Position numbers and translations under genes: made by a program
Notes under the pieces: generated by a model
What the model saw: only the letters and a program-made list of their open reading frames with translations
Databases searched by the model: none
What the model was told of the DNA's origin: nothing
Shown here: positions 1 through 64,000 of the stretch, one piece after another
Layout: each line of letters starts with the position of its first letter
How positions within the stretch are numbered: the stretch's first letter is position 1
Origin: Novosphingobium sp. SG707
GTDB lineage: Bacteria; Pseudomonadota; Alphaproteobacteria; Sphingomonadales; Sphingomonadaceae
DNA length: 64,000 bases
Assembly: GCF_012275515.1 (NCBI RefSeq)
Contig: NZ_JAAZQL010000005.1
Coordinates: 1-64,000 of the forward strand
Direction: 5' to 3'

Positions 1-24
1 AACCACCAAAACAGCCTCCACCGC

Positions 25-59
25 ATACGACGTACATAACGACGTCAATAACGACGTCG
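25..59. repeat. Short tandem repeat, about three 11-12 bp units
   Basis: Three imperfect copies of a unit close to ATAACGACGTCA lie head to tail, directly after the stop codon of the DUF5677-like gene on the minus strand. That gene appears to have lost its C-terminal half, so the repeat marks the point where the homology ends. It may be slippage at a deletion endpoint or unrelated low-complexity DNA. Confidence 0.6.
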
Positions 60-69
60 CTTAACATCG

Positions 70-1035
70 TCAGGCGGCCTCAATCGGGCCGTTACCCATT
101 TCCATGGCCAGCGTCGCTTGCCGGCAAAGGAGCGCCGTAACTACCTCGAAGACCTCAATCTCGTTTAAATCTAACGGCCAGTTCGCCAATCTAATACGGA
201 GATCAGCCCGAACCGCATTTCGATAATCAAAGACGAATTGCTCAAGTGAATCTTCACTATCGATAGTTTCGTCTTCGAGTGTGTCTAGAAATAGACAGGG
301 GCCGAAGCCGGAGATATGGTCCCAAAATGCCTCAACCCATAATACGTCGACTTCAAAGCCGGCGTCATCAAGGTTAACCTCCATGAACAGTGTTGGAGCG
401 GCAGCTCGAAAGGCGCCGGCAGCGCGACGCGCCTCCTCTGTCTCTGGATAGCCGTTAATAACCTTGAACCGTGCGACAAGGTCATCGATCAGATGCGCTG
501 CGATATGAATCTTTCCTTGGTCGATTCCCAACTCGTAGCCAAGTGCTGATGACAGCACCGCCGTGCGACTGTTGCGGTCGTAAAACTCGCGGAGCAGTTC
601 GGGAAAGCGCGTATTCTGCTCAGGTACAGCGTCCATTTTTCCTAGGAATGCCAACGGATGGTCGGGCATCACGGCCGCCAGTGGTGCCAGAGATCGGCGG
701 ATGGCTTTTAGACTGACCTGATCAAGTGTAGATATTATCGCTTCTTTTGCCGCGTCTGAAAGCTCCGCGAACGTGCTGAACTTAACAAACATGGGACATT
801 CAGCCCCATTCATCGCCGTACGAGCGGCTTGACCTAAAGCACGGCAATGGCCCCGAGCTGCCTCGTAGCCACAATGGTCGATCACCAGGCCAAGCCAGAG
901 AACCTCGGGCACAAGCTGACGGGTCCAGGAATATTGGGACAGTTTGCCCCCGAGTTTATGCAAAAAGGACGGCACGAGCTTACGTTTGACCGCTACGTGG
1001 TCCTGCAAGACTGGCTTGCGTGTCTCATTAGTCAA
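70..1035 (-). CDS. DUF5677-like protein, fused and C-terminally truncated paralogue
   Basis: No firm function. The protein (about 321 residues from the chosen start) is clearly related to the two consecutive genes at 4582-5310 and 3762-4580. Its first 280 or so residues match the former, with shared blocks PVLxDH, KLV, PE(V/L)LW, YPETE and AFW. Its last 45 residues match the N-terminus of the latter (RLxxWP(L/P)D, ExV, RQATL). Homology stops just after RQATL, so most of the second half is missing. The open frame extends to 1074, but a TTG at 1035 preceded by GGGGAAG mirrors the ATG and ribosome site of the homologue at 5310, so I prefer it. It is divergent from the SEC-C nuclease-like gene. 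Base composition is poorer in GC than the chromosome further right. Confidence 0.6.
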   Translation of the reverse strand: MTNETRKPVLQDHVAVKRKLVPSFLHKLGGKLSQYSWTRQLVPEVLWLGLVIDHCGYEAARGHCRALGQAARTAMNGAECPMFVKFSTFAELSDAAKEAIISTLDQVSLKAIRRSLAPLAAVMPDHPLAFLGKMDAVPEQNTRFPELLREFYDRNSRTAVLSSALGYELGIDQGKIHIAAHLIDDLVARFKVINGYPETEEARRAAGAFRAAAPTLFMEVNLDDAGFEVDVLWVEAFWDHISGFGPCLFLDTLEDETIDSEDSLEQFVFDYRNAVRADLRIRLANWPLDLNEIEVFEVVTALLCRQATLAMEMGNGPIEAA

Positions 1036-1177
1036 CGCTCTTCCCCTCGTTCTTCCCGGTCGAACAATCGCCACTTACGCATGGTGCCGGTCACTATCGT
1101 CATTGGTAATTATTTGCAGCACATTTAGGATAGATTGTGCAGTATCGTGACTTTAGAAATGTCAGGCATAAGTAGTT

Positions 1178-3511
1178 ATGAACGAGGAAAAACGAAAAGA
1201 GGCAGCTGCTTCCTTGTTGAAAGACATGGAGGCTACAGCAGCTCGGATGCGCGAGCTTATCGTCGCGATGCCCCCACATGATCTGCTCGGCTACATCTAC
1301 GCCCAGCATATGATGAAAGCGATGGTAGACCAAAGCGCCGAGGAGGAGCAACGCGAAGCGGACGGCCCAAATGACTTGATCAACGAAAACCAATTTCTGC
1401 TGGAGTACGTACACGCGGTGCTCGCGTCAGACGATGCCCCTGCGGACGTGACATTCGACGAAGCCCAATGCGCCGAGCTGTTTGAACTTAGCCGCAAACT
1501 GCGAGAGCAGGCTATGTTCTTTGCCATGGCCACGTCTGCCGATACCAAGGACGGCGTCTTTGGTCCCGACACAGCCGACATTGAATTCCGCGCGAAATCG
1601 ACCTGGGTCATGCTACGCGGGAACCGCTACCAAGTCTTGGAAGGTGAGTTCTACAGCTACGTTTTGGCGCCTCACAATGATGTCTTGAAAGAAGTTTACG
1701 GTGTTGGTGCCGCCGATATCGCGGAAGGCTTCCAGGCCATGGCCGACGCCACCCGCTCTGGGCATGCCGACGCTATCATGGAGATGATTAAGCAGTTTGA
1801 GGCGGCACAGGCCTTCGCTGCGGCACAGGACAGGCCTCTGGAAGACGTCATGGAGGCATGGATTGCGGCCAATGCGGAACAGTCGAAAGCCGCTGGGCGG
1901 GCGATGGACGACATGTTTCGGGGCGGCATCGCCAACGTGAGTCGACACACTACGCTACCGCCTACGTTGCTGGCGGATTTGGCTTACCGGCGCGGAGAAG
2001 AAACCGAATTTTTCGCAGCGGGCGATTTTTCGGGAACACCCTACCGGACACTGCCTGCCAGGAAGAAGCCCCTGATTCAGCTTGGAGCGGACTACTACGC
2101 CATCGACCCGTGCTTCACCCGCGACGCTGGGTATCGTGCGCTTCTCTACAACCTTCTGCGGCGAAAGCCGGACTACAAGAAAACTTTTGAGGATCGACAG
2201 AAGAGGATGAGCGAAGCTGCCTTCGCCGACATTCTGGCCGCCCAGCTTCCTGGAGCCACGGTTTTTCAAGAAGTCTACTATAAAGACCCTGCCAGCAAGC
2301 AGTGGTCCGAAAACGACACCCTGATCCTGGTCGACGACGTGCTGTTCCTGGTTGAAGCCAAGGCAGGTGCGGCTGCGACCATTGCATCGCCAGCACTTGA
2401 TTTCGGCCGCCACGCCCAGTCCGTTCAGGACTTGGTACTCAAAGCCTACAAGCAATGTGAGCGCTTCTTCAATTATCTGAATTCGGCGGATGAAGTGCCG
2501 CTCTACCACTTGGCGGACGGCAAATACGAAGAGTGCGGCCGTGTCCGCCGCTCCGACTACCGCGTGATGGTGCCGATCGGGCTGACGGTCGAGTCGTTCT
2601 CGCCCTTTTCCACATACTGTAAGGAACTGCCGCAAGTTGAGCCGCTGCTTGGAAGGCATGCCTTCGTTTCGCTGTCCATCGACGAACTATTTGTCCTCAA
2701 GCGTCTTCTGCCCACACCCGGCGAGTTCGTCCACTACATGGAGGTGCGGCAGGCCGTGGCAGGTATGCGCCGGGCTCATTTCTTTGACGAGTTCGACCAC
2801 CTGGGCGCGTACCTGAAGAAAAACCGTTTCGATCAGAACATTGCCGAGCAGCTGAAGGGCGGCAAGGCGAGCATGCTTATCTGGGACGGCATGAGCGACA
2901 TCGTCGACAGGAGCTTCGAGGGGGAAGACTGGGAAAGCCGACGGTTTCCGACGCAGGACCTCCCGGAAGAGGTGCTGAACCTACTTAGGGCGCTCGATGC
3001 TACCCGAGCACGCGGGTGGCTCTCAGCGGAGAGCCATATCCGTGACCTTGGGGAGGAAGGCCGGAATAATCTGGCCAAGATGCTGTCCGACCTTCGCCAA
3101 ACCCTGAACCAGCATCCCGCTCGCTATTTTACTCTCTCCGGGGACGGCGAGCCGCTCTTCGTTTGGCTTCAACAACACGACCACCAAATTGACTGGACCA
3201 GGGTGAATAACAAGGCCAGCGCAGCTGCGTTGGCCGTCAAGGCTTCTAACATCATCGGCATCGTGGCAGAGGTTAGTGCCGACGGAACCTACTACCGGGC
3301 GCAGTCTTTCGCGGTCTACATACCGACAGAGCGAACGGAAGAAAACGCCCACATCTACGAAGACGCCGCGCGAATGGCTCAACCCACGCGGGCGGTAAAT
3401 CTCAACCAGCCGAGAGGTGTCGCCCCACCTGTGAAGACCAAAAAGCCTGGGCGGAATGATCCGTGTCCGTGTGGCAGCGGTGTAAAGTACAAGAAGTGTC
3501 ATGGCCGTTAG
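1178..3511 (+). CDS. Putative PD-(D/E)XK nuclease-like protein with C-terminal SEC-C zinc motif
   Basis: This 777-residue protein is not a family I can name. Residues 1-130 are helical and charged. Around residues 345-430 there is a stretch typical of restriction-endonuclease folds: a glutamate-bearing helix, a strand, Asp380, then a hydrophobic strand ending in Glu393-Ala-Lys395, followed by a helix with KAYKQ. This gives a D-(12)-ExK spacing. The last 22 residues form a SEC-C motif (CPC, eight residues, CH), a zinc-binding tail found on SecA and many accessory proteins. The gene stands alone on the plus strand, with DUF5677-like genes on the minus strand at both sides. The ATG at 1178 has a weak ribosome site, so a later start is possible. 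A nucleic-acid-cleaving role, perhaps in defence, is inferred from the motif and setting only. Confidence 0.6.
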   Translation: MNEEKRKEAAASLLKDMEATAARMRELIVAMPPHDLLGYIYAQHMMKAMVDQSAEEEQREADGPNDLINENQFLLEYVHAVLASDDAPADVTFDEAQCAELFELSRKLREQAMFFAMATSADTKDGVFGPDTADIEFRAKSTWVMLRGNRYQVLEGEFYSYVLAPHNDVLKEVYGVGAADIAEGFQAMADATRSGHADAIMEMIKQFEAAQAFAAAQDRPLEDVMEAWIAANAEQSKAAGRAMDDMFRGGIANVSRHTTLPPTLLADLAYRRGEETEFFAAGDFSGTPYRTLPARKKPLIQLGADYYAIDPCFTRDAGYRALLYNLLRRKPDYKKTFEDRQKRMSEAAFADILAAQLPGATVFQEVYYKDPASKQWSENDTLILVDDVLFLVEAKAGAAATIASPALDFGRHAQSVQDLVLKAYKQCERFFNYLNSADEVPLYHLADGKYEECGRVRRSDYRVMVPIGLTVESFSPFSTYCKELPQVEPLLGRHAFVSLSIDELFVLKRLLPTPGEFVHYMEVRQAVAGMRRAHFFDEFDHLGAYLKKNRFDQNIAEQLKGGKASMLIWDGMSDIVDRSFEGEDWESRRFPTQDLPEEVLNLLRALDATRARGWLSAESHIRDLGEEGRNNLAKMLSDLRQTLNQHPARYFTLSGDGEPLFVWLQQHDHQIDWTRVNNKASAAALAVKASNIIGIVAEVSADGTYYRAQSFAVYIPTERTEENAHIYEDAARMAQPTRAVNLNQPRGVAPPVKTKKPGRNDPCPCGSGVKYKKCHGR

Positions 3512-3603
3512 GGATAGGCCAACCAATAGAAATTGATAAACGTCCAGGGAATGACGGCTTTTTAGAGCGTGAATATTTTGGAGGAGCATGGAGGCATTTA
3601 TAG

Positions 3604-3621
3604 CATAGACGTCGATCTATG
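3604..3621. repeat. Small inverted repeat in the 3512-3761 gap
   Basis: CATAGA and TCTATG arms flank the six bases CGTCGA. The element lies in the 250 bp between the convergent ends of the SEC-C gene and the DUF5677-like gene. There is no T-run, so it is not an obvious terminator, and I see no gene in the gap. Confidence 0.3.
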
Positions 3622-3761
3622 TTTCGTCGACTTCGGCCCGCCAGAATCGCCAATTGCTCTCCACAGCGGGACATGGCCGCATTGTCCCAAACCGCATGGC
3701 AAACCGCCGATTCCACGCTATCGCCCGATACCTGTCTGTCTGAAATGGCGCGCCACCCGCG

Positions 3762-4580
3762 TCATTCCGACTGCGGATCGGCGCTGCTATCGGTGACGGC
3801 ATCAATCAGCGTCTCGTAAGATGATGGCCCCCGGAACGCGAGCCCGTGTGCTCGATCGAATGTGCCAAGCGTCTTGCTCCAATATTTCGCGGCGAGCGTC
3901 AGATAATGAACGTCCGGGCCGAGTGCCTCGCTGGTCGGACGACGATGATGCCGGTGCAGTGGATTGCCACACTCCCTGAGATCGTAACGTGCAACATGGT
4001 GCCACATCGAATGCGTGCAGGCGCTGAACGGAGTGTAAACATAGTTGTAAAAATCAATGCAGTTGGCCTCTTCAGCCATTTGACGAACCGACAGGCTCGA
4101 CCATTTTCCAAGGTCAACATCGAGCAACCAGCCGATCCGCTGATTGTCGATCCACCTCTCGCCGGCTTCCAGCATGGTCGCCTCTTGCGGCGTCAGCTCG
4201 CGAGTTCCGATCTGCGCGCGGCGATGCTCGAGTTCGAGTTTAGCCTGACCTAATCCAAACAGTACGAACTTCCGGCAGCGCTCGACCGGATCTAGCAACA
4301 GCCACGCGATGTTGATGTAAGCGTCGGCCATTGCGCGTAGCAGGATGGGCGCACTATGCCCGGTCCACAGCGCGGGCGCGCGTGCGACGTCCTTGGAGAG
4401 CGTCGCCTGTCGTGCGAGCATGCCGCCGATCACTTCGTGGACGTGGATCTGAGAAAAGTCGGGAGGCCATGCCTCCAGGCGCGCCGTGAGCTCGTGATCG
4501 ACGTTTGTACAATAGCTCTCGATGAGCGGCCAAATTTCTAAGCCTTCGTCATCCTGACCATCAGCCTCCTGCTGAGTCAC
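3762..4580 (-). CDS. DUF5677-like protein (second half of a split pair)
   Basis: The protein has about 272 residues. Its central part (INIAWLL, then ERCRKFVLFGLGQAKLE, later FYNYVYTPFSACTHSMWHH) resembles DUF5677, an uncharacterised helical family. The open frame extends to a GTG at 4613. However, a GTG at 4580, one base after the stop of the upstream gene and with GAGGA eight bases before it, fits translational coupling better. In the paralogue at 70-1035 the equivalent boundary is fused in one frame. Function is unknown. It is transcribed with 4582-5310 and converges with the SEC-C gene. Confidence 0.6.
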   Translation of the reverse strand: MTQQEADGQDDEGLEIWPLIESYCTNVDHELTARLEAWPPDFSQIHVHEVIGGMLARQATLSKDVARAPALWTGHSAPILLRAMADAYINIAWLLLDPVERCRKFVLFGLGQAKLELEHRRAQIGTRELTPQEATMLEAGERWIDNQRIGWLLDVDLGKWSSLSVRQMAEEANCIDFYNYVYTPFSACTHSMWHHVARYDLRECGNPLHRHHRRPTSEALGPDVHYLTLAAKYWSKTLGTFDRAHGLAFRGPSSYETLIDAVTDSSADPQSE

Positions 4581-4581
4581 A

Positions 4582-5310
4582 TCAATCCTCGCACTGTTCG
4601 AGTTCCAAACCACGGTTCCAGAAAGCGGTCGGCCAATCGGTCCCCGACGCCATCATGTCGGCGTCACCGAACATCTGATTGAGGGTCGCGCGGATCGACG
4701 CGGCGATCCGCTGTGACTGCTCGGTTTCGGGGTAATCTTCGATCCGGGGAAAATCAGCGAGTGCCAAGCCCGCCGAGACCTTGAGTCGATCAGCATCGAA
4801 TGCAAGCCATGTCGCGGTCGCCTGAACCATGATGGCGCACGTCGATGAGCGATCGAGTAACACGCCAACCAGTGTCTTGAGCGCGCCGAGATCTTGTAAC
4901 CAGCTTTCTCGCGTCGCCGCTTGCGCCAGTTCGCGCATGGGGTGGTCTGGGTAGTGGGCATGGAGCGGCGCGAGCGGTCCGCACAGATCATCCCGATAAG
5001 ACCGGCCTTCCACGATGCTCGAAAGCACGCCTCTTGGTAGAGAGGCGAACTTGCCAGCCGCTGCCCAAATCGTGCGGCCATGCGTTGGATCGCTTACACG
5101 CAAGTCGCGAGTAAAGGCGGTTATGATTTCAACGCCACGACGAGGACCCCAGGCTTCCTGCACGAGCGCGATCCACAAAAGTTCCGGAATCATCATGTTG
5201 ATCCACGACACCTCGTGCATTGGTCCGAATGCGTCGTTGAACGGAGTCACTAGCTTGGATTTGATGCGCCTGTGATCGTCAAGCACCGGCGTTCGCTTGT
5301 TTTCATTCAT
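4582..5310 (-). CDS. Hypothetical protein, N-terminal partner of the DUF5677-like gene
   Basis: This protein of about 242 residues starts at the ATG at 5310, preceded by GGGGAAG; the open frame itself continues upstream to 5412. It aligns along its whole length with the N-terminal 280 residues of the fused gene at 70-1035. Conserved blocks include the PVLxDH near the start, PELLW, YPETE and TAFW. No catalytic motif is apparent; it is predicted to be a soluble helical protein. Its stop codon is one base before the start of 3762-4580, so the two are probably co-translated and may act as one unit. Confidence 0.6.
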   Translation of the reverse strand: MNENKRTPVLDDHRRIKSKLVTPFNDAFGPMHEVSWINMMIPELLWIALVQEAWGPRRGVEIITAFTRDLRVSDPTHGRTIWAAAGKFASLPRGVLSSIVEGRSYRDDLCGPLAPLHAHYPDHPMRELAQAATRESWLQDLGALKTLVGVLLDRSSTCAIMVQATATWLAFDADRLKVSAGLALADFPRIEDYPETEQSQRIAASIRATLNQMFGDADMMASGTDWPTAFWNRGLELEQCED

Positions 5311-5543
5311 AACTTCCCCGGTACAGCGTCGGTAGAGATCGTCTTGGGTATAACGAAAGATAATGTGACGGAATGATGCCGCCAAATCACCGATTTTTCC
5401 ACCGTTAGACACTCAAACACCGCCGAAAATCGCCGATTCCCGCACTGCTCGGAATATCCATATAATTGTCAGAGACTTACAATGATTTCATAGTGCTCAT
5501 CTTCGTCGGGTGCTGTCCGCCATTTGGGTGCTTTCCGCCCCCC

Positions 5544-6000
5544 TCACAACTGCTCGAGATAGCGCTCCAGCCGGAAGAAATTGGCTTGCGGTGCGCCCGG
5601 CGCGATCGATACCGTGAAAGAGGGGGTTTGGGCCAGCCCGTCGCCGTCCACAAAGGCGCCGCAGATGAAATCCCTCGGCTTGATCAGCGTCCATTGCAGA
5701 TGCGCGCCGCCCACCGGATATTGCGCGGCAGGCTCCATCCCGTCGATATGGCGCACGATGGTGAACACCTTGACCAGCCGGTTGTGGCCGCGCGGCGCGA
5801 TGCGGTAAAGGTCGGCGGCCTGCGCATGGCGATAGCCATCGTCGCCATAGGCTTTCAGCAGAAGATCGTGAACATGGGGGCGCTGTTTGTCCAGCTTTTC
5901 GGTTTCGGCGGGCACGCCCATCTGCCCGCCGGACCGCATGGCGGTGCCCGCATAGATGAAGCTGCGGCTGAATTTGCGCACGAATTTCTCGTCAATCACG
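5544..6000 (-). pseudogene. C-terminal fragment of an unidentified protein
   Basis: About 150 codons with the high-GC codon use of the chromosome read cleanly on the minus strand and end in TGA at 5544. The fragment includes IYAGTAMRSGGQ, HDLLLKAYGDDGYRHAQ and FRLERYLEQL. I do not recognise the family. Upstream, near position 6000, coding character on this strand stops where the oppositely oriented CHAT fragment begins, so the 5' part was probably lost by recombination. A short intact gene starting at an internal Met cannot be excluded. Confidence 0.4.
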
Positions 6001-6432
6001 CCCACAGGACAGGTCCTGTCCGATGGCATGTTGTCCTTTGACGAGGTGGCCAAGCTGGAACTGGATGCCAATCTGGTGGTGCTCTCGGCCTGTGACACGG
6101 CGGCGGGCACCAGCGTCCAGACCGCGCTCAAGGCCGGGCTGGAAAGCGCTTCGCCCGCGCTTGACGGGCTGGTGCGTTCCTTTATCGCGGCGGGCGCGCG
6201 CACGGTCATGGCCACGTTCTGGGCCGTACCGGTGCTGACCCAGACCGACGATCTGATGTCCACCTTCTACCGCACCGGGCGCAGCGCCACCATGGCCGGC
6301 GCGATCAAGACCGCGCAGGACCAGATGATCGACACCCGCCGCTTTTCCCACCCCTATTACTGGGGCGCCTATTTTCTGGTGGGCGACGGGGCCAAGTCGA
6401 TGCTGACGCCGACACAGGTGGCGATGCGGTAA
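6000..6432 (+). pseudogene. C-terminal remnant of a CHAT-domain protein
   Basis: The last 140 or so codons match the end of CHAT domains (caspase HetF associated with TPRs). The Cys strand LVVLSACDT is followed by the helix with SFIAAGARTVMATFWAV, then an FY helix, and the terminal WGAYFLVGDGAKSM. The catalytic His and the TPR repeats that normally come first are missing. The only upstream ATG (5956) lies in sequence that belongs to the other strand's fragment. This is therefore a 5'-truncated relic. CHAT proteases occur in many cell-death and defence modules, but this copy should be inactive. Confidence 0.7.
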
Positions 6433-6466
6433 GGGGAACACTCCGCTTCCATCAACACCTTCATGC

Positions 6467-6499
6467 AAAAAAAGGGCCGGATTGCTCCGGCCCTTTTCC
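6467..6499 (-). terminator. Intrinsic terminator of the OmpA-like gene
   Basis: AAAGGGCCGG and CCGGCCCTTTT pair around the loop ATTGCT. A T-run follows on the minus strand, 20 bases past the stop of the porin gene. On the plus strand it also follows the CHAT remnant. Confidence 0.8.
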
Positions 6500-6518
6500 T
6501 TGCGCGCGATGCGTGGGC

Positions 6519-7637
6519 TCAGTTGCCCGCGCCCGGCCCATAGGTGATTTCCACGCGGCGGTTCTGCAGTTCGCGCACACCATCGGCGGTGGGCACGCGC
6601 TGGTTCGCTTCGCCAAGACCCTGCGTGGTGATCGAGGCGCTGCCGATGCCATGGCTGGTCAAATAGGATTTGACCGATTCGGCACGGCGTTCAGACAGGC
6701 CAAGGTTGTACTTGGGCGAGCCCGAACTGTCGGTGTAGCCGGCCACCATCACCGGCACCGAGGCGCAATTGCCATAGGCCTGGATCGCGCTGTCGAGAAT
6801 TCCGGCCGCTTCGCTCGTGATGTCCGACTTATTCCAATCGAAGAACACGATATAGGGCCCCTTGTTGCAGACCGGAGCGGGGGGCGGGGGCGGCGGAGGC
6901 GGCGGGGGCGGAGCAGGCTCGGGCGGCGGCGGCGGGGGCGGCGGCGGAGCGGGCTCGGGGGCAGGCTCGGCCGCGCGGCCAAAGTTGTAGGTCAGCGTGG
7001 CCAGCACGGAGTGGCTGCGCAGCTTGGCATATTGCTGGAAACCATCACGATTGGCGAAATTGGTGGCGCCATCGGGGCGGAAATAGCGATATCTTATGCC
7101 CAGGTCGACATTCTTGCTGAGCGGAGCGGTGACGCCTGCCAAGGCCTGCCAGGCAAAGCCCTCGTCATGGCCGCGCAGGCCCCCGGCTGCGCCATTGCTG
7201 GACCAGACATTCACGCGGGCATAACCCGCGCCCGCGCCTGCATAGGCCTTGAACATGCCCCATTTGCCAACGCTGAAGAGCGCATTGGCCATGCCCGCGA
7301 CGGTTTCGGTATGGCCGTAAAAGCCATTGCCATTGTTGTAATAGCCATTGGGCAGCGGCGTGCCGTTGGGTCGATATTCGCTCCTGAGCGCCGATTTGTC
7401 GTAGAAACCTTCGGCTTCAAGGCGGAAATTGCCAAAGTCATAGCCGAGCGCGCCGCCCGCCTGCCAGCCTACCTTGGCCCTGTTGTTGCGCTGAAAATTG
7501 CCGCTGCCGTCGCGGATATCGACGCGCTCATGCTGCACTGCGCCGCCTTCGACCGTGACATAGGGTCCGGTTTCGGCATAAGCGGTGGTGGCCAGCGCGG
7601 AAGAGGCCATCGCGGCCGCAATAATCAGATTTCTCAT
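6519..7637 (-). CDS. OmpA-family outer membrane protein
   Basis: This 372-residue protein starts with a Sec signal peptide ending near TAYA. An OmpA-like beta-barrel of about 200 residues follows, with alternating aromatic strands and the motif LDGIRYRYF-type NVDLGIRYRY. Then comes a proline-only linker at about residues 226-256, with two long proline runs. The OmpA/Pal peptidoglycan-binding domain follows (WNKSDIT, GYTDSSG, NLGLSERRAESV, QNRRVEITY), where the Asp and Arg bind diaminopimelate. Its role is to tie the outer membrane to the cell wall. AAGGAAGG precedes the ATG. It is a single gene with its own terminator. Confidence 0.9.
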   Translation of the reverse strand: MRNLIIAAAMASSALATTAYAETGPYVTVEGGAVQHERVDIRDGSGNFQRNNRAKVGWQAGGALGYDFGNFRLEAEGFYDKSALRSEYRPNGTPLPNGYYNNGNGFYGHTETVAGMANALFSVGKWGMFKAYAGAGAGYARVNVWSSNGAAGGLRGHDEGFAWQALAGVTAPLSKNVDLGIRYRYFRPDGATNFANRDGFQQYAKLRSHSVLATLTYNFGRAAEPAPEPAPPPPPPPPPEPAPPPPPPPPPPPAPVCNKGPYIVFFDWNKSDITSEAAGILDSAIQAYGNCASVPVMVAGYTDSSGSPKYNLGLSERRAESVKSYLTSHGIGSASITTQGLGEANQRVPTADGVRELQNRRVEITYGPGAGN

Positions 7638-7789
7638 GGTTTTCCTTCCTTTCGACCCGCGGGCTTGTCATTGGCGAGTGGTGCCTGCGTTTCGACGATG
7701 AAAGAATCGAGACGAGAGAAGGTTGCATGGCCCCGCAGCAAAATTACGTCTTTTTGCGGGCGCAGCACATCGATGGCGCATTTCGCCAT

Positions 7790-7814
7790 GGAACATCCCG
7801 CCCCGGCCGCCATT
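7790..7814 (+). promoter_or_regulatory. EcfG-type promoter candidate before the GlsB-family gene
   Basis: GGAAC, 16 bases, CATT, ending 30 bases before the start codon. Alphaproteobacterial EcfG promoters are GGAAC-N16/17-CGTT. The same GGAAC-N16-CATT form also precedes the lmo0937-type and csbD genes, which strengthens the call. Confidence 0.55.
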
Positions 7815-7843
7815 GATGGGGTATCAGTCAATCAAGGAGAGTA

Positions 7844-8098
7844 ATGATGAGCATTCTCTTATGGCTTCTGATCGGCGCGCTGGTCGGGGCGGTCGCGGGC
7901 ATGATCATGGGCGAAAGCATGGGCCTGTTCGGCAATATCGTCATCGGTGTGGTGGGCGCCTTTATCGGCGGCCTGCTCTTTGCCCATGGCGATATCAACA
8001 ACAGCCCGCTGACGATCGGCAGCTTTTCGGTCTCGCTGGTGGGCGCCATCGTGCTGCTGGGCATCGTCAACCTGTTTCGACGCGGTTCCTTGCGCTGA
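7844..8098 (+). CDS. GlsB/YeaQ/YmgE-family stress membrane protein
   Basis: The 84-residue protein consists of three hydrophobic helices rich in glycine (ALVGAVAGMIMG, NIVIGVVGAFIGGLL, VGAIVLLGIVNLF). This is the pattern of the transglycosylase-associated protein family. These small inner membrane proteins are commonly induced by acid, osmotic or general stress; the molecular role is not settled. AAGGAG precedes the ATG pair at 7844/7847. The GGAAC-type promoter upstream places it in the EcfG general stress regulon by inference. Confidence 0.85.
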   Translation: MMSILLWLLIGALVGAVAGMIMGESMGLFGNIVIGVVGAFIGGLLFAHGDINNSPLTIGSFSVSLVGAIVLLGIVNLFRRGSLR

Positions 8099-8126
8099 AA
8101 CGCTGAAACCATGCGGGCAATTCTCA

Positions 8127-8154
8127 ACGGGCGCGCAGCCCCCTGCGCGCCCGT
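8127..8154. terminator. Bidirectional hairpin between convergent genes
   Basis: Perfect 12 bp arms ACGGGCGCGCAG and CTGCGCGCCCGT with a four-base loop lie between the GlsB-family gene and the stop codon of the SLC13 permease. A strong T-run is absent, but position and stability fit a shared terminator. Confidence 0.6.
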
Positions 8155-9927
8155 CTATAATGGCCAGAAGACATCAATGGCCAGCGTGCCCGCCACAATC
8201 ACCATGACCGACAGGGGCAGGCCCAGCCGCCAGTAATCGCCAAAGCGATAGCCCCCCGGCCCCATCACCAGCGTGTTGCATTGATGGCCGACCGGGGTCA
8301 GGAAATCCGACCCCGCGCCCGTGGCTACCGCCATCAGGAAAGCGTCGGGATTGAGATGCAGCCCGCGCGCCACCCCCACCGCCACCGGCCCCAGCAACAG
8401 CACCGTGGGCGCATTGTGCAAAAAGGGCGAGCAGGCCATCGCCGCCACCATCATCAGCCCCAAGGCCAGAATCGGCGCCACGCCGTCCAGCAGGCCGGTC
8501 ATCACCTGGGCGATGATTTCGGTGCCGCCGCTGTGATGCACCGCCTCGCTGATCGGCGTCAGCGCCCCCAGCAGCACCAGCACCTCGGGTTCCAGCGCGC
8601 CATAGGCCTCGCGCGGGGAGAGCGCGCCCACCACCATCATCATCACCGCCGCGCCGAAAAAGGCCCCTGCCACCGGCGCCACCCCGAAAGCCACCATCAG
8701 CATGGCCCCCGCCAGAACGAGGATCGGCAGGAACCTCTGTCGCCGGTCGCCCAGTTTCACATGGCGTTCAAACAGCGGCAGCAGATCAAGGTCGGTCAGG
8801 ATCGCGGGCAGCGCCCTTTCGCCCGCGCGCAGCACCAGCACATCGCCGGCGCGCAGGGCGGTTTCGTCCAGCCTTTCGGTGATCCGCTCCTGGCTGCGGC
8901 CGATGCCCATCAGGCGGACGCCGAAACGGTCATTCAATCCGACCTCCTGCGCGGTCTGGCCCACCAGCAGCGAATGCTCCTGCACCACCGCCTCGATGCT
9001 GCGCATTTCCTCGCCGGGTTCCGATTTGCTGGGCTGCCGGGTTTCGCGTCCATGCATCAGCGGCACGCGGGCGAACAGGCGGTCGAGCGCCTCGTCCTGC
9101 CCCTCCAGCACAAGGCAACTGTCGGCCTGAAGCGCGGCATCGGGCAGGGCAGGGCGCGCCGCGCCGTCCGGGCCGATCAGCCGCCGCAATGTCACCCCGT
9201 CATCGCTCAGGCGCAGGCTGGCGATCGTGACGCCGCTCTGCGCCAGTTCGGTGGTGATGCGCGCCTCTGTGGCATAGCGCGTCTGGGCCGAGGCGGTATC
9301 GAGGCTGGCCGCGCCCTGCCGCTTGGCGGGCAGCAGGCGCCACGCTACGCTGACCGTCAGCAGGCCGAGCGCCGTCAGCACCAGACCGACCGGGGCAAAA
9401 TCGAACAGGGCAAACGGGCGGCCCAATTCCTGTTGCCGGATCTGGCTGACGATGATGTTGGTGGATGTGCCGACCAGCGTGACCAGCCCGCCCAGCAGCG
9501 ACATGAAGGCCATGGGCATCAGCAGGCTGGCGGGCGATGTGCCGGTCTTGCGGCTCATGCGCAGCGCCACCGGCATCAGGATCGCCAGCGCCCCGACATT
9601 CTTGGTCAGCATCGAAAGCAGCGCGGTGGTGCCCGCCAGGACCGGCACCTGAACCCGCGCGGTGCGCAGCCGTTCCAGCCATGGTCCCACCGCCCATTCG
9701 ATCACCCCCGATCGGGCGATCGCCGCGCTGACCACCAGCGCCGAGCCGACAATGATGACCACATCGCTGGTAAAGCCGGTAAAGGCCTGTTTGACCGGGA
9801 CATCGCCTGTGGCCATCGCAATGACCAGCACGACCAGCGCCACCAGATCATAACGAAACCGCCCCCACACAAACATCGCAATGGCGCCGAACAACAGCGC
9901 AAAAGAGAGGCCTTGAGCATAGGTCAT
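8155..9927 (-). CDS. SLC13-family permease with paired TrkA-C domains
   Basis: This 590-residue inner membrane transporter has about five hydrophobic helices at the N-terminus (with TKNVGALAILMPVAL and VTLVGTSTNIIVSQI). A central cytosolic insert of about 200 residues follows, with two RCK_C/TrkA-C-like repeats (SLRLSDDGVTLRRLIG; FGVRLMGIGRSQERI). The second helix bundle repeats the pattern, with PFLHNAPTVLLLGPVAVG. The paired NxxT-type hairpins are the substrate and sodium sites of the DASS (divalent anion:Na+) family. The substrate is likely sulfate or a dicarboxylate and cannot be decided here. It is monocistronic. Confidence 0.85.
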   Translation of the reverse strand: MTYAQGLSFALLFGAIAMFVWGRFRYDLVALVVLVIAMATGDVPVKQAFTGFTSDVVIIVGSALVVSAAIARSGVIEWAVGPWLERLRTARVQVPVLAGTTALLSMLTKNVGALAILMPVALRMSRKTGTSPASLLMPMAFMSLLGGLVTLVGTSTNIIVSQIRQQELGRPFALFDFAPVGLVLTALGLLTVSVAWRLLPAKRQGAASLDTASAQTRYATEARITTELAQSGVTIASLRLSDDGVTLRRLIGPDGAARPALPDAALQADSCLVLEGQDEALDRLFARVPLMHGRETRQPSKSEPGEEMRSIEAVVQEHSLLVGQTAQEVGLNDRFGVRLMGIGRSQERITERLDETALRAGDVLVLRAGERALPAILTDLDLLPLFERHVKLGDRRQRFLPILVLAGAMLMVAFGVAPVAGAFFGAAVMMMVVGALSPREAYGALEPEVLVLLGALTPISEAVHHSGGTEIIAQVMTGLLDGVAPILALGLMMVAAMACSPFLHNAPTVLLLGPVAVGVARGLHLNPDAFLMAVATGAGSDFLTPVGHQCNTLVMGPGGYRFGDYWRLGLPLSVMVIVAGTLAIDVFWPL

Positions 9928-9974
9928 GGGCGCAAAGCCAAATGCAGGCGTGACGGGAATCGCGGCGACAGGGG

Positions 9975-9992
9975 CTTGTTATATCTCACAAG
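9975..9992. repeat. Inverted repeat upstream of the SLC13 permease
   Basis: CTTGT and ACAAG arms are separated by TATATCTC, about 50 bp before the permease start. It is a possible operator with no further support. Confidence 0.25.
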
Positions 9993-10055
9993 CGCATAAT
10001 GCACGATAGGTTCGGCTCTGTCCCGGCCTATAACTCGGATCGTCGGATTTTCGCC

Positions 10056-10208
10056 TCAACGGATCGATGATCGTCCCGTGATCAGATGGAAAATGAAGGA
10101 CGCAATGGCAAAAACCAGCAGAAGATGAATCAGTGATCCCGCGACGTGAAAGACGGCAAAGCCACCGATCCATGCGACGACCAGAATAATGGCAAGAAAA
10201 AGCAGCAT
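10056..10208 (-). CDS. lmo0937-family small membrane protein, 50 aa
   Basis: A complete 50-codon gene starts at the ATG at 10208, preceded by AGGAGG, and ends in TGA. The peptide is almost entirely hydrophobic: a first helix (LLFLAIILVVAWIGGF), a second (SLIHLLLVFAIASFIF), and a polar tail ITGRSSIR. This matches the lmo0937 family of stress-linked membrane peptides. Its molecular role is unknown. A GGAAC-N16-CATT element upstream suggests EcfG control. Confidence 0.8.
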   Translation of the reverse strand: MLLFLAIILVVAWIGGFAVFHVAGSLIHLLLVFAIASFIFHLITGRSSIR

Positions 10209-10263
10209 GGGGTTCCTCCTTTATTTCTATTTCCATGGCCGCAACAGGCGACTGTAAAACAGA

Positions 10264-10288
10264 AATGCCCGGCAGGAACGGAGGTTCC
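10264..10288 (-). promoter_or_regulatory. EcfG-type promoter candidate before the lmo0937-type gene
   Basis: On the minus strand GGAAC (10288-10284), 16 bases, CATT (10267-10264), about 55 bases before the start codon. It has the same form as the elements at 7790 and 15651. Confidence 0.55.
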
Positions 10289-10305
10289 ATGATTTTTGAC
10301 CAGGG

Positions 10306-10497
10306 TTATTTTCCGATCTGTTTGGCGATTTGCGCCATCAGTTCGGCAAAATCCTGCGGCACCGGCTCTTCGGCGGCGGCGTGATAATAGGCGCGAATAT
10401 CCTCGCTCCACGCCGGGGTGGGGGGACGTTCAGGGTCGGTTTTTGCCCCAAGGGCATTGGTTGGTGGAGCTTCTTTCACGGGCTTGTCCCATTCCAT
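10306..10497 (-). CDS. nepR: NepR-like anti-sigma factor
   Basis: NepR holds the general stress sigma factor EcfG inactive until phosphorylated PhyR takes it away. This small protein (63 residues from the Met at 10497) ends in a helix pair with the NepR signature: IRAYYHAAAEEPVP, then FAELMAQIAKQ. The open frame extends to 10539, but the earlier residues (RCHRRLRYAILRR) look non-native. Neither start has a strong ribosome site. It lies directly after phyR on the same strand and so is probably co-transcribed. The gene order phyR-nepR with divergent ecfG is the classic alphaproteobacterial arrangement. Confidence 0.8.
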   Translation of the reverse strand: MEWDKPVKEAPPTNALGAKTDPERPPTPAWSEDIRAYYHAAAEEPVPQDFAELMAQIAKQIGK

Positions 10498-10545
10498 GCG
10501 TCGCAATATCGCATACCGAAGGCGCCGATGACAGCGCATCGGCGA

Positions 10546-11370
10546 TCATTTTTCAACATGCGATCCGAAAAACAGCGCCTGACTGATCGCGGCCCGCACG
10601 GTTTCATCGCGAAACGGTTTGCCGATCAGAAAGGCCGGTTCCGGCCGCTCGCCCGTCAGCAGCAATTCGGGGAAGGCGGTGATGAAGATCACCGGCACAT
10701 CGCCGATGCGCAGGATCGCGTCCACCGCATCGGCGCCCGAGCTGCCATCGGCCAACTGCATGTCGCTGAGCACCAGGCCGGGGCGCTTTTCGGCAAAGAT
10801 CACGCCCGCCTCGGTGGCGGTGGTGGCATTGCCGATGACACGGTGCCCGGCATCGGCCACGATATCTTCCAGATGGCTGGCGATCAGCGGCTCATCCTCG
10901 ATGATCAGCACATCGACCGGACGGTCAAGCGCCAGATCGGCAATAGCCTGATGAACGAGCTGTTCGGCCTCTTCCTCGCTCACCCCCAGAATCTCGCCGG
11001 TCTGGGCGATGGAGAAGTCCTCCAGCTGGTTGAGCAGCAGCGCCTGGCGGGGAAAGCTGGGGACGCGCGCGATCTGGGATGCGGTTTCGGCGGCGAAACT
11101 GTCCGCCCCGCGCGCGAAACCGGCATCGCTGGTGGTCCACACCTTGGTGAAGGCGCGAAACAGGCCCACCGCCCCGCTGTTGATTTCCGCCAGCAGCGCA
11201 GGATCCTGCAAGGAAGCCTCCAGTGTGGCGCGAACGATGGCGTCCCCGCTGGCCTGACGCCCGGTGACCGAACGCGCATAGCGGCGCAGGAAAGGCAGCG
11301 AGGCGGCAAGGTCGCGGGAATCGTGAACTGCCTTGTGGACGGAACCAGCGCGCTCAGTGATCAAAGTCAT
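10546..11370 (-). CDS. phyR: Anti-anti-sigma factor PhyR
   Basis: PhyR is the response regulator that switches on the general stress response by binding NepR when phosphorylated. Residues 1-150 form the sigma-like domain (LPFLRRYARSVTG; then LEDFSIAQTGEILGVSEEEAEQLV, a degenerate sigma-4). From 153 a receiver domain follows, with the acidic pair near EDE158-160, Asp203 in LSDMQL and the conserved Lys in IGKPF. The start is the ATG at 11370 with GAGGAA upstream. A longer frame starting at TTG 11406 overlaps the promoter, so I reject it. Length (274 residues) is normal. It is divergent from ecfG. Confidence 0.93.
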   Translation of the reverse strand: MTLITERAGSVHKAVHDSRDLAASLPFLRRYARSVTGRQASGDAIVRATLEASLQDPALLAEINSGAVGLFRAFTKVWTTSDAGFARGADSFAAETASQIARVPSFPRQALLLNQLEDFSIAQTGEILGVSEEEAEQLVHQAIADLALDRPVDVLIIEDEPLIASHLEDIVADAGHRVIGNATTATEAGVIFAEKRPGLVLSDMQLADGSSGADAVDAILRIGDVPVIFITAFPELLLTGERPEPAFLIGKPFRDETVRAAISQALFFGSHVEK

Positions 11371-11404
11371 GGATTTCCTCGCAGCGAGTAGGGGCCTGCG
11401 TGTC

Positions 11405-11430
11405 AAACAGCTCAGCGCGCGGCGGGTTCC
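11405..11430 (-). promoter_or_regulatory. EcfG-type promoter of phyR
   Basis: On the minus strand GGAAC (11430-11426), 17 bases, GTTT (11408-11405). With 16-base spacing it would read TGTT. It lies 35 bases upstream of the phyR ATG. Positive autoregulation of phyR by EcfG is known in the group and is inferred here. Confidence 0.6.
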
Positions 11431-11536
11431 ATTGGTCGTGCAAAATCCGAAAAATTTTTCGCGGGAGGTTGGGTTACTGCTCTAGTGATCTGATAAATAA
11501 AAGGAAAAACTGAATTTCTCGGAAGGCCGCCGGAAT

Positions 11537-11561
11537 GGAACCTTCAACTGATCGGGACGTT
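11537..11561 (+). promoter_or_regulatory. EcfG promoter of ecfG
   Basis: GGAAC (11537-11541), 16 bases, CGTT (11558-11561): an exact match to the alphaproteobacterial EcfG consensus. It ends 33 bases before the ATG at 11595. It also shows that the earlier in-frame ATG at 11535 lies within the promoter and cannot be the start. Confidence 0.85.
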
Positions 11562-11594
11562 AGCCCTTGCGAGGACCTAAAAAGGAAATTTCGC

Positions 11595-12236
11595 ATGACC
11601 GAGAGATCCGATCATAAGGCTGTCGCGTCCGGCGCCCCGCTGAGCGATGCCGAGTTTCACAAGGAACTGACCGCGGCTATCCCGCATTTGCGCGCCTTTG
11701 CCCGCACGCTTTGCGGCAACCGCGACCGGGCCGACGATCTGGCGCAGGAAACGCTGATGAAGGCCTGGGCCGCGCGTGACCGCTATGCGGCGGGCACCAG
11801 TTTCCGGGCATGGACCTTCACGATCCTGCGCCACCACTATTTCGGCCAGTTGCGCCGCGAACGCTTTGTCGGCGATTATGACGAAGGCGTGGCCGAGACC
11901 GTGCTGAACACGCCGGGCGATCAGGAAAGCCAGATGGAGGCCACCGACGTGCTGCGCGCGCTCCAGACCTTGCCTGATGCCCAGCGCGAGGTGCTGATCC
12001 TGATGGCGGTCGGGTCGGTCAGCTATGAGGAAATCGCCGAAATCTGCGGCGTGGCCGTTGGTACGGTCAAGAGCCGGATCGCGCGGGCACGCGCCGCGCT
12101 CTCGGCCGTGCTGGAGGGCGGCGTGCTGCCTGATTTCCGCCATAACTTCGTCTTGGAAGGGGAGGTGCTGGAAGCTTTTATCAGCCAATTTCGGCAAATT
12201 GCGCCCCCGCACCTGACCATGCGGCTGGTGGCCTGA
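11595..12236 (+). CDS. ecfG: General stress ECF sigma factor EcfG
   Basis: This 213-residue ECF15-type sigma factor directs RNA polymerase to general stress promoters. Region 2 is visible in LRAFARTLCGNRDRADDLAQETLMKAW and the -10 contact helix with FRAWTFTILRHHYF. Region 4 is ALQTLPDAQREVL followed by the helix-turn-helix YEEIAEICGVAVGTVKSRIARAR. The ATG at 11595 has AAAGGA before it and sits downstream of a perfect EcfG promoter. It is divergent from phyR-nepR, whose product NepR sequesters it. Confidence 0.92.
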   Translation: MTERSDHKAVASGAPLSDAEFHKELTAAIPHLRAFARTLCGNRDRADDLAQETLMKAWAARDRYAAGTSFRAWTFTILRHHYFGQLRRERFVGDYDEGVAETVLNTPGDQESQMEATDVLRALQTLPDAQREVLILMAVGSVSYEEIAEICGVAVGTVKSRIARARAALSAVLEGGVLPDFRHNFVLEGEVLEAFISQFRQIAPPHLTMRLVA

Positions 12237-12251
12237 TCCTGCCCGAGCAGC

Positions 12252-12283
12252 GGGGCGCCGGTGACGGGCATCACCGGCGCCCC
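12252..12283. terminator. Bidirectional hairpin after ecfG
   Basis: Thirteen-base perfect arms (GGGGCGCCGGTGA and its complement) with a six-base loop lie between ecfG and the convergent kinase gene. There is no T-run on either side, so it may act as a pause or mRNA end barrier. Confidence 0.5.
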
Positions 12284-12301
12284 GGAGTTGGTTCGGCGGG
12301 A

Positions 12302-13372
12302 CTAGCCGGCGGCGGCTTCCGTCTGTTTCGAGGCTGAGGGTGCGCGGTAGATATCGACCTGCAGCCCTTTGCCATCGGAGGAAAAGCTGTGTTTCGCGCC
12401 CAGCGAGCGGGCCATCGCGGTTATGATCTGCGAGCCCAGCCCTGTGCCTTGCGGACTATGGTTTTCGCCCAGGCCCACCCCGTCGTCCTCAACGCGCAGG
12501 TGATAGCCATCCTCGCCTTCAAGGTCGAAACAGATGCGGACCTCGCCCGATTCCTCGCGGCCATAGGCATATTTGCAGGCATTGCTGACCAGTTCATTGA
12601 CGAGCACGCCCAGCGTCACCGCCGTGGCCGCAGGCAGGGAGGCATCCTGGGCCATCACCTTGATCGAGCGGCGGATATTCTCGCTGGAGAAAGTGCCCGC
12701 CAGATCGCGCGCCATGCCTTCCAGATAATCGCGCATGTTGACAGCGTGAAAGCTCTCGCCGGTGTAGAGCTGGCGGTGGATGCGGCCGATGGCCTGGATG
12801 CGGTGGCGCACATCCTGCAGCATGGCGCGCGCCTCCTGGCCGGCGGCGCGGCGCGATTGCAGGCTGACCAGCGAGGAGACCATCTGCAGGCTATTGGCCA
12901 CCCGATGGTTCATCTCATGCAGCAGCGCCTCCAATTGCGCGTTGGTTTCGCGCAATTGCTGCTCGACCTGCTCCTTCTGCTGGCGCAGGCGCAGGGTGGC
13001 CGCCGCCTGATGCAGCGTGCTGGTCAGCAATTCAAAGAAGTCGCCGCTGCCGGTCTTGACCACATAATCGACCGCGCCCGCCTTGAGCGCGGCCACCGCC
13101 ACGCCCGTTTCATCCGACCCGGTAACATAAATCACCCCCGGCGGCGAAGGCAGCGCCATCAGCAGTTCGAGCGTTTCCAGACCTCCCATCCCCGGCATGA
13201 TGTGATCGAGCGCGACCAGATCGAAAGGCGTCGCGCGGGCCAGCTCGATCCCCTCCGCACCCGAGAGCGCATAGGTCAGCTTGCAGCCCATCCTTTCGAG
13301 GTGGCGCTTGGCGAGACGACACAGACCCTCGTCATCGTCGATATAGAGGATGCGCGATTCAGACAGCGGCAT
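12302..13372 (-). CDS. Receiver-HisKA_2 hybrid histidine kinase (PakF-like)
   Basis: The 356-residue cytosolic protein begins with a receiver domain (residues 6-120; acidic DDDE12-15, Asp56, Lys106). A short coiled coil at 130-150 links it to a HisKA_2 dimerisation domain with the HRxxN signature (His156-Arg-Val-Ala-Asn160, then SLQ). The catalytic HATPase has NELVSNACKYA, DDGVGLG and GTGLGSQI. This layout equals PakF, one of the kinases that phosphorylate PhyR in Sphingomonas. The location beside phyR-ecfG supports the same role. Its ATG overlaps the stop of the upstream response regulator (TGATG). Confidence 0.85.
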   Translation of the reverse strand: MPLSESRILYIDDDEGLCRLAKRHLERMGCKLTYALSGAEGIELARATPFDLVALDHIMPGMGGLETLELLMALPSPPGVIYVTGSDETGVAVAALKAGAVDYVVKTGSGDFFELLTSTLHQAAATLRLRQQKEQVEQQLRETNAQLEALLHEMNHRVANSLQMVSSLVSLQSRRAAGQEARAMLQDVRHRIQAIGRIHRQLYTGESFHAVNMRDYLEGMARDLAGTFSSENIRRSIKVMAQDASLPAATAVTLGVLVNELVSNACKYAYGREESGEVRICFDLEGEDGYHLRVEDDGVGLGENHSPQGTGLGSQIITAMARSLGAKHSFSSDGKGLQVDIYRAPSASKQTEAAAG

Positions 13373-13812
13373 CAGCCCCCGCTTTCCGGAATCTGGATGA
13401 CCGAGAGGAACAGGCCAAGCTGGCGGATGGCGTCGGCAAAACTTTCATAATTGACGGGCTTGGTGATATAGACGTTGCAGCCCAGATCATAACAGCGCTG
13501 GATCTCGACCTTGTCGTCGGTGGTGGTCAGCACGACGACCGGGGTGCGGTGCAGTCTGGGGTTTTCCTTGATCCGCGAGAGGATCGCCGTCCCGCTCATA
13601 TCGGGCAGGTTAAGGTCGAGCAGGATCAGCACCGGGCCGTGCCGCGCCGGATCGCTGGCCGGGTTGAACAGGAATTCCAGCGCCGCCGTGCCATTGTCGA
13701 AATGGTTGATGTGGTTGGAAATTCCAGCACGACGGATGTTCTTTTCGATCAGGCGTGCGTGGCCCAGATCGTCCTCGATCATGATAATCGTGACAGGCAA
13801 TGGATTGCTCAT
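13372..13812 (-). CDS. Single-domain response regulator (CheY/Rcp1-like)
   Basis: A free receiver domain of 146 residues with no output domain. Acidic residues Glu13-Asp14-Asp15, phospho-acceptor Asp66 in LILLDLNLP, Thr in LTTTDD and Lys118 in ITKPV are all present. The longer segment (FDNGTAALEFLF, ENPRLHRTPVVVL) is typical of the Rcp1-like regulators paired with phytochrome-type kinases. The start is the ATG at 13812, overlapping the end of the upstream kinase gene by four bases. Output is probably by phosphotransfer to the next kinase in the operon or by protein interaction. Confidence 0.9.
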   Translation of the reverse strand: MSNPLPVTIIMIEDDLGHARLIEKNIRRAGISNHINHFDNGTAALEFLFNPASDPARHGPVLILLDLNLPDMSGTAILSRIKENPRLHRTPVVVLTTTDDKVEIQRCYDLGCNVYITKPVNYESFADAIRQLGLFLSVIQIPESGG

Positions 13813-15269
13813 GAAACCTGACTCTGCTCCTCGGAATAATGCAGGGGGATCGACAGGATGAATGTCGACCCGACACCCAGTTCGGATTCGAGCAGGATGG
13901 ACCCGCCCAGACGATAAACCACCGCGCGAACATTCGCCAGTCCAATGCCTTCGCCGGGCTGATCCTGCGCGCCCGAGCGGCGGAACAGGTCGAACACGCG
14001 CTCGAAATCGCGCGGGTCGATGCCGCGCCCATTGTCGGCCACGCGAAATTCGGCATGGCTGCCGATGCGCTTGCCGGTGATGCGGATGACGGGCGGTCGG
14101 TCGGGCTGGCGGTATTTGATCGCGTTTTCGATCAGGTTGGACATGATCTGCTCGATCGCCACCCGGTCGCAATAGATCTCGGGCTGTTCAGGCGCGATGA
14201 TGATCTGCGCCCCGGCCTGTTCGGCGCGCATCTTCATGCTTTCGACCACATCGCCCAGCAGCCGGTTCATGTCCAGCCAGGTCGGGGTCAGCGCCCGGCT
14301 GCCCTGACGCGAGAGCTGCAGGATGGCGTTGATCAGCCGGTCCATCTTTTGCGTCGATGTGCGGATGAAATGGATCGCCTCGGGCAAATCCTGCTCGATC
14401 AGCTCGTCCGTGCCGGGAAACAGCGTTTCGGGCCGGGTCCGGCGCGCCTCGACCAGCATTTCGCCCAGCCGCTTGGTGGCCAGTTCGAGCTCCGAGGTGA
14501 AACCCATCACATTGACCAGCGGCGAGCGCAGATCATGGCTGACGATATAGGCAAAGCGCTGAAGTTCGCCATTGGCGCGTTTGAGATCGGCGGTGCGCTC
14601 CTGCACGGCCAGTTCCAGCCCGGCGTTGGCATCGCGCAGCGCCTGACGCGAATTGACCAGATCGAGCGTGAACCGGCGCAGGCTGACAAAGGTGAGCAGC
14701 GCCACCACGATCAGCAGCAGCCCCGCCGCGCCCAGCACGACATAGAAACCATACTGGATCCGCCGCATTTCCGCGCCGCGAAACCGCTGCAGGCGCAATT
14801 CCTCATCCTGCATCGCGCGGGTCAGCACATCAAGCATCCCCAGCGGGTCCTCGACCCGGATCGATTCGCCGAACTCCTCTTTGGTGATCGCCCCCACATC
14901 CAGCAGCACCTGCGCCTGCAAGGCTTCGAGCAAGGGCACCCGGGCCTGCTGCCGGGGGTTGTCGCTGGTCAGCGTGCGAAAGCTGGCGATCGCGCTTTCC
15001 AGCCTGGTGCGATAGGTTTTCAACTCGTCGGCGCGCCGCTCGATGTCCCTCTTGCGCCGGAAACTGTCGATCCGCAGCAGCGACACGCGCATGGCCGAAA
15101 CCTGCCGCTCGACCTGATAGGCATGGGCCACGCCGTCCATCTGGCGCTGGTTCATCGTCATCAGGATGGCCGCCGAACCCACAATTCCGGCCAGCGCGAC
15201 AAAGCCCAGCAGGATCATGCCGATCCATTTGCCGCGCAAGGAAATGGGGGCGCGCAGGTCCAGCACCAT
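13809..15269 (-). CDS. CHASE3-type membrane sensor histidine kinase
   Basis: From the ATG at 15269 the protein has 486 residues. Two transmembrane helices (about 13-36 and 174-197) bracket a helical periplasmic domain of about 135 residues that looks like CHASE3. A coiled coil leads into HisKA with SHDLRSPLVN (His245). The HATPase follows (NLIENAIKY, DNGRGIDPRDFERVFDLF, GEGIGLANVRAV). This class signals to Rcp1-like regulators, and such a gene follows immediately. The ATG is one base after the stop of the lipoprotein gene, so sensor, lipoprotein and regulators form one transcription unit. Confidence 0.88.
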   Translation of the reverse strand: MVLDLRAPISLRGKWIGMILLGFVALAGIVGSAAILMTMNQRQMDGVAHAYQVERQVSAMRVSLLRIDSFRRKRDIERRADELKTYRTRLESAIASFRTLTSDNPRQQARVPLLEALQAQVLLDVGAITKEEFGESIRVEDPLGMLDVLTRAMQDEELRLQRFRGAEMRRIQYGFYVVLGAAGLLLIVVALLTFVSLRRFTLDLVNSRQALRDANAGLELAVQERTADLKRANGELQRFAYIVSHDLRSPLVNVMGFTSELELATKRLGEMLVEARRTRPETLFPGTDELIEQDLPEAIHFIRTSTQKMDRLINAILQLSRQGSRALTPTWLDMNRLLGDVVESMKMRAEQAGAQIIIAPEQPEIYCDRVAIEQIMSNLIENAIKYRQPDRPPVIRITGKRIGSHAEFRVADNGRGIDPRDFERVFDLFRRSGAQDQPGEGIGLANVRAVVYRLGGSILLESELGVGSTFILSIPLHYSEEQSQVS

Positions 15270-15270
15270 G

Positions 15271-15561
15271 TCAGCGCACCACCTCGCGGCAATTGGCAAT
15301 GGCGCCATCGCGCGGCGGCGCGCATCCGCGCGCGCAGGCAAAGCCGGAGGTCACCTTGGCCTCCATCGTATAGTCCTGCATCGCGATGCGGCATTCCTGC
15401 GCGGTTCGGTAGGGGCGGGAAAGGGCGCCCTCGGCATTCTCGCGCAGATCATCATAGTAATAGCCGTACCAGACGTCGTCCTGACCCTTGCCGTCCGAGC
15501 ATCCGGCCAGCACAAAGCAGGCAGCCAGCACAAGACAGGCGCATTTTGGCCCGACGTTCAT
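15271..15561 (-). CDS. Small lipoprotein, unknown function
   Basis: From the ATG at 15561 (GGGGAAAG upstream) the 96-residue product has a lipoprotein signal peptide with lipobox LAGC. A short mature domain follows with four further cysteines, including the paired ARGCAPP and IANCREV. The cysteines suggest disulfides in the periplasm. It is first in the operon with a CHASE3 kinase and two response regulator genes, so it may modulate the sensor. That role is inference from position. Confidence 0.65.
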   Translation of the reverse strand: MNVGPKCACLVLAACFVLAGCSDGKGQDDVWYGYYYDDLRENAEGALSRPYRTAQECRIAMQDYTMEAKVTSGFACARGCAPPRDGAIANCREVVR

Positions 15562-15650
15562 GTTCTTTCCCCGCTCCATCAGGCATGTAGACGCGCCAGA
15601 TCGCAAAAGGTTTCATGACGCGGTGTGAATTGCAAAAATAAAACCGTGAC

Positions 15651-15675
15651 GGAACTCTGCCCTGCGCCCGCCATT
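15651..15675 (+). promoter_or_regulatory. EcfG-type promoter candidate before csbD
   Basis: GGAAC (15651-15655), 16 bases, CATT (15672-15675), about 60 bases before the csbD start. CsbD-like genes are common members of the general stress regulon. Confidence 0.6.
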
Positions 15676-15734
15676 CCATCCCATGAAGGCGGCAAGACGG
15701 CCTTCTCAATCATCCATTTCGCAGGAGACGCATC

Positions 15735-15911
15735 ATGGGTTCTGTCAGCGATCGCATTTCGGGCGCCACCAACTCGCTGGTCGGCAAGGCGAAGGAAGCC
15801 ATCGGCAAGGAAACGGGCGACCCCAAGCTGGCCGCCAAGGGCGCGGCCCAGGACGCCAAGGGCAAGATTCAGACCGCCGCGGGCAAGGCCAAGGCCGCCA
15901 TCGGCGAATAA
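15735..15911 (+). CDS. CsbD-family stress protein
   Basis: A 58-residue, highly charged alanine/lysine/glycine protein with the CsbD layout: DRISGATNSLVGKAKEAIGK, then a repeat ending QTAAGKAKAAIGE. CsbD-like proteins are induced by general stress in many bacteria and have no known activity. AGGAG precedes the ATG. The EcfG-like promoter upstream and the nearby stress locus support its regulation. Confidence 0.85.
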   Translation: MGSVSDRISGATNSLVGKAKEAIGKETGDPKLAAKGAAQDAKGKIQTAAGKAKAAIGE

Positions 15912-15934
15912 GCTGCCCCCTTTAATGGAGGGCA

Positions 15935-15966
15935 GGGCGTTGGCCCCGCTGGCGAGAGCGGGGCCA
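15935..15966 (+). terminator. Hairpin after csbD
   Basis: TGGCCCCGCT and AGCGGGGCCA arms with a six-base loop lie shortly after the csbD stop and before the convergent acetyltransferase gene. It lacks a T-run. Confidence 0.45.
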
Positions 15967-15980
15967 GCGTTATGGCGGGC

Positions 15981-16277
15981 TTAAGCCAGCACATCGCCAT
16001 ATTCGCGATGGCGCGCGGCCCATGCCACCATGAATGAACAGCGCGGCGCCAGCTTCAACCCCTGCGCCCGCGCCAGTTCAAACACGCCTTTCGCCAATGC
16101 GCCGCCGATCCCGCGCCCTTCATAGGCGGGGGGAACCTCGGCGTGGAGCAGGTGATAGGCTCCGCTCGCATCCTGCCGATAGGTGCAGAAGGCCAGGGCG
16201 CCTTCCTCGATCGACATCTCGAAACGCAGGGCATCTGTATTCAGCGTGACAGGCTTGAGCGTAAGGGGGGCGGTCAT
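15981..16277 (-). CDS. YjdJ-type GNAT acetyltransferase
   Basis: A short GNAT domain (98 residues) with the acetyl-CoA loop VPPAYEGRGIGGALAKGVFE. The strand before it (AFCTYRQDASGAYHLLHAEV) and the C-terminal RCSFMVAWAARHREY fit the minimal NATSF/YjdJ family. Substrate is unknown. The ATG at 16277 is preferred over 16283 because AAGGAG lies seven bases upstream of it. Confidence 0.8.
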   Translation of the reverse strand: MTAPLTLKPVTLNTDALRFEMSIEEGALAFCTYRQDASGAYHLLHAEVPPAYEGRGIGGALAKGVFELARAQGLKLAPRCSFMVAWAARHREYGDVLA

Positions 16278-16331
16278 CCACATTCTCCTTTATCGGACAA
16301 GATGTGGCCGCCGGCCCCCCGGCGCAAGAGA

Positions 16332-17426
16332 TCAGCGCAGATGGCGCGCCAGCAATTGCAGCACGCAGCCGTAATAATCCTGGGCCAGCGCCTCGGTCTT
16401 GATCGGCTGGTTCAAGGTGCGCTGCACGACATTGCGTCCGCCCGGCGACAGCGGGAAGGGCGCCTCGGCTCCTGACCAGACATCCACCCACGCCGGAATC
16501 GGCTGGCCCGAGGCCTGTTTGGAGCGCCAGTAATCGGCAATCGGGGCCACCAGCGCGCCGCGCCGCGCCGCCACCGCATAGAGCGCGATCCGCACCGCAT
16601 CAAAACCGAATTGGGGCGCCTTGTCCGGCGCGGGCTGGGGCGTGCCGTCGGCCCCCACCACCACCCAGTCGGTGGGCAGATTATGCGCGCCGAACCGCGC
16701 CTTGCGCAGCAGGTTTTCGCAGGTGGCGATCACCGGGCCCCATGTGCCCGCACCATCCAGCGCGGCAAAGGCGTCAAGCGCGGTAAAGATGTAATAGGAC
16801 GGGTTGATCATCAAGCGGTCGCCCAGATCGAAACCGGCAATCCCCGGCATCAGATAATGCTGGCCCCCGCGCGCGATCACCAGATGCTCGCGGATCGCCT
16901 GCCGGATCTGGCGCGAGCGCGCCTCCCATGCGGGCATACCCCAGCGCCGCGCCGCCCGCGCCAGCGCCAGCGCGATCAGCATGTCGCCATCGGTGGCATT
17001 GTTGGGGTCGGCCACGGGATTGTTCGAACGCGGATCGAAGCGCCATGAATAAAGCGCAACATCGGCGCGGGCCAGATGGGCCTGCGTCCAGTTGTACATG
17101 GCCTCGAACGCCGGTCGGTCGCCCAGGGTCGCGGCCATCAGCATGCCGTAGCCCTGACCCTCGGTATGGCTGATGCCGCCATTGCCGGTGTCCACGATCC
17201 GGCCCGAGGCGTCGAGATAGATCTGGCGAAAGCTGGTCCACATGCCGTCCAGATTCTTTGGGCCGTTCAGGTTTTTCGGACTCTCCATGATCTTCGGGCC
17301 GTCGAACGACTTCTGCCCGTCCGTCGATGCTTCCGGGGTCACGGATTTGCCCTCCCCCTTGCGCGAACAGCCCACCATCAAGGCGGCGCTGGCGGCCATC
17401 AACATATGGCGACGGTCGAACAACAT
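16332..17426 (-). CDS. bcsZ: Endoglucanase BcsZ (GH8), lipoprotein-type signal
   Basis: BcsZ is the periplasmic beta-1,4-glucanase of bacterial cellulose operons, which trims or edits nascent cellulose. The protein is about 364 residues from the Met at 17426. It has a short signal with lipobox LMVGC, then a Ser/Pro/Asn-rich spacer with repeated K(N/I)LxGPKN units, then the GH8 alpha/alpha barrel. Family markers are GNGGISHTEGQGYGMLMA (the acid Glu), ATDGDMLIALAL (Asp) and INPSYYIF. It is the last gene of the bcs operon. The lipobox is unusual for BcsZ, which is normally soluble. Confidence 0.9.
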   Translation of the reverse strand: MLFDRRHMLMAASAALMVGCSRKGEGKSVTPEASTDGQKSFDGPKIMESPKNLNGPKNLDGMWTSFRQIYLDASGRIVDTGNGGISHTEGQGYGMLMAATLGDRPAFEAMYNWTQAHLARADVALYSWRFDPRSNNPVADPNNATDGDMLIALALARAARRWGMPAWEARSRQIRQAIREHLVIARGGQHYLMPGIAGFDLGDRLMINPSYYIFTALDAFAALDGAGTWGPVIATCENLLRKARFGAHNLPTDWVVVGADGTPQPAPDKAPQFGFDAVRIALYAVAARRGALVAPIADYWRSKQASGQPIPAWVDVWSGAEAPFPLSPGGRNVVQRTLNQPIKTEALAQDYYGCVLQLLARHLR

Positions 17427-17430
17427 GGTT

Positions 17431-17934
17431 TTATCTTGCATCAATCTCTGCGCCATGGCGGATTTCAATGATGTTGTCCGCACAGGACAACAGGCGGGTC
17501 TGCAGCGCCTCGGGGCTGCCCATGGCGCGCATCCACCCGTCATAAGCCCCCAGCAGCAGCGCGGGCAAGGCCGCACCCCAGTGGAAATCGGGGTCATAGG
17601 GGATGGTGGCGGGGGCGTCGTGATGATGGATCAGCACGCCCTGAAGATCGAGCGTGATCTCCGCCTCGCCCAGCCCGACGCGCGACCAGACCGCATTGAC
17701 CGCGCCCTGAAGCTCGCGCAGGTCACGCATGGCCGGAATCGGGTTTTGCCGCGCCAGACGCTGGCCCACAGCGCGAAAGAAGCCCTGCGCCTGCTCCTTG
17801 CCCGCATTGGCAAAGATCTCCGATACGGCCAAGGCCGCGATCACCGCCAATCCGCGCTCCGAGGTCAGCGGCGGCAAAGGCATGTCATCCATCGTGCCCC
17901 TCCCCTTGGGTGTCCCGTCATATGCAAGCCTCAT
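17431..17934 (-). CDS. bcsD: Cellulose synthase subunit BcsD
   Basis: BcsD/AcsD forms an octameric periplasmic ring that bundles glucan chains in crystalline cellulose producers. The 167-residue protein fits this family: a helix with QGFFRAVGQRLA, then DLRELQGAVNAVWSRVGLGEAEI, and LLLGAYDGWMRAMG near the end. GGGAGGAGG precedes the ATG at 17934, directly after the bcsC stop; upstream in-frame codons to 18006 lie inside bcsC. Its presence suggests ordered cellulose fibrils rather than an amorphous matrix. Confidence 0.8.
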   Translation of the reverse strand: MRLAYDGTPKGRGTMDDMPLPPLTSERGLAVIAALAVSEIFANAGKEQAQGFFRAVGQRLARQNPIPAMRDLRELQGAVNAVWSRVGLGEAEITLDLQGVLIHHHDAPATIPYDPDFHWGAALPALLLGAYDGWMRAMGSPEALQTRLLSCADNIIEIRHGAEIDAR

Positions 17935-17950
17935 GTGATGCCCTCCTCCC

Positions 17951-20900
17951 TTATTTGGTGCTGCCAAGGGATTGACGAATGCCCAGCATCGAGCGGAATT
18001 CGTCATAATTGCCGAATGTGTTGTAGCTGACTTCGCCGCCCACGCGGGTGGCCGGGCCGATGCGATAGTAGAGCGAGGTCTGGGCCGACATGCCGAAACC
18101 GGTCTTGCTCAGACTGTCGTAATAATTCCGCACATCGCTGTTGAGGGCCTTGAGCGCGTCGAGCTGGGCCTGTGCGGCCGCATTGGCCGGGGGATACAGG
18201 TTGGTGCGGTTCTGCGAGAAGCTCTGGAAGCCGGGCGTGCCGGACACCTTCAGATCCAGATTGCCCTTTTCATAGGCATAACGGACCGGGAAGCTGAGCG
18301 CGAGGAAGCTTTGCGGGCTGAAATAGCCGCCCTGACCCCAGGTGAACTCGTTTTGATTGTTGCCATAGGATTGGTAATTGATGTTCATCCCGGCCGTGAT
18401 CGACGAGTGTTCATCGCGCCATGCCCGCATATAGCCGCCGACATTGACCTCGACATTGCGGTTCTTGCGCGTATTCGTGCCGTTGTAACGGTTGTAGCTG
18501 ACGTCGCCATAGGCGCCATTGCCATTGTTTTCGTACGAGTAACCAACACCGCCCCCGGTGCGCATGACCTGGCCCCAGGTCTGGCCCGTCACGGGGTCGC
18601 GCGTTCCGGCATAGGAGACGACGCTGTCGGTCACCGGCTTGCGTTCAAACCATGCGCGCGCCGTGGCATGCTCGGAGAGTTGCGGGGTGACGGCCACGCG
18701 CCATGTCGCCTTGGTGCTGCCAAAGCCGACCGGCGTGGTGCCGCCTTCGATCTGCACCAGCTTGTCGGCATAGCCTGCGCTCAGCGCCACGCCCGAGGCG
18801 CGCTGGGTCTCGGCATTGATCAGCGCCGAGGCGACCTTGTTGACGATGGCCTGCGCCTCGATCGTGGCATTGGTGCCAAAGCGCGCAAGGCCCGAGCCCG
18901 TCGGACGCCCGGCATCAATCACCACCGCTTCGGCGCGGGCAAAGACGCGGCCGCGGCCAAGCCCGGTGGAAAGCTGGGCATTGGTCTTCATCTCGCTCAA
19001 TTGCGAGAGGCCCGCTTCACCCTTGCGCGCGCGGAACGAGGCGTTGACCTCGGCGCGCGGGCCATTGTCGGCGGCCAGCCCGGCGATGTCGCGCTCAATT
19101 CCCGCCAGCACCGGATCGACGGGCGCTTGCGGGGTCGCGGCGAAAGGGGCGGCGTTATTCTGGGCGCCTCCGGCAAAGCCATTGCCCGGCAGACCGCCCC
19201 ATGTGGCCGGAGCCGGGGCTGATTGCGGGGCGAAATTATTGCCCTGATAGGCGGTGGGAACCTGCTGGGCGCCATAATTGCCCTGCGGAGAGAAGCCGCT
19301 CTGCGCGGCCCCGTTTTGCCCGAACCCGTTTTGGGGCGCAAAGCTGTTCTGCTGCGCGGGCGCGCTCATCTGCAGGCGCGTGCCGCCGCCAAGGGCAAAG
19401 GGGTTGGGCATGGCGGGCGCGGCGGGCTGCTGCTGTTGCTGCTGCGCGCGGAAGGGGTTGGCGTCGGGGGCCTGCTGGGCCACCTGCGCGCCATCGGCGG
19501 CAAAGGGCGAGGAGGCGAAGGGATTGGCGCCGTTGTTCGTCCCGCTGCTGCGCTGATAGACCTCGCGGGCCTGTTTGAAATAGCGCGTGGCGGCCGAGGC
19601 ATTGCCGCGTGCCTGCTCGGTGCGGGCGGCGGCCAGCCAGACTTCGTAATTGTTCGGATTTTCGCGCAGCAACTGGGTCTGCGCCTGCTGGCTCAGGCTC
19701 TTGTCGCCGGCCGCCTGCGCGGTTTCCATCAGGCCCGAGAGCGCGTCGCGGTTCTTGGGATCGCGCACCAGAATCATCTGGAAGGTCTGCGCCGCGCGGG
19801 CATTCATCCGGCCCGACTGATAGAGCCGCGCCAGCGAGGAAAGGATCTCCGGGCTGTCGGGCGCGGCGTTGAAGGCGGTCTGGAGCACGTCGAAGGCCTG
19901 GGCGAACTGACCGGCCTGACGCAGGCGGTCGGCCTGCTGGGCGGCGGCGCTGGCGGCCATGCGGGCCACGGCGCGCTGACCATTGGGATCGCCCGCGGCC
20001 AATTGCGTCGCCTTGGCCATCGCGGTGCGCGCCAGATCGTCGCGCCCCGTGCGCACGGCCACGCGCAGGATGGCCTCATAACCGGCGATTTCCGAAACCG
20101 GTCCGTTGATCGCCTGCTGCGCCATCGCGGCGGCATCGAAATTGTCGCCCAGATCGAGCAGCGCCTCGGCAATCGCGGCCTGCTTGATCGGCGAAAGACC
20201 CTTGGTGCCGCCCAATTGCTTGAGCACGCCGACCGCTTCGCCCTTCTGGCCATTGGCGCCGATCTGCTTGGCGCGGATGATGGCGGTGTCGATCTTCAGT
20301 CCGATGGCGAAATTGCGCATCGGGGCCGAGCGGGCCTCGTCGGGAATGCGGTCGATCAACCCTTGCGCATTGGCGGTGCGGCCCAGATCGGCGTTCAGCA
20401 TCGCAGCGGCATAAAGCGCGTCGGGATCGGTCGAGGAAGAGAGCGAGGCGATCAGGCTCTCGCTTTCGGGCACGCGGCCGCGGCGGATCATGAAGCGGGC
20501 AAATTCATAGCGGATCCACGGATCGTTCTGGTCCAGCATGATGCCCTGCTGAAACGCCTGTTCCGCGCCGAAATCATCGCCGCGCGCCGCCGCCGACAGA
20601 GCCGCCCCGCGCGCCGCGCGGCTTTGCAGCCGCTGGCCGTTGGGGCTGTCCTCGCCGCCTGCCTGACGATAGAGGTCGGCGGCATCGGCAAAGCGGCCCT
20701 GACGTTCGTAAATGTCGGCCAGCAATTCATAGGCGCCGCCATTTTCGGCATAGCCCGAGCGGATCAGCGCCTCGGCGGCCTTGCGGGCATCGTCCAGAGC
20801 GCCGCGCGTGACCATCGCCTGCGCTTCCTGAAGCGAGGCGAAATAGCGCGCTGATTCCAGCGCTTCCTTCCACTTGGACGCATCGCCCAACTGGCTGGCC

Positions 20901-21502
20901 TGCGCCAGTTGATCGCGGGCCTGCGCAAAGCGGCCGCGCTTCAGATCGACCAGACCAAGGCCGCCCAGCGCATCGGCGTCGCGCTTGTTGCGGCTCAGCG
21001 CGGATTGGAACTGACGCTCGGCGCTGTCCAGATCATTGTCCTGCAACTCGCGGAAGCCGATGACGCGGGCCTGACCGGCGCGGTCGGCCGCCGAAGGTCC
21101 GGCGGGTGCGGCAGGGCGCGGCGCGGGCTTTTCGGCCGCAGCCGGGGCGGGCGCAGGCGCGGCGCGCGGCGTTACCGGGCGCGGAGCCGGTGCGCGGGCG
21201 GGCTGGGGCATGGCCGCCAGAGTGCGGGTCGGCTGGGGCGCGGGGGCGGGCGCTGCGGCGGGCGCCAGCGCGCGCTTGGCCACCGCATTGCCCGGGTCCA
21301 GCTCCAGCGCGCGGCGCCATGCCTGCACGGCCAGATCGTGGCGCCCCTTGCCTTCCCAATATTGGGCCTGATCCAGCAGGGTCTTGACCCCCGATGCCTG
21401 CGCATGGGCGGGCGCGGATACCATACCCGAGGCCAGCATCGCTGCGGCCAGCGCTACGCCGGTATTCCAGCGCATTGCGCGGCGTTGAGAGGCGATGCTC
21501 AC
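17951..21502 (-). CDS. bcsC: Cellulose synthase outer membrane export protein BcsC
   Basis: BcsC carries cellulose through the periplasm and outer membrane. The 1183-residue protein has a signal peptide (to about residue 35) and an Ala/Pro-rich spacer at 85-145. A long array of TPR repeats follows to about residue 690. After it comes a Gln/Asn/Phe/Pro-rich low-complexity linker (about 690-830) with poly-Gln and repeats of NPFA and QNGF. The C-terminal 350 residues are the BCSC_C beta-barrel, ending in a short amphipathic strand. It starts with GTG at 21502, overlapping the stop of bcsAB (GTGA), so the two are translationally coupled. Confidence 0.92.
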   Translation of the reverse strand: MSIASQRRAMRWNTGVALAAAMLASGMVSAPAHAQASGVKTLLDQAQYWEGKGRHDLAVQAWRRALELDPGNAVAKRALAPAAAPAPAPQPTRTLAAMPQPARAPAPRPVTPRAAPAPAPAAAEKPAPRPAAPAGPSAADRAGQARVIGFRELQDNDLDSAERQFQSALSRNKRDADALGGLGLVDLKRGRFAQARDQLAQASQLGDASKWKEALESARYFASLQEAQAMVTRGALDDARKAAEALIRSGYAENGGAYELLADIYERQGRFADAADLYRQAGGEDSPNGQRLQSRAARGAALSAAARGDDFGAEQAFQQGIMLDQNDPWIRYEFARFMIRRGRVPESESLIASLSSSTDPDALYAAAMLNADLGRTANAQGLIDRIPDEARSAPMRNFAIGLKIDTAIIRAKQIGANGQKGEAVGVLKQLGGTKGLSPIKQAAIAEALLDLGDNFDAAAMAQQAINGPVSEIAGYEAILRVAVRTGRDDLARTAMAKATQLAAGDPNGQRAVARMAASAAAQQADRLRQAGQFAQAFDVLQTAFNAAPDSPEILSSLARLYQSGRMNARAAQTFQMILVRDPKNRDALSGLMETAQAAGDKSLSQQAQTQLLRENPNNYEVWLAAARTEQARGNASAATRYFKQAREVYQRSSGTNNGANPFASSPFAADGAQVAQQAPDANPFRAQQQQQQPAAPAMPNPFALGGGTRLQMSAPAQQNSFAPQNGFGQNGAAQSGFSPQGNYGAQQVPTAYQGNNFAPQSAPAPATWGGLPGNGFAGGAQNNAAPFAATPQAPVDPVLAGIERDIAGLAADNGPRAEVNASFRARKGEAGLSQLSEMKTNAQLSTGLGRGRVFARAEAVVIDAGRPTGSGLARFGTNATIEAQAIVNKVASALINAETQRASGVALSAGYADKLVQIEGGTTPVGFGSTKATWRVAVTPQLSEHATARAWFERKPVTDSVVSYAGTRDPVTGQTWGQVMRTGGGVGYSYENNGNGAYGDVSYNRYNGTNTRKNRNVEVNVGGYMRAWRDEHSSITAGMNINYQSYGNNQNEFTWGQGGYFSPQSFLALSFPVRYAYEKGNLDLKVSGTPGFQSFSQNRTNLYPPANAAAQAQLDALKALNSDVRNYYDSLSKTGFGMSAQTSLYYRIGPATRVGGEVSYNTFGNYDEFRSMLGIRQSLGSTK

Positions 21503-24500
21503 TTCTTGTCTCCCTTGTGCTGGTTCAGGTCGGCAGGCGCTTCACCCTGCAGGCGCTTCTTGGCCTGGCGGGCAAAGATCAGATAGACAGGGCCCGTCAG
21601 CAGCAGGGCAAGCAGCACCCCGCTCAGCGCCATCAACAGCGGGCGCTGGCTGAACCAATAGGCCATCTTCATCCAGAGCGGCAGGCTGCCGGCCCAATAG
21701 CGCGGACCAATGGCAAAGCTGTTCATGCCATCGCCGGTGGTGACGGCAAGGTCGCCCTGAATCTGGGCGTTGATCTTGTCGTCATTCATGCCGTCGACCA
21801 ACTGGGGCAGGGTGGCGGTGTCATCCGCAATCAGCGCGACCACGCTGCGGCCAGAGGAGATGGGCGATTCAAAGGCGACGATGCCGTTAAAGCCCTTGGA
21901 GGCATAGACGGTGTTCTCGACGTCTTCCTTGTTGTCCTTGCCCCAGCCGCCCAGCAGGCTCTCGACATATTGCAGGGGCGAGCGCTCGGTGACCTTGAGC
22001 GAGCCGCCCTCGTTGCGCAGCGGCGCATTGGCAAACAGCGCCCCGCCCGCCAGATTGGCGCTGCCGATCACGAGCACATCATGGTCAGCGGTCTGTTCAC
22101 CATTGCCGCCCATCGAAACGGTAACGCCCGTGGTGGCCACGCCGGTCGAATCGCCCAGACGGCCCATCATGTCGAGGAATGCCTCGATCGCGGGTTCGCT
22201 GGGATGTTCGTCCATCACCACCACGGTTTCCGACAGGTCGGGGCGCACGGTGAAGGGATAGCCCGCGCCCGCAAAGCTGGCCAGATCGGGCATCTGCAGC
22301 CCGTGCCATGCGCCGGTCAGGTTGATCGTCGAATTGGGATCGAGGCCCACGCGCACATTGTCGGGCAGCGTGCCGGTGCACTTCTGCTTGTCGGCCATGA
22401 TCAGGTTATAGTCGAAGACGATCTCGTTCGAGCCGAACAGGTTGTAGCGGGGCAGGCCCACGCTGCCGCGACCATTGACGCTGTTGGCGCCCGAACCATA
22501 CCACAGGCGCTGCCACCAGCTCATGCCGGTCAGCGGCAGGGTTTTCAGGAACTGGCCGTTGATCGACACATCCATGCGCGAACCTTCGCGGTCCAGCCAC
22601 TTGGCGTCGGGATAGATATAGCCAAGATTGAGCGAGCCGCCCTGACGGGGCCAGAAGAACAGGTCGGGCGCAAGGCGGAAACGCGCGGCCAGCGGGCCCG
22701 GCGGCAGGCCCATGCCCACCAGCGCATAAGGCGCCATGACCTCGCCCAGCTTGACCTCGCGGCCCGTGGTCAGCCAGCGCGGCGCGCCATAGCGCGGCCA
22801 GGTGGGGATGCGGGCATTGTCAAAGCTCATCTGCGCGCCGCCCGGAATGCCCTTGGCGCTGGCCAGAGCGGCGGCGGCAAGGCGGATTTCGGCATCATTG
22901 CGCCCGGCAATCACCAGCAGCATGCCGCTGGAATCGGCCGGGTTGCGGATCATTGTGGCGGTCGCGCCATTGATCGGCACATTGATGCCCAGCGCGGGGG
23001 CCTTCATGAACACGATCGCATTGCCGGTGGGCAGGCGGCCTACCATCGGCTTGAAGGCAAAGCCGCGATACGAGGCCAGGCTGCCCATCCACGAGGAGAT
23101 GCTGGCGGCGGCTTCCAGATCGCCATGCGTGGGCGCGGCGGCAAACACAAAAGGCAGATGCAGCGCGCCATTGTCGTGGCGGTCAAAGAACGGGCCGGGC
23201 AGGCTGGCCAGATCGGGCGCCTTGGGCAGCGACTGCACGGTCAGGTCAAAGCCGGACTGGACATTGCTGACATTGGCCCAGAGCGAGGAGTGGAACGGGT
23301 CCTCGCAATCGCGGGCATAATGCGCGATCAGGCGCAGGTTGAGCTGGTTGTCGCCGGGCAGGAACAGCGCGGGATTGACCGGGATCTTGAGCGTGATGCC
23401 GCCTGCATTGTCGCGGGTCAGCGCAACGGTCTGGACCACCTCGCCATTGAGCAGCACGACGAGCTGCGACAGGTCGCCCAGCAGCGCCGGGCTCCATGCC
23501 GCGCGCAGCGTGACCAGCGCGTCGGTGACGATATCATTGGGGCGCATGCCGAAGGGAATGCCGATTTCGCCGCGCGTGCCCGCCAGACGGATCGGCGTCT
23601 TGATGCGCAGGTCCTTGAAGGTCAGATGTTCGCGGCGCGTGCCGGTGGTGCCCGCCGAGATCAGCGGTGCGGCCGGGGCGGCGGCCTCGGGCGCGGCGGT
23701 GGCGGCAGCGGCCACCGGAGCCTGGGCGCGCAAGGCATCATGCGGGGCCAGCATCGAGGCGGCCATGACCGCCAGCAGGCAGGCGGCGGCCTTGATCCCG
23801 GCCAGCCCCTTGGGCGCGGCCACCGGGCGGGCCATCAGCATCGGGCGTTCGGCCAGGGCGGCCTCTGCCTCGACCGGTTCGGACGACGCTTCGGGGCGCG
23901 CCATCGGCTTGTCCTTGGCGGCCTCCTTGGCGGCCGGAACGGGCTTGCTGGGCAATTCGGCGTTGGCGGCCGCCATTTGCGCACGCTGGGCACGCATCCG
24001 GCGACGTTCCTCGACATTCAGACCAAGCAGGCGCTTCAACGTCATCAGATCGACGGCAAGAATATCTTTCACAGACCGCAGTTCCCCAACCGGATCGGGT
24101 GCCGACATTTGCCACGCATCCGCCCGTCCCATAACGGCACGCACTAGCTTGCGGCCCATGGCCATGTCCAGCGGGTGGAACCGTACAAATGCGTATCCGC
24201 GCGCCGTGCGAATAGTATCCACAGGAATAACCAAACGATCGGCGTCCATATCCAGCGCGATATGGGTCAGTTCAGGTTCGCGCACCGGCAGATCGGCGGG
24301 AAGAGCAATCGCCGCGCCGCCCATCGAGATGTCACGCGTGACGCCGGTAATGGCATGGCCCGACTTCAGATAGAGCGTGACGGGCAGTTCGGCATGGATG
24401 CGGATGTCCTTGCGCGCCTGACGCGTTTCGCGCGCCACCGAGACGGCGGCCAGCAGGATGATCAGCGAGAAGCTGGCCCAGGCGGTGTTGAGCAGCAGCG

Positions 24501-26085
24501 TGTCGATCTGGATGTTGAAGCTGGACTGGAAGAACAGCAGCTTGATCCAGCCCATCGAGACGGCCCCCGCCAGCAGCGCGATGGCCACCAGATGGGGCTT
24601 CACAATGGCCCAGTCGAAGAAGGTCTGGTCCAGCAGGTCGCCCTTGTCGGTGACGTTGAACTTGCCCTTGCGCGGCTGGAACCAGGTCATGACCGTGGGC
24701 TTGACCAGATGGAAGGCCAGCATGGTCTCATAGACCTCGCCCCAGAACGGGCGGCGCCAGCCAAGCTGCGAACGGCCGCTGAACACCTGCGAACAGACGA
24801 GGTGGGGCGCGGAGAAGGCGAAGATCAGCGAGGCCGAGGCCTGAATGATGTTCTGGCCAAAGATCAGATAGGCCAGCGGGCTGGTCAAAAACACGATGCG
24901 CGGCAGCGGAAACTGAAAGTGCATCATGGCGTTGAGATAGCACAGGCGCTGGGTGATGCTCAGCCCCCTGCCGAACAGCGGGCAGTCGATGCGCAGGATC
25001 TGGGTCATGCCGCGCGCCCAGCGGATGCGCTGGCCCACGTGCAGAACGAAACGTTCGGTGGCAAGGCCCGCCGACAGGCGCGCCTCCAGGTAGCCGGTGT
25101 TCCAGCCCATGCGCTGCAGCTTGAGTGCGGTATGCGCGTCCTCGGTCACGGTTTCACCGGCAAAGCCGTTGGTGATTTCCAGCGCCTCGCGGCGGATGAT
25201 CGCGCAGGAGCCGCAGAAGAAAGCCGCGTTCCACAGATCGTTGCCGCCCTGCACCGGGCCATAGAACAGGTCGCCTTCGCCCGGCATGTCGCCCACCACA
25301 TTGCCCAGATTGCGCTGGACCGGATCGGGCGAATACATGTGGTGCGGCGTCTGCATCAGCGCCAGCTTGGGGTCCTTGTCAAACCAGCCGACCGAGAGCT
25401 GCAGGAACGAGCGCGTCGGCACGTGGTCGCAGTCGAAGATGGCGATCAGCTTGCCGTCGGTCTTTTTCATCGCCGCGTTCATATTGCCCGCCTTGGCGTG
25501 CAGATTGTTGTCGCGCGTGATGTAGCCGCATCCCGCCTTGCGGGCGAAAGCCTTGAATTCCGGGCGCTTGCCGTCGTCCAGGATATAGACGTTGAAGCGG
25601 TCGGCCGGATAATCCATATCCATCGCGGCATAGACCGTGTTGCGCACGATCGAGAGGCTCTCGTTATAGGTGGGGATGTAAACGTCCACCGTGGGCCATT
25701 GCGAGGGATCGCCTGCGGGTTCCACCACGGGGCGATAGAGCGGCCAGCTGGTCTGGATAAAGCCCAGCACGAGGATGACCCAGGCATAGGCTTCGGCCAG
25801 ATACAGGCCGGTGCCCAGCATCGCTTCGAGCGGGCCGCCGAAGGAGAGCGTCTGGGTCGTGCGCCAGAACAGATAGCGGGTGGACACGATCAGCGAGAGC
25901 AGGCCGATGGCCAGCGCGCCCTTCTGCGATTTCCAGCGGTTGATGATCAGCGCGCCCACGATCGTGGCGCCGGCAAATTGCCATTGCGATTTGGCATCCA
26001 GAGGCACGGTGATGACCGCCACGGCGATCATCGCCAGCAGCGCCCATCCGAACAAACGTCCGATCCTGGGGAGATAGTCGATCAC
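21499..26085 (-). CDS. bcsAB: Fused cellulose synthase BcsA-BcsB
   Basis: This 1528-residue protein joins the catalytic subunit and its periplasmic partner in one chain. Residues 1-550 are BcsA: transmembrane helices around a GT2 domain with DDG170-172, DCD218-220, TED314-316 and QRIRW352-356, the UDP-glucose and acceptor sites. A PilZ domain for cyclic di-GMP follows (RxxxR near 552-562, DISMGG 585-590). An Ala/Pro/Glu linker with a transmembrane stretch at about 760-785 leads to BcsB (about 810-1490), then a C-terminal anchor. Such fusions are known from Acetobacteraceae (AcsAB) and some sphingomonads. It starts with GTG, overlapping the bcsQ stop. Confidence 0.95.
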   Translation of the reverse strand: MIDYLPRIGRLFGWALLAMIAVAVITVPLDAKSQWQFAGATIVGALIINRWKSQKGALAIGLLSLIVSTRYLFWRTTQTLSFGGPLEAMLGTGLYLAEAYAWVILVLGFIQTSWPLYRPVVEPAGDPSQWPTVDVYIPTYNESLSIVRNTVYAAMDMDYPADRFNVYILDDGKRPEFKAFARKAGCGYITRDNNLHAKAGNMNAAMKKTDGKLIAIFDCDHVPTRSFLQLSVGWFDKDPKLALMQTPHHMYSPDPVQRNLGNVVGDMPGEGDLFYGPVQGGNDLWNAAFFCGSCAIIRREALEITNGFAGETVTEDAHTALKLQRMGWNTGYLEARLSAGLATERFVLHVGQRIRWARGMTQILRIDCPLFGRGLSITQRLCYLNAMMHFQFPLPRIVFLTSPLAYLIFGQNIIQASASLIFAFSAPHLVCSQVFSGRSQLGWRRPFWGEVYETMLAFHLVKPTVMTWFQPRKGKFNVTDKGDLLDQTFFDWAIVKPHLVAIALLAGAVSMGWIKLLFFQSSFNIQIDTLLLNTAWASFSLIILLAAVSVARETRQARKDIRIHAELPVTLYLKSGHAITGVTRDISMGGAAIALPADLPVREPELTHIALDMDADRLVIPVDTIRTARGYAFVRFHPLDMAMGRKLVRAVMGRADAWQMSAPDPVGELRSVKDILAVDLMTLKRLLGLNVEERRRMRAQRAQMAAANAELPSKPVPAAKEAAKDKPMARPEASSEPVEAEAALAERPMLMARPVAAPKGLAGIKAAACLLAVMAASMLAPHDALRAQAPVAAAATAAPEAAAPAAPLISAGTTGTRREHLTFKDLRIKTPIRLAGTRGEIGIPFGMRPNDIVTDALVTLRAAWSPALLGDLSQLVVLLNGEVVQTVALTRDNAGGITLKIPVNPALFLPGDNQLNLRLIAHYARDCEDPFHSSLWANVSNVQSGFDLTVQSLPKAPDLASLPGPFFDRHDNGALHLPFVFAAAPTHGDLEAAASISSWMGSLASYRGFAFKPMVGRLPTGNAIVFMKAPALGINVPINGATATMIRNPADSSGMLLVIAGRNDAEIRLAAAALASAKGIPGGAQMSFDNARIPTWPRYGAPRWLTTGREVKLGEVMAPYALVGMGLPPGPLAARFRLAPDLFFWPRQGGSLNLGYIYPDAKWLDREGSRMDVSINGQFLKTLPLTGMSWWQRLWYGSGANSVNGRGSVGLPRYNLFGSNEIVFDYNLIMADKQKCTGTLPDNVRVGLDPNSTINLTGAWHGLQMPDLASFAGAGYPFTVRPDLSETVVVMDEHPSEPAIEAFLDMMGRLGDSTGVATTGVTVSMGGNGEQTADHDVLVIGSANLAGGALFANAPLRNEGGSLKVTERSPLQYVESLLGGWGKDNKEDVENTVYASKGFNGIVAFESPISSGRSVVALIADDTATLPQLVDGMNDDKINAQIQGDLAVTTGDGMNSFAIGPRYWAGSLPLWMKMAYWFSQRPLLMALSGVLLALLLTGPVYLIFARQAKKRLQGEAPADLNQHKGDKK

Positions 26086-26795
26086 GCCGCTTCTTCCTCC
26101 GTCTGGGGGGGCGCACAGACCTGCGCAATGGTCTTGGCCAGAGCGCGAATGTCGGCCAGAGCGCCGCTGGCCGGAGCATGGGCGGGCAACAGCTTGGCCA
26201 TGGCGACGGCTTCGTTGACCGATTCGTCCTCATGGATCGACCCGATCAGCTTGCCCCCCAGCAGTTCGCGCAGGAAGCTGTTGGCGTTGCGGGCAAAGCG
26301 GCGGGTTTCATCCAGCCGGTTGATGATGAAGGCGGTGTAATCCAGATCGATCAGCGGCGTGCCCGGCACCACCTGCGTCAGCGCGGCCAGACCCAGCGCG
26401 GTGGGCGAAACCGGCACCACCATCAGCGAGGCATGGGGCAGCAGTTGATCGCGCAGCATCGTATCGTCTGCGGCAATATCGGCCACCACGAAAGTGCCGC
26501 CCGAAAAGGGCAGCTCGCCATTGTCGAGCGCATTGGCAAAGGCGGGCGCGTGCGTGGCGCGCCAGCCCTGACGCAGCGACACCCCGCCAATGGTCAGCCC
26601 CTGGTTTTCAGGCGCTTCCAGATCGGGGATCTCGCTGATCGGTTTCAGGCCGAAATAGAGCTTGAGGCTGTCCTGACGGGTCATGTCGATGGCGGTGGCG
26701 CCATGCCCGGCCTCGGCCAGAGCCATGGCCAGATGCGCGGCCACAAAGCTGGTGCCGGCGCCGCCCTTGGGCGAATGGCAAAGGATCAGCGGCAT
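26082..26795 (-). CDS. bcsQ: Cellulose biosynthesis ATPase BcsQ
   Basis: A ParA/MinD-like ATPase of 237 residues with deviant Walker A SPKGGAGTS near the start and the strand-switch regions FVVADIA and LMVVPVSPTALGL. BcsQ localises and supports the cellulose synthase at the pole in enterobacteria. The gene is second in the operon; its ATG overlaps the stop of the BcsR-like gene, and its stop overlaps the GTG of bcsAB. Confidence 0.88.
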   Translation of the reverse strand: MPLILCHSPKGGAGTSFVAAHLAMALAEAGHGATAIDMTRQDSLKLYFGLKPISEIPDLEAPENQGLTIGGVSLRQGWRATHAPAFANALDNGELPFSGGTFVVADIAADDTMLRDQLLPHASLMVVPVSPTALGLAALTQVVPGTPLIDLDYTAFIINRLDETRRFARNANSFLRELLGGKLIGSIHEDESVNEAVAMAKLLPAHAPASGALADIRALAKTIAQVCAPPQTEEEAA

Positions 26796-27199
26796 CAGAG
26801 CTTTCCTTGTTCGATTTGCTGGGCCAGCTTTTGCAGCAGGGCATGGACATCGCCGGGCGCATCCTCGGTGTTCTGGCCGCCATAGCGGGCGAACAGGCTG
26901 CTCAGATCCTTGGAGGCCGGTGCTGCATCGCCGCCCGATGCTTCGCTTTCGGGACGGGCAGGCGCGATCGCGGCCAGCGTGGCCGCCGGGGCAGGGGTCG
27001 CCGCTGTGGTTGCGGCATTGGCGGTGATCGCCACCTCGCCATGATCCTCGGCCGGAGGAGCGTTGAGGATGCGCGGATCGTGGATCAGCGTTTCAAACAG
27101 GGGCCAGAGCTCGACATCGCTGAAGCGATCCGCAAATTCCTGGTAATGGAAGTCCCGCTTGCCCAATTTGGCCAGCAGATTGGCCACGTCCTTACGCAT
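26795..27199 (-). CDS. BcsR/BcsP-like cellulose biosynthesis protein
   Basis: The 134-residue protein has an N-terminal helical segment (DVANLLAKLGKRDFHYQEF, then LWPLFETLI) that resembles BcsR/YhjR, a small regulator that partners BcsQ. An Ala/Pro/Thr-rich disordered middle leads to a conserved-looking tail with LSSLFARYGG and LLQKLAQQIEQ. First gene of the bcs operon, with GGGGTC before the ATG. The 120 bp upstream must hold the operon promoter. Family assignment rests on the N-terminal similarity and context. Confidence 0.7.
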   Translation of the reverse strand: MRKDVANLLAKLGKRDFHYQEFADRFSDVELWPLFETLIHDPRILNAPPAEDHGEVAITANAATTAATPAPAATLAAIAPARPESEASGGDAAPASKDLSSLFARYGGQNTEDAPGDVHALLQKLAQQIEQGKL

Positions 27200-27319
27200 G
27201 AATCGACCCCTAGGTTTGTTCCCGTATAAACCTGCACGTAATTGGTTAACAAACGCTAACTTTGAGGCGTTCCTGGCGCGAGTTTCTTGGGAAACCGGGG
27301 TTTTTCGGGGGGTAAATTC

Positions 27320-29599
27320 TTAATGGGGACGAATCAGAAGCTCGGCCCGCAGGCTTTCGATCAGGCCCGAATCGGCTGTCAGCTTGTCCTGCTCCTCGTC
27401 GAGAATCGCCTGAAACAGGGCGTTGACCATCCTTGCCGTTTCCTGCGGGTCGATGGCGCCGGGGGCGGTGGAGTTTAACAGATCGACCATGCGCGTGGCG
27501 CCGTGTAGCCGCCCCATCAAGTAATCATGTTCGCGATAGGCGCGGCTGAAGAAAGCGGCAAAGTGATGAAATTCTTCGCCTTTCAAACGGCGCGACAGGC
27601 CCGTGGCGCTTGTCCCCCCCGCCACATCGCGCGGCGATATGCGGTCAATCTTGACCGGGTTCATCTCGGCCTCGCCCTGTCCGCGCGTCAGCGTCAGCGT
27701 GGCCAGATCGTAAAAGGCAAAGCCCAGATAGGCCAGCAGCATCACCTGTCCCAGCGCGGCCGGGAGATGGCGGATCGCCTCGACCAGCAGCGCATCGATC
27801 CGCGCGTCCAGTTGGGGCAGCGCGCCCGCCGCTGCCATTTCGCGCAGCACTTCGCCCGGATTAACCAGCACGTGCCCCGAATCGACCGGGATCGGCGAGG
27901 CCATGCTCAGCGCCAGCGACAGCCCCTGCCATGCCGCATCGCGCGCGATGCCGTGATGATGGGCCGAAACATCGCTCAATTCCTCGCGCGCTTCCTCCAA
28001 CCGGCGGATCAGATGGCGCATCCGGCGCAGGCGAAATCCGCTGTCATGGCTGCGCAGGAAGTCCTGCATCTCGCTCGACATGCTTTGCCCGGCGGTGCCT
28101 CTGGGGCGCAGATTGGCATGGGCCCAGCGGCCCAGCGCATGGCGGATCGCCGCGCCGGACTGCTCCGCAGGCGCCGCCATCGGCCCCTCAGGGGTTAACG
28201 CCTGCGCCAGCGCGTCCAGCGTGATCTCCAGCTTCATCCGCGCATAGGCCTGATAGGCAAACCCGGCCTGTTCGACGGCGGCGGCATGGGAAGCCTGACG
28301 CCATGCCGCCATCTGGACCCCATCGGGGCAGGTGTTGAGCACATCGCGCCCCAGCGCCAGACGAACCGAGGCCTCCACCTCGGGCTGGATCGCGGCCATG
28401 ATCTGTCGCACGCGGGCCATGTCCGCCGATTGGCGGGCCAGAGCCTCCAGATTGTCGCGGATCGGCTGTTCGCGCGGGATGGTGGAAATCGCGCGAAAGA
28501 TGACACTGAAAAAGCCCGGCGCGCCGGTGGGCCGGACGTTGGCAACCGCGTCCTGCGTGGGGTCGATATAGAGCAGGCGGCGGTCCACCTCGCGCTCGGC
28601 CGGGCGCGAGGGCAGGGCGGCGATGGCTTGCGCAAAGGGTGCGTTGACGAGGATCGAACCATCCATCAACGCCGCCTCATTCACGGTCCCGGCGGCGAAA
28701 TGGGCGGGCAGCACGCGCGAGAGAAAGGCGCTGCGCCCGCTCCATACCTCGTCGCGTTCGGCCATCAGCCGGTCGATTTCGACTGGCAGCAGCGGCGGGA
28801 ATGCGCCCGGAAAACTGGCCGAGGCGCGCGCGGCAAAGACCAGTTCGGGCAAGGCCGCCAGCACCCCGTATCCGGCATGGGCGCGAAAGCTGATGTCCAC
28901 GCGATGTTCGCGTTCCTCGACCCATGGCGGGCTGTGCAGCGCGACTTTCTCGGGGTGGCCCGCATAATCGGTGGCGGTGGTGAACAGGTCGAGCGGATGG
29001 CCGCGGGGCAGGAGCGGCACCCCGCAGGCGCCGCCCGCCATGGCATCGAGCGCCTCGGCGATCAGGCGGGAAAAGCCGATCCCGCTGAACGGCGCCTCGA
29101 ACCAGCGCGAGCGCACCAGCCGGTTGAGCTTGGCCCTGATCTCGTCCTCAATGGCCGATGAAGTGTGCGATATGGGCGAGGTGCGCGTCAGCAGCATTCG
29201 CACCAGAGGCACCGCCCATTGCTTGGCAAAGCCGGTCCAGCCCTGATCGTCGGCATCGAGCAGGCAGTCGATATCGGCCCGCTCCAGCCACAGGCGGGTC
29301 AGCGGCTCGAGCGATTGTCCGCTGTGGATGGCCTGGGCCAGAAACACGCCGTTGAGGCCCCCCGCGCTGGCCCCGGCGACAATATCGGGCAGCACCCGCA
29401 ATTGGGTGGCCGTGCGATCCGCGATGGCGTTCAGCAGGTCGGCATAGATCCGCTCGCTGGGCAAAAGATTGTCGGGGCTGTGGCGCAGGCGGCTGGCGCG
29501 GGCCAGCTTCCACACCTCCTTGGTCACGCCATGCATGTAAACCGCGAGGCTGATGCCCCCGTAACAGACCAGAGCGAGACGGAGCTCTTTATGACGCAT
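27320..29599 (-). CDS. Patatin-like phospholipase with DUF3376 region
   Basis: A 759-residue lipid acyl hydrolase. The N-terminal patatin domain shows the oxyanion GG near LVCYGGISLAVYM and the nucleophile elbow GASAGG. The catalytic Asp is in MDGSILVNAPF. The long C-terminal helical region, with LRRMRHLIRRLEEAREEL, corresponds to the patatin-like DUF3376 extension. There is no signal peptide, so it probably acts in the cytoplasm or at the inner membrane. It lies on the same strand as and upstream of the bcs operon, but the 120 bp gap suggests separate transcription. Confidence 0.85.
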   Translation of the reverse strand: MRHKELRLALVCYGGISLAVYMHGVTKEVWKLARASRLRHSPDNLLPSERIYADLLNAIADRTATQLRVLPDIVAGASAGGLNGVFLAQAIHSGQSLEPLTRLWLERADIDCLLDADDQGWTGFAKQWAVPLVRMLLTRTSPISHTSSAIEDEIRAKLNRLVRSRWFEAPFSGIGFSRLIAEALDAMAGGACGVPLLPRGHPLDLFTTATDYAGHPEKVALHSPPWVEEREHRVDISFRAHAGYGVLAALPELVFAARASASFPGAFPPLLPVEIDRLMAERDEVWSGRSAFLSRVLPAHFAAGTVNEAALMDGSILVNAPFAQAIAALPSRPAEREVDRRLLYIDPTQDAVANVRPTGAPGFFSVIFRAISTIPREQPIRDNLEALARQSADMARVRQIMAAIQPEVEASVRLALGRDVLNTCPDGVQMAAWRQASHAAAVEQAGFAYQAYARMKLEITLDALAQALTPEGPMAAPAEQSGAAIRHALGRWAHANLRPRGTAGQSMSSEMQDFLRSHDSGFRLRRMRHLIRRLEEAREELSDVSAHHHGIARDAAWQGLSLALSMASPIPVDSGHVLVNPGEVLREMAAAGALPQLDARIDALLVEAIRHLPAALGQVMLLAYLGFAFYDLATLTLTRGQGEAEMNPVKIDRISPRDVAGGTSATGLSRRLKGEEFHHFAAFFSRAYREHDYLMGRLHGATRMVDLLNSTAPGAIDPQETARMVNALFQAILDEEQDKLTADSGLIESLRAELLIRPH

Positions 29600-29639
29600 G
29601 GGTCACTGTCTGCGCCGAATAGGGTTTACTGGCAAGCGG

Positions 29640-30287
29640 CTATAGGTCTTTGTAGGCTGGCAGCCCCAATTGCCAGCGGATCGCGGCAAAGCGCAGGATC
29701 AGCCCGCCCAGAAAGCCCACCCCCATCGCCAGCCCGCCATGCGCCCCCATGCTGACCAGCGCGACATAGGAGCCCGCCGCCAGCGCCGCCGCCGTCACAT
29801 AGATTTCGGGCCGCAACACGATCGAGGGCACCCCCGCCAGCATATCGCGGAAAATCCCGCCCATGCACGCCGTCACCACCCCCATGATCGCGGCGGGCAG
29901 CGGCGGTATGCCCAAGGACAGCGCCTTGGCCGCGCCAAACACGCTGTAGGCAGCAAGCCCGATCCCGTCGAACCATTCCAGCGCCTGTTCGGGCCAGATC
30001 CGGCGCGGCGTGAACCACACCAGCAGCGCCGCGCCCAGACAGATCGCAATCGGCGCGGACCGATGCATCCAGAACACCGGCGCCCCGATCAGCACATCGC
30101 GCAAGGTGCCCCCGCCAACGCCCGTGATCGCGCCAAAGAACATGAAAGTGACCAGCGTCTTGCGCATCCGCGCCGCCGCCAGCGCGCCCGAGAGAGCAAA
30201 AACGGCCGTGGCCGCCATATCCAGCCATGGCATCAGCCATGCCGAGGCATCCACAACAGGCTGAACAGAGAGGGATGTGGGCACCAT
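29640..30287 (-). CDS. TRIC/UPF0126 family cation channel
   Basis: About 215 residues form seven hydrophobic helices in two inverted repeats. Each repeat carries the kinked glycine motif: GAITGVGGGTLRDVLIG and ACMGGIFRDMLAGVP. This is the prokaryotic trimeric intracellular cation channel family (YadS-like), probably a monovalent cation channel of the inner membrane. The Met at 30287 is chosen; an ATG at 30305 is also possible. The same frame stays open far upstream, antisense to the transporter gene, but without protein-like content. Confidence 0.85.
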   Translation of the reverse strand: MVPTSLSVQPVVDASAWLMPWLDMAATAVFALSGALAAARMRKTLVTFMFFGAITGVGGGTLRDVLIGAPVFWMHRSAPIAICLGAALLVWFTPRRIWPEQALEWFDGIGLAAYSVFGAAKALSLGIPPLPAAIMGVVTACMGGIFRDMLAGVPSIVLRPEIYVTAAALAAGSYVALVSMGAHGGLAMGVGFLGGLILRFAAIRWQLGLPAYKDL

Positions 30288-30315
30288 TCGTCGCTTTTTC
30301 GTCATGCCGGGGCAT

Positions 30316-30333
30316 TTTGCAAGCGTATGCGTG
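30316..30333 (+). promoter_or_regulatory. Operator-like repeat, copy 1
   Basis: TTTGCAAGCGTATGCGTG, closely matching a second copy 74 bp downstream. The imperfect dyad and TTGCAA half-site resemble LacI-family operators. It lies between the divergent TRIC and MFS sugar transporter genes. Confidence 0.4.
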
Positions 30334-30389
30334 GCGGCCAGACGCTTGACAGCGTTGTCGATATTGCCGAGGGCTAGGTCAATTGGCGC

Positions 30390-30407
30390 TTTGCAAACGT
30401 ATATGTG
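30390..30407 (+). promoter_or_regulatory. Operator-like repeat, copy 2
   Basis: TTTGCAAACGTATATGTG, 15 of 18 bases identical to the copy at 30316, on the same strand. It ends 78 bp before the MFS transporter start. Two copies suggest looping or cooperative binding by a sugar-responsive regulator. Confidence 0.4.
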
Positions 30408-30485
30408 CGGCCGCGCCATTGCTGCAACGGGATCTGTCGATATGACAGGCGCACAAAGGCACAAGAGGAGGGGGAATTTACGCCC

Positions 30486-31787
30486 ATGGCATTGGCTCCA
30501 GACACCAAAGGCAGCGCGCAAGCGGGCCAGAATATCGACGCACCCGAATTGCGCCTGTTTGTCATGGCGCTGTTCTTCATCTTCGGCGGCATCACCAGCC
30601 TGAATGACGTGATCATTCCCAAGCTGAAGGAACTCTTCACGCTGAATTACACCCAGGCGATGCTGGTGCAGTTCTGCTTCTTCACCGCCTATGCGCTGAT
30701 CGGCCTGCCCGGTGCCGCGCTGGTCAAGCGGATTGGCTATATGCGCGGCGCGGTGGCGGGGCTGCTCACGATGATGGTGGGCTGCCTGCTCTTCATCCCG
30801 GCGTCCAAAAGCGCGACCTATGCGATCTTCCTTGCCGCTCTCTTCGTGCTGGCCAGCGGCGTGGTGGTGGTGCAGGTCGTCACCAATCCGCTGATCTCGC
30901 TGCTTGGCCCCGCCAAGACGGCGCACAGCCGCCTGACCTTTGCGCAGGCTTTCAACAGCCTTGGCACGGTGATCTTCCCGCTGGTGGGCGCGCCGATCAT
31001 CCTTGGCAAGCTCAAGGATGTGAAGGTCGAGGACCTGACCGGTCCGGCGCTTGACGCCTATCGCATGGCCGAGACACAGCATGTGGTGAACACCTACACC
31101 GCTCTGGCCGCCGCGCTGGCGCTGGTGGCCGCTGTGGTGTGGTTCAACCGCAACCGCCTCAAGGGCGAGCAGCATGAGCAGACCTCGCTGGCCGCCGGTT
31201 TCGCGCTGCTTTCGGAAAAGCGTTTCGGTCTGGGCGCGCTTTGCATCTTCCTCTATGTCGGCGCGGAAGTGTCGATCGGTTCGCTGATCGTCAATTATCT
31301 CAAGCAGCCCGCCGTGCTGGGCCTGACGGATGCGGGCGCTGGCGCCTATATTCCCTATTACTGGGCGGGTGCGCTGGTGGGCCGTTTTGCAGGGTCTGCA
31401 TTGCTGCGCGTGGTTTCGCCGGGCAAGGTGCTGACCTTCAACGCGATTGGCGCGATTGCGCTGATCCTGATTTCCACCAACACGCATGGGTCGGTCGCGG
31501 CCTACAGCCTGCTGCTGATTGGCCTGATGAACTCGATCATGTTCCCCACCATCTTCAGCCTTGCCTGCGAAGGGCTTGGCCCCAAGGCGGCGGACGGTTC
31601 GGGCATCATCAACATCGCCATTTTCGGCGGCGCGGTGGTGCCTCTGGCCACGGGCGCGATTGCCGACGGCATGGGCAGCCTTGCTCTGTCGCTGGCGCTG
31701 CCCGCGATCTGCTATGCGGTGATCGCCTATTTCGGCTGGTTTGCGCGCAAGCCCGCCGAAGCGGTCGATGCGGAAGCCTTCGCCTGA
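30486..31787 (+). CDS. FucP/GluP-type sugar:H+ symporter (MFS)
   Basis: This 433-residue, 12-helix permease belongs to the fucose/glucose-galactose family of the major facilitator superfamily. Markers include FFIFGGITSLNDVIIPKLKELF in helix 1, VTNPLISLLGPAKTAHSRLTFAQAFNSLGT in the middle, and LMNSIMFPTIFSLACEGLGP near the end. The ATG at 30486 follows GAGGAGGG; upstream in-frame codons are not protein-like. Likely substrates are glucose, galactose or fucose. No sugar catabolic genes are adjacent, but twin operator-like repeats precede it. Confidence 0.9.
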   Translation: MALAPDTKGSAQAGQNIDAPELRLFVMALFFIFGGITSLNDVIIPKLKELFTLNYTQAMLVQFCFFTAYALIGLPGAALVKRIGYMRGAVAGLLTMMVGCLLFIPASKSATYAIFLAALFVLASGVVVVQVVTNPLISLLGPAKTAHSRLTFAQAFNSLGTVIFPLVGAPIILGKLKDVKVEDLTGPALDAYRMAETQHVVNTYTALAAALALVAAVVWFNRNRLKGEQHEQTSLAAGFALLSEKRFGLGALCIFLYVGAEVSIGSLIVNYLKQPAVLGLTDAGAGAYIPYYWAGALVGRFAGSALLRVVSPGKVLTFNAIGAIALILISTNTHGSVAAYSLLLIGLMNSIMFPTIFSLACEGLGPKAADGSGIINIAIFGGAVVPLATGAIADGMGSLALSLALPAICYAVIAYFGWFARKPAEAVDAEAFA

Positions 31788-31836
31788 TGCTTTGATCCTG
31801 CGCCAGCCCCAACCGGCGCAGATTACCGGACACAAC

Positions 31837-31876
31837 AAAAAGGGCGGCGGAACCATCCCGGTTCCGCCGCCCTTTT
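31837..31876. terminator. Bidirectional intrinsic terminator
   Basis: AAAAAGGGCGGCGGAACC and its complement GGTTCCGCCGCCCTTTT flank a short loop, with a T-run on both strands. It serves both the sugar transporter and the convergent DEAD-box helicase. Confidence 0.9.
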
Positions 31877-31895
31877 GTTTGAAGGCCTATCAGGC

Positions 31896-33701
31896 TCAGT
31901 CGCGGCCGCGCGGGCCCTTGCCCTTGAAGCCGCCGCCAAAGCCGCCCTTGCCGCCGCCCGCAGGCTTGGGGCGATAGGGCTTCACGCCATTGGGGTGCTG
32001 GGCATGGCCCTCGCTGTGCGGAGGACGGCGCGCGCCGGGCGCATGGCGGCCCTTGCGGTGCTCGCGGGCCTGTTCGCGCGGGCCGGTGACGCTGGGCTCG
32101 ATATTGACACCGGCCTCATCGTCGCTGCCCGGAATGGCGGTGCGCGCCACGGCATTGCCGAAACGGTCGGCCAGATTGCGCGGGATCTGCACAAAGGTCT
32201 CGTTCGCGCCGATGCGGATCGCGCCGATTTCGCCGCGCGTGACATGGCCGCGGCGGCACAGCAGCGGCAGGATCCAGCGCGGATCGGCGTTCTGCTGACG
32301 ACCGATGTCGATGCGGAACCAGGCCACATCCTCGAAACCGGCGCGGTGATGGGCCTGACGGATATTGTCCGGGGCCGAAGCGATCAGTTCCTCGGGCTGG
32401 GGCAGCGAGGCGCGATGCGCGCGCACCAGCGCCAGCGCCAGATCCTGCGCGCTGCGCTGGCCCAGCAGTTCCTCGGCAATGGCCAGATCCTCGGCATCAT
32501 CCTCGGCATCGACCGGGGCCAGCAGCTTGTCGAGCAGGCGCTGGCGGTCGGCGGTGCGGATGGCTTCGGGGCTGGGCACTTCGGTCCATTCCGCCTCGAT
32601 CCGCGCGCCGCGCAGCATCATTTCCACCCGGCGACGGCGCGGGAAGGGAACGATGAGAACAGCGGTGCCCTTCTTGCCCGCGCGGCCGGTGCGGCCCGAG
32701 CGGTGCTGAAGCGTTTCGGCGTCACGCGGGATTTCCACATGGACCACCAGCGTCAGATTGGGCAGGTCGATGCCGCGCGCGGCAACGTCGGTGGCGACGC
32801 AAACGCGGGCGCGGCGGTCCCGCAGAGCCTGAAGCGCATTGTTGCGCTCGTTCTGGCTGTGCTCGCCCGACAGGGCCACGGCGGCAAAACCGCGCTCGAC
32901 CAGCGTGGCGTGCAGGTGGCGCACATTGTCGCGCGTGGCGCAGAACAGGATCGCGGTGTCGGCCTCATGGAAACGCAGCAGGTTGACCACGGCATGTTCG
33001 ATATCGGCCGGGGCCACGGTCATCACCTGATAGGCGATGTCGCCATGGCCGCGGTTTTCACCCACGGTCGAAATGCGCAGCGCGTCGCGCTGATAGCGGC
33101 GGGCCAGCGCCACGATCTGACCCGGCATCGTGGCCGAGAACAGCAGCGTGCGGCGGGTTTCGGGCGTGGCTTCAAGGATCTGTTCCAGATCCTCGCGGAA
33201 GCCCATGTCGAGCATTTCGTCGGCTTCGTCCAGCACGATGGCCTTCAGGCCCGACAGGTCAAACGCCCCGCGTTCCAGATGGTCGCGCAGACGGCCCGGC
33301 GTGCCGACCACGATATGCGCGCCAAAGTTGAGCTGGCGACGTTCCTTGACCGGGTCCATCCCGCCCACGCAGGTCACGATCCGCGCACCCGCCTGCGAAT
33401 AGAGCCAGGTCAGCTCGCGGCTGACCTGAAGCGCCAGTTCGCGCGTGGGGGCGATGATGAGCGCGAGCGGATCGCGCGCGGGGGCCAGCGTCTCGCCGCC
33501 GTCCAGCAGGTCATTGGCCATGGCAAGGCCAAAGGCCACCGTCTTGCCCGATCCGGTCTGCGCCGAAACGATGAGGTCGCGGCCATCCGCTTCCTCCTTG
33601 ATGACGCTGGACTGGACCTCGGTCAGCGAGGTGTAGCCCTGCGCCTCAATGGCGCGAAGGATGCAGGGGGCGAGCGTGGCGGGAAGGTTCGATTCGGTCA
33701 T
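31896..33701 (-). CDS. DEAD-box RNA helicase (DbpA/CsdA-like)
   Basis: A 601-residue ATP-dependent RNA helicase. Motifs: Q motif near Gln30, AQTGSGKT 47-54, PTREL 85-89, TPGR 134-137, DEAD 158-161, SAT 189-191, and later ATDVAARGIDLP and HRSGRTGRAG. The segment at about 455-530 (SQDLALALVRAHRASLPQPEEL, then an RRM-like stretch starting DVAWFRIDIGRQ) fits the DbpA-type C-terminal RNA-binding domain. The tail is Gly/Lys/Arg-rich and likely binds RNA without a fixed fold. Probable role is ribosome assembly or cold-shock RNA remodelling. It is monocistronic. Confidence 0.9.
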   Translation of the reverse strand: MTESNLPATLAPCILRAIEAQGYTSLTEVQSSVIKEEADGRDLIVSAQTGSGKTVAFGLAMANDLLDGGETLAPARDPLALIIAPTRELALQVSRELTWLYSQAGARIVTCVGGMDPVKERRQLNFGAHIVVGTPGRLRDHLERGAFDLSGLKAIVLDEADEMLDMGFREDLEQILEATPETRRTLLFSATMPGQIVALARRYQRDALRISTVGENRGHGDIAYQVMTVAPADIEHAVVNLLRFHEADTAILFCATRDNVRHLHATLVERGFAAVALSGEHSQNERNNALQALRDRRARVCVATDVAARGIDLPNLTLVVHVEIPRDAETLQHRSGRTGRAGKKGTAVLIVPFPRRRRVEMMLRGARIEAEWTEVPSPEAIRTADRQRLLDKLLAPVDAEDDAEDLAIAEELLGQRSAQDLALALVRAHRASLPQPEELIASAPDNIRQAHHRAGFEDVAWFRIDIGRQQNADPRWILPLLCRRGHVTRGEIGAIRIGANETFVQIPRNLADRFGNAVARTAIPGSDDEAGVNIEPSVTGPREQAREHRKGRHAPGARRPPHSEGHAQHPNGVKPYRPKPAGGGKGGFGGGFKGKGPRGRD

Positions 33702-33897
33702 GCAAACTCTTGTGGCTCTGCCCCGGTGGGGGCAGGAGGAATGGAAACATTCGGTAGCAGGCCGCCAAAGGGGCCAAAAGAGGGCGCGACAACAGCCAGC
33801 AGCCCGTCATATGGCGCGCCCATAGCGGGAAAATTGCCGTTTGGCTTGTTCTTTTTTTGGGTTGGGCCGAGTCGGGCGGCCCTTGGCGGCACAAAAA

Positions 33898-34902
33898 CTA
33901 GTTTTGGCGGGCAAATTCCTCGATTGTCGCCAGATGGGTGGCAATCTCCGCCTCGCTCAGGAAAGAGCCGGTGAAACTGTTGCGCGCCAGTTGGACGATC
34001 TGCGCTTTGCCAAGGTTGCGCGCATGGGCCACCGCCCGGTAATTTTCGCCAACATAGCCGCCGAAATAGGCCGGATCATCCGAATTGACCGTGGCGTTCA
34101 GCCCCAGATCCAGCATCCGGTCGATCGGATGATCGGCCAGATCGCCCACCACGCATAATTTCAGATTGGAAAGCGGGCAGACGGTCAGCGTCATGCCCGA
34201 TTGCGCCAGACGCTCGACCAGCGCGGGGTCCTCCAGCGCGCGGTTGCCATGGTCGATTCGGTCGACATGCAGCAGGTCGAGCGCCTCATAGACATAGGCG
34301 GGCGGGCCTTCCTCGCCGGCATGGGCCACGCGCTTCAGCCCCGCCTCTCCGGCGGCGGCAAAGACGCGGGCGAATTTCGAAGGCGGATGGCCCAGTTCCG
34401 ACGAATCGAGGCCAACGCCTGCGATCCGGTCCAGCCATTTTTCCGCAGCTTTCCATGTGGCAAAGGCCGCCTCCTCGTCCAGATGGCGCAGAAAGCTCAG
34501 GATCAGTTTGGACGACACTCCCTCGACCGCCGCCATGCCCGAGAGCAGCCCCTCGATCACCACATCGAAGGGAATGCCGCGATCGGTATGGGTTTGCGGA
34601 TCGAAGAAGATTTCGGCGTGGCGCACCCCATCGGAGCGCGCCCGCGCAAAATAGGCGGCGGCCAGATCGTGGAAATCCTGCTCGGTATGCAAGACCTGCG
34701 CCCCGGCATAATAGATGTCGAGAAAGTCTTGAAGGTTCGAGAATTGATAGGCCGCGCGCACGTCCTCGACGCTGGCAAAGGGGATCGCCACCTTGTTGCG
34801 CCGCGCCAGTTCAAACATCAGCTCCGGCTCAAGGCTGCCCTCGATATGCAGGTGGAGTTCGGCCTTGGGGATGCTGGTGATGAAATTGTCGAGGTCGCTC
34901 AT
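33898..34902 (-). CDS. Adenine deaminase (adenosine deaminase superfamily)
   Basis: The enzyme converts adenine to hypoxanthine. The 334-residue protein has the zinc ligands of the family: HLHIEGS near residue 17, the HAGEEGP block, DRIDHG and NSDDPAYFGGY. SNLQDFLDIYY and VNSDDPAYFGGY are typical of the adenine-specific branch, whereas adenosine deaminases have NTDDP. It is the last gene of the purine operon, nine bases after guaD, which also favours a free-base substrate. Adenosine as substrate is the alternative. Confidence 0.82.
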   Translation of the reverse strand: MSDLDNFITSIPKAELHLHIEGSLEPELMFELARRNKVAIPFASVEDVRAAYQFSNLQDFLDIYYAGAQVLHTEQDFHDLAAAYFARARSDGVRHAEIFFDPQTHTDRGIPFDVVIEGLLSGMAAVEGVSSKLILSFLRHLDEEAAFATWKAAEKWLDRIAGVGLDSSELGHPPSKFARVFAAAGEAGLKRVAHAGEEGPPAYVYEALDLLHVDRIDHGNRALEDPALVERLAQSGMTLTVCPLSNLKLCVVGDLADHPIDRMLDLGLNATVNSDDPAYFGGYVGENYRAVAHARNLGKAQIVQLARNSFTGSFLSEAEIATHLATIEEFARQN

Positions 34903-34911
34903 GGCCTGATC

Positions 34912-36168
34912 CTATCGCGAATGGGCAAGGATGCCAGCAATATAGGTGCGCGCCACACAGCGGTCATCGCCCAGCACCTGCATGGCAAACAGTTTTTCGG
35001 CCAGCCCCGCCCCGGCCGTCCGCATCGCCAGCAAAGGCGTGGCGCCGGGATCGAGCACGATGAAATCCGCCTCCTGCCCCTCCTGCAATCCGCCGATCCG
35101 GTCCGACAGGCCCAGCGCCCGCGCGCCCCCGGCCGTTGCCAGATAGAGCGCGCGAAACGGATCGAGCACGCTCCCTCGCATCTGGCATACCTTATAGGCC
35201 TCGCCCTGCGTTGCCAGCATCGAGAAACTCGTCCCCGCGCCCACATCCGTGCCCATGCCCACCTTCACCCCAAACCGGTCCGCATGGGCCAGATCGAACA
35301 GGCCCGAACCCAGAAACAGATTGCTGGTCGGGCAAAAGGCGATGGCCGAGCCGGCCTCGCCCATGCGGCCCATCGCGGCATCATTCATATGGATGCAATG
35401 GGCAAACAAGGATCGCGGCCCCACCAGCCCAAACCGGTCATAGGCGTCGATATAATGCGCCGCGCCAAACCGCGCCTCCACCGCCGCGCATTCGCCGATG
35501 TTTTCGGCCATATGCGTGTGCATCATCACATCGCCGTGCGCGGCCAGCAGATCGCCCGCCACGCGCAATTGCGCATCGGACGAGGTCAGCGCAAAGCGCG
35601 GCGTCACGGCATAGCCCAGCCGCCCGCGCCCGCGCCACCGCGCGATCAGCGCCTCGCTTTCCCCCCGCGCGGCCTCCGGCGTATCGCGCAGACCTTCCGG
35701 CCCAAGGTCCATCAGCACCTTGCCCGAAATGATCCGCATATTGCGCGAGAGCGCCGCCTCGAACAAAGCGTCCACGCTGCCCTCATGCACGGTGGCGAAA
35801 ACCAGCGCGCTGGTCGTGCCGTTGCGCAGCAATTCGTCGAGGAAGAAGGCGGCCACGCGGTCGGCATGAGCGCGGGAGGCAAAGGCCTTTTCCGCCGGGA
35901 AAATATGCTGCTCCAGCCAGCTCAGCAATTGCTGGCCATGGGCGGCGATGCGAGCGGTTTGCGGATAATGGATATGGGTGTCGATAAAGCCGGGCACGAT
36001 TAGGCCCGGCAAGCGCTCGATCGGAACATCGCCAAACCGCTCCGCCAGATCGGCATAAGGCCCCAGCGCCACCACCAGCCCATCCTCGACCACCAGCAGG
36101 CCATCGGGATAATGCTGGACCACATCGGGGGCCGGTGTGGTCAGGATCTCGCCGCGAAACCCGCGCAT
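34912..36168 (-). CDS. guaD: Guanine deaminase GuaD
   Basis: GuaD hydrolyses guanine to xanthine and ammonia. The 418-residue amidohydrolase has the metal site GFIDTHIHYPQ near residue 80, MHTHMAENIGEC for the second histidines, SLFAHCIHMNDA, and GMGTDVGAGTSFSML with the catalytic Asp. IHYPQ distinguishes guanine deaminases from other members. The ATG overlaps the stop of xdhC by one base (TAATG). Xanthine produced here feeds the adjacent xanthine dehydrogenase. Confidence 0.9.
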   Translation of the reverse strand: MRGFRGEILTTPAPDVVQHYPDGLLVVEDGLVVALGPYADLAERFGDVPIERLPGLIVPGFIDTHIHYPQTARIAAHGQQLLSWLEQHIFPAEKAFASRAHADRVAAFFLDELLRNGTTSALVFATVHEGSVDALFEAALSRNMRIISGKVLMDLGPEGLRDTPEAARGESEALIARWRGRGRLGYAVTPRFALTSSDAQLRVAGDLLAAHGDVMMHTHMAENIGECAAVEARFGAAHYIDAYDRFGLVGPRSLFAHCIHMNDAAMGRMGEAGSAIAFCPTSNLFLGSGLFDLAHADRFGVKVGMGTDVGAGTSFSMLATQGEAYKVCQMRGSVLDPFRALYLATAGGARALGLSDRIGGLQEGQEADFIVLDPGATPLLAMRTAGAGLAEKLFAMQVLGDDRCVARTYIAGILAHSR

Positions 36169-37070
36169 TATGCCGCCTGCTCCATGCTGGCGGCCAAGGG
36201 CAGCGAGAGCAATTGCGCCAATACGGCAATGGCGATCGTGTCCGGCTCCTTGCCGGTGATGCCGGGGATGCCGATGGGGCAGGTCAGGCGCGAGGCATCA
36301 CCCCCTTCAGCCCGCAGCCGCGCCAGAAACCGCGAACGCTTGGTGGCCGAACCGATCAGCCCGACAAACCGCGCCCGCGAACGCAAAGTCGCCGCCACCA
36401 GCCGATAGTCCAGCCCATGGTCATGCGTCAGGATCAGCACCGCATGATCGCCCCCCGCGCTGGCCGCGCATTCCACCAATTCCGCCTCGGGCGCGATCAT
36501 CACGCCGGGCGCGTCATAATCGGCGCGGCTATCATACCATGCCAGCGACAGCGGCAATCCCTCGACCCGCCGGGCAATCGCCCGCCCGACATGCCCTGCG
36601 CCAAACAGCATCAGCGGCAGACGCGGCCCATCCTGCGGCTCGGCAAAGGCAAAGCCGGGGGCGGGCAGGGGTCCGCGCGCCGGGATGGGCGAAACGGGCC
36701 GGTTGCCCAAAGGCGCGCGCTCCACCGCTCCGTCGCGCAAGGTGGTCAGCGTGGGCGCATCAAACCATGCCGCATCGCTCAGGCGTTCGACCATCACCCG
36801 CACCCGCCCGCCGCAGCACTGGCCCAGCAAAGGCCCCAAAGGATAATCCTGCACCCGCCAAGTGCCTGCCGGATAGGCCAGAATGGCGCGGGCCTGCGCC
36901 ACCAATTGATGCTCCAGCCGCCCGCCGCCGATCGTGCCCGCCATTGCGCCCGCCGTGATCACCATGCGCGCGCCCGGCCCGCGCGGGGCTGACCCTTCGG
37001 TGGCCAGCACGCTGATGAGCGCAACGGGTTCGCGCGGCAAAGCCTGCCGGGCCAGATCCTGCCAGATCAT
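36168..37070 (-). CDS. xdhC: Xanthine dehydrogenase accessory protein XdhC
   Basis: XdhC binds molybdenum cofactor, guides its sulfuration and inserts it into XdhB. The 300-residue protein has the XdhC/CoxI N-terminal domain (ISVLATEGSAPRGPGARMVI, GTIGGGRLEHQL, LGPLLGQCCGGRVRVMVE) with the conserved cysteines. A Rossmann-like C-terminal half follows (LMLFGAGHVGRAIA, VLILTHDHGLDYRLV, YIGLIGSATKRSRFL-like). The Met at 37070 overlaps the xdhB stop (ATGA). In-frame codons further upstream lie within xdhB. Confidence 0.92.
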   Translation of the reverse strand: MIWQDLARQALPREPVALISVLATEGSAPRGPGARMVITAGAMAGTIGGGRLEHQLVAQARAILAYPAGTWRVQDYPLGPLLGQCCGGRVRVMVERLSDAAWFDAPTLTTLRDGAVERAPLGNRPVSPIPARGPLPAPGFAFAEPQDGPRLPLMLFGAGHVGRAIARRVEGLPLSLAWYDSRADYDAPGVMIAPEAELVECAASAGGDHAVLILTHDHGLDYRLVAATLRSRARFVGLIGSATKRSRFLARLRAEGGDASRLTCPIGIPGITGKEPDTIAIAVLAQLLSLPLAASMEQAA

Positions 37071-39352
37071 CGCGCCTTTAACTCCGCAATGGCTTTCAAA
37101 ATCCGCTCCGGCGTGGCGGGCGCATCCAGCGCGGGCAGGCCGACACCGGGGGCCGCCGCCATCACCGCCTCGCTCAAAGCGCTGAAAACGCTGATCGCCA
37201 GCATGAAGGGCGGCTCGCCCACGGCCTTGGAGCGGTGGATGGTGGGTTCGACATTCTCGCCCCGTTCCCACAGGCGAATGTCCATATGGGCCGGACGGTC
37301 GGATGCCGTGGGGATTTTATACGTGCTGGGCGCGTGGCTGAGCAAGCGGCCATCGGGGTGGAAAACAAGCTCCTCGGTGGTCAGCCAGCCCATGCCCTGA
37401 ATGAACCCGCCCTCGACCTGCCCCAGATCAATCGCCGGATTGAGAGAGCGCCCCGCATCATGGAGAATATCCGTCCGCAGGACCTTATGCTCACCCGTCA
37501 GCGTGTCGATCACCACCTCGCTGCACGCCGCGCCATAGGCGAAATAATAGAACGGGCGGCCATGATGCGCGGCGCGGTCATAGTGGATCTCGGGCGTGGC
37601 GTAAAAGCCGCTGGCCCACAGTTGCACCCGCGCCATATAGGCCATGCGGGCCAGCGCGGAAAACGGCATGGTGGTGTCTGCGGCCACCACGCCCTCGGGC
37701 GTAAAGCGCACATCCTCGACCGCCACGCCATTTTGCGCGGCCAGCCATGCAGCCATCCGCCCCCGGATTTCCATCGCCGCATAATAGGCGGCCATGCCGT
37801 TCAGGTCTGACCCCGAAGAGGCCGCCGTTGCGCTGGTGTTGGGCACTTTGTCGGTGCGCGTGGCGGTGATGCGGATGCGCGAAAGGGGCAGGGCGAAGAC
37901 ATCGGCCACCACCTGCGCGACCTTGGTGTAGAGTCCTTGCCCCATCTCGATCCCGCCATGGTTCAATTGGACCGAACCATCGGCATAGACCAGCACCAGC
38001 GCGCCCGCCTGATTGAGATGCTGCGCGGTAAAGCTGATGCCGAATTTGACGGGGGTGAGGGCGATGCCTTTTTTGAGCACGCGGTGCGATGCGTTGAAGG
38101 CCGCCACCGCCGCCCGCCGCGCGTTGTAATCGCACGATGCCGCCAGTTCATCCATGATCTGCGGCGCGACATTATCGGCCACGCGCATCCCATAGGGCGT
38201 AATATCGCGCCCCGGCGCATAGAGATTGGCGCGGCGCACGGCCAGCGGATCGCGCCCCACGTTGGCGGCGACATCATCCATGATCCGCTCGATGGCGATC
38301 ATGCCCTGCGGCCCGCCAAAGCCGCGAAAGGCGGTGTTCGACACGGTGTTGGTGCGCAGGCGATGGCTCAGGATTTCCACTGCGGGCAGCCAATAGGCAT
38401 TGTCGGCATGAAACATCGCCCGGTCGTTGATGGATGGCGAGAGGTCCATGCTGATGCCGCAGCGTGAGGCCAGTTCCAGCTTCAGCCCGGTCAGCACGCC
38501 TTCATCGTCAAAGCCGACATCATAGCGGATAACAAAATCATGCCTCTTGCCGGTCAGCATCATATCGTCGTCGCGGTCATAGCGCAGACGCGCGGGCCGC
38601 CCCGTCTTCATCGCCACCAGCGCGCAGGCGGCGGTGGGCGCGGTGGCCTGCGTTTCCTTGCCGCCAAATCCGCCGCCCAGTCGCCGCGCTTCCACCGTCA
38701 CATCAGCGCTGGGGCGGCCCAGCAGATGCGCGACCAGATGCTGCACCTCGGACGGATGCTGGGTCGAGGACCAGACGTGGGTCTGCCCATCCTCCATCGG
38801 CATCGCCTGCGCGATCTGGCCTTCGAGGTAGAAATGCTCCTGCCCGCCGATCTCCAGCCTGCCCGACAGGCGGCGGGGGCTGGCGGCCAGAGCGGCATCG
38901 GCATCGCCGCGCGCCATGCGCTGGGTCGGCTCGATATGGTCGCCCGCCGCCAAGGCCTCGGCCACGGTCAGATGCGCGGGCAGGTCCTCATAGTCCACCT
39001 TGGCCAGCCTTGCCGCGCGGCGGGCAGAATCGTGGCTTTGCGCCGCCACCAGAAACAGCGGCTGCCCGGCAAAATGCACCTCGTCGCTGGCCAGCAGGGG
39101 TTCGTCATGGCGCAGCGGGCCGACATTGTTGTCGCCGGGAATATCGGCTGCCGTATAGACCCCCACCACGCCCGGCGCGGCGCGCACCGCCGACAGGTCC
39201 ATCGCCAGAACCCGCGCATGGGCCCGCGCCGACAGGCCAAAGGCCAGATGGAGCAGCCCGGCAGGATGCGGCAGATCGTCAATATAGGCCGCCGCGCCCG
39301 TTACGTGCAGGCGGGCGCTGTCATGGATATGGGGCGTGTGAACCTCAGTCAT
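37067..39352 (-). CDS. xdhB: Xanthine dehydrogenase molybdopterin subunit XdhB
   Basis: The large subunit (761 residues) binds the molybdenum cofactor and oxidises hypoxanthine and xanthine to urate. Features: N-terminal hammerhead domain (HVTGAAAYIDDLPHPAGLLHLA), EGQIAQAMP, the RLGGGFGGKE loop, FRGFGGPQGM, TPVKFGISF, the GEIEMGQGLYTK-like GGIEMGQGLYTKVAQ, and GEPPFMLAISV near the end with the active-site Glu. Its start overlaps the end of xdhA by eight bases. Confidence 0.93.
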   Translation of the reverse strand: MTEVHTPHIHDSARLHVTGAAAYIDDLPHPAGLLHLAFGLSARAHARVLAMDLSAVRAAPGVVGVYTAADIPGDNNVGPLRHDEPLLASDEVHFAGQPLFLVAAQSHDSARRAARLAKVDYEDLPAHLTVAEALAAGDHIEPTQRMARGDADAALAASPRRLSGRLEIGGQEHFYLEGQIAQAMPMEDGQTHVWSSTQHPSEVQHLVAHLLGRPSADVTVEARRLGGGFGGKETQATAPTAACALVAMKTGRPARLRYDRDDDMMLTGKRHDFVIRYDVGFDDEGVLTGLKLELASRCGISMDLSPSINDRAMFHADNAYWLPAVEILSHRLRTNTVSNTAFRGFGGPQGMIAIERIMDDVAANVGRDPLAVRRANLYAPGRDITPYGMRVADNVAPQIMDELAASCDYNARRAAVAAFNASHRVLKKGIALTPVKFGISFTAQHLNQAGALVLVYADGSVQLNHGGIEMGQGLYTKVAQVVADVFALPLSRIRITATRTDKVPNTSATAASSGSDLNGMAAYYAAMEIRGRMAAWLAAQNGVAVEDVRFTPEGVVAADTTMPFSALARMAYMARVQLWASGFYATPEIHYDRAAHHGRPFYYFAYGAACSEVVIDTLTGEHKVLRTDILHDAGRSLNPAIDLGQVEGGFIQGMGWLTTEELVFHPDGRLLSHAPSTYKIPTASDRPAHMDIRLWERGENVEPTIHRSKAVGEPPFMLAISVFSALSEAVMAAAPGVGLPALDAPATPERILKAIAELKAR

Positions 39353-40742
39353 GGCTCACCTCCAGCACGCTGACCGCCTCGCCGTTTTGGGCCAGCCAGA
39401 GGCGGCGCAGCAGGTTGCCCGCCACGGCAAGGCGATAGGCCGATGACCCGCGCACATCGCTCAAAGGCTGATAATCGCGGGCGAGAGCCGGGATGGCCGC
39501 CTCGATACTCGCCTCCTCCCATGCCTTGCCGATCAGCGCTTCCTCTGTGGCATGGGCGCGTTTGGGCGTGGCCGCCATGCCGCCAAAGGCGATGCGCGCG
39601 CGGGTGATTACGCCATCCTCTATGGTCAGGTGAAACGCCCCCAGCACCGCCGAAATATCGCTGTCAAAGCGTTTGGACAGTTTGGTGATGGCGATCACTG
39701 CTTCAGGTGCAGGACGCGGGATGAAGACCCCCTCGACAAATTCCCCCTCGCGCCGGTCCTGCTTGCCATAGGCCAGGAAATAATCCTCCAGCGCCATTTC
39801 TCGCCGCCTATCGCCCCGGCGCAGCGTCAATGTCGCGCCAAGGGCGATCAGCGCGGGCGGCATGTCGCCGATGGGCGATCCATTGGCAATATTGCCGCCG
39901 ATCGTGCCCGCATTGCGCACCGGCGTCCCGGCAATCCGCCGCACCAGCTCGCCCAGATCCGGGTGCAGCCGCGCCAGCACATCCCAGCTTTCCGAATAGC
40001 GCACCGTCGCGCCCAGCGTGACGCCCGCCTCATTCTCCTCAATCCCGCGCAGGTCGGCTACATCGCCGATGAAGATCACCCGCCCCAGATCGCGCAATTG
40101 CTTGGTCACCCACAGGCCGACATCGGTGGCCCCCGCCACGATCCGCGCATCGGGATAGTCCACCAGCAGCGCGGCCAGTTCATCGGCGGAGCGCGGCGCA
40201 TGCCAGTTGTCGCCCTCGCCGCGCGGCAGACCCGCCAGACCCGCCAGCACATCGCCATCATCGCGCAGGGCAGGGGGGCAGGCCGCCGCGCTGTCGAGTA
40301 TCGGGCCATAGCCGGTGCAGCGGCACAGATTGCCAGAGAGCACATCGGCCACCGGACGCCCGACGGTGCCCAATCCGCCTCTTGCGCGGCCTTCAAGGCT
40401 CATGATGAAACCGGGGGTGCAAAAGCCGCACTGGCTGCCATGGCGCGTCACCATCTCGCCCTGCACCGCGCAGAGGCGATCGGGCGTGCCGAGGCTTTCC
40501 ACGGTCACCAGCGCCTTGCCGTCCAGCATGGGGGCAAACAGGATGCAGGAATTGACCGCGCGCCATTGCACCGTCCCTTCCACAATCTCGCCCAGCAGCA
40601 CTGTGCAGGCCCCGCAATCGCCCTCGCCGCAGCCTTCCTTGGTGCCCTTGCGGCCCAGCCTTTCGCGGATCAGATGCAGCGCGGTTTCCTGCGCGCCCGC
40701 CTCGATTTCCGTTACTTGCCCGTCGAGCAGAAAGCGGATCAT
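39345..40742 (-). CDS. xdhA: Xanthine dehydrogenase FeS/FAD subunit XdhA
   Basis: The small subunit (465 residues) carries two [2Fe-2S] clusters and FAD. The N-terminal plant-type ferredoxin domain has CGEGDCGACTV with a fourth Cys in VNSC. The second cluster domain has QCGFCTPGFIMS and NLCRCTGYGPI. The FAD domain follows from about residue 180 (IVAGATDVGLWV, AGTPVRNAGTIGGNIANGSPIGD). The Met at 40742 lies one base after the stop of uraH; the open frame upstream is the uraH region in another frame. Confidence 0.93.
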   Translation of the reverse strand: MIRFLLDGQVTEIEAGAQETALHLIRERLGRKGTKEGCGEGDCGACTVLLGEIVEGTVQWRAVNSCILFAPMLDGKALVTVESLGTPDRLCAVQGEMVTRHGSQCGFCTPGFIMSLEGRARGGLGTVGRPVADVLSGNLCRCTGYGPILDSAAACPPALRDDGDVLAGLAGLPRGEGDNWHAPRSADELAALLVDYPDARIVAGATDVGLWVTKQLRDLGRVIFIGDVADLRGIEENEAGVTLGATVRYSESWDVLARLHPDLGELVRRIAGTPVRNAGTIGGNIANGSPIGDMPPALIALGATLTLRRGDRRREMALEDYFLAYGKQDRREGEFVEGVFIPRPAPEAVIAITKLSKRFDSDISAVLGAFHLTIEDGVITRARIAFGGMAATPKRAHATEEALIGKAWEEASIEAAIPALARDYQPLSDVRGSSAYRLAVAGNLLRRLWLAQNGEAVSVLEVSHD

Positions 40743-40743
40743 C

Positions 40744-41094
40744 TCAACTCCCGCGATAGGTGGAATAGGAAAAGGGCGAGACGAGCAGCGGCACATGGTA
40801 ATGCCCACCGCGTTCGGCCCCGCTGCTTTGGGCTATGCCGAAATCGATGGAAACTTCGTCCAGAAACGGCGGATCGGGCAGGGCCACGCCCCGCCCCCGG
40901 AAATAATCCGCCACGGCAAAGCTGAGCCGATAGCGCCCCGGCGCCAGATCGGCCGGGGCCAGATTGGCCACGCGCCCATCCTCATTGGTCACCCCCTGCG
41001 CCGCCAGCCCATGCGGCCCGGTCAGCGTCACCGCCATGCCTGCCGCAGGCGTGCCGTGCATCGTGTCGAGAACGTGGGTCGAAAGGCTGCTCAT
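40744..41094 (-). CDS. uraH: 5-Hydroxyisourate hydrolase UraH
   Basis: UraH (transthyretin-like) hydrolyses 5-hydroxyisourate, the product of urate oxidation, to OHCU. The 116-residue protein starts with [14 protein letters not shown], carries the active-site His and Arg in this block and in RYRLSF, and ends in the diagnostic tetrapeptide [20 protein letters not shown] near the end is also characteristic. Its ATG overlaps the stop of uraD. Confidence 0.95.
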
Positions 41095-41531
41095 GGCTGA
41101 TCCTCCAGCCGCAACTTGGTGATCTTTCCGATTTCGGCCAGCGCGGCGGCGATTTCCGTCTCGGTATCATGGGCCGCGCGGGCCTCCATCGCGGCCAATA
41201 TACCAGCCTTGTCGGTCAGCCGCACGCAGATGATGAAGGGCATGTCATGGGCCGCGCGATAGGCGGCGTTGAGCGCATGGAACCGGGCAAATTCCTCGGG
41301 CGTCAAACGGTCCAGCCCGGCGCTGGCCTGTTCGGCAGCGGATGCGCTGGTCAGCGTGCCGTCAATCGCCGCCTTGCCCGCCAGTTCGGGATGGGCGCGG
41401 ATCAGGGCCAATTGCTCGGCGCGGCTGGCGCCATAGACCGCCGCCATCAGATCGGCATGGCGGTCGCCCGATGATGGCGCGGCATCGGCGCGCGCTTCCA
41501 CCCAGGGCGAATGTTCGAACAGGGCGCTCAA
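41091..41531 (-). CDS. uraD: OHCU decarboxylase UraD, short N-terminus
   Basis: UraD decarboxylates OHCU to S-allantoin. The 146-residue product has [18 protein letters not shown] with the catalytic His, the helix with [28 protein letters not shown], and the usual C-terminal helix. An in-frame TGA lies only five codons upstream, so the start must be the TTG at 41531, which has GAAGGGAA eight bases before it and overlaps the hpxZ stop. The N-terminal helix that precedes EHSPW in longer family members (about 15-20 residues) is therefore absent. Confidence 0.88.
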
Positions 41532-41908
41532 TGCGAATTCCCTTCAAGGCTGACATGGGCCGAGACGACTTTCCAGCCATCGGCAAATTTCACCCAAGCC
41601 TGCGTCTGCCGCCCGCGGCGATCCGATCCTTCGCGGAAAAATTCGGCGTCCGCCGTGGCGAAAGCATCGCCATAGGTGGTGATCGAGACGCGCCCCAACC
41701 GGCGTTGTGGCGATCCGCCGCGCCCCTTGCGAAACTCCCGGATTTCCTCGATGCCATAGAGCACCTCGCCCACGCCATAGCGGTTGGTGGTGGGCGCATC
41801 GTGAAACAGCGCGTCCATCGCGGGAATGTCATCCGCCATCAGGGCGCGCTCATATTCATGAAACGCCGAAGTCACTTCGGCCAGCACGACCGGATCGTCG
41901 ATGGTCAT
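41528..41908 (-). CDS. hpxZ: HpxZ/AtzH-like protein (DUF3225)
   Basis: A 126-residue NTF2-fold protein of the HpxZ/AtzH group. It has FHEYERALMADDIPAMDALFHDAPTTNRYGVGE near the start and RRGRQTQAWVKFADGWKVVSAHVS at the end. In Klebsiella hpxZ belongs to the oxalurate genes hpxWXYZ; AtzH accompanies AtzG-AtzE in cyanurate degraders. The Met at 41908 is chosen. It overlaps puuE by four bases and uraD by a few bases. Confidence 0.82.
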   Translation of the reverse strand: MTIDDPVVLAEVTSAFHEYERALMADDIPAMDALFHDAPTTNRYGVGEVLYGIEEIREFRKGRGGSPQRRLGRVSITTYGDAFATADAEFFREGSDRRGRQTQAWVKFADGWKVVSAHVSLEGNSH

Positions 41909-42798
41909 GCGCCGCCTCCATAGGGATGCGTGGCGATCCAGTGGCGGGCGATCTCGCGCCTTGTGGTGATCCATGCCGCGCCGCTCTCCATCACATGATC
42001 GAGGAAACGCGCGACCGCCCGTGCGCGGCCCGGGCGCCCCGCGATCCGCCCATGCAGGCCGATGCTCATCATCCGCCCGCCTTCCTCCGCCAGTTGGTCA
42101 AAGGTGTCGCGCAGATAGCGGAAGAACTGCTCACCTTCGGTAAAGCCGTTGAGCGCGACCATCTTCATGTCATTGGCGTCGAGGCTGTAGGGTACGATGA
42201 GCTGCGCTTTTCCATGCCGGTCATCCCAATAGGGCAGATCGTCGGCATAGGAATCGGCATCGTAAAGAAACCCGCCCTCCTGCGCCACGAGGCGCGCGGT
42301 GTTCGGGCTGGTGCGCCCCTGATACCAGCCCAGCGGGCGCTCTCCGGTCAGCGCTGTGTGGATGGCGATGGCTTTGGCGATATGCTCGGCCTCCACCTCG
42401 GCGGGGATGTATTGATAGTCGATCCAGCGGTAGCCATGGGTTGCCACCTCCCAATCGGCCTTCAGCATGGCCTCGACCGCATCGGGGTTCTGCTCCATCG
42501 CGGCGGCGACGCCGAACACGGTGACAGGCGCGGCGCGATCCGTAAACAGGCGATGGAGGCGCCAGAAACCGGCACGGCTGCCATATTCATAGAGGCTTTC
42601 CATGGCCATGGCGCGGGCCGGATGGCGCGCGGCGCCCACCATGTCGGACAGAAAGCCTTCAGACAGTTCATCGCCGTAAAGCGGGCTGTTCTCCGCACCT
42701 TCCTCATAATTGATGACGAAATTGACCGCCACCCGCGCGCCGCTCGGCCACCCGGCATCGGGGGGCGTGGGGCCATAGCCGATCAGGTCGCGGCTCAC
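41905..42798 (-). CDS. puuE: Allantoinase PuuE (polysaccharide deacetylase fold)
   Basis: PuuE is a metal-independent allantoinase that opens S-allantoin to allantoate. The 297-residue protein has the family hallmarks YGPTPPDAGWP, NFVINYEEGAENSPLYGD, EVATHGYRWIDYQ, PLGWYQGRTSPNT and GLHGRIAGRPGRA. The start is a GTG at 42798 overlapping the stop of pucG (GTGA). The longer open frame upstream runs inside pucG. Confidence 0.92.
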   Translation of the reverse strand: MSRDLIGYGPTPPDAGWPSGARVAVNFVINYEEGAENSPLYGDELSEGFLSDMVGAARHPARAMAMESLYEYGSRAGFWRLHRLFTDRAAPVTVFGVAAAMEQNPDAVEAMLKADWEVATHGYRWIDYQYIPAEVEAEHIAKAIAIHTALTGERPLGWYQGRTSPNTARLVAQEGGFLYDADSYADDLPYWDDRHGKAQLIVPYSLDANDMKMVALNGFTEGEQFFRYLRDTFDQLAEEGGRMMSIGLHGRIAGRPGRARAVARFLDHVMESGAAWITTRREIARHWIATHPYGGGA

Positions 42799-44033
42799 TG
42801 CGTTGCCTCCCACGCCGCCAATGCGGCAGGCACCGCCGCCCCCATCGGCAGCGTGAAGCCTTGCGCGCTCAGGCAAGCCTCCAGCGCGGCCAGCGTTATC
42901 AGCACCTTATGCTTCATCGCATTATAGCCCATCGCCCCGATCCGCCAGATCCGCCCGGCCAGAGGGCCAAAGGCGGTGCCGATCTCGATTTCGAAATGCT
43001 CGCGCATCGCGCGGCGGATCGTCTCGCCATCAATGCCTTCGGGGATATAGACGCCCGTGACATTGGTCATCCGGTGGGCATCATCGCCAAACAGCGTCAG
43101 GCCCATCGCACGCAGCCCTGCGCTCATCGCCGCGCCCGCCGCGCGGTGGCGGCGATACCGCGCCTCCAGCCCTTCGCCCAGCGCCACGCGCGCGCATTCC
43201 CGCGCGCCATAAAGCATGGAGGTCGCCTCGGTGTGGTGGTTCAGCCGCTTCTCGCTCCAGTAATCCATCACCATGGCCAGATCGAAATAGTTCGAGCCGA
43301 TGCGCGGCCCATGGCCATCGACGGCGTCGGCGGCGCGGATGCCCTTTTCATCATGGCGGCGGGCAAAGATCTTCTCGGCCGCCGCATCCGAAATGGTGAT
43401 CGGCGCGCTGCCCGACGGCCCGCCCAGACATTTTTGCAGCCCCCCTGTGATGACATCGACGCCCCAGCGGTCGGCGGCGATTTCCATGCCGCCGATCGTC
43501 GCGGTGGCATCGATATAGGTCAGCGCACCGACCTCTTTGGCAATTTCGCCAAGCCCATCGAGGGGCTGGGCCATCGTGGTGGACGTATCGCCATGCACGC
43601 TGCAGATCAGCGCCGGTCGGACGCGCAGGGCGGCTTCGCGGATCGCCTCCATCGGCACGACCTCGCCCCATGGTGCATCGACGGTTTCAAACCTTGCCCC
43701 GATCCGCGTCAGGATCTCCTGCAAGAGCAGCCCGAAGCGCCCGAAATTGACCACCAGCGCGGTTTCGCCCGGCTGGATCAGGCTGACCAGCGCCGCCTCG
43801 ATCCCCGCGCGCGCGGTGCCGTCCACCAGCATCGTCCAGCGATTGCCTGTGCCAAAGATCGGGCGATAGAGCGCCATCACCTGATTCATATAGGCGGTCA
43901 TTTCCGGGTCGAACTGGCCCAGCAGATCCGCGCTCATCGCGCGCAGCACGCGCGGATGGGCATTGACCGGCCCCGGCCCCATCAGCAACCGCTGAGGCGG
44001 GTCGATCTCGCCAAAGAGCAGCGGATCAAGCAT
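42795..44033 (-). CDS. pucG: Ureidoglycine-glyoxylate aminotransferase PucG
   Basis: This PLP enzyme (412 residues) moves the amino group of S-ureidoglycine to glyoxylate, giving oxalurate and glycine. Features: LLMGPGPVNAHPRVLRAMS at the N-terminus, FGTGNRWTMLVDGTARAGIEAAL, the aspartate region IDATATIGG, and the PLP lysine in GGLQKCLGGPSG. The family also contains alanine- and serine-glyoxylate aminotransferases. The neighbouring allC and hpx genes decide for PucG. The start overlaps allC by eight bases. Confidence 0.88.
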   Translation of the reverse strand: MLDPLLFGEIDPPQRLLMGPGPVNAHPRVLRAMSADLLGQFDPEMTAYMNQVMALYRPIFGTGNRWTMLVDGTARAGIEAALVSLIQPGETALVVNFGRFGLLLQEILTRIGARFETVDAPWGEVVPMEAIREAALRVRPALICSVHGDTSTTMAQPLDGLGEIAKEVGALTYIDATATIGGMEIAADRWGVDVITGGLQKCLGGPSGSAPITISDAAAEKIFARRHDEKGIRAADAVDGHGPRIGSNYFDLAMVMDYWSEKRLNHHTEATSMLYGARECARVALGEGLEARYRRHRAAGAAMSAGLRAMGLTLFGDDAHRMTNVTGVYIPEGIDGETIRRAMREHFEIEIGTAFGPLAGRIWRIGAMGYNAMKHKVLITLAALEACLSAQGFTLPMGAAVPAALAAWEATQ

Positions 44034-45252
44034 AGGTTGCTCCCATTTTCTCGATAAAGCCCAGCATCACGGCCAATGCCGCCTCGGCATCGGCGGGTTC
44101 GACATGTTCGGCCGGATTGTGGCTGACGCCGTCGCGACAACGGATGAACAGCATCGCAGTGGGGCACAATTGCGCCATCACCATCGCATCATGCCCCGCC
44201 CCCGACACGAGCCGCCGGGCAGGATGACCGTTTTCCACCAAGGCGCTCTCCAGCAGGTCCATCAGCCGCCCGTCGCATGGGCTGGCGGGCAGATCGTGGA
44301 CCCGCTCAAATTCAAAATCCAGACCGCGCGCCTCGGCAATATCGACCATCGCATCAAGGATCCGCTCCGCCGCCCGGTTGCGCCGCGCCGCATCGCCCGC
44401 GCGCACATCGAGGGTAAAGCGCACCTCGCCCGCAATGACATTGGCCGCGCCGGGCAGCGCCTCGATCCGGCCCACCGTGGCCACCAGATCGCTTTCATCG
44501 GCTCGCGCGATGGCCTCCACCGCCAGCACCATTTCCGCCGCCCCGGCCAAGGCATCACGGCGCAGCGGCATCGAACTGGTCCCCGCGTGGCCCGCAAGGC
44601 CCCGCACCACCATGCTATAGCGCAATTGCGCGGCAATCCCCGTCACCACGCCCAGCGCCAGCCCCTCGGCCTCCAGCACCGGGCCTTGCTCGATATGCGC
44701 CTCCAGATAGGCCAGCGCGCCGGGGTGCCGCGCATTCGCCAGTCCATCGGGCGAAAGGCCATATTCGGCCAAAGCCCGCGCCAGCGTAACGCCTCCGGCA
44801 TCGGCCATGTCTGGCACGCCCTCCAAGACCCCCGCCACCGCCTTGCTTGTCAGCATGGCGGCGGGAAAGCGGCTGCCTTCCTCGTCGCCAAAGGCGATGA
44901 TTTCGATGGGAAAGGGCATATGCCGCCCGCAGGCCGAGAGCGCCGCCACGCATTCCACCCCCAGCATCACCCCCAATGGCCCGTCGTAAAACCCGCCATC
45001 GCGCACGCTGTCCAAATGGCTGGCAATGATGAGCGGGGGCAGGTCCTGCGTGCCGGGATAGCGCCCGATCAGATTGGCCGCCGCATCGGTGCGCGGGGTC
45101 ATGCCCGCCTCGACCATCCATGCGCAGAGCTGTTCACGCGCGGCGCGATAGGCAGGGCTCAGCCATGCGCGGTAAAGCCCGCCCTCCATGTCGGAAAAGG
45201 GGGCGCGGCCCAAAGCCTCGCAGCGTGCGACCGCTCGTGATCCGCCTACCAT
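44026..45252 (-). CDS. allC: Allantoate amidohydrolase AllC (M20 family)
   Basis: AllC hydrolyses allantoate to S-ureidoglycine, CO2 and ammonia. The 408-residue metalloenzyme has ASHLDSVRDGGFYDGPLGV (metal His and Asp), FGDEEGSRF (catalytic Glu), EAHIEQGPVLE, and GAGHDAMVMAQL at the C-terminus. These are shared with N-carbamoyl amino acid hydrolases and ureidoglycolate amidohydrolase. The surrounding purine genes favour allantoate. It overlaps hpxW by seven bases. Confidence 0.88.
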   Translation of the reverse strand: MVGGSRAVARCEALGRAPFSDMEGGLYRAWLSPAYRAAREQLCAWMVEAGMTPRTDAAANLIGRYPGTQDLPPLIIASHLDSVRDGGFYDGPLGVMLGVECVAALSACGRHMPFPIEIIAFGDEEGSRFPAAMLTSKAVAGVLEGVPDMADAGGVTLARALAEYGLSPDGLANARHPGALAYLEAHIEQGPVLEAEGLALGVVTGIAAQLRYSMVVRGLAGHAGTSSMPLRRDALAGAAEMVLAVEAIARADESDLVATVGRIEALPGAANVIAGEVRFTLDVRAGDAARRNRAAERILDAMVDIAEARGLDFEFERVHDLPASPCDGRLMDLLESALVENGHPARRLVSGAGHDAMVMAQLCPTAMLFIRCRDGVSHNPAEHVEPADAEAALAVMLGFIEKMGATYA

Positions 45253-46835
45253 GCTGCTGCCTCGCCATCGCTGCGCGGATCGGTGGCGCCTTCCAATCCG
45301 CCATCGGGGCGGCGGACAATCGCGCCCGCATGGCCCATCATCGCCGTGATCGGGCCAACGCGCTCGACATCATGGCCCGCCGCGATCAGCGCATCATAGA
45401 CCTCGGGCGCAAACCCGTCCTCAATCTTCAGCGTGGTGCTCTCATCTCCCCATGTCCGGCCCAGCAGCCAGCGGGGGGCGGCAATCGCCTCCTGAAGATC
45501 GGCGCCATAGCGGGCATAGCGGGAAAAGATCGCGGCCTGAGTCTGGGGCTGGCCCTCGCCGCCCATCGTGCCATAGGCCATCACGCGGCCATCATCGAAC
45601 AGGGCCAGCGCGGGATTGAGCGTGTGGAACGGCTTGCGAAAGGGTTTGAGCGCATTCCACCCGTTCGGTGCCAGACGAAACGATGCGCCCCGGTTCTGCC
45701 ATGTGATCCCGGTGCGCGGCAGGACAAGGCCGGAGCCAAATTCGAAATAGGTGCTCTGGATGCAGGAGACGACCTGCCCCCTGCCATCGGCGGCAGCGAA
45801 CCAGCAGGTGTCGCCCCACTGGCTGGGCTGGGGCCAGGGCAGGGCGCGCGCCGGGTCAATCCGCGCGGCCATCGCGTCCAGCGCGGCGGGATCATCCAGC
45901 AGGGTCTGCGGATCGCTCTCCATATAGGCCGGATCGCCGCAATGCCGGTCGCGCCAGAGGAAGGCCTGTTTGGTGGCCTCCACCAGCCCGTGAATATGGC
46001 TGAACCCATCCATCGCGCCCGCCTGCAGCCGGTCAAACAGGGCGAGGATCAGCAGCGAGGCCGTCCCCTGCGTCGGCGGGGCGGCATTATACAGCGTGCC
46101 ATGGCTCGTCCGCACATGGGGCGGGGCGGGGCGGGTGGCGTGATGCGCGGCCATGTCGGAGGCCGAAACCGGGCTGCCCAGCGCGGCCAGATCCTCGGCC
46201 ATGTCCGCCGCCAGAGGACCGCGATAGAAACTCTCCAGCCCCTCGTCACACAGGCGCCGCAAGGTAGCGGCCAGCAAGGGCTGGCGCAGACTATCCCCCT
46301 CGCGCAGGGGATGGCCATCGGGTTCAAACACCGACGCATAAGCGCCCGGTTGAATGCGCAGTTCCGGACCCTTGGCGGCGGCAATTTCCGCCCCGCCGCG
46401 CGTGACGGCCACGCCCGCCTCGGCATGGGCGATGGCATCGCGCAGCAGGCGCGCCAAAGGCATCGACCCGCCATCGCTTTCCAGCGCCGCCTGCCACCCG
46501 CTGATCGTGCCCGCCACGGTGTTGGCCGCCAGAGGCCCGCGCCATGGCACCGCGTCCAGCCCCGCATAGAGCGCCAGATCCGCCTTTTCCGCCGCCCCGC
46601 CGCAGCCGTGGATGCCATGAACGCGCCCATCGGCCTCGCGGATCACCCAGAAGCCATCGCCGCCGATGCCGGTCATATGCGGATAGACCACCGCCAGCGC
46701 GGCCGCCACCGCCACGCAGGCCTCGACCGCCGTCCCGCCATCTTGCAACACCGAGAGGCCCGCGCGCGATGCCAGATAATGGGGCGCGGTGACGATGCCC
46801 CCTTCGCCGCGTGCCGTCTCCTTGGCCGTCTGCAT
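45246..46835 (-). CDS. hpxW: Oxamate amidohydrolase HpxW (gamma-glutamyltransferase family)
   Basis: HpxW is an Ntn-type proenzyme reported to hydrolyse oxamate to oxalate and ammonia. The 529-residue protein keeps the GGT fold (GIVTAPHYLASRAGLSVLQDGGTAVEA, TGIGGDGFWV). It has the HpxW-type cleavage region WGDTCWFAA with the catalytic Thr, then IQSTYFEFGSGLVLP and GITWQNRGASF. These distinguish it from true glutathione hydrolases. No signal peptide is seen. The ATG at 46835 overlaps the stop of the permease gene. Confidence 0.88.
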   Translation of the reverse strand: MQTAKETARGEGGIVTAPHYLASRAGLSVLQDGGTAVEACVAVAAALAVVYPHMTGIGGDGFWVIREADGRVHGIHGCGGAAEKADLALYAGLDAVPWRGPLAANTVAGTISGWQAALESDGGSMPLARLLRDAIAHAEAGVAVTRGGAEIAAAKGPELRIQPGAYASVFEPDGHPLREGDSLRQPLLAATLRRLCDEGLESFYRGPLAADMAEDLAALGSPVSASDMAAHHATRPAPPHVRTSHGTLYNAAPPTQGTASLLILALFDRLQAGAMDGFSHIHGLVEATKQAFLWRDRHCGDPAYMESDPQTLLDDPAALDAMAARIDPARALPWPQPSQWGDTCWFAAADGRGQVVSCIQSTYFEFGSGLVLPRTGITWQNRGASFRLAPNGWNALKPFRKPFHTLNPALALFDDGRVMAYGTMGGEGQPQTQAAIFSRYARYGADLQEAIAAPRWLLGRTWGDESTTLKIEDGFAPEVYDALIAAGHDVERVGPITAMMGHAGAIVRRPDGGLEGATDPRSDGEAAAW

Positions 46836-48169
46836 CACGCCGCCCCCGACAGCCAGACAAAGCGCGCGATGAACAGCCCCGCCAGCACCAGCAGCAGCCA
46901 GTCTTTCCGCGTGATCTTGCCCCGCACCAGCTTGATAAGCGCATGGGCGGCAATGCCGAAGGCCAGACCATTGGCGATGGAAAAGGTGAGGGGAATGCCT
47001 GCCAGCGTCAGGAAAGCGGGGATGGCATCTTCCGGATCGGTCCATTCCACATCGGCCAGCGGCGCCATCATCAGCGCGCCGACAAGGATCAGCGCGGGCG
47101 CCGTCGCCGCGCCGGGCACCAGTTGCGCATAGGGGGCGACAAACATCGCGGCCAGAAACAGCACGCCCGTGACAATTGCCGTCAACCCGGTGCGCCCGCC
47201 GACTTCGACCCCGCTGGCGCTTTCCACATAGGAGGTGACGGTCGACGTACCCGCCACCGCGCCCACCATCGTGGCCAGCGAATCGGCCACCAGCATCCGG
47301 TTGAGGCCGGGAATATTGCCTGCCGGTTCAATTAACCCTGCGCGGCGTGTGACCGCCATCAGCGTGCCCAGATTGTCGAACAGATCGACGAAGAGGAACA
47401 CGAACAGGATTTCGAAAATCCCCAACCCCGCCTTGCCGCCAAAGCCGAACACGCCGCCAAGGTCGAGCTTGCCCACCGTCTCGGTCATTGCCGCGATGGA
47501 ATAGGGTTTAACATCGAAACTGACCGCGCCCACGATCCATGCCAGGATGGTCGTGGCCGCAATCGCGATCAGGATGGCCGCATTCACCCGCCACACATGC
47601 AGCGACACCACCAGCACAAGCCCGACAATCGCCAGAATCGGCCCCGTCTCATGCAGATTGCCCAGCGCCAGACCCGTGGCCGGGCTGTTGACCACCAGAC
47701 CGCCGTTTTTAAGGCCGATCAGCCCGATGAACAGGCCGATGCCCGCCGCCACCGCCGCGAACAGATGCGACGGGATTGCGGCTACGATCATCTGGCGTAT
47801 CCCCGCCAGCGTCAGGATCAGGAAAATCGCGCCTGAGACAAACACGCAGCCCAGCGCCACCGGCCATGGCACATGCATCGACTGGACCACGGTAAAGCTG
47901 AAATAGGCGTTGAGCCCCATGCCCGGGGCCAGAGCCAGCGGTGTGTTGGCGATCGTGCCCATCAGGATGCTGGCAAAAGCGGCGGCAAAGCAGGTGGCCG
48001 CCGCCACGCCCGCCACCGGCATCCCGGCCAGCCCAAGAATCGAGGGATTGACCAGAATGATATAGGCCATGGTCAGGAAAGTCGTCGCCCCGGCCAGCAC
48101 CTCGGTGCGGATCGAGGTGCCCCTTTCGGATAGCGCGAAATGGCGGTCGAGCGTGGATGCGAGGCTCAT
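46835..48169 (-). CDS. NCS2-type (AzgA-like) purine permease
   Basis: The 444-residue permease has about 13 hydrophobic helices. AzgA-type signatures are GATTFLTMAYIILVNPSIL, TPLALAPGMGLNAYFSFTVV, FVFLFVDLFDNLGTLMAV and GTSTVTSYVESASGVEVGGRTGLTA, which provide the substrate-binding Asp and Glu residues. This branch imports guanine, hypoxanthine or adenine by proton symport. Its place in the purine operon fits import of the bases used by the deaminases downstream. The Met at 48169 overlaps the stop of the amidase gene (ATGA). Confidence 0.9.
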   Translation of the reverse strand: MSLASTLDRHFALSERGTSIRTEVLAGATTFLTMAYIILVNPSILGLAGMPVAGVAAATCFAAAFASILMGTIANTPLALAPGMGLNAYFSFTVVQSMHVPWPVALGCVFVSGAIFLILTLAGIRQMIVAAIPSHLFAAVAAGIGLFIGLIGLKNGGLVVNSPATGLALGNLHETGPILAIVGLVLVVSLHVWRVNAAILIAIAATTILAWIVGAVSFDVKPYSIAAMTETVGKLDLGGVFGFGGKAGLGIFEILFVFLFVDLFDNLGTLMAVTRRAGLIEPAGNIPGLNRMLVADSLATMVGAVAGTSTVTSYVESASGVEVGGRTGLTAIVTGVLFLAAMFVAPYAQLVPGAATAPALILVGALMMAPLADVEWTDPEDAIPAFLTLAGIPLTFSIANGLAFGIAAHALIKLVRGKITRKDWLLLVLAGLFIARFVWLSGAA

Positions 48170-49434
48170 GGCGTGGGTCCTGTGGTGCCGGTGATCCCGG
48201 CGCGGTGAAGGTGGTGGGCGGCGTCGATCAGGCGCGCTTCGGCCCATGCGGGCGCGATCATCTGGACGCCGATGGGCAAGGGCGTGTCTGCCAGCGCGGG
48301 GACGGAGATCGCGGGCAGGCCGATAAAGCTGATCGGCTGGCAGAACATGCCAAGGTTGGCGCGGACGGGGACCTGTTGGCCCTCGATCTCGATGGTGGCC
48401 TCGCCGATGCGCGGGGCGCTGCATGGCGTGGCGGGGGAGAGCAGTAGGTCGAAATCGGCAAACAGCGCGCGGGCCTGATCGGCCACAATCCGCCGCACCC
48501 GCCGCGCGGCCAGCAGCAGATCGGCAGGCATCAGCAATCCGGCCAGCATCCGGTCGCGCACGGCGGGATCGAAATCCATCGGGCGCGTCATCAGATCGGC
48601 GCGGTGCAGGCTGCCCCCCTCCATAGCGGTCATGCAAAAGGCGGCTGAACGCGCCTGACTGGCGCCGGTCAGCAGGGCGGGGGCGATGGAACAGCCCAGA
48701 CCCGCCAACCCATCGCCGACATGGGCCAGCGCGGTATGGGCCTCCGGCGCGGCCCCGGTTGCGAAAAATCCGCCCAGCACGCCCACGCGCAGGGGGGGCA
48801 TGTCGGGTGTCAGCGCTACGGGTTCGACCGGGCGTTGGCCTTGCGCGGGGTCGCGGGGGTCGGGGCCTTGCAGCGCGTCATAGGCGGCGGCCAGCATCGC
48901 CGGGGTCCGGGCGAACAATCCGGCATGGTCGAGGCTGTGCACAAAGGGATAGACCCCCGCGCGCGACAAGCGGCCAAATGTCGGCTTCAGTCCGTAAACC
49001 CCGCAGAGCGAGGCAGGCACCCGGATCGACCCGTTGGTGTCCGACCCCAGCGCAATATCGACCAGCCCCGCCGCCACCGCCGCCGCCGATCCGCCCGACG
49101 AACCGCCCGCGATGCGCGAGGGATCATGCGGGTTGCGCGTGGTGCCGTAATGGCTGTTTTCCGTGGCGAAACCATAGGCATATTCGTCCATGTTGGTCAT
49201 GCCGACCAACCGGCACCCCGCCGCCTTCAGCCGCGCCACCAGCGTGGCGTCCTGCGCCGCCACTTTGCCGTCATCGGCGTTGATCTTCGAACCCGCCAGC
49301 GTGACATGGCCCGCCACATCGAACAGGTCCTTGGCGGCAAAGCTGGTGCCCGCCAAGGGCCCGTCCGGCGTTAAGCCATTGGTTAAGGGGCCTTCAGGCA
49401 GGAGCGTGGTGAAGGCGTTGAACGGATCGATCAC
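48166..49434 (-). CDS. AtzE/HpxY-type amidase
   Basis: A 422-residue amidase-signature enzyme with the catalytic Lys in [11 protein letters not shown] and the two serines in [13 protein letters not shown] and [12 protein letters not shown]. It is closest in setting to AtzE (1-carboxybiuret hydrolase) and Klebsiella HpxY, both encoded next to a DUF4089 peptide. In this operon oxalurate is the likely substrate, since PucG would produce it. The start is a GTG at 49434 overlapping the stop of the DUF4089 gene (GTGA). GatA-like glutaminyl-tRNA amidase is excluded by context. Confidence 0.85.
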
Positions 49435-49610
49435 GGCGCGATCAACTCGGCGGGGTCCGCTATCGGATCGTCGATTTCGCGCAAATGGGCGCCGTGGCGG
49501 GCCAGCAGCGCCAGATTGGCCATGATCCCGGCGCGGCATTCCTCTGGCGGGGCCAATCCCGCCGCGCGCAGCAGGACATCGAGTGTCGCGCCGTCGATGT
49601 CCCCGCTCAT
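49431..49610 (-). CDS. AtzG/HpxX-like DUF4089 peptide, 59 aa
   Basis: A complete 59-codon gene starts at the ATG at 49610 with AAGGAGG upstream. It encodes a helical peptide (LDVLLRAAGLAPPEECRAGIMANLALLARHG) that matches the DUF4089/AtzG/HpxX pattern. AtzG is a GatC-like partner that wraps the AtzE amidase and is needed for its activity. It is the first gene of the purine operon and is translationally coupled to the amidase. Confidence 0.85.
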   Translation of the reverse strand: MSGDIDGATLDVLLRAAGLAPPEECRAGIMANLALLARHGAHLREIDDPIADPAELIAP

Positions 49611-49671
49611 CTGGCCTCCTTAGTGTTGCCCCTGTCCTCTTTGCCCCGGCCATCCTGTGCGAGAAAGCGCA

Positions 49672-49699
49672 AATTTTTGCCCCATGCGTTGCAAAAATT
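49672..49699. promoter_or_regulatory. Perfect inverted repeat before the purine operon
   Basis: AATTTTTGC and GCAAAAATT, nine-base perfect arms ten bases apart, lie in the 102 bp between the phosphoribosyltransferase gene and the first operon gene. The centre is about 75 bp before the start of the DUF4089 gene. The AT-rich arms are unlike the terminators here, so an operator for a purine-responsive repressor is likelier. Confidence 0.5.
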
Positions 49700-49712
49700 C
49701 GTGCACCTCCTC

Positions 49713-50270
49713 TTATTCCTCGCGCAGGATGATCGCCGCCTCGGGCTTGTGCTTGCGGATTTCCTCCTTGGTCAGCCCGTCCACCTCATGCGGGAACACC
49801 AGCCATTCGTCCGTTTCATAGACATAGAAATCGGGCTTGATATCCACTTTCGACCGGCGCGGTTTGTAGTAAACCGTGGCGCTGCGGATCGTCTTGGGCG
49901 TGTTATGCCGACACCGCGCGGCCAGTTCCTTGAGGAACGCGGCAATCGAGCGCCCGCTGTCGAACACATCGTCGATCACCAAAAGCTTGTCGGTAGGCTC
50001 CAGCGTGTCGATCAGATAGCCCAGCGAATAGACCTGGACCTCGTCCTCCTGACGGTCGATGCCGGTATAGCTGGCCGTGCGCACCGCGATATGGTCGGTC
50101 ATCACGCCGTGATATTCCAGCAGTTCCTGAACCGCGATGCCGACAGGCGCCCCCCCACGCCAGATGCCTACGATATGGGTGGGGCGGAAATCGGAATCGA
50201 GGATTTTGTTGGCAAGGCGGAAGGAGTCGGCAAGCAGGTCATTGGCCGAGAGGTAACGCTTTTCGATCAT
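49713..50270 (-). CDS. Hypoxanthine/xanthine phosphoribosyltransferase
   Basis: The 185-residue type I phosphoribosyltransferase has the PRPP-binding loop LLVIDDVFDSGRSI and the N-terminal block HIVGIWRGGAPVGIAVQE. It would turn hypoxanthine, xanthine or guanine into nucleotides using PRPP. It lies 102 bp upstream of the purine catabolic operon on the same strand, so salvage and degradation are neighbours. The C-terminal part (KPDFYVYETDEWLVFPHE) fits the xanthine-guanine-like group. Exact base preference is unknown. Confidence 0.85.
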   Translation of the reverse strand: MIEKRYLSANDLLADSFRLANKILDSDFRPTHIVGIWRGGAPVGIAVQELLEYHGVMTDHIAVRTASYTGIDRQEDEVQVYSLGYLIDTLEPTDKLLVIDDVFDSGRSIAAFLKELAARCRHNTPKTIRSATVYYKPRRSKVDIKPDFYVYETDEWLVFPHEVDGLTKEEIRKHKPEAAIILREE

Positions 50271-50450
50271 GGCAGAACGGCTCTTTTGATGTCGGATGGG
50301 GCGAGGTTAAACGCTTTACGCGTCCTTGAACAGGCTCGCGGGCAAAAGCGCGTAGGACCAAAGGGCAATTCGCCTATTGCCGATAATTGCGGCAAGTTGG
50401 CACCACACAAGCGGCCCGGCCAGAACCGGGCGCGGGATGAGGAGAAGATC

Positions 50451-50741
50451 ATGCCTACTCTGGTTGTCAGCTATCCGCTCGGGAATGACACGTATTTTGA
50501 CGCCGAATACTATGTGGAAACGCATATCCCGCTGGTCCGTACCTGCTGGACGCCCTATGGGCTGAGCAGCGCCGAGGTGCTCTTGCCGCAGGGCGATCAG
50601 CCGTGGCACGGGGCGGTGTTGCTGCGTTTTGAAAGCAGCGAGGCAATCGATGCGGCGCTGAACGGGATCGAGACGCCCAAGGTGATGGGTGATCTGCCCA
50701 AATTCACCAATATCGCGCCGGTAATCTATCGGGCGTTTTGA
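50451..50741 (+). CDS. EthD-family small protein
   Basis: A 96-residue dimeric alpha/beta-barrel protein of the EthD family: MPTLVVSYP at the start, DAEYYVETHIPLVR, and FTNIAPVIYRAF at the end. Members act in diverse redox or degradation pathways, and their chemistry is often unknown. GAGGAG precedes the ATG. The long open frame upstream is not coding. Confidence 0.82.
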   Translation: MPTLVVSYPLGNDTYFDAEYYVETHIPLVRTCWTPYGLSSAEVLLPQGDQPWHGAVLLRFESSEAIDAALNGIETPKVMGDLPKFTNIAPVIYRAF

Positions 50742-50779
50742 TGGGCTGAGAGGGCCGGTGCCCCGCTCAATTCGGCCCC

Positions 50780-51763
50780 TCAATCAGGAAGCGCGGCCAC
50801 AAACCGCTGCACCACCGTGGCGGCATTGCGCGCGGCAAGGCGGCCGAACACCCAGGACTGGTTCGGCCCGCTGTCGCCGCCCGCAAGGTCGGAGAGCGAG
50901 CGGAAGCCGATGAAGGGCACCTGATTGGCATAGGCGACATGGGCCGTGGCCGCCGTTTCCATGTCCAGCACCTGCGCCTTGAACTGGGCGAAGAGATATT
51001 CGCGATATTCGGCATTGTCGGCAAAGGCGGGGCCGGAAATGCCGTTGCCGCCCACCATCACGCGCGGCTGATGGTCGAGGCAGCGCCCCGCCTCGGCCGA
51101 AACGCCGCGCGTCTGGGGGATGGGCTCGTTGGCGGGCAGGCAGCGTTCGAGCGCAAAGCCCCCCACCGATTTGCGCGCCAGCGCCAATAGCGCGGGATCG
51201 GCCGGAAACCAGCGATGGCGCTTGGCCGGCTGCGCGGCATTGCCCACGCGCACCGTGCGCGGGATCATCATGCCGTAATTGCTCAAATGGTCGGGGTCGT
51301 CATAAATGTCGGGGCTGATGAACTGATCGCCCTTTTTGCGGCCCAGCGCGACCTCCATATATTGCGCCCATTGGTCGGCCACCACCACATCGCCCACCGA
51401 CAGCGCCGGGTCGATGCCGCCCGCGATGCCGGAAAAGACGATGCGCCGCGCGTTGAACCGGTCGATCACCAATTGCGTGTTCATCGCCGCATTGACCATC
51501 GAGACGCCCGATTGCAGCAAGACCACCGGGCGTCCGGCCATCTTGCCTGTCAGGATGGTCAGGCCGTTGATGTGATAGGCTTTGGGAGCTTTCACCGCGC
51601 CTTCCAACGCCACCCATTCCGGCTCGAAAGCGGTGATGATGACGGTGCGGGGGATAGCGTCCAGCTTGCCCGAAGCCACAGCGGCAGGCTTTGCCGCAAC
51701 CGGGGCCGTCCCAAGTGCCGATGTTGCAAGGGCAAGAGCAAGCAGGCAGCGGCGGGCGATCAT
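50780..51763 (-). CDS. Exported nucleosidase (MTA/SAH phosphorylase superfamily)
   Basis: A 327-residue member of the purine nucleoside phosphorylase/nucleosidase superfamily with a signal peptide (MIARRCLLALALATSALGTAPVAA-type, cleaved near residue 25). Superfamily marks: GVSMVNAAMNTQLVIDRF, GIAGGIDPALSVGDVVVADQW, and DMETAATAHVAYANQVPFIGFRSLSD with the catalytic Glu and Asp. Export is unusual for MTA/SAH nucleosidases, and it could release adenine or other bases from nucleosides in the periplasm. GGAG eight bases before the Met at 51763 decides the start. Confidence 0.8.
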   Translation of the reverse strand: MIARRCLLALALATSALGTAPVAAKPAAVASGKLDAIPRTVIITAFEPEWVALEGAVKAPKAYHINGLTILTGKMAGRPVVLLQSGVSMVNAAMNTQLVIDRFNARRIVFSGIAGGIDPALSVGDVVVADQWAQYMEVALGRKKGDQFISPDIYDDPDHLSNYGMMIPRTVRVGNAAQPAKRHRWFPADPALLALARKSVGGFALERCLPANEPIPQTRGVSAEAGRCLDHQPRVMVGGNGISGPAFADNAEYREYLFAQFKAQVLDMETAATAHVAYANQVPFIGFRSLSDLAGGDSGPNQSWVFGRLAARNAATVVQRFVAALPD

Positions 51764-51879
51764 GGCAAACTCCATTGGAAACAGCGCCCAAGGGTGGGGC
51801 AGCGTGGCGCGAGGTGTCAACGGGGCCGAATTGCGGATGGGCCTGTTCAAACCGGGCGCGATGGCGCAAGGGTCTCGCC

Positions 51880-52149
51880 ATGGAACTCGACATGCTGCTC
51901 ACCCATTATTTCCACACGACTGATCTGGCTGATGTCGATCCCGATACGCTGGCGATGGGCTGCGAACAGCTCGCGCTCGATTTCGGGGTCGAGCAGGAGG
52001 GCGGGCGCAAATTCGCGCTCTGGGTGCTGCTCGACGCGATGGGCATGGCCCCGCCGCCCGCCGAGGCGTTCAAGGACCATCCTGAGCTGGTCGAACCGGC
52101 CTATGACTGGCAGCGCGCAACCTATCGGGCCGAGCGCGACCAGTCTTAA
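51880..52149 (+). CDS. Conserved hypothetical protein, 89 aa
   Basis: A small acidic soluble protein (MELDMLLTHYF, MGCEQLALDFGVEQEG, FALWVLLDAMGMAPPPAEAFKDHPE). Codon use matches the chromosome, and the frame is closed by stops on both sides of a plausible start at 51880. No known motif. It is divergent from the nucleosidase and converges with the tannase-family gene. Confidence 0.6.
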   Translation: MELDMLLTHYFHTTDLADVDPDTLAMGCEQLALDFGVEQEGGRKFALWVLLDAMGMAPPPAEAFKDHPELVEPAYDWQRATYRAERDQS

Positions 52150-52171
52150 CCGCCAGCCTTAATGCGCAGGG

Positions 52172-53719
52172 TTAATGCGGGGCGCAGGTGAAGCGGCCCT
52201 GACCCTCCGAATATTGGGCAAAACCGGGATAGGGGCAGAGCGGCATCGTCTCCGTTCCCGTCCGGCGAAAGGCGTCGATGGCATCGGGCGCCGCGCCCTT
52301 TTCCACCCAATCGACCACCGCGCCCAGCAGGTCGAATGTGTCAAACGCATTGCCTCCGCCGCAATGGCCCATGCCCGGCACCATATAGAACCGGCTGGCA
52401 TCGGTGAAAGCCGAGCCATTGGCAGCGGCCGCGCGCTGCCAATAATCCCATGTGTCGAAGGCCGAGAACCACGGGTCGGAAACCCCGTGATAGAACAGCA
52501 CCTTGCCGCCATGGCCCAGAAAGCCCGACAGGTTGGTCCAGCGGTCGGTGTCGGTTAGCCCTTGCACGAAATCGGCGCGGATCGCTTCGATGCGGGCGTC
52601 GGGATCGAAGGTCAAGGCGCGGATCGGCGGGCCGAGCGGGCCAGGCATGCCGGTGGGCAGGAAGCCGGGGATGCCGCCCCCTGTGGCGATGATGCCCGTG
52701 TCATAGGGATAGGGCGAATAGAGCGCATGGCCCGCCTTGTCGCGCGGGGGCTGGAAGGCGCGTTCGAGCACCTCGGCCTGAAGCGGCGAGAGGCAATTCT
52801 GCGCCGCGCCGGGCGCGCAGACCAATGCGGCGGGGCGGAAATGACAGGCCGCCACATTAGCTATCATGCCGTCCTTGCGCCCGTCCAGCGCGTCGCATTG
52901 GTTCAACACGCCATCGAGGATTGTCTTGCGGTCGGCGGCGGAAAAGATCTGCGCGGGGATCGGCAATCCGGCTTCGTCGCGCGGGGCGGCCTGGTTGAAG
53001 GTGACGGCGGCATAGGTGGTGGCCAGATTGGAATTGCCGGTGCGCATCGCGGGCGCACCAATCACCAGCCCGTCGAACAATTCGGGATAGCGCTGGGCCG
53101 CCAGCATCGTCTCGCGCCCGCCGGTCGAACAGCCCGCCATATAGGAGCGCGCGATCGGGCGGCGGTAATAGGCCCGCGTGATCGCCTTGCCCAGCAGCGC
53201 CACTTCGCGCACCGAGCTTTCGGCAAAATCGAGGGCGGCGCGTTGGTCGACCATGAAATCCCTGTTGAAAACCGCGCCCTTGTGGCCGCTGTCATGGCTG
53301 ATGACGGCAAAACCGCGCGCCAGAGCGGGGACCTTGCCCGAGGCCGCCGCGCCGATGGGCGGGCGGATCGTGCCGTTCAGCCCGCCCCCGCCCTGCAGCA
53401 GAAAGCGCCCCTGCCAATTGGCGGGCAGGGCGATGGCAAAGCCGATGCCATAGGTGGTGCCCTTGGATTGGCGGGCATTGATCGTGCCTTCGACCCGGCA
53501 ATGGGCGGGCAGTTCGACCGGCGGCGCGCCCATTTCGCCCGGCGCCGTGCCTGCCGGGATCATGCGGGCCGAGGTGATCGCCACGCCGGGGCCGAAATTC
53601 TCGCGCGCCATGGCCGCACAGGCGCCCGCCCCAGAGGCGGGAGGAGCCGCCATGGCCGGGGAGGCGGCCAGCAGCAGCGGCGTCAGCAACAGGCCGGAGC
53701 GCACGGAAAGCAGAGACAT
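52172..53719 (-). CDS. Tannase/feruloyl esterase family protein
   Basis: A secreted alpha/beta hydrolase of 515 residues with a signal peptide ending SPAMA. The nucleophile elbow is AGCSTGGRE, preceded by the family motif GFAVISHDSGHKG. The catalytic Asp and His are probably in YHGVSDPWFS and GMGHCGGG; paired cysteines form the CS-D-HC disulfide typical of the family (GCSTGG with HCGGG). The family hydrolyses galloyl, feruloyl or related aromatic esters. Substrate is not determinable. The Met at 53719 is preferred over the upstream frame. Confidence 0.87.
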   Translation of the reverse strand: MSLLSVRSGLLLTPLLLAASPAMAAPPASGAGACAAMARENFGPGVAITSARMIPAGTAPGEMGAPPVELPAHCRVEGTINARQSKGTTYGIGFAIALPANWQGRFLLQGGGGLNGTIRPPIGAAASGKVPALARGFAVISHDSGHKGAVFNRDFMVDQRAALDFAESSVREVALLGKAITRAYYRRPIARSYMAGCSTGGRETMLAAQRYPELFDGLVIGAPAMRTGNSNLATTYAAVTFNQAAPRDEAGLPIPAQIFSAADRKTILDGVLNQCDALDGRKDGMIANVAACHFRPAALVCAPGAAQNCLSPLQAEVLERAFQPPRDKAGHALYSPYPYDTGIIATGGGIPGFLPTGMPGPLGPPIRALTFDPDARIEAIRADFVQGLTDTDRWTNLSGFLGHGGKVLFYHGVSDPWFSAFDTWDYWQRAAAANGSAFTDASRFYMVPGMGHCGGGNAFDTFDLLGAVVDWVEKGAAPDAIDAFRRTGTETMPLCPYPGFAQYSEGQGRFTCAPH

Positions 53720-53744
53720 GGGGGGCGGTCCTCTCAACGCAGGT

Positions 53745-53775
53745 TTGTATCAACCTTTCGTTGTAAGGTATGACA
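53745..53775 (-). promoter_or_regulatory. Dyad upstream of the tannase-family gene
   Basis: ACCTT and AAGGT arms seven bases apart, with partly symmetric flanks, lie 34-50 bp before the start codon. They could bind a GntR- or IclR-type regulator. No regulator gene is adjacent. Confidence 0.3.
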
Positions 53776-53830
53776 ATCCCGTCGCCCGCTGACAAGAATT
53801 TTCAGGCCCCGGCCATCGCGGCGCGGGCGT

Positions 53831-54286
53831 TCAATGCAGCAAAGTGTCGGCCGGAATATCGAACTGCGCGCTGCCCGCCATTTGCCCCTGCGCGCCGTTG
53901 AGCGCGCCCGCCAGCGCGCCAAGACAGGCCAGCGTCAGACTGGCCCCGCCCGAGGTGGTTTCCTCAAAGCGATAGGGCAGCAGGACCGAGGCCAGCGGCG
54001 TGCCGTCGGCCCCGCGCGACAGGCAAAAACCGCTGTCCTCGCCCATCAGGATCATGGCCGCGCTTTCCATCGCGCCGACGGCCAGAACCGCCTCGATACG
54101 ATCACGCGATGGCGGCATGAGGCCCTGCAGCAAAGGTGTTTCCGGCGCATGGTCGAGCAGATCGAGGAACAGGCGCAGCAGATGGATCTCCTGCCCGGCC
54201 TGCGCCTCTTTTATGGTCCGGGCCAGTTCGTCCAGCCGGTGAAACCAATCCGAGCGATCCATCGGGATACCATTGCGCGCGCCCAT
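53831..54286 (-). CDS. Hypothetical protein, 151 aa
   Basis: From the Met at 54286 (AAAGGAAT upstream) the protein has a helical first part (RLDELARTIKEAQAGQEIHLLRLFLDLLDHA) and a small-residue-rich C-terminal part (SGGASLTLACLGALAGALNG). No family recognised, no signal peptide. It is transcribed toward the tannase-family gene but about 110 bp away. Confidence 0.55.
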   Translation of the reverse strand: MGARNGIPMDRSDWFHRLDELARTIKEAQAGQEIHLLRLFLDLLDHAPETPLLQGLMPPSRDRIEAVLAVGAMESAAMILMGEDSGFCLSRGADGTPLASVLLPYRFEETTSGGASLTLACLGALAGALNGAQGQMAGSAQFDIPADTLLH

Positions 54287-54397
54287 CTTATTCCTTTCGT
54301 TGGTGGGCGGTTTGTACACGATGGGTTTGCGGAGAAACTTGCGGCGACCCCCTGTATTTAGCGCTAGGCGGCATTAACCATGCGGGGGCCGAAAATT

Positions 54398-56212
54398 TTA
54401 ACCCTTGCGCCGCGCCGCGATGCGTTCATCCACCCGCCGTTCCAGCATGGCCAGCGGCAGGATGCCGTCCTTGAGCACGTCATGAAACCAGCCCATGTCG
54501 AATTTGGCCCCCAGCGCCTTTTGCGCCTTTTCGCGCTGGGCCACCCAGACATTATGGCCGATCTTGTAGCTGCACGCCTGGCCGATCATGCAGATATAGC
54601 GTTCGATTTCGCTCTGGCTGCGCCCGCGGACAAAGCCGGTGGTGTCCATCATATAGCGCGTGGCCTCTTCGCGGCTCCAGCGCTTGGTATGGATGCCGGT
54701 GTCGACCACCAGTCGCGTCGCGCGGAACAGCAGCGATTGCAGATAGCCCGCCTCGTCCAGCCCCGGCAGCGCGCCCAGTTCATAGGCCACCTGCTCGGCA
54801 TAGAGCGCCCAGCCCTCGGCATAGGCCGAATTGAACGTGTTGCGCAGCAGGAGCGGCAGATTACCCGCGCGCCGCACATAGGACAATTGCAGGTGATGGC
54901 CCGGCACGCCTTCGTGATAGGTCAGATCGGGCAGGCTGTATTTGGGCCAGTTGGCGGTGTCGCGCAGGTTGATCCAATAGATGGCCGGACGCGAGCCGTC
55001 GAAGGGTGCGCGATAGTAATAGCCGTTGGGCGCGCCATCCTGAATCTCGACCGGCACGCGGCGGATTTCCAGCGGATCGTTGGGCGGATCGTTAAAGGCC
55101 GCGCCCAGCTTTTGCTGCATCGCCGCCACGCTCTGGTTAAGGCTGGCCAGCAGCGCGGCGCGGCCCTCGTCCGTATTGGGATAAAGCTGATCGGGGCGGG
55201 TGTTGAGCGCGGCCAGACGCGCGCCGATGGTCCCCTGCGTCATGCCATTGGCGCGCAGCACCTTGTCCAGCCGGGCCGAAAGGTCGGCGACCTGCGCAAG
55301 GCCGATCTTGTGAATTTCTTCGGGCGTAAAGTTCGTGGTGGTCGCCTCGGCCAGAGCGGCGGCATAGATCGCCTCGCCATCCTTGACGCGCCAGATGCCG
55401 TCGCCCGCCGGGGTCTGTCCTTTCAGGCTTTCGACAAAGGCGATCTGGCGGTCGAGCGCGGGATAGACCTTGGCCGCGACAATGGCGGCGGCGCGGGTCT
55501 GCCAATCGCCGGCAATCCCCGCCTTGGCCGCGCGGCGCGCCAGCGAGGTGGCCATGCCGCTTTCCTCAGGCTTTGCCGCGCGCAGGCCCCGCAATTGGCC
55601 CAGCGTCAGATCCAGCGACCAGCCCGGCGCGATCAGCCCGCGCGCGATGCGCGATTTCTGCTTCTCGCTGTCCTGATCAATGGCCCGGTCAAACGCATCG
55701 AGCCGCGCCAGATAGGCATCGGCATCTTCTTTCGTGGCGACCGGATGCTGGCTGTCGAGGAAATCGGGCACTTCGAAATAGGCGCCGTCGGCCTGCGAGA
55801 GGACATAGGGGTTCTCGACATTCTCGATGCCGAATTTGGCCGAGGCAATCGCGCGATCCTCATACCACAGCGCCAGTTCGCGCTGCTGCGCCGCCGTGGG
55901 CGACAAGGTGGCCGGGTTGATCGCCCGCAGCGCTGCGGCAGCGCCCCGGCGATGGGCCACATAGCGCTCGAAACCGGCCTGGCTGCGGTCGTTGAGCAGG
56001 GATTTGAGCGGGGCGCGTTCGCCTTTGTCCAGCCCGATCGAGGTGGCATCCTGCGGCGACAGTTCGAGGCGCTCGTAAAAGATCCGGTCGGTCAGCGCGA
56101 CGAAAGCGGCGTCACCCTGTCCGGCGCCATCCCCGGCAGCGCGCGCGGTGATGGGCAGGGCGGCCGCCAGAGCGGCACCGGCGCCCGAGGAGAGGAATGC
56201 GCGTCTTTTCAT
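54398..56212 (-). CDS. DUF885-family putative metallopeptidase, Tat-exported
   Basis: A 604-residue protein with a Tat-like signal (MKRRAFLSSGAGAALAAALP, then ARA). The body is the helical DUF885 domain, which resembles M32/thermolysin-type carboxypeptidases. The likely zinc site is YHEGVPGHHLQLSY (HExxxxHH), followed by NSAYAEGWALYAEQVAYELG with a further Glu. It is probably a periplasmic peptidase. The start at 56212 excludes 42 non-native upstream codons. Confidence 0.85.
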   Translation of the reverse strand: MKRRAFLSSGAGAALAAALPITARAAGDGAGQGDAAFVALTDRIFYERLELSPQDATSIGLDKGERAPLKSLLNDRSQAGFERYVAHRRGAAAALRAINPATLSPTAAQQRELALWYEDRAIASAKFGIENVENPYVLSQADGAYFEVPDFLDSQHPVATKEDADAYLARLDAFDRAIDQDSEKQKSRIARGLIAPGWSLDLTLGQLRGLRAAKPEESGMATSLARRAAKAGIAGDWQTRAAAIVAAKVYPALDRQIAFVESLKGQTPAGDGIWRVKDGEAIYAAALAEATTTNFTPEEIHKIGLAQVADLSARLDKVLRANGMTQGTIGARLAALNTRPDQLYPNTDEGRAALLASLNQSVAAMQQKLGAAFNDPPNDPLEIRRVPVEIQDGAPNGYYYRAPFDGSRPAIYWINLRDTANWPKYSLPDLTYHEGVPGHHLQLSYVRRAGNLPLLLRNTFNSAYAEGWALYAEQVAYELGALPGLDEAGYLQSLLFRATRLVVDTGIHTKRWSREEATRYMMDTTGFVRGRSQSEIERYICMIGQACSYKIGHNVWVAQREKAQKALGAKFDMGWFHDVLKDGILPLAMLERRVDERIAARRKG

Positions 56213-56307
56213 ATCTGTCGCCCCATGCAAAACCTGTGACGGGCGGTTGTGTATCAGCATGCGCGTAATTGACAAAGATGAAAGTAAGGCGCGGTCCGGG
56301 CAAAGGA

Positions 56308-56335
56308 AGGCCCGCCGGATCGCTCCGGCGGGCCT
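56308..56335 (-). terminator. Terminator after the aceA-linked small gene
   Basis: AGGCCCGCCGG and CCGGCGGGCCT pair around ATCGCT, with TTCCTTT following on the minus strand. It is placed after the 56-codon gene downstream of aceA. Confidence 0.65.
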
Positions 56336-56384
56336 CAAGTCAACTCCTCCCCAGGAGTCTAAACGAAACTTGTGTCTGTTGTTC

Positions 56385-56555
56385 TTATCGGCGCGTCACG
56401 CTGCCCAGCCGGTGATACAGGTTCGAGAACTTGGCGGTTCCCGGTGCATCCTCATGGGCGCGCAGATAGAACAGTACCGCTTCCTGCAAGAGCCGGAAGT
56501 CCTCGGTCGAGAGGACGGCGCGGGCGCGGGCGGGTTCGCGAACTTGGGTCGTCAT
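56385..56555 (-). CDS. Small protein downstream of isocitrate lyase, 56 aa
   Basis: From the Met at 56555 (AGGAG upstream) the peptide reads as a basic start followed by a helix (LSTEDFRLLQEAVLFYLRAHED) and the tail FSNLYHRLGSVTRR. No known domain. It lies 139 bp after aceA on the same strand, beyond a terminator hairpin and a tandem repeat, and before its own terminator. It may be expressed by read-through from aceA. Confidence 0.6.
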   Translation of the reverse strand: MTTQVREPARARAVLSTEDFRLLQEAVLFYLRAHEDAPGTAKFSNLYHRLGSVTRR

Positions 56556-56599
56556 CGTCTTTCTCCTCATGCAAGAAGGGTTGGTAATCAAAAAGTAGG

Positions 56600-56627
56600 G
56601 CGGCCCCGGCCTACTGAGGCCGCCCCT
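56600..56627 (-). terminator. Intrinsic terminator between aceA and the small gene
   Basis: GGGCGGCC and GGCCGCCC arms with a 12-base loop are followed by TACTTTTTG on the minus strand. It should end most aceA transcripts and leave partial read-through into the 56-codon gene. Confidence 0.7.
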
Positions 56628-56638
56628 GCGGAGTTTTA

Positions 56639-56716
56639 CGCCGCGAACTGGTTCCCCTGCGGCTTTATGCCGCGAACTGGTTCCCCTGCGACTTTATGCC
56701 GCGAACTGGTTCATCG
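56639..56716 (-). repeat. 29-bp tandem repeat including the aceA stop region
   Basis: The block GCCGCGAACTGGTTC recurs at 56642, 56671 and 56700, exactly 29 bp apart. The third copy (upstream on the minus strand) encodes the genuine C-terminus NQFAA and stop of aceA. The other two repeat these codons and the stop after the gene, separated by CCCTGCGRCT-type spacers. The copies differ at very few positions, so the duplication is recent. Confidence 0.9.
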
Positions 56717-58289
56717 TGTTGTGGACACCACCGGCCTTGAGCGCGGCTTCGCCCGAGAAATATTCCTTGTGATCGTCGCCAATGTCGCTGCCCGACATGT
56801 TCTGGTGCTTGACGCAGGCGATGCCCTGACGGATTTCCTGACGCTGCACGCTCTTGACGTAACCCAGCATACCGGCCTCGCCGAAGTATTCCTTCGCCAG
56901 ATTGTCGGTGCTGAGCGCCGCCGTGTGATAGGTGGGCAGGGTGATCAGGTGGTGGAAAATCCCCGCCTGAGCCGCCGCATCCCGCTGGAAGGTGCGGATG
57001 CGTTCGTCGGCTTCGATGGCCAGTTCGGTGGCGTCATAATCGACGCTCATCAAACGGGCGCGGTCATAGGCCGACACATCCTTGCCCGCTTCGACCCAGG
57101 CGTCGAACACCTGCTGGCGGAAGTTCAGCGTCCAGTTGAACGAGGGGCTGTTGTTATACACCAGCTTGGCATTCGGGATCACCTCGCGGATACGGCTGAC
57201 CATGCCGCCGATCTGGCCGATATGCGGCTTTTCGGTTTCGATCCACAGCAGGTCCGCGCCGTTCTGAAGCGAGGTGATGCAGTCGAGAACGCAGCGGTCT
57301 TCCCCGGTGCCAGTGCGGAACTGGAACAGGTTGGAGGGCAGGCGCTTGGGACGCATCAGCTTGCCGTCGCGGGTGATCAGCACGTCGCCGTGGGTGATCT
57401 GATCGGCGGTCACTTCATCGCAGTCGAGGAAGCTGTTGTACTGATCGCCGATGTCGCCCTTTTCGCGGACATAGGCAATCTGCTTGGTCAGCCCCGCGCC
57501 CAGCGAGTCCGTGCGGGCCACGATCACACCATCGTCAACGCCCAGTTCGAGGAAGGCGTAACGCACCGCGCGGATCTTCGCGAGGAAGTCTTCGTGCGGA
57601 ACGGTGACCTTGCCGTCCTGGTGGCCGCACTGCTTTTCATCCGAAACCTGATTTTCGATCTGGATGCAGCAGGCGCCCGCCTCGATGAACTTCTTGGCCA
57701 GCAGATAGGTGGCTTCGGCATTGCCGAAACCGGCGTCAATGTCGGCGATGATCGGCACGATATGCGTCTGGAACTCGTCGATCTTGTGCAGGAGACGATG
57801 GGTATTGACCGCATCGCCGGCCGCTTTCGCCGCGTCGAGTTCGCGGAACAGACCGCCCAGCTCGCGGGCGTCGGCCTGACGCAGGAAGGTGTAAAGTTCC
57901 TCGATCAGATCCGACACGCTGGTCTTTTCATGCATCGACTGATCGGGCAGCGGCCCGAATTCGCTGCGCAGCGCCGCAACCATCCAGCCCGAAAGATAGA
58001 GGTAGCGGCCCTTGGTGCTGCCGAAATGCTTCTTGATCGAAATGAGCTTCTGCTGACCGATGAAGCCGTGCCAGCAGCCCAGCGACTGGGTGTAATTGGC
58101 AGGGTCGGCGTCATAGGCGGCCATGTCCTGACGCATGATCTTGGCGGTATAGCGCGCAATATCAAGGCCGGTGCGGAAACGGTTCTGCAGGCGCATGCGG
58201 GCCACATTGGCCGCGTCGATGCCGTTCCATGTGTCGGTGTTAGGACCAATGGCCGTGTTGGCTTCGGCGATGGTGGACTGGTACGTCAT
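56694..58289 (-). CDS. aceA: Isocitrate lyase AceA
   Basis: AceA splits isocitrate into glyoxylate and succinate in the glyoxylate shunt. The 531-residue protein matches the long bacterial form. The catalytic loop is KQCGH (KKCGH in most others), followed by QDGKVTVP; VARTDSLGA, LLWIETEKPHIGQI and YNNSPSFNW complete the active site. The start is the ATG at 58289, after which TYQSTIAEAN follows; earlier in-frame codons are not native. It is divergent from the ScfR/RamB-like regulator, with paired operators between. Confidence 0.95.
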   Translation of the reverse strand: MTYQSTIAEANTAIGPNTDTWNGIDAANVARMRLQNRFRTGLDIARYTAKIMRQDMAAYDADPANYTQSLGCWHGFIGQQKLISIKKHFGSTKGRYLYLSGWMVAALRSEFGPLPDQSMHEKTSVSDLIEELYTFLRQADARELGGLFRELDAAKAAGDAVNTHRLLHKIDEFQTHIVPIIADIDAGFGNAEATYLLAKKFIEAGACCIQIENQVSDEKQCGHQDGKVTVPHEDFLAKIRAVRYAFLELGVDDGVIVARTDSLGAGLTKQIAYVREKGDIGDQYNSFLDCDEVTADQITHGDVLITRDGKLMRPKRLPSNLFQFRTGTGEDRCVLDCITSLQNGADLLWIETEKPHIGQIGGMVSRIREVIPNAKLVYNNSPSFNWTLNFRQQVFDAWVEAGKDVSAYDRARLMSVDYDATELAIEADERIRTFQRDAAAQAGIFHHLITLPTYHTAALSTDNLAKEYFGEAGMLGYVKSVQRQEIRQGIACVKHQNMSGSDIGDDHKEYFSGEAALKAGGVHNTMNQFAA

Positions 58290-58399
58290 GGCTTCAACTC
58301 CCGCTGGGTGTAACGCGCCCATCAATTGCCGGGCATCTGCGTTGTTGAAGCCTGTTTATGCCGGGGCCGGGCCGAAGAAAATTCACGGCGAAGTGCGGC

Positions 58400-58413
58400 T
58401 GTAAAACTTTACA
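58400..58413. promoter_or_regulatory. Palindromic operator candidate of the glyoxylate regulator
   Basis: TGTAAAACTTTACA is a palindrome with TGTAAA/TTTACA arms two bases apart, located between aceA and its divergent XRE-type regulator. RamB/ScfR regulators bind AACTTT-containing sites in this kind of location. Confidence 0.6.
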
Positions 58414-58422
58414 TCTTTTGTC

Positions 58423-58436
58423 TGTAAAGTTGTATA
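58423..58436. promoter_or_regulatory. Second operator half-match
   Basis: TGTAAAGTTGTATA repeats the TGTAAA half-site 23 bp after the first site, about two helical turns. It may allow cooperative binding. Confidence 0.45.
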
Positions 58437-58469
58437 GACATGACAAGACAGCCATGAGAGGATGCCGCC

Positions 58470-59867
58470 ATGTCCGGACCGAAACCCTTGTATATGGGGC
58501 CGCGCCTCAAACGCCTGCGCCGCGAACTGGGGCTGACGCAGCAGGCGATGGCGGCCGATCTTGAAATCTCGCCCTCCTATGTCGCCCTGCTCGAACGCAA
58601 CCAGCGGCCCTTTACCGCCGATCTCGTGCTGCGACTCGCACGTGCCTATCGACTTGATCTCGACGATCTGGGCGGGGATGAGGGCGCCGATTACGGCCGC
58701 CGGTTGCAGGACGTCCTGCGCGATCCGATTTTTGCCGATATTGACCTGCCCGCGCTGGAGGTTGCCGATCTGGCCACCTCTTTCCCCGGCATTTCAGAGG
58801 CTTTGCTGCGGCTCCACGGCGCTTATACGCGCGAACAGGCCGCGCTGGCCGACCTCTCGGCGGGCGGGGGCAGCCAGACGCCCGACCCCGTGGCCGAGGC
58901 TCGGCGCTTTATCTCCTCCCGCCGCAACTGGTTCCCCTCGCTCGACGCGCGCGCCGAGGGCATCGCCGCCCTCGTGGCCGAAGCGGGCGATCCCAAAGCG
59001 TACCTTGCCCAGCGCCACGGCATCCGCACCCGCAGCCTGCCCGACCATGTGATGATGGGCGCGATCCGCCGCTTTGACCGGCACAATCAGCAATTGCTGC
59101 TGGTCGATACGCTCTCGGCCAATACTGCGCGGTTTCAGGCGGCGCTGCAGGTGGCCTATCAGGAATGCCGGGGCGACATCAACGCCCTGACCCGCGAGGG
59201 CGGGTTCGCCAGCCAGACCACATCGAACCTCGTCCGCCGCGCGTTGGCGGGCTATGTCGCGGCGGCCATTCTGATGCCCTATGACGCCTTCGCTCGCGCG
59301 GTCGAGGAGCGGCGCTATGATATCGAGGCCGTCGCCCGCCTGTTCGGCACCAGCTTTGAACAGACCGCCCACCGCATGACCACGCTGCACAAGCCCAATG
59401 CGGAAAAGGTGCCCTTCTTCTTCCTGCGCCTCGATGCGGCGGGGAATATCTCGAAACGGCTCGACGGCGCGGGTTTCCCCTTTGCCTCGCATGGTGGTGG
59501 ATGCCCGCTCTGGAACGTCCACGATGCCTTCGCCGCGCCGGGCCGCGTCCACACGCAATGGCTCGAACTGCCCGATGGGCAGCGCTTCTTCTCCATCGCC
59601 CGCACCGTCGAATCGGGCGGCGGCGGATACCGCCAGCCCCGGATCCTGCGCGCCGTTGCCCTTGCCTGCGCCGCCGAGCATGCGCCTCGCCTGATCTATG
59701 CCGAAGGGGCCGATCCGCGCCGGGTGGAGGCCGCGCCTATCGGGGTGTCGTGTCGTTTGTGTCATCGCCCGGATTGTGCGGCGCGGGCCTTGCCGCCGAT
59801 CGGGCGTGAGGTGATGGCCGAGGATTATCGGCGGGGGGCGGCGCCGTTTGGGTTGGCGGAGAGTTAG
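58470..59867 (+). CDS. ScfR/RamB-type XRE regulator with DUF2083
   Basis: A 465-residue regulator. An XRE helix-turn-helix occupies about residues 10-65 (GLTQQAMAADLEISPSYVALLERNQRP). The M78/ImmA-like middle follows, but the HExxH motif expected there is not present; the matching helix reads NLVRRALAGYVAAAILMP. The C-terminal DUF2083 has cysteines in SCRLCHRPDCAAR. Such proteins sense acyl-CoA and control acetate and propionate genes such as isocitrate lyase. It is divergent from aceA and probably activates or represses it. Confidence 0.87.
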   Translation: MSGPKPLYMGPRLKRLRRELGLTQQAMAADLEISPSYVALLERNQRPFTADLVLRLARAYRLDLDDLGGDEGADYGRRLQDVLRDPIFADIDLPALEVADLATSFPGISEALLRLHGAYTREQAALADLSAGGGSQTPDPVAEARRFISSRRNWFPSLDARAEGIAALVAEAGDPKAYLAQRHGIRTRSLPDHVMMGAIRRFDRHNQQLLLVDTLSANTARFQAALQVAYQECRGDINALTREGGFASQTTSNLVRRALAGYVAAAILMPYDAFARAVEERRYDIEAVARLFGTSFEQTAHRMTTLHKPNAEKVPFFFLRLDAAGNISKRLDGAGFPFASHGGGCPLWNVHDAFAAPGRVHTQWLELPDGQRFFSIARTVESGGGGYRQPRILRAVALACAAEHAPRLIYAEGADPRRVEAAPIGVSCRLCHRPDCAARALPPIGREVMAEDYRRGAAPFGLAES

Positions 59868-59886
59868 GGATTTATGCCTCCGGCGG

Positions 59887-59908
59887 GCAAAGGGACTCGT
59901 CCCTTTGC
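59887..59908 (+). terminator. Short hairpin after the regulator gene
   Basis: GCAAAGGGAC and GTCCCTTTGC pair around a two-base loop, 19 bp after the stop codon. No T-run follows. It resembles intergenic hairpins scattered in sphingomonad genomes. Confidence 0.5.
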
Positions 59909-59947
59909 AATCCCATAAATGGGGGTGGGTTTGAGAGGGTGGGAGGT

Positions 59948-60001
59948 TTTTAAAGCCTGCGGCGCGGAGAGCCTGCGTTAAAGGCGCCGCAGGCTTTAAA
60001 A
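59948..60001. repeat. Large 18-bp-arm inverted repeat
   Basis: Perfect 18-base arms TTTTAAAGCCTGCGGCGC and its complement enclose an 18-base loop that itself contains GCCTGCG, part of the arm. It is a stable cruciform or RNA hairpin between convergent genes. T and A runs at the arm ends allow termination in both directions. Confidence 0.8.
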
Positions 60002-60064
60002 TTCAAACGATGCGTCCGACACCGGGCGTCGAACCCATGGCGCAACGCAGACAGTAACGGGAGC

Positions 60065-60084
60065 GCGAGGGTCTAGACCCTCGC
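60065..60084. repeat. 20-bp perfect palindrome
   Basis: GCGAGGGTCTAGACCCTCGC is self-complementary over all 20 bases. It lies 14 bp before the LysR gene's stop (minus strand end at 60098). Confidence 0.85.
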
Positions 60085-60097
60085 ATCTAAAACTCCC

Positions 60098-61009
60098 TCA
60101 ATCCCTGGCCCACTCCGCCCCCGCCAGCCTCGCCGCCAGAAACTCGATCAGCGCCACCACCCGGGCAGGCCGCAGCGCGCCGGGCGGCGTCACCAGATGG
60201 AGCGCGATATCGGGAATGCGCCACTCTGGCAGAATTTCGACCAGCGCCCCGCTGGCCAGATGTTCCCAGACCATGAAGTCGGGCTGGAGCGCCATGCCTT
60301 TGCCAGCCAGTAGCGCCGGGGTGAGGGCATCGGCATTGTTGGCGGACAGGCACCCTTCGACGGTGACGATATAATCGCCCTGACTGGCATGGGAGAACCG
60401 CCAGACTCCCGGCGCGGCAAGGTTGGAGTAGAGCAGCGCGGGCAGGGCGGCCAGATCGCGCGGATGGCCCGGCGCGCCGTGTTCCGCCAAAAAACCGGGG
60501 CTGGCCACCAGCGGTCGGCGCACCTTGCACAGGCGGCGCGCGCGCAGCGAACTGTCCTCCAGCCCCGCGATGCGCAGCACCACATCATGCCCGCCTCCCA
60601 CCACATCGACCAGCGCGTCGGACAGGTCGAGATCGACGTGAACCTGCGGGTAGGCCGCCATGAATTCGGGCAGGATCGGCGCGACATGGCGCAGGCCAAA
60701 GCTCATCGGCACGGCGAGGCGCACCGTGCCGCGCGGGGTGAGCCCTTGCGCGCTGGCTTCGGCCTCGGCCGCTTCGCCATCGGACAGGATGCGGCGCGCG
60801 CGGTCCAGCACGCCCTTGCCGCTCTCGGTCAGCGCAAGACGGCGCGAGGTGCGATGCAGCAGCGGCACGCCAAGCCGCATTTCCAGCCGGGTCATCGCCT
60901 TGGACACGGTGGGTTTGGACAGGCCCAAGGCTTGGGCCGCCCCGGCAAACGATCCATGCTCGACCACCTTGGCAAAGATCGCCCATGCCTCAAGATCGGG
61001 CAAGCTCAT
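60098..61009 (-). CDS. LysR-family transcriptional regulator
   Basis: The 303-residue protein has the N-terminal winged helix ([35 protein letters not shown]) and a periplasmic-binding-like effector domain ([42 protein letters not shown]). It is divergent from two pirin genes, with a 114 bp gap. LysR-pirin pairs are common, and the regulator probably controls the pirins. AAAGGA precedes the ATG. Confidence 0.88.
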
Positions 61010-61123
61010 TGGTAAAATCCTTTCACCGATGCTTTTCCATCATTGCCATTTCTTTGCGCGGCGCAATCCCTATCTTGGCCCCAGCAGCCGCGTATCCATA
61101 CAGCGGCGCACTGGAGAAAGCCG

Positions 61124-61822
61124 ATGATCGAACTTCGCCCCTTTGCCGGCCTTGGCCATGCCAATCATGGCTGGCTAGACGCCAATCACCACTTTTCCTT
61201 TGCCGATTATTACAACCCCGCCCGTATGCAGTGGGGCCCTCTGCGCGTGTGGAACGATGACACGATCGCCCCCAAGTCGGGCTTTCCGCCCCACCCGCAT
61301 CGCGACATGGAAATCATCACCTATGTCCGCACCGGGGCGATCACGCATAAGGACAGCCTGGGCAACACCGGCCGCACCGCGGCGGGCGACGTTCAGGTGA
61401 TGAGCGCGGGCGAAGGCATTACGCACGCCGAATACAACCTTGAGGACGAGGTGACCACGCTGTTCCAGATCTGGATCCAGCCCACCACGCGCGGCGGCGC
61501 GCCAAGCTGGGGCGCCAAGCAATTCCCGCGCGGCGAACGCGCCGGGCAGATGGTCGTGTTGGCCAGCGGTTATGGCGATGATGCCGATGCCTTGCCGATC
61601 CGCACCGAAGGGCGCGTTCTGGGCGCGACGATCCGCGCGGGCGAGAGCGTGGACTACCCGCTGGGCGCACAGCGCAAGGGTTATCTGGTCTCGGCCACGG
61701 GCCGGATCGAGGTCAATGGCATCGCCGCCCAGCCGCGCGATGGTGTGGCCATTGCCGATGAGGAAAATCTGCGTATCACCGCCCTGGATGATGCCGAAAT
61801 CGTGCTGGTCGAAACCGCATAA
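61124..61822 (+). CDS. Pirin-family protein (YhaK-like), short form
   Basis: A 232-residue bicupin. The N-terminal cupin has the pirin metal ligands: FPPHPHRDMEIITY (HxH), MSAGEGITHAEYN (His and Glu). The C-terminal cupin is degenerate. Members such as YhaK and YhhW can act as quercetin 2,3-dioxygenases or redox sensors. GGAG precedes the Met at 61124. It is the first of two pirin genes, divergent from a LysR regulator. Confidence 0.87.
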   Translation: MIELRPFAGLGHANHGWLDANHHFSFADYYNPARMQWGPLRVWNDDTIAPKSGFPPHPHRDMEIITYVRTGAITHKDSLGNTGRTAAGDVQVMSAGEGITHAEYNLEDEVTTLFQIWIQPTTRGGAPSWGAKQFPRGERAGQMVVLASGYGDDADALPIRTEGRVLGATIRAGESVDYPLGAQRKGYLVSATGRIEVNGIAAQPRDGVAIADEENLRITALDDAEIVLVETA

Positions 61823-61848
61823 AGCGCCCGGAAAGAAGGAGATGTCCC

Positions 61849-62766
61849 ATGACTGATTTTGCCGTCAACAGCCCTGTCGAGATGATGATCGTGCCCCCCC
61901 TGCGCGATCTGGGCGATGGGTTCAATGTCCGCCGCGCCTTGCCCAATGCGGGGCGGCGGATGGTGGGGCCTTTCATCTTTCTGGATCAGATGGGGCCGGT
62001 GGCCTTTACCCCCGGTCAGGCATTGGACGTGCGCCCCCATCCGCATATCGGCCTTGCCACGCTGACCTATCTGCTGGACGGGGCGATCATGCACAAGGAC
62101 TCGCTGGGCAGCGAGCAGGTGATCGAGCCGGGCGCGGTCAATTGGATGACGGCGGGGCAGGGTATCGTCCATTCCGAGCGCACCCCGGAAGGGCTGCGCG
62201 GTCAGCAGGGCGGGCTGTTCGGCCTCCAGACCTGGCTGGCGCTGCCCACGCAATATGAGGAAACCGCGCCGGAATTCTTCCACTATGGCGCGGGCGGCAT
62301 GCCGCGCGATGGCGACAAGGGTTTCCATCTCTCGGTGATTGCCGGGCAGATCGATGGGCTGGTCTCGCCGGTCAAAACCTATTCCGATGTGCTGTGCGGC
62401 GATCTGGTCCTCTCGCCGGGCGGACGCTATCGCCTTGCCGCTGATCATGTCGAGCGCGCCGCCTATGTCGTGAACGGCGAGGTTGTCGTCGAGGGGCAGG
62501 AGGGCGTTTTTGCCACCAGCCAGCTCATCATCTTCAAGCCTGGCGCCGAGGTGGTGATCTCCAGCGCGAACGGCGCCCGCATTTTCCTGATCGGGGGCGA
62601 GCCTTTTGCCGAAAAACGCTATGTTTACTGGAACTTCGTCTCCAGCCGCGCCGACCGCATCGAACAGGCCAAGCAGGACTGGCGCGAGGGCCGCTTTGGC
62701 CCGGTGCCCGGCGATGATGAGTTCATCCCCCTGCCCGAGGATGTGCCCGGCGTGAAGCTCAAGTGA
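61849..62766 (+). CDS. Pirin-family protein, long form
   Basis: A 305-residue pirin with GPFIFLDQMGP, RPHPHIGLATLTYLLDGAIMH (HxH), MTAGQGIVHSER (metal His and Glu positions) and the Pirin_C domain (FLIGGEPFAEKRYVYWNFVS). It follows the first pirin by 26 bp, with AAGGAGATG as ribosome site. The two are probably co-transcribed and may differ in substrate. Confidence 0.88.
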   Translation: MTDFAVNSPVEMMIVPPLRDLGDGFNVRRALPNAGRRMVGPFIFLDQMGPVAFTPGQALDVRPHPHIGLATLTYLLDGAIMHKDSLGSEQVIEPGAVNWMTAGQGIVHSERTPEGLRGQQGGLFGLQTWLALPTQYEETAPEFFHYGAGGMPRDGDKGFHLSVIAGQIDGLVSPVKTYSDVLCGDLVLSPGGRYRLAADHVERAAYVVNGEVVVEGQEGVFATSQLIIFKPGAEVVISSANGARIFLIGGEPFAEKRYVYWNFVSSRADRIEQAKQDWREGRFGPVPGDDEFIPLPEDVPGVKLK

Positions 62767-62889
62767 GGATCGCCAGTTTCAATACATTTGACGACATTCG
62801 AAGACTTGACTTTACCATGGCCAAAAGCGACCCCTAAGGCTGGTCGGGGGCGGCTCTTGCGCTGTGCCCGAAAGAGATCGGGAGAATTT

Positions 62890-63342
62890 ATGCGCAAGAT
62901 TTCGATGATGATTGGTGCGCTCGCGCTGGGCGTGGCTGTGGCGGCTCAGGCGGCATCGCCCGCCCAGACGATCGAGGCGCGCCAGAAGTCGCTCAAGGAA
63001 ATGGGCAAGGCGATGAAGGGCGCGGGCGACTCGTTCAAGTCGGGCAACCCCGATGCCGCCGTCATCAAGGCCAGCGCCGCCACCGTTGCCGGTTATGCCG
63101 ACAAGCTGGGCACCTGGTTCCCCAAGGGCACCGGCGCGGAAGCGGGCGTGAAGACCGCCGCCAAGGCCGAAATCTGGAGCGATCAGGCCGGCTTCAAGAA
63201 GGCCGCTGCTGATTTCTCGGCCGCCGCCAAGGGTTTCAAGATCGCCGCTGACTCGGGCGATCTGGCCGCGGCCGGCAAGGCGATGGGCGCGCTGGGCGGC
63301 ACCTGCAAGGGTTGCCACGAAAAGTTCAAGAACAAGGACTGA
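62890..63342 (+). CDS. Cytochrome c'-like protein
   Basis: A 150-residue periplasmic cytochrome: a signal peptide ending AAQAA, a four-helix bundle rich in Ala and Lys, and a single C-terminal haem site CKGCH near residue 140. This is the cytochrome c' layout (class II), associated with NO handling or electron transfer. GGAG precedes the ATG. A cytochrome b561 gene follows after a terminator hairpin, a common pairing. Confidence 0.9.
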   Translation: MRKISMMIGALALGVAVAAQAASPAQTIEARQKSLKEMGKAMKGAGDSFKSGNPDAAVIKASAATVAGYADKLGTWFPKGTGAEAGVKTAAKAEIWSDQAGFKKAAADFSAAAKGFKIAADSGDLAAAGKAMGALGGTCKGCHEKFKNKD

Positions 63343-63368
63343 TCGGTCCTTTTGTATTGAAATTCTGG

Positions 63369-63399
63369 AGCGCCCGGCCAAAGTCGGGCGCTCTTTTTG
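63369..63399 (+). terminator. Terminator between cytochrome c' and cytochrome b561
   Basis: GAGCGCCCGRC-type arms (GAGCGCCCG / CGGGCGCTC) with a short AAA-containing loop and TTTTT. It ends 17 bases before the cytochrome b start, so it may set the ratio of the two transcripts. Confidence 0.8.
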
Positions 63400-63415
63400 A
63401 TTGGGGGGTCCGATA

Positions 63416-64000
63416 TGGATCAGAACAAGTCGCGCACCATCCGGCTATGGGATCTGCCGGTGCGCCTGTTTCACTGGAGCGTGGTGCTGCTCGTGCCCGC
63501 GATGTGGGCCACGTATAAAACCGGCAAGATGGACCTGCATATCAAGTTGGGGCTGGCGCTGGTGTTCATCGTGGGCTTTCGCATCCTCTGGGGCTTTTTG
63601 GGCAGCGAACCTACGCGTTTCACCAGTTTCGTGAAGGGGCCGGGCGCGATCCGGGCCTATCTGCGCAGCGGGCGTGGGGCCGATGGCGGCCCGGTGATCG
63701 GCCATAATCCGCTGGGCGCGCTTTCGGTGCTGGGCCTGCTGGGGTTGATGGCGGCGCAGGTCACGCTGGGCCTGTTCGCCACCGACACCGATGCCACCTA
63801 TTCGGGGCCGCTCAATTACTGGGTGGGGTCCGATCTGGCCGAAACGCTGACCGAATTGCACGAGGTCGGGTTCAACCTGATCGTGCTGATGGTGGTCGTC
63901 CATTTGGGTGCGATCATCTATTACGCCGTGGCCAAGAAGGAGCGGCTGGTGCCTCCGATGGTGACGGGCAAGAAGACCTATGAAGAACCCGTGGCCCAGC
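63416..64000 (+). CDS. Cytochrome b561 domain protein, cut by window end
   Basis: The 195 codons present encode a four-helix membrane cytochrome b. Likely haem ligands are in FHWSVVL, DLHIKLG, LHEVGFN and VVHLGAI. The first part (RLWDLPVRLFHWS) is typical of cytochrome b561/Ni-hydrogenase type domains that pair with cytochrome c'. It probably passes electrons from the quinone pool to the periplasmic cytochrome. No stop codon is reached before position 64000. Confidence 0.88.

Follow-up and report, generated by a model that had tools for sequence, protein, structure and literature searches.

Described systems that resemble parts of the locus reported here include Shedu, in which SduA is a single-protein PD-(D/E)XK defense and which is defined by DUF4263, and DitAB, the system named Aditi. 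Millman 2022 reportedly described the latter. Among the matches listed in our literature search, none was a paper on the 777-residue SEC-C protein that is the subject of this study, and the DUF5677 paper among them concerned Salmonella severity (PMC12440251). Term searches found no SEC-C, Upx, or Aditi in the text of PMC10952713, and gave no matches in PMC11514479.

The stretch of Novosphingobium sp. SG707 DNA analyzed here (the window) comprises 64,000 nucleotides, bases 1–64000 of contig C5; the genome is 5.64 Mb in 41 contigs. Near its left end lies a gene whose product, the SEC-C nuclease, is probably the representative of a new predicted family of stand-alone, mobile, defense-type nucleases.

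A Predicted PD-(D/E)XK Nuclease With a C-Terminal SEC-C Motif

The SEC-C gene runs from 1178 to 3511 on the plus strand, and its 777-residue product is laid out as a helical region, a PD-(D/E)XK core, and a SEC-C motif, as judged from the ORF, Pfam, the structure model, and alignments of relatives. Residues ~1–330 form the helical N-terminal region in the AlphaFold2 model. The core covers residues 331–530 (2168–2767, plus strand), based on secondary structure, invariance, and fold matches, and is followed by a further mixed domain and then by the SEC-C zinc motif at residues 759–777 (3452–3508, plus strand), which is recognized in the alignments and by Pfam (PF02810, 40.2 bits vs. a cut-off of 20.4).

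Conservation was assessed in three alignments. The largest, of 30 sequences, omits L034 (which carries a stop), L039, L050, L056, L062, L064, L066, and the plasmid and viral copies; the 23-sequence alignment, made for structure prediction, is a subset of the 30 plus three viral-contig copies; and the 11-sequence alignment is a hand-picked spread of relatives. The D380-(12)-E393-x-K395 signature is invariant in all three. Six core residues (E346, D380, E393, K395, Q426, and R429) are invariant in 23/23 and 11/11 aligned sequences, down to 24% identity, and are thus kept in the Photobacterium and Lactococcus plasmid copies that the smallest alignment includes. The SEC-C motif residues are C763, C765, C774, and H775. 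The three cysteines are also invariant in the 23-sequence alignment (24–90% identity to the window protein), and H775 is replaced by cysteine in four distant members of the 11-sequence alignment, which is the substitution expected of a zinc ligand. Comparison with four relatives gave dN/dS values of 0.105–0.153, indicating purifying selection. The original prediction had described just such a protein, with a D-(12)-ExK signature and a C-terminal SEC-C motif, and the ORF, the Pfam match, and the invariant residues all agree with it.

The AlphaFold2 model (mean pLDDT 83.8, pTM 0.81) has a helix-strand-strand-strand-helix order in the core: helix 331–352 (bearing E346), strands 361–369, 376–385 (D380), and 388–395 (E393, K395), and helix 409–434, which bears Q426 and R429. 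D380 and E393/K395 thus sit on neighboring strands with helices before and after, as in PD-(D/E)XK enzymes. The top VIA-align match was Nt.BspD6I (Z 10.4, 170 residues aligned, 3.7 Å), and the other top rows were AF1548 (Z 8.8), Cdn1 (8.1), Card1 (7.5), FokI (7.4), SduA (7.2), and McrBC (7.1), where values below 8 may mean little according to the tool's own note. All seven have the PD-(D/E)XK fold. ABC transporters and other unrelated helical proteins appear in the lower VIA-align rows and the Foldseek list. At E ≤ 0.001, Foldseek found no match to the model in the PDB (best 1.8e-3), and none was found in the viral structure library. Sequence searches recovered the zinc motif alone: PDB matches at E < 0.001 were confined to the SEC-C tails of SecA and YchJ, Pfam and NCBIfam gave no family other than SEC-C at its curated cut-off, and PADLOC 2.0 and PHROGs gave SEC-C-tail matches only. 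Taken together, the order of secondary structure elements, the invariant residues, and the nuclease-type top matches make a nuclease-type PD-(D/E)XK fold a well-supported prediction for the modeled protein, in line with the nuclease reading proposed earlier and with the structural check suggested for it.

DitA-Like Genes and the Left Edge of the Contig

The SEC-C gene is flanked on both sides by genes that match the PADLOC DitA model (486 positions), with E-values in the window of 8e-13, 4.3e-13, and 5.8e-9. To the left, positions 96–1035 on the minus strand hold the N-terminal part of one such gene (8e-13, model positions 5–244; 77% identity to the DitA of locus L053); its probable start is a TTG at 1035, and the ORF as called (70–1074) reads into an insertion. 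The divergent intergenic region between it and the SEC-C gene (1036–1177) lies within DNA common to L053 and L073. To the right, on the minus strand, are an N-terminal half at 4582–5310 (4.3e-13, model positions 5–235; ORF 4582–5412, likely start 5310) and a C-terminal half at 3762–4613 (model positions 306–442), which contains DUF5677 (PF18928, 76.2 bits). The two right-hand ORFs match two halves of the model, so each of the two DUF5677-like "gene sets" of the original prediction is one DitA gene. Both sets do match DitA; DUF5677 itself occurs only in the ORF at 4613–3762, and the left "set" is represented in the window by the N-terminal part of a single gene.

The right-hand halves overlap by 32 bases, and the overlap is identical in Azorhizobium oxalatiphilum (L034), which has the same split and whose DNA matches window positions 1176–5322 at 90.7%. 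Compared with L034, dN/dS is 0.109 for the N-terminal half (242 codons) and 0.164 for the C-terminal half (283 codons). A decayed pseudogene was considered and ruled out, since both halves keep low dN/dS after a split common to both genomes, as expected of ORFs under purifying selection. An intact DitA of 521 residues is found in Rhizobium multihospitium (L053), matching the PADLOC model at 3.1e-19 over residues 9–498. A DitA structure predicted from six sequences was all helical, with a pLDDT of 51.4 that is too poor for a fold search.

Because base 1 of the window is also base 1 of C5, the left edge is where the assembly breaks off. Bases 1–95 (no strand assigned) look like the end of an IS66-like insertion, whose terminal repeat, in the inward direction, reads GTAACGGCCCGATTG; contigs C17 and C24 begin with bases 1–95 as well. 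From base 96 onward the DNA is homologous to the intact L053 DitA, and an 8-bp target duplication, CCATTTCC, occupies positions 96–103. This duplication is present again on C12, and the inverted ends GTAACGGCCCGATTG / GTAACCGCCCGATTG lie beyond it on the two sides. A search of the order, including this genome, with the L053 DitA located residues 2–317 at C5:85–1032 and residues 304–518 at the end of C12 (123829–124473 of 124545). The C12 insertion end (124452–124545) recurs on C31 and C23. IS66 elements have GTAA ends and make 8-bp duplications, and by its ends and duplication this looks like a multi-copy, IS66-like insertion with ends at six contig edges. No interior or transposase was seen joined to these ends; the genome's two IS66 transposase matches lie on C21 and C7. 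From the split DitA, the CCATTTCC duplication, and the inverted multi-copy ends, we infer that C12 and C5 adjoin in the genome.

Within C12:112000–124545 (L158), a serine recombinase ORF (7966–9750 of that stretch) runs over a tRNA-Ser (8043–8133), followed by a helix-turn-helix protein, a 520-residue LA2681-type HEPN protein, and the remaining, C-terminal portion of the left DitA gene. The order of an isomerase gene and the tRNA-Ser is kept in four relatives, and the SEC-C/DitA region therefore looks like an island beside the tRNA gene. The island had been called GC-poor, and it is mildly so (0.565 for 96–5412 vs. 0.650 for 6500–64000). As to the recombination scar proposed at its right end, a search of positions 3501–9000 for a duplicate of the tRNA-Ser end gave no clear repeat and no long copy. 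In the isomerase/tRNA-Ser stretches of the four relatives, those right-hand genes of the window that were tested gave one weak match only, a small membrane protein at 34% identity (L188). On the right side of the island, 5956–6432 (plus strand) encodes a C-terminal CHAT-domain fragment (86 bits, profile positions 173–289), perhaps a gene remnant; the minus-strand ORF beside it (5544–6263) has no Pfam match.

Distribution, Mobility, and Neighbors of the SEC-C Gene

A SEC-C gene of near full length occurs in three of the 296 genomes of the order (G000, G081 at 70%, and G013 at 30%). Some match is present in 251 of the 296; among the matches listed, those not near full length are short and for the most part fall in the SEC-C tails of ORFs about as long as SecA. 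The wider genome collection holds 34 loci (L004 lies inside L055 and the two count as one; L066 is a fragment and L056 partial), spanning alpha-, beta-, and gammaproteobacteria and Trichlorobacter. Ten plasmid records also match, five of them over at least 80% of the gene, with hosts in Aliarcobacter, Rhizobium, Bradyrhizobium, Photobacterium, and Lactococcus, the last of which extends the family to Bacillota. Five near-full copies and one partial copy are on IMG/VR contigs, which are putatively viral; the sole match in the phage collection was SecA. Some copies are broken: L034 (8001–10331) has a stop before the zinc motif, and L062 and L064 have split frames. The Lactococcus dairy plasmid (L072, 5358–8718) has an ORF annotated as NERD, then an IS30, then a separate SEC-C ORF.

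DNA identity of the gene is 90.4% to the copy in the betaproteobacterium Candidimonas humi (L036) and 90.7% to those in the alphaproteobacteria Azorhizobium (L034) and Aureimonas (L035). Across 552 gene-spanning matches in 41 sequences, the common DNA typically stops just within the gene (medians of 9.5 bases after the start and 4 bases before the stop), and 11 pairs have >200 bases in common outside the gene. The ORF itself is the unit shared between hosts.

Neighboring proteins (within 3 kb, at least 150 residues) numbered 135, of which 131 were scanned; the three DitA ORFs found in L034 and L053 were left out, as was L057:2–5086 for its length. At 1e-10, PADLOC matched 53 families among 60 of these proteins and 133 among the other 71, which are counts of families rather than proteins, as several can match one protein. 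The first 25 families listed for each group include mad3, a type I methylase, SoFic, AbiEi, PifA, Avs1b, AriA/AriAB, PtuA, AbiLi, GajB, and Old. No family was matched at that threshold among 40 control proteins, all from one genome (35 from the rest of the window and 5 from C12) and, like the neighbors, from mechanical ORF calling. Plasmid annotations near the gene include Lit (L069), AbiEii, AbiV, SAVED, and HEPN/Toprim (L070), and AbiEi/AbiEii close to the Lactococcus copy (L072). These families and annotations are consistent with the defense setting raised in the original prediction; company of this kind does not prove a defense role.

Recurrent partners are few. An LA2681-type HEPN gene stands beside the SEC-C gene in L035, with a remnant in L073, whereas the genomes of L034 and L053 have no such gene. 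A protein of ~1270 residues with a C-terminal GDFDVLAY...VECKY motif is encoded upstream in L039 (3614–7405), L040 (2276–6103), and L045 (2308–6105); the L040 copy, the only one tested, has weak similarity to Upx (E 2.2e-4) and no Pfam match. It is followed by a 569-residue protein in L045, with no Pfam or PADLOC match, and by pieces of that protein in L039 and L040. An integrase cluster, with one member identified, occurs in six loci. In an Emcibacter MAG (L055), the SEC-C gene adjoins a PAPS-reductase-domain gene and a DUF6544/DUF6920 gene (1807–2538 and 5527–6456).

The plasmid copies, the IMG/VR contigs, the integrase cluster, and the serine recombinase and tRNA-Ser beside the island would also fit a nuclease that serves the mobile elements carrying it, through maintenance, exclusion of rivals, or recombination, rather than phage defense of the host. 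Yet the neighborhoods hold known defense genes too, and the integrase cluster is missing from most loci, so that we regard a role for the element as rather unlikely.

Association Between DitA-Like Genes and the SEC-C Gene

The original prediction held that the same gene pair had repeatedly been kept around one effector, and proposed a search for co-occurrence elsewhere. Of 45 other SEC-C loci searched by tblastn, three (L034, L053, and L073) have a DitA-like neighbor, in each case on a single side, and the left copy in the window is broken; for 39 of the 45, the sequence extends 1 kb or more from the gene in both directions. None was found in the other 42, nor in 18 kb around the 28%-identical copy in G013 (L177). 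Repeated retention of a pair is thus not supported as stated, and an obligate SEC-C/DitA module was rejected as the main reading. Two associations with a gene as rare as DitA are notable all the same.

The rival reading is that the SEC-C nuclease and a DitA-like protein make up one two-gene defense module, in which DitA would sense and the nuclease would cut, replacing DitB. DitA-like genes are directly beside the SEC-C gene in the window and in the three other loci and yet are rare elsewhere, being detected in 1 of 397 other genomes sampled from the phylum and 1 of 295 others in the order (the samples overlap), and in no viral contig. Those beside the SEC-C gene belong to two lineages, 27–45% identical, and stand in two orientations. 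The divergent arrangement is kept in the window, L053, and L073, with continuous DNA homology through both genes (window positions 96–3505 with L053 and 98–3511 with L073). The two genes of the pair have also diverged by similar amounts: window-L053 identity is 76% for the SEC-C protein and 77% for DitA, and dN is 0.140 and 0.152 for window-L053 and 0.113 and 0.093 for L053-L073. A search of five DitA-bearing genomes or records at E ≤ 1 gave no DitB, while a B. subtilis control matched. On the other hand, the loci without DitA count against such a module, as do the differing side and orientation of DitA between loci, the broken left DitA in the window, and the stop in the L034 SEC-C gene. Two DitA-like genes outside SEC-C loci, in G310:C4 (L175:5665–8490) and G166:C3 (L176:6953–8417), lack a SEC-C relative within the 16 kb examined, which argues in the same direction. 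We therefore judge a two-gene module to be quite unlikely, and the flanking DitA-like genes look mostly like separate company of the SEC-C gene. The G310 gene is cut by an IS3-type transposase pair.

More speculatively, DitA-like proteins may be sensors with exchangeable effectors, using the SEC-C nuclease or the LA2681-type HEPN protein (as on C12) where DitB is missing. We consider this very doubtful; if true, the gene-exact boundaries would show recombination swapping effector ORFs beside a sensor.

A Proposed One-Gene Defense Nuclease

The SEC-C gene is a single ORF spread over distant bacteria, often among defense genes, and this patchy spread as a lone gene among phage-defense genes suggests that it is probably a one-gene defense. 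On balance, we favor, with some reserve, the reading that the 777-residue protein is a horizontally spread anti-phage or anti-mobile-element nuclease that would act alone. The helical region, the zinc motif, or both might sense infection or dock the enzyme to a partner; this could allow the D380/E393/K395 site to cleave nucleic acid with the help of metal ions, and cleavage might stop the phage either in itself or through death of the cell. The DitA-like genes on either side would then be separate defense-type genes on the same island and not a required partner. In SecA, SEC-C docks to the ribosome or a chaperone, and the SecA and YchJ tails are the PDB sequence matches noted above, so that an RNA- or translation-linked enzyme docked in this way and cutting RNA might be imagined, yet the highest-ranked folds are DNA nickases or restriction enzymes and Can2/Card1-type nucleases, and we think it highly improbable.

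A one-gene defense nuclease of this kind would matter in several ways. The family has a layout of its own and is met in Pseudomonadota, Campylobacterota, and Bacillota. Beyond the SEC-C tail it matched no model in the libraries searched, so defense finders that draw on these would overlook it. The homology between distant hosts, being nearly ORF-exact, offers a clean case for how single defense genes move. The claim would also be inexpensive to test, since a single gene is involved and its catalytic and zinc residues are evident targets for mutation.

Comparison With Known Systems

The gene sets on both sides of the SEC-C gene match DitA of DitAB; however, no DitB was found, and the right-hand DitA is split in two ORFs. 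NERD enters through the annotation of the Lactococcus relative, and the window protein gave no Pfam NERD match at E ≤ 1 (SEC-C only). GapS1 (NCBIfam NF047931) shows a weak profile match at E ≤ 0.1 in 10 of 23 family members (best 0.002); in the window protein the match spans residues 293–438 and scores 12.6 bits vs. a cut-off of 320, well short of membership.

The longest structural match is to Upx (PDB 9wuf), with a Foldseek probability of 1.00 at the E-value of 1.8e-3 given above and a VIA-align Z of 8.7 over 391 residues (model residues 14–614, rmsd 5.0), a mostly helical part that can inflate Z. The D...ExK motif is C-terminal in two Upx sequences and mid-protein in the 777-residue protein. 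The PADLOC Upx model gave no match at E ≤ 1, and profile-profile comparison gave a probability of 0.1%. Membership by sequence was rejected, with no signal from either a two-sequence Upx profile or a five-sequence profile that included the ~1270-residue neighbors. Upx is thus a lead rather than a family assignment.

Shedu is likewise a one-gene nuclease, and SduA aligns over 142 residues (Z 7.2), tied with other nucleases; no Shedu or DUF4263 model was matched by the window protein at E ≤ 1 in Pfam or PADLOC. The core fold and the catalytic-type residue order are those of PD-(D/E)XK nucleases of the Nt.BspD6I, FokI, Can2-Card1, and McrC type. Identity to these enzymes in the structural alignments is 8–13%, and what sets the 777-residue protein apart from them is its long helical N-terminus and its SEC-C tail.
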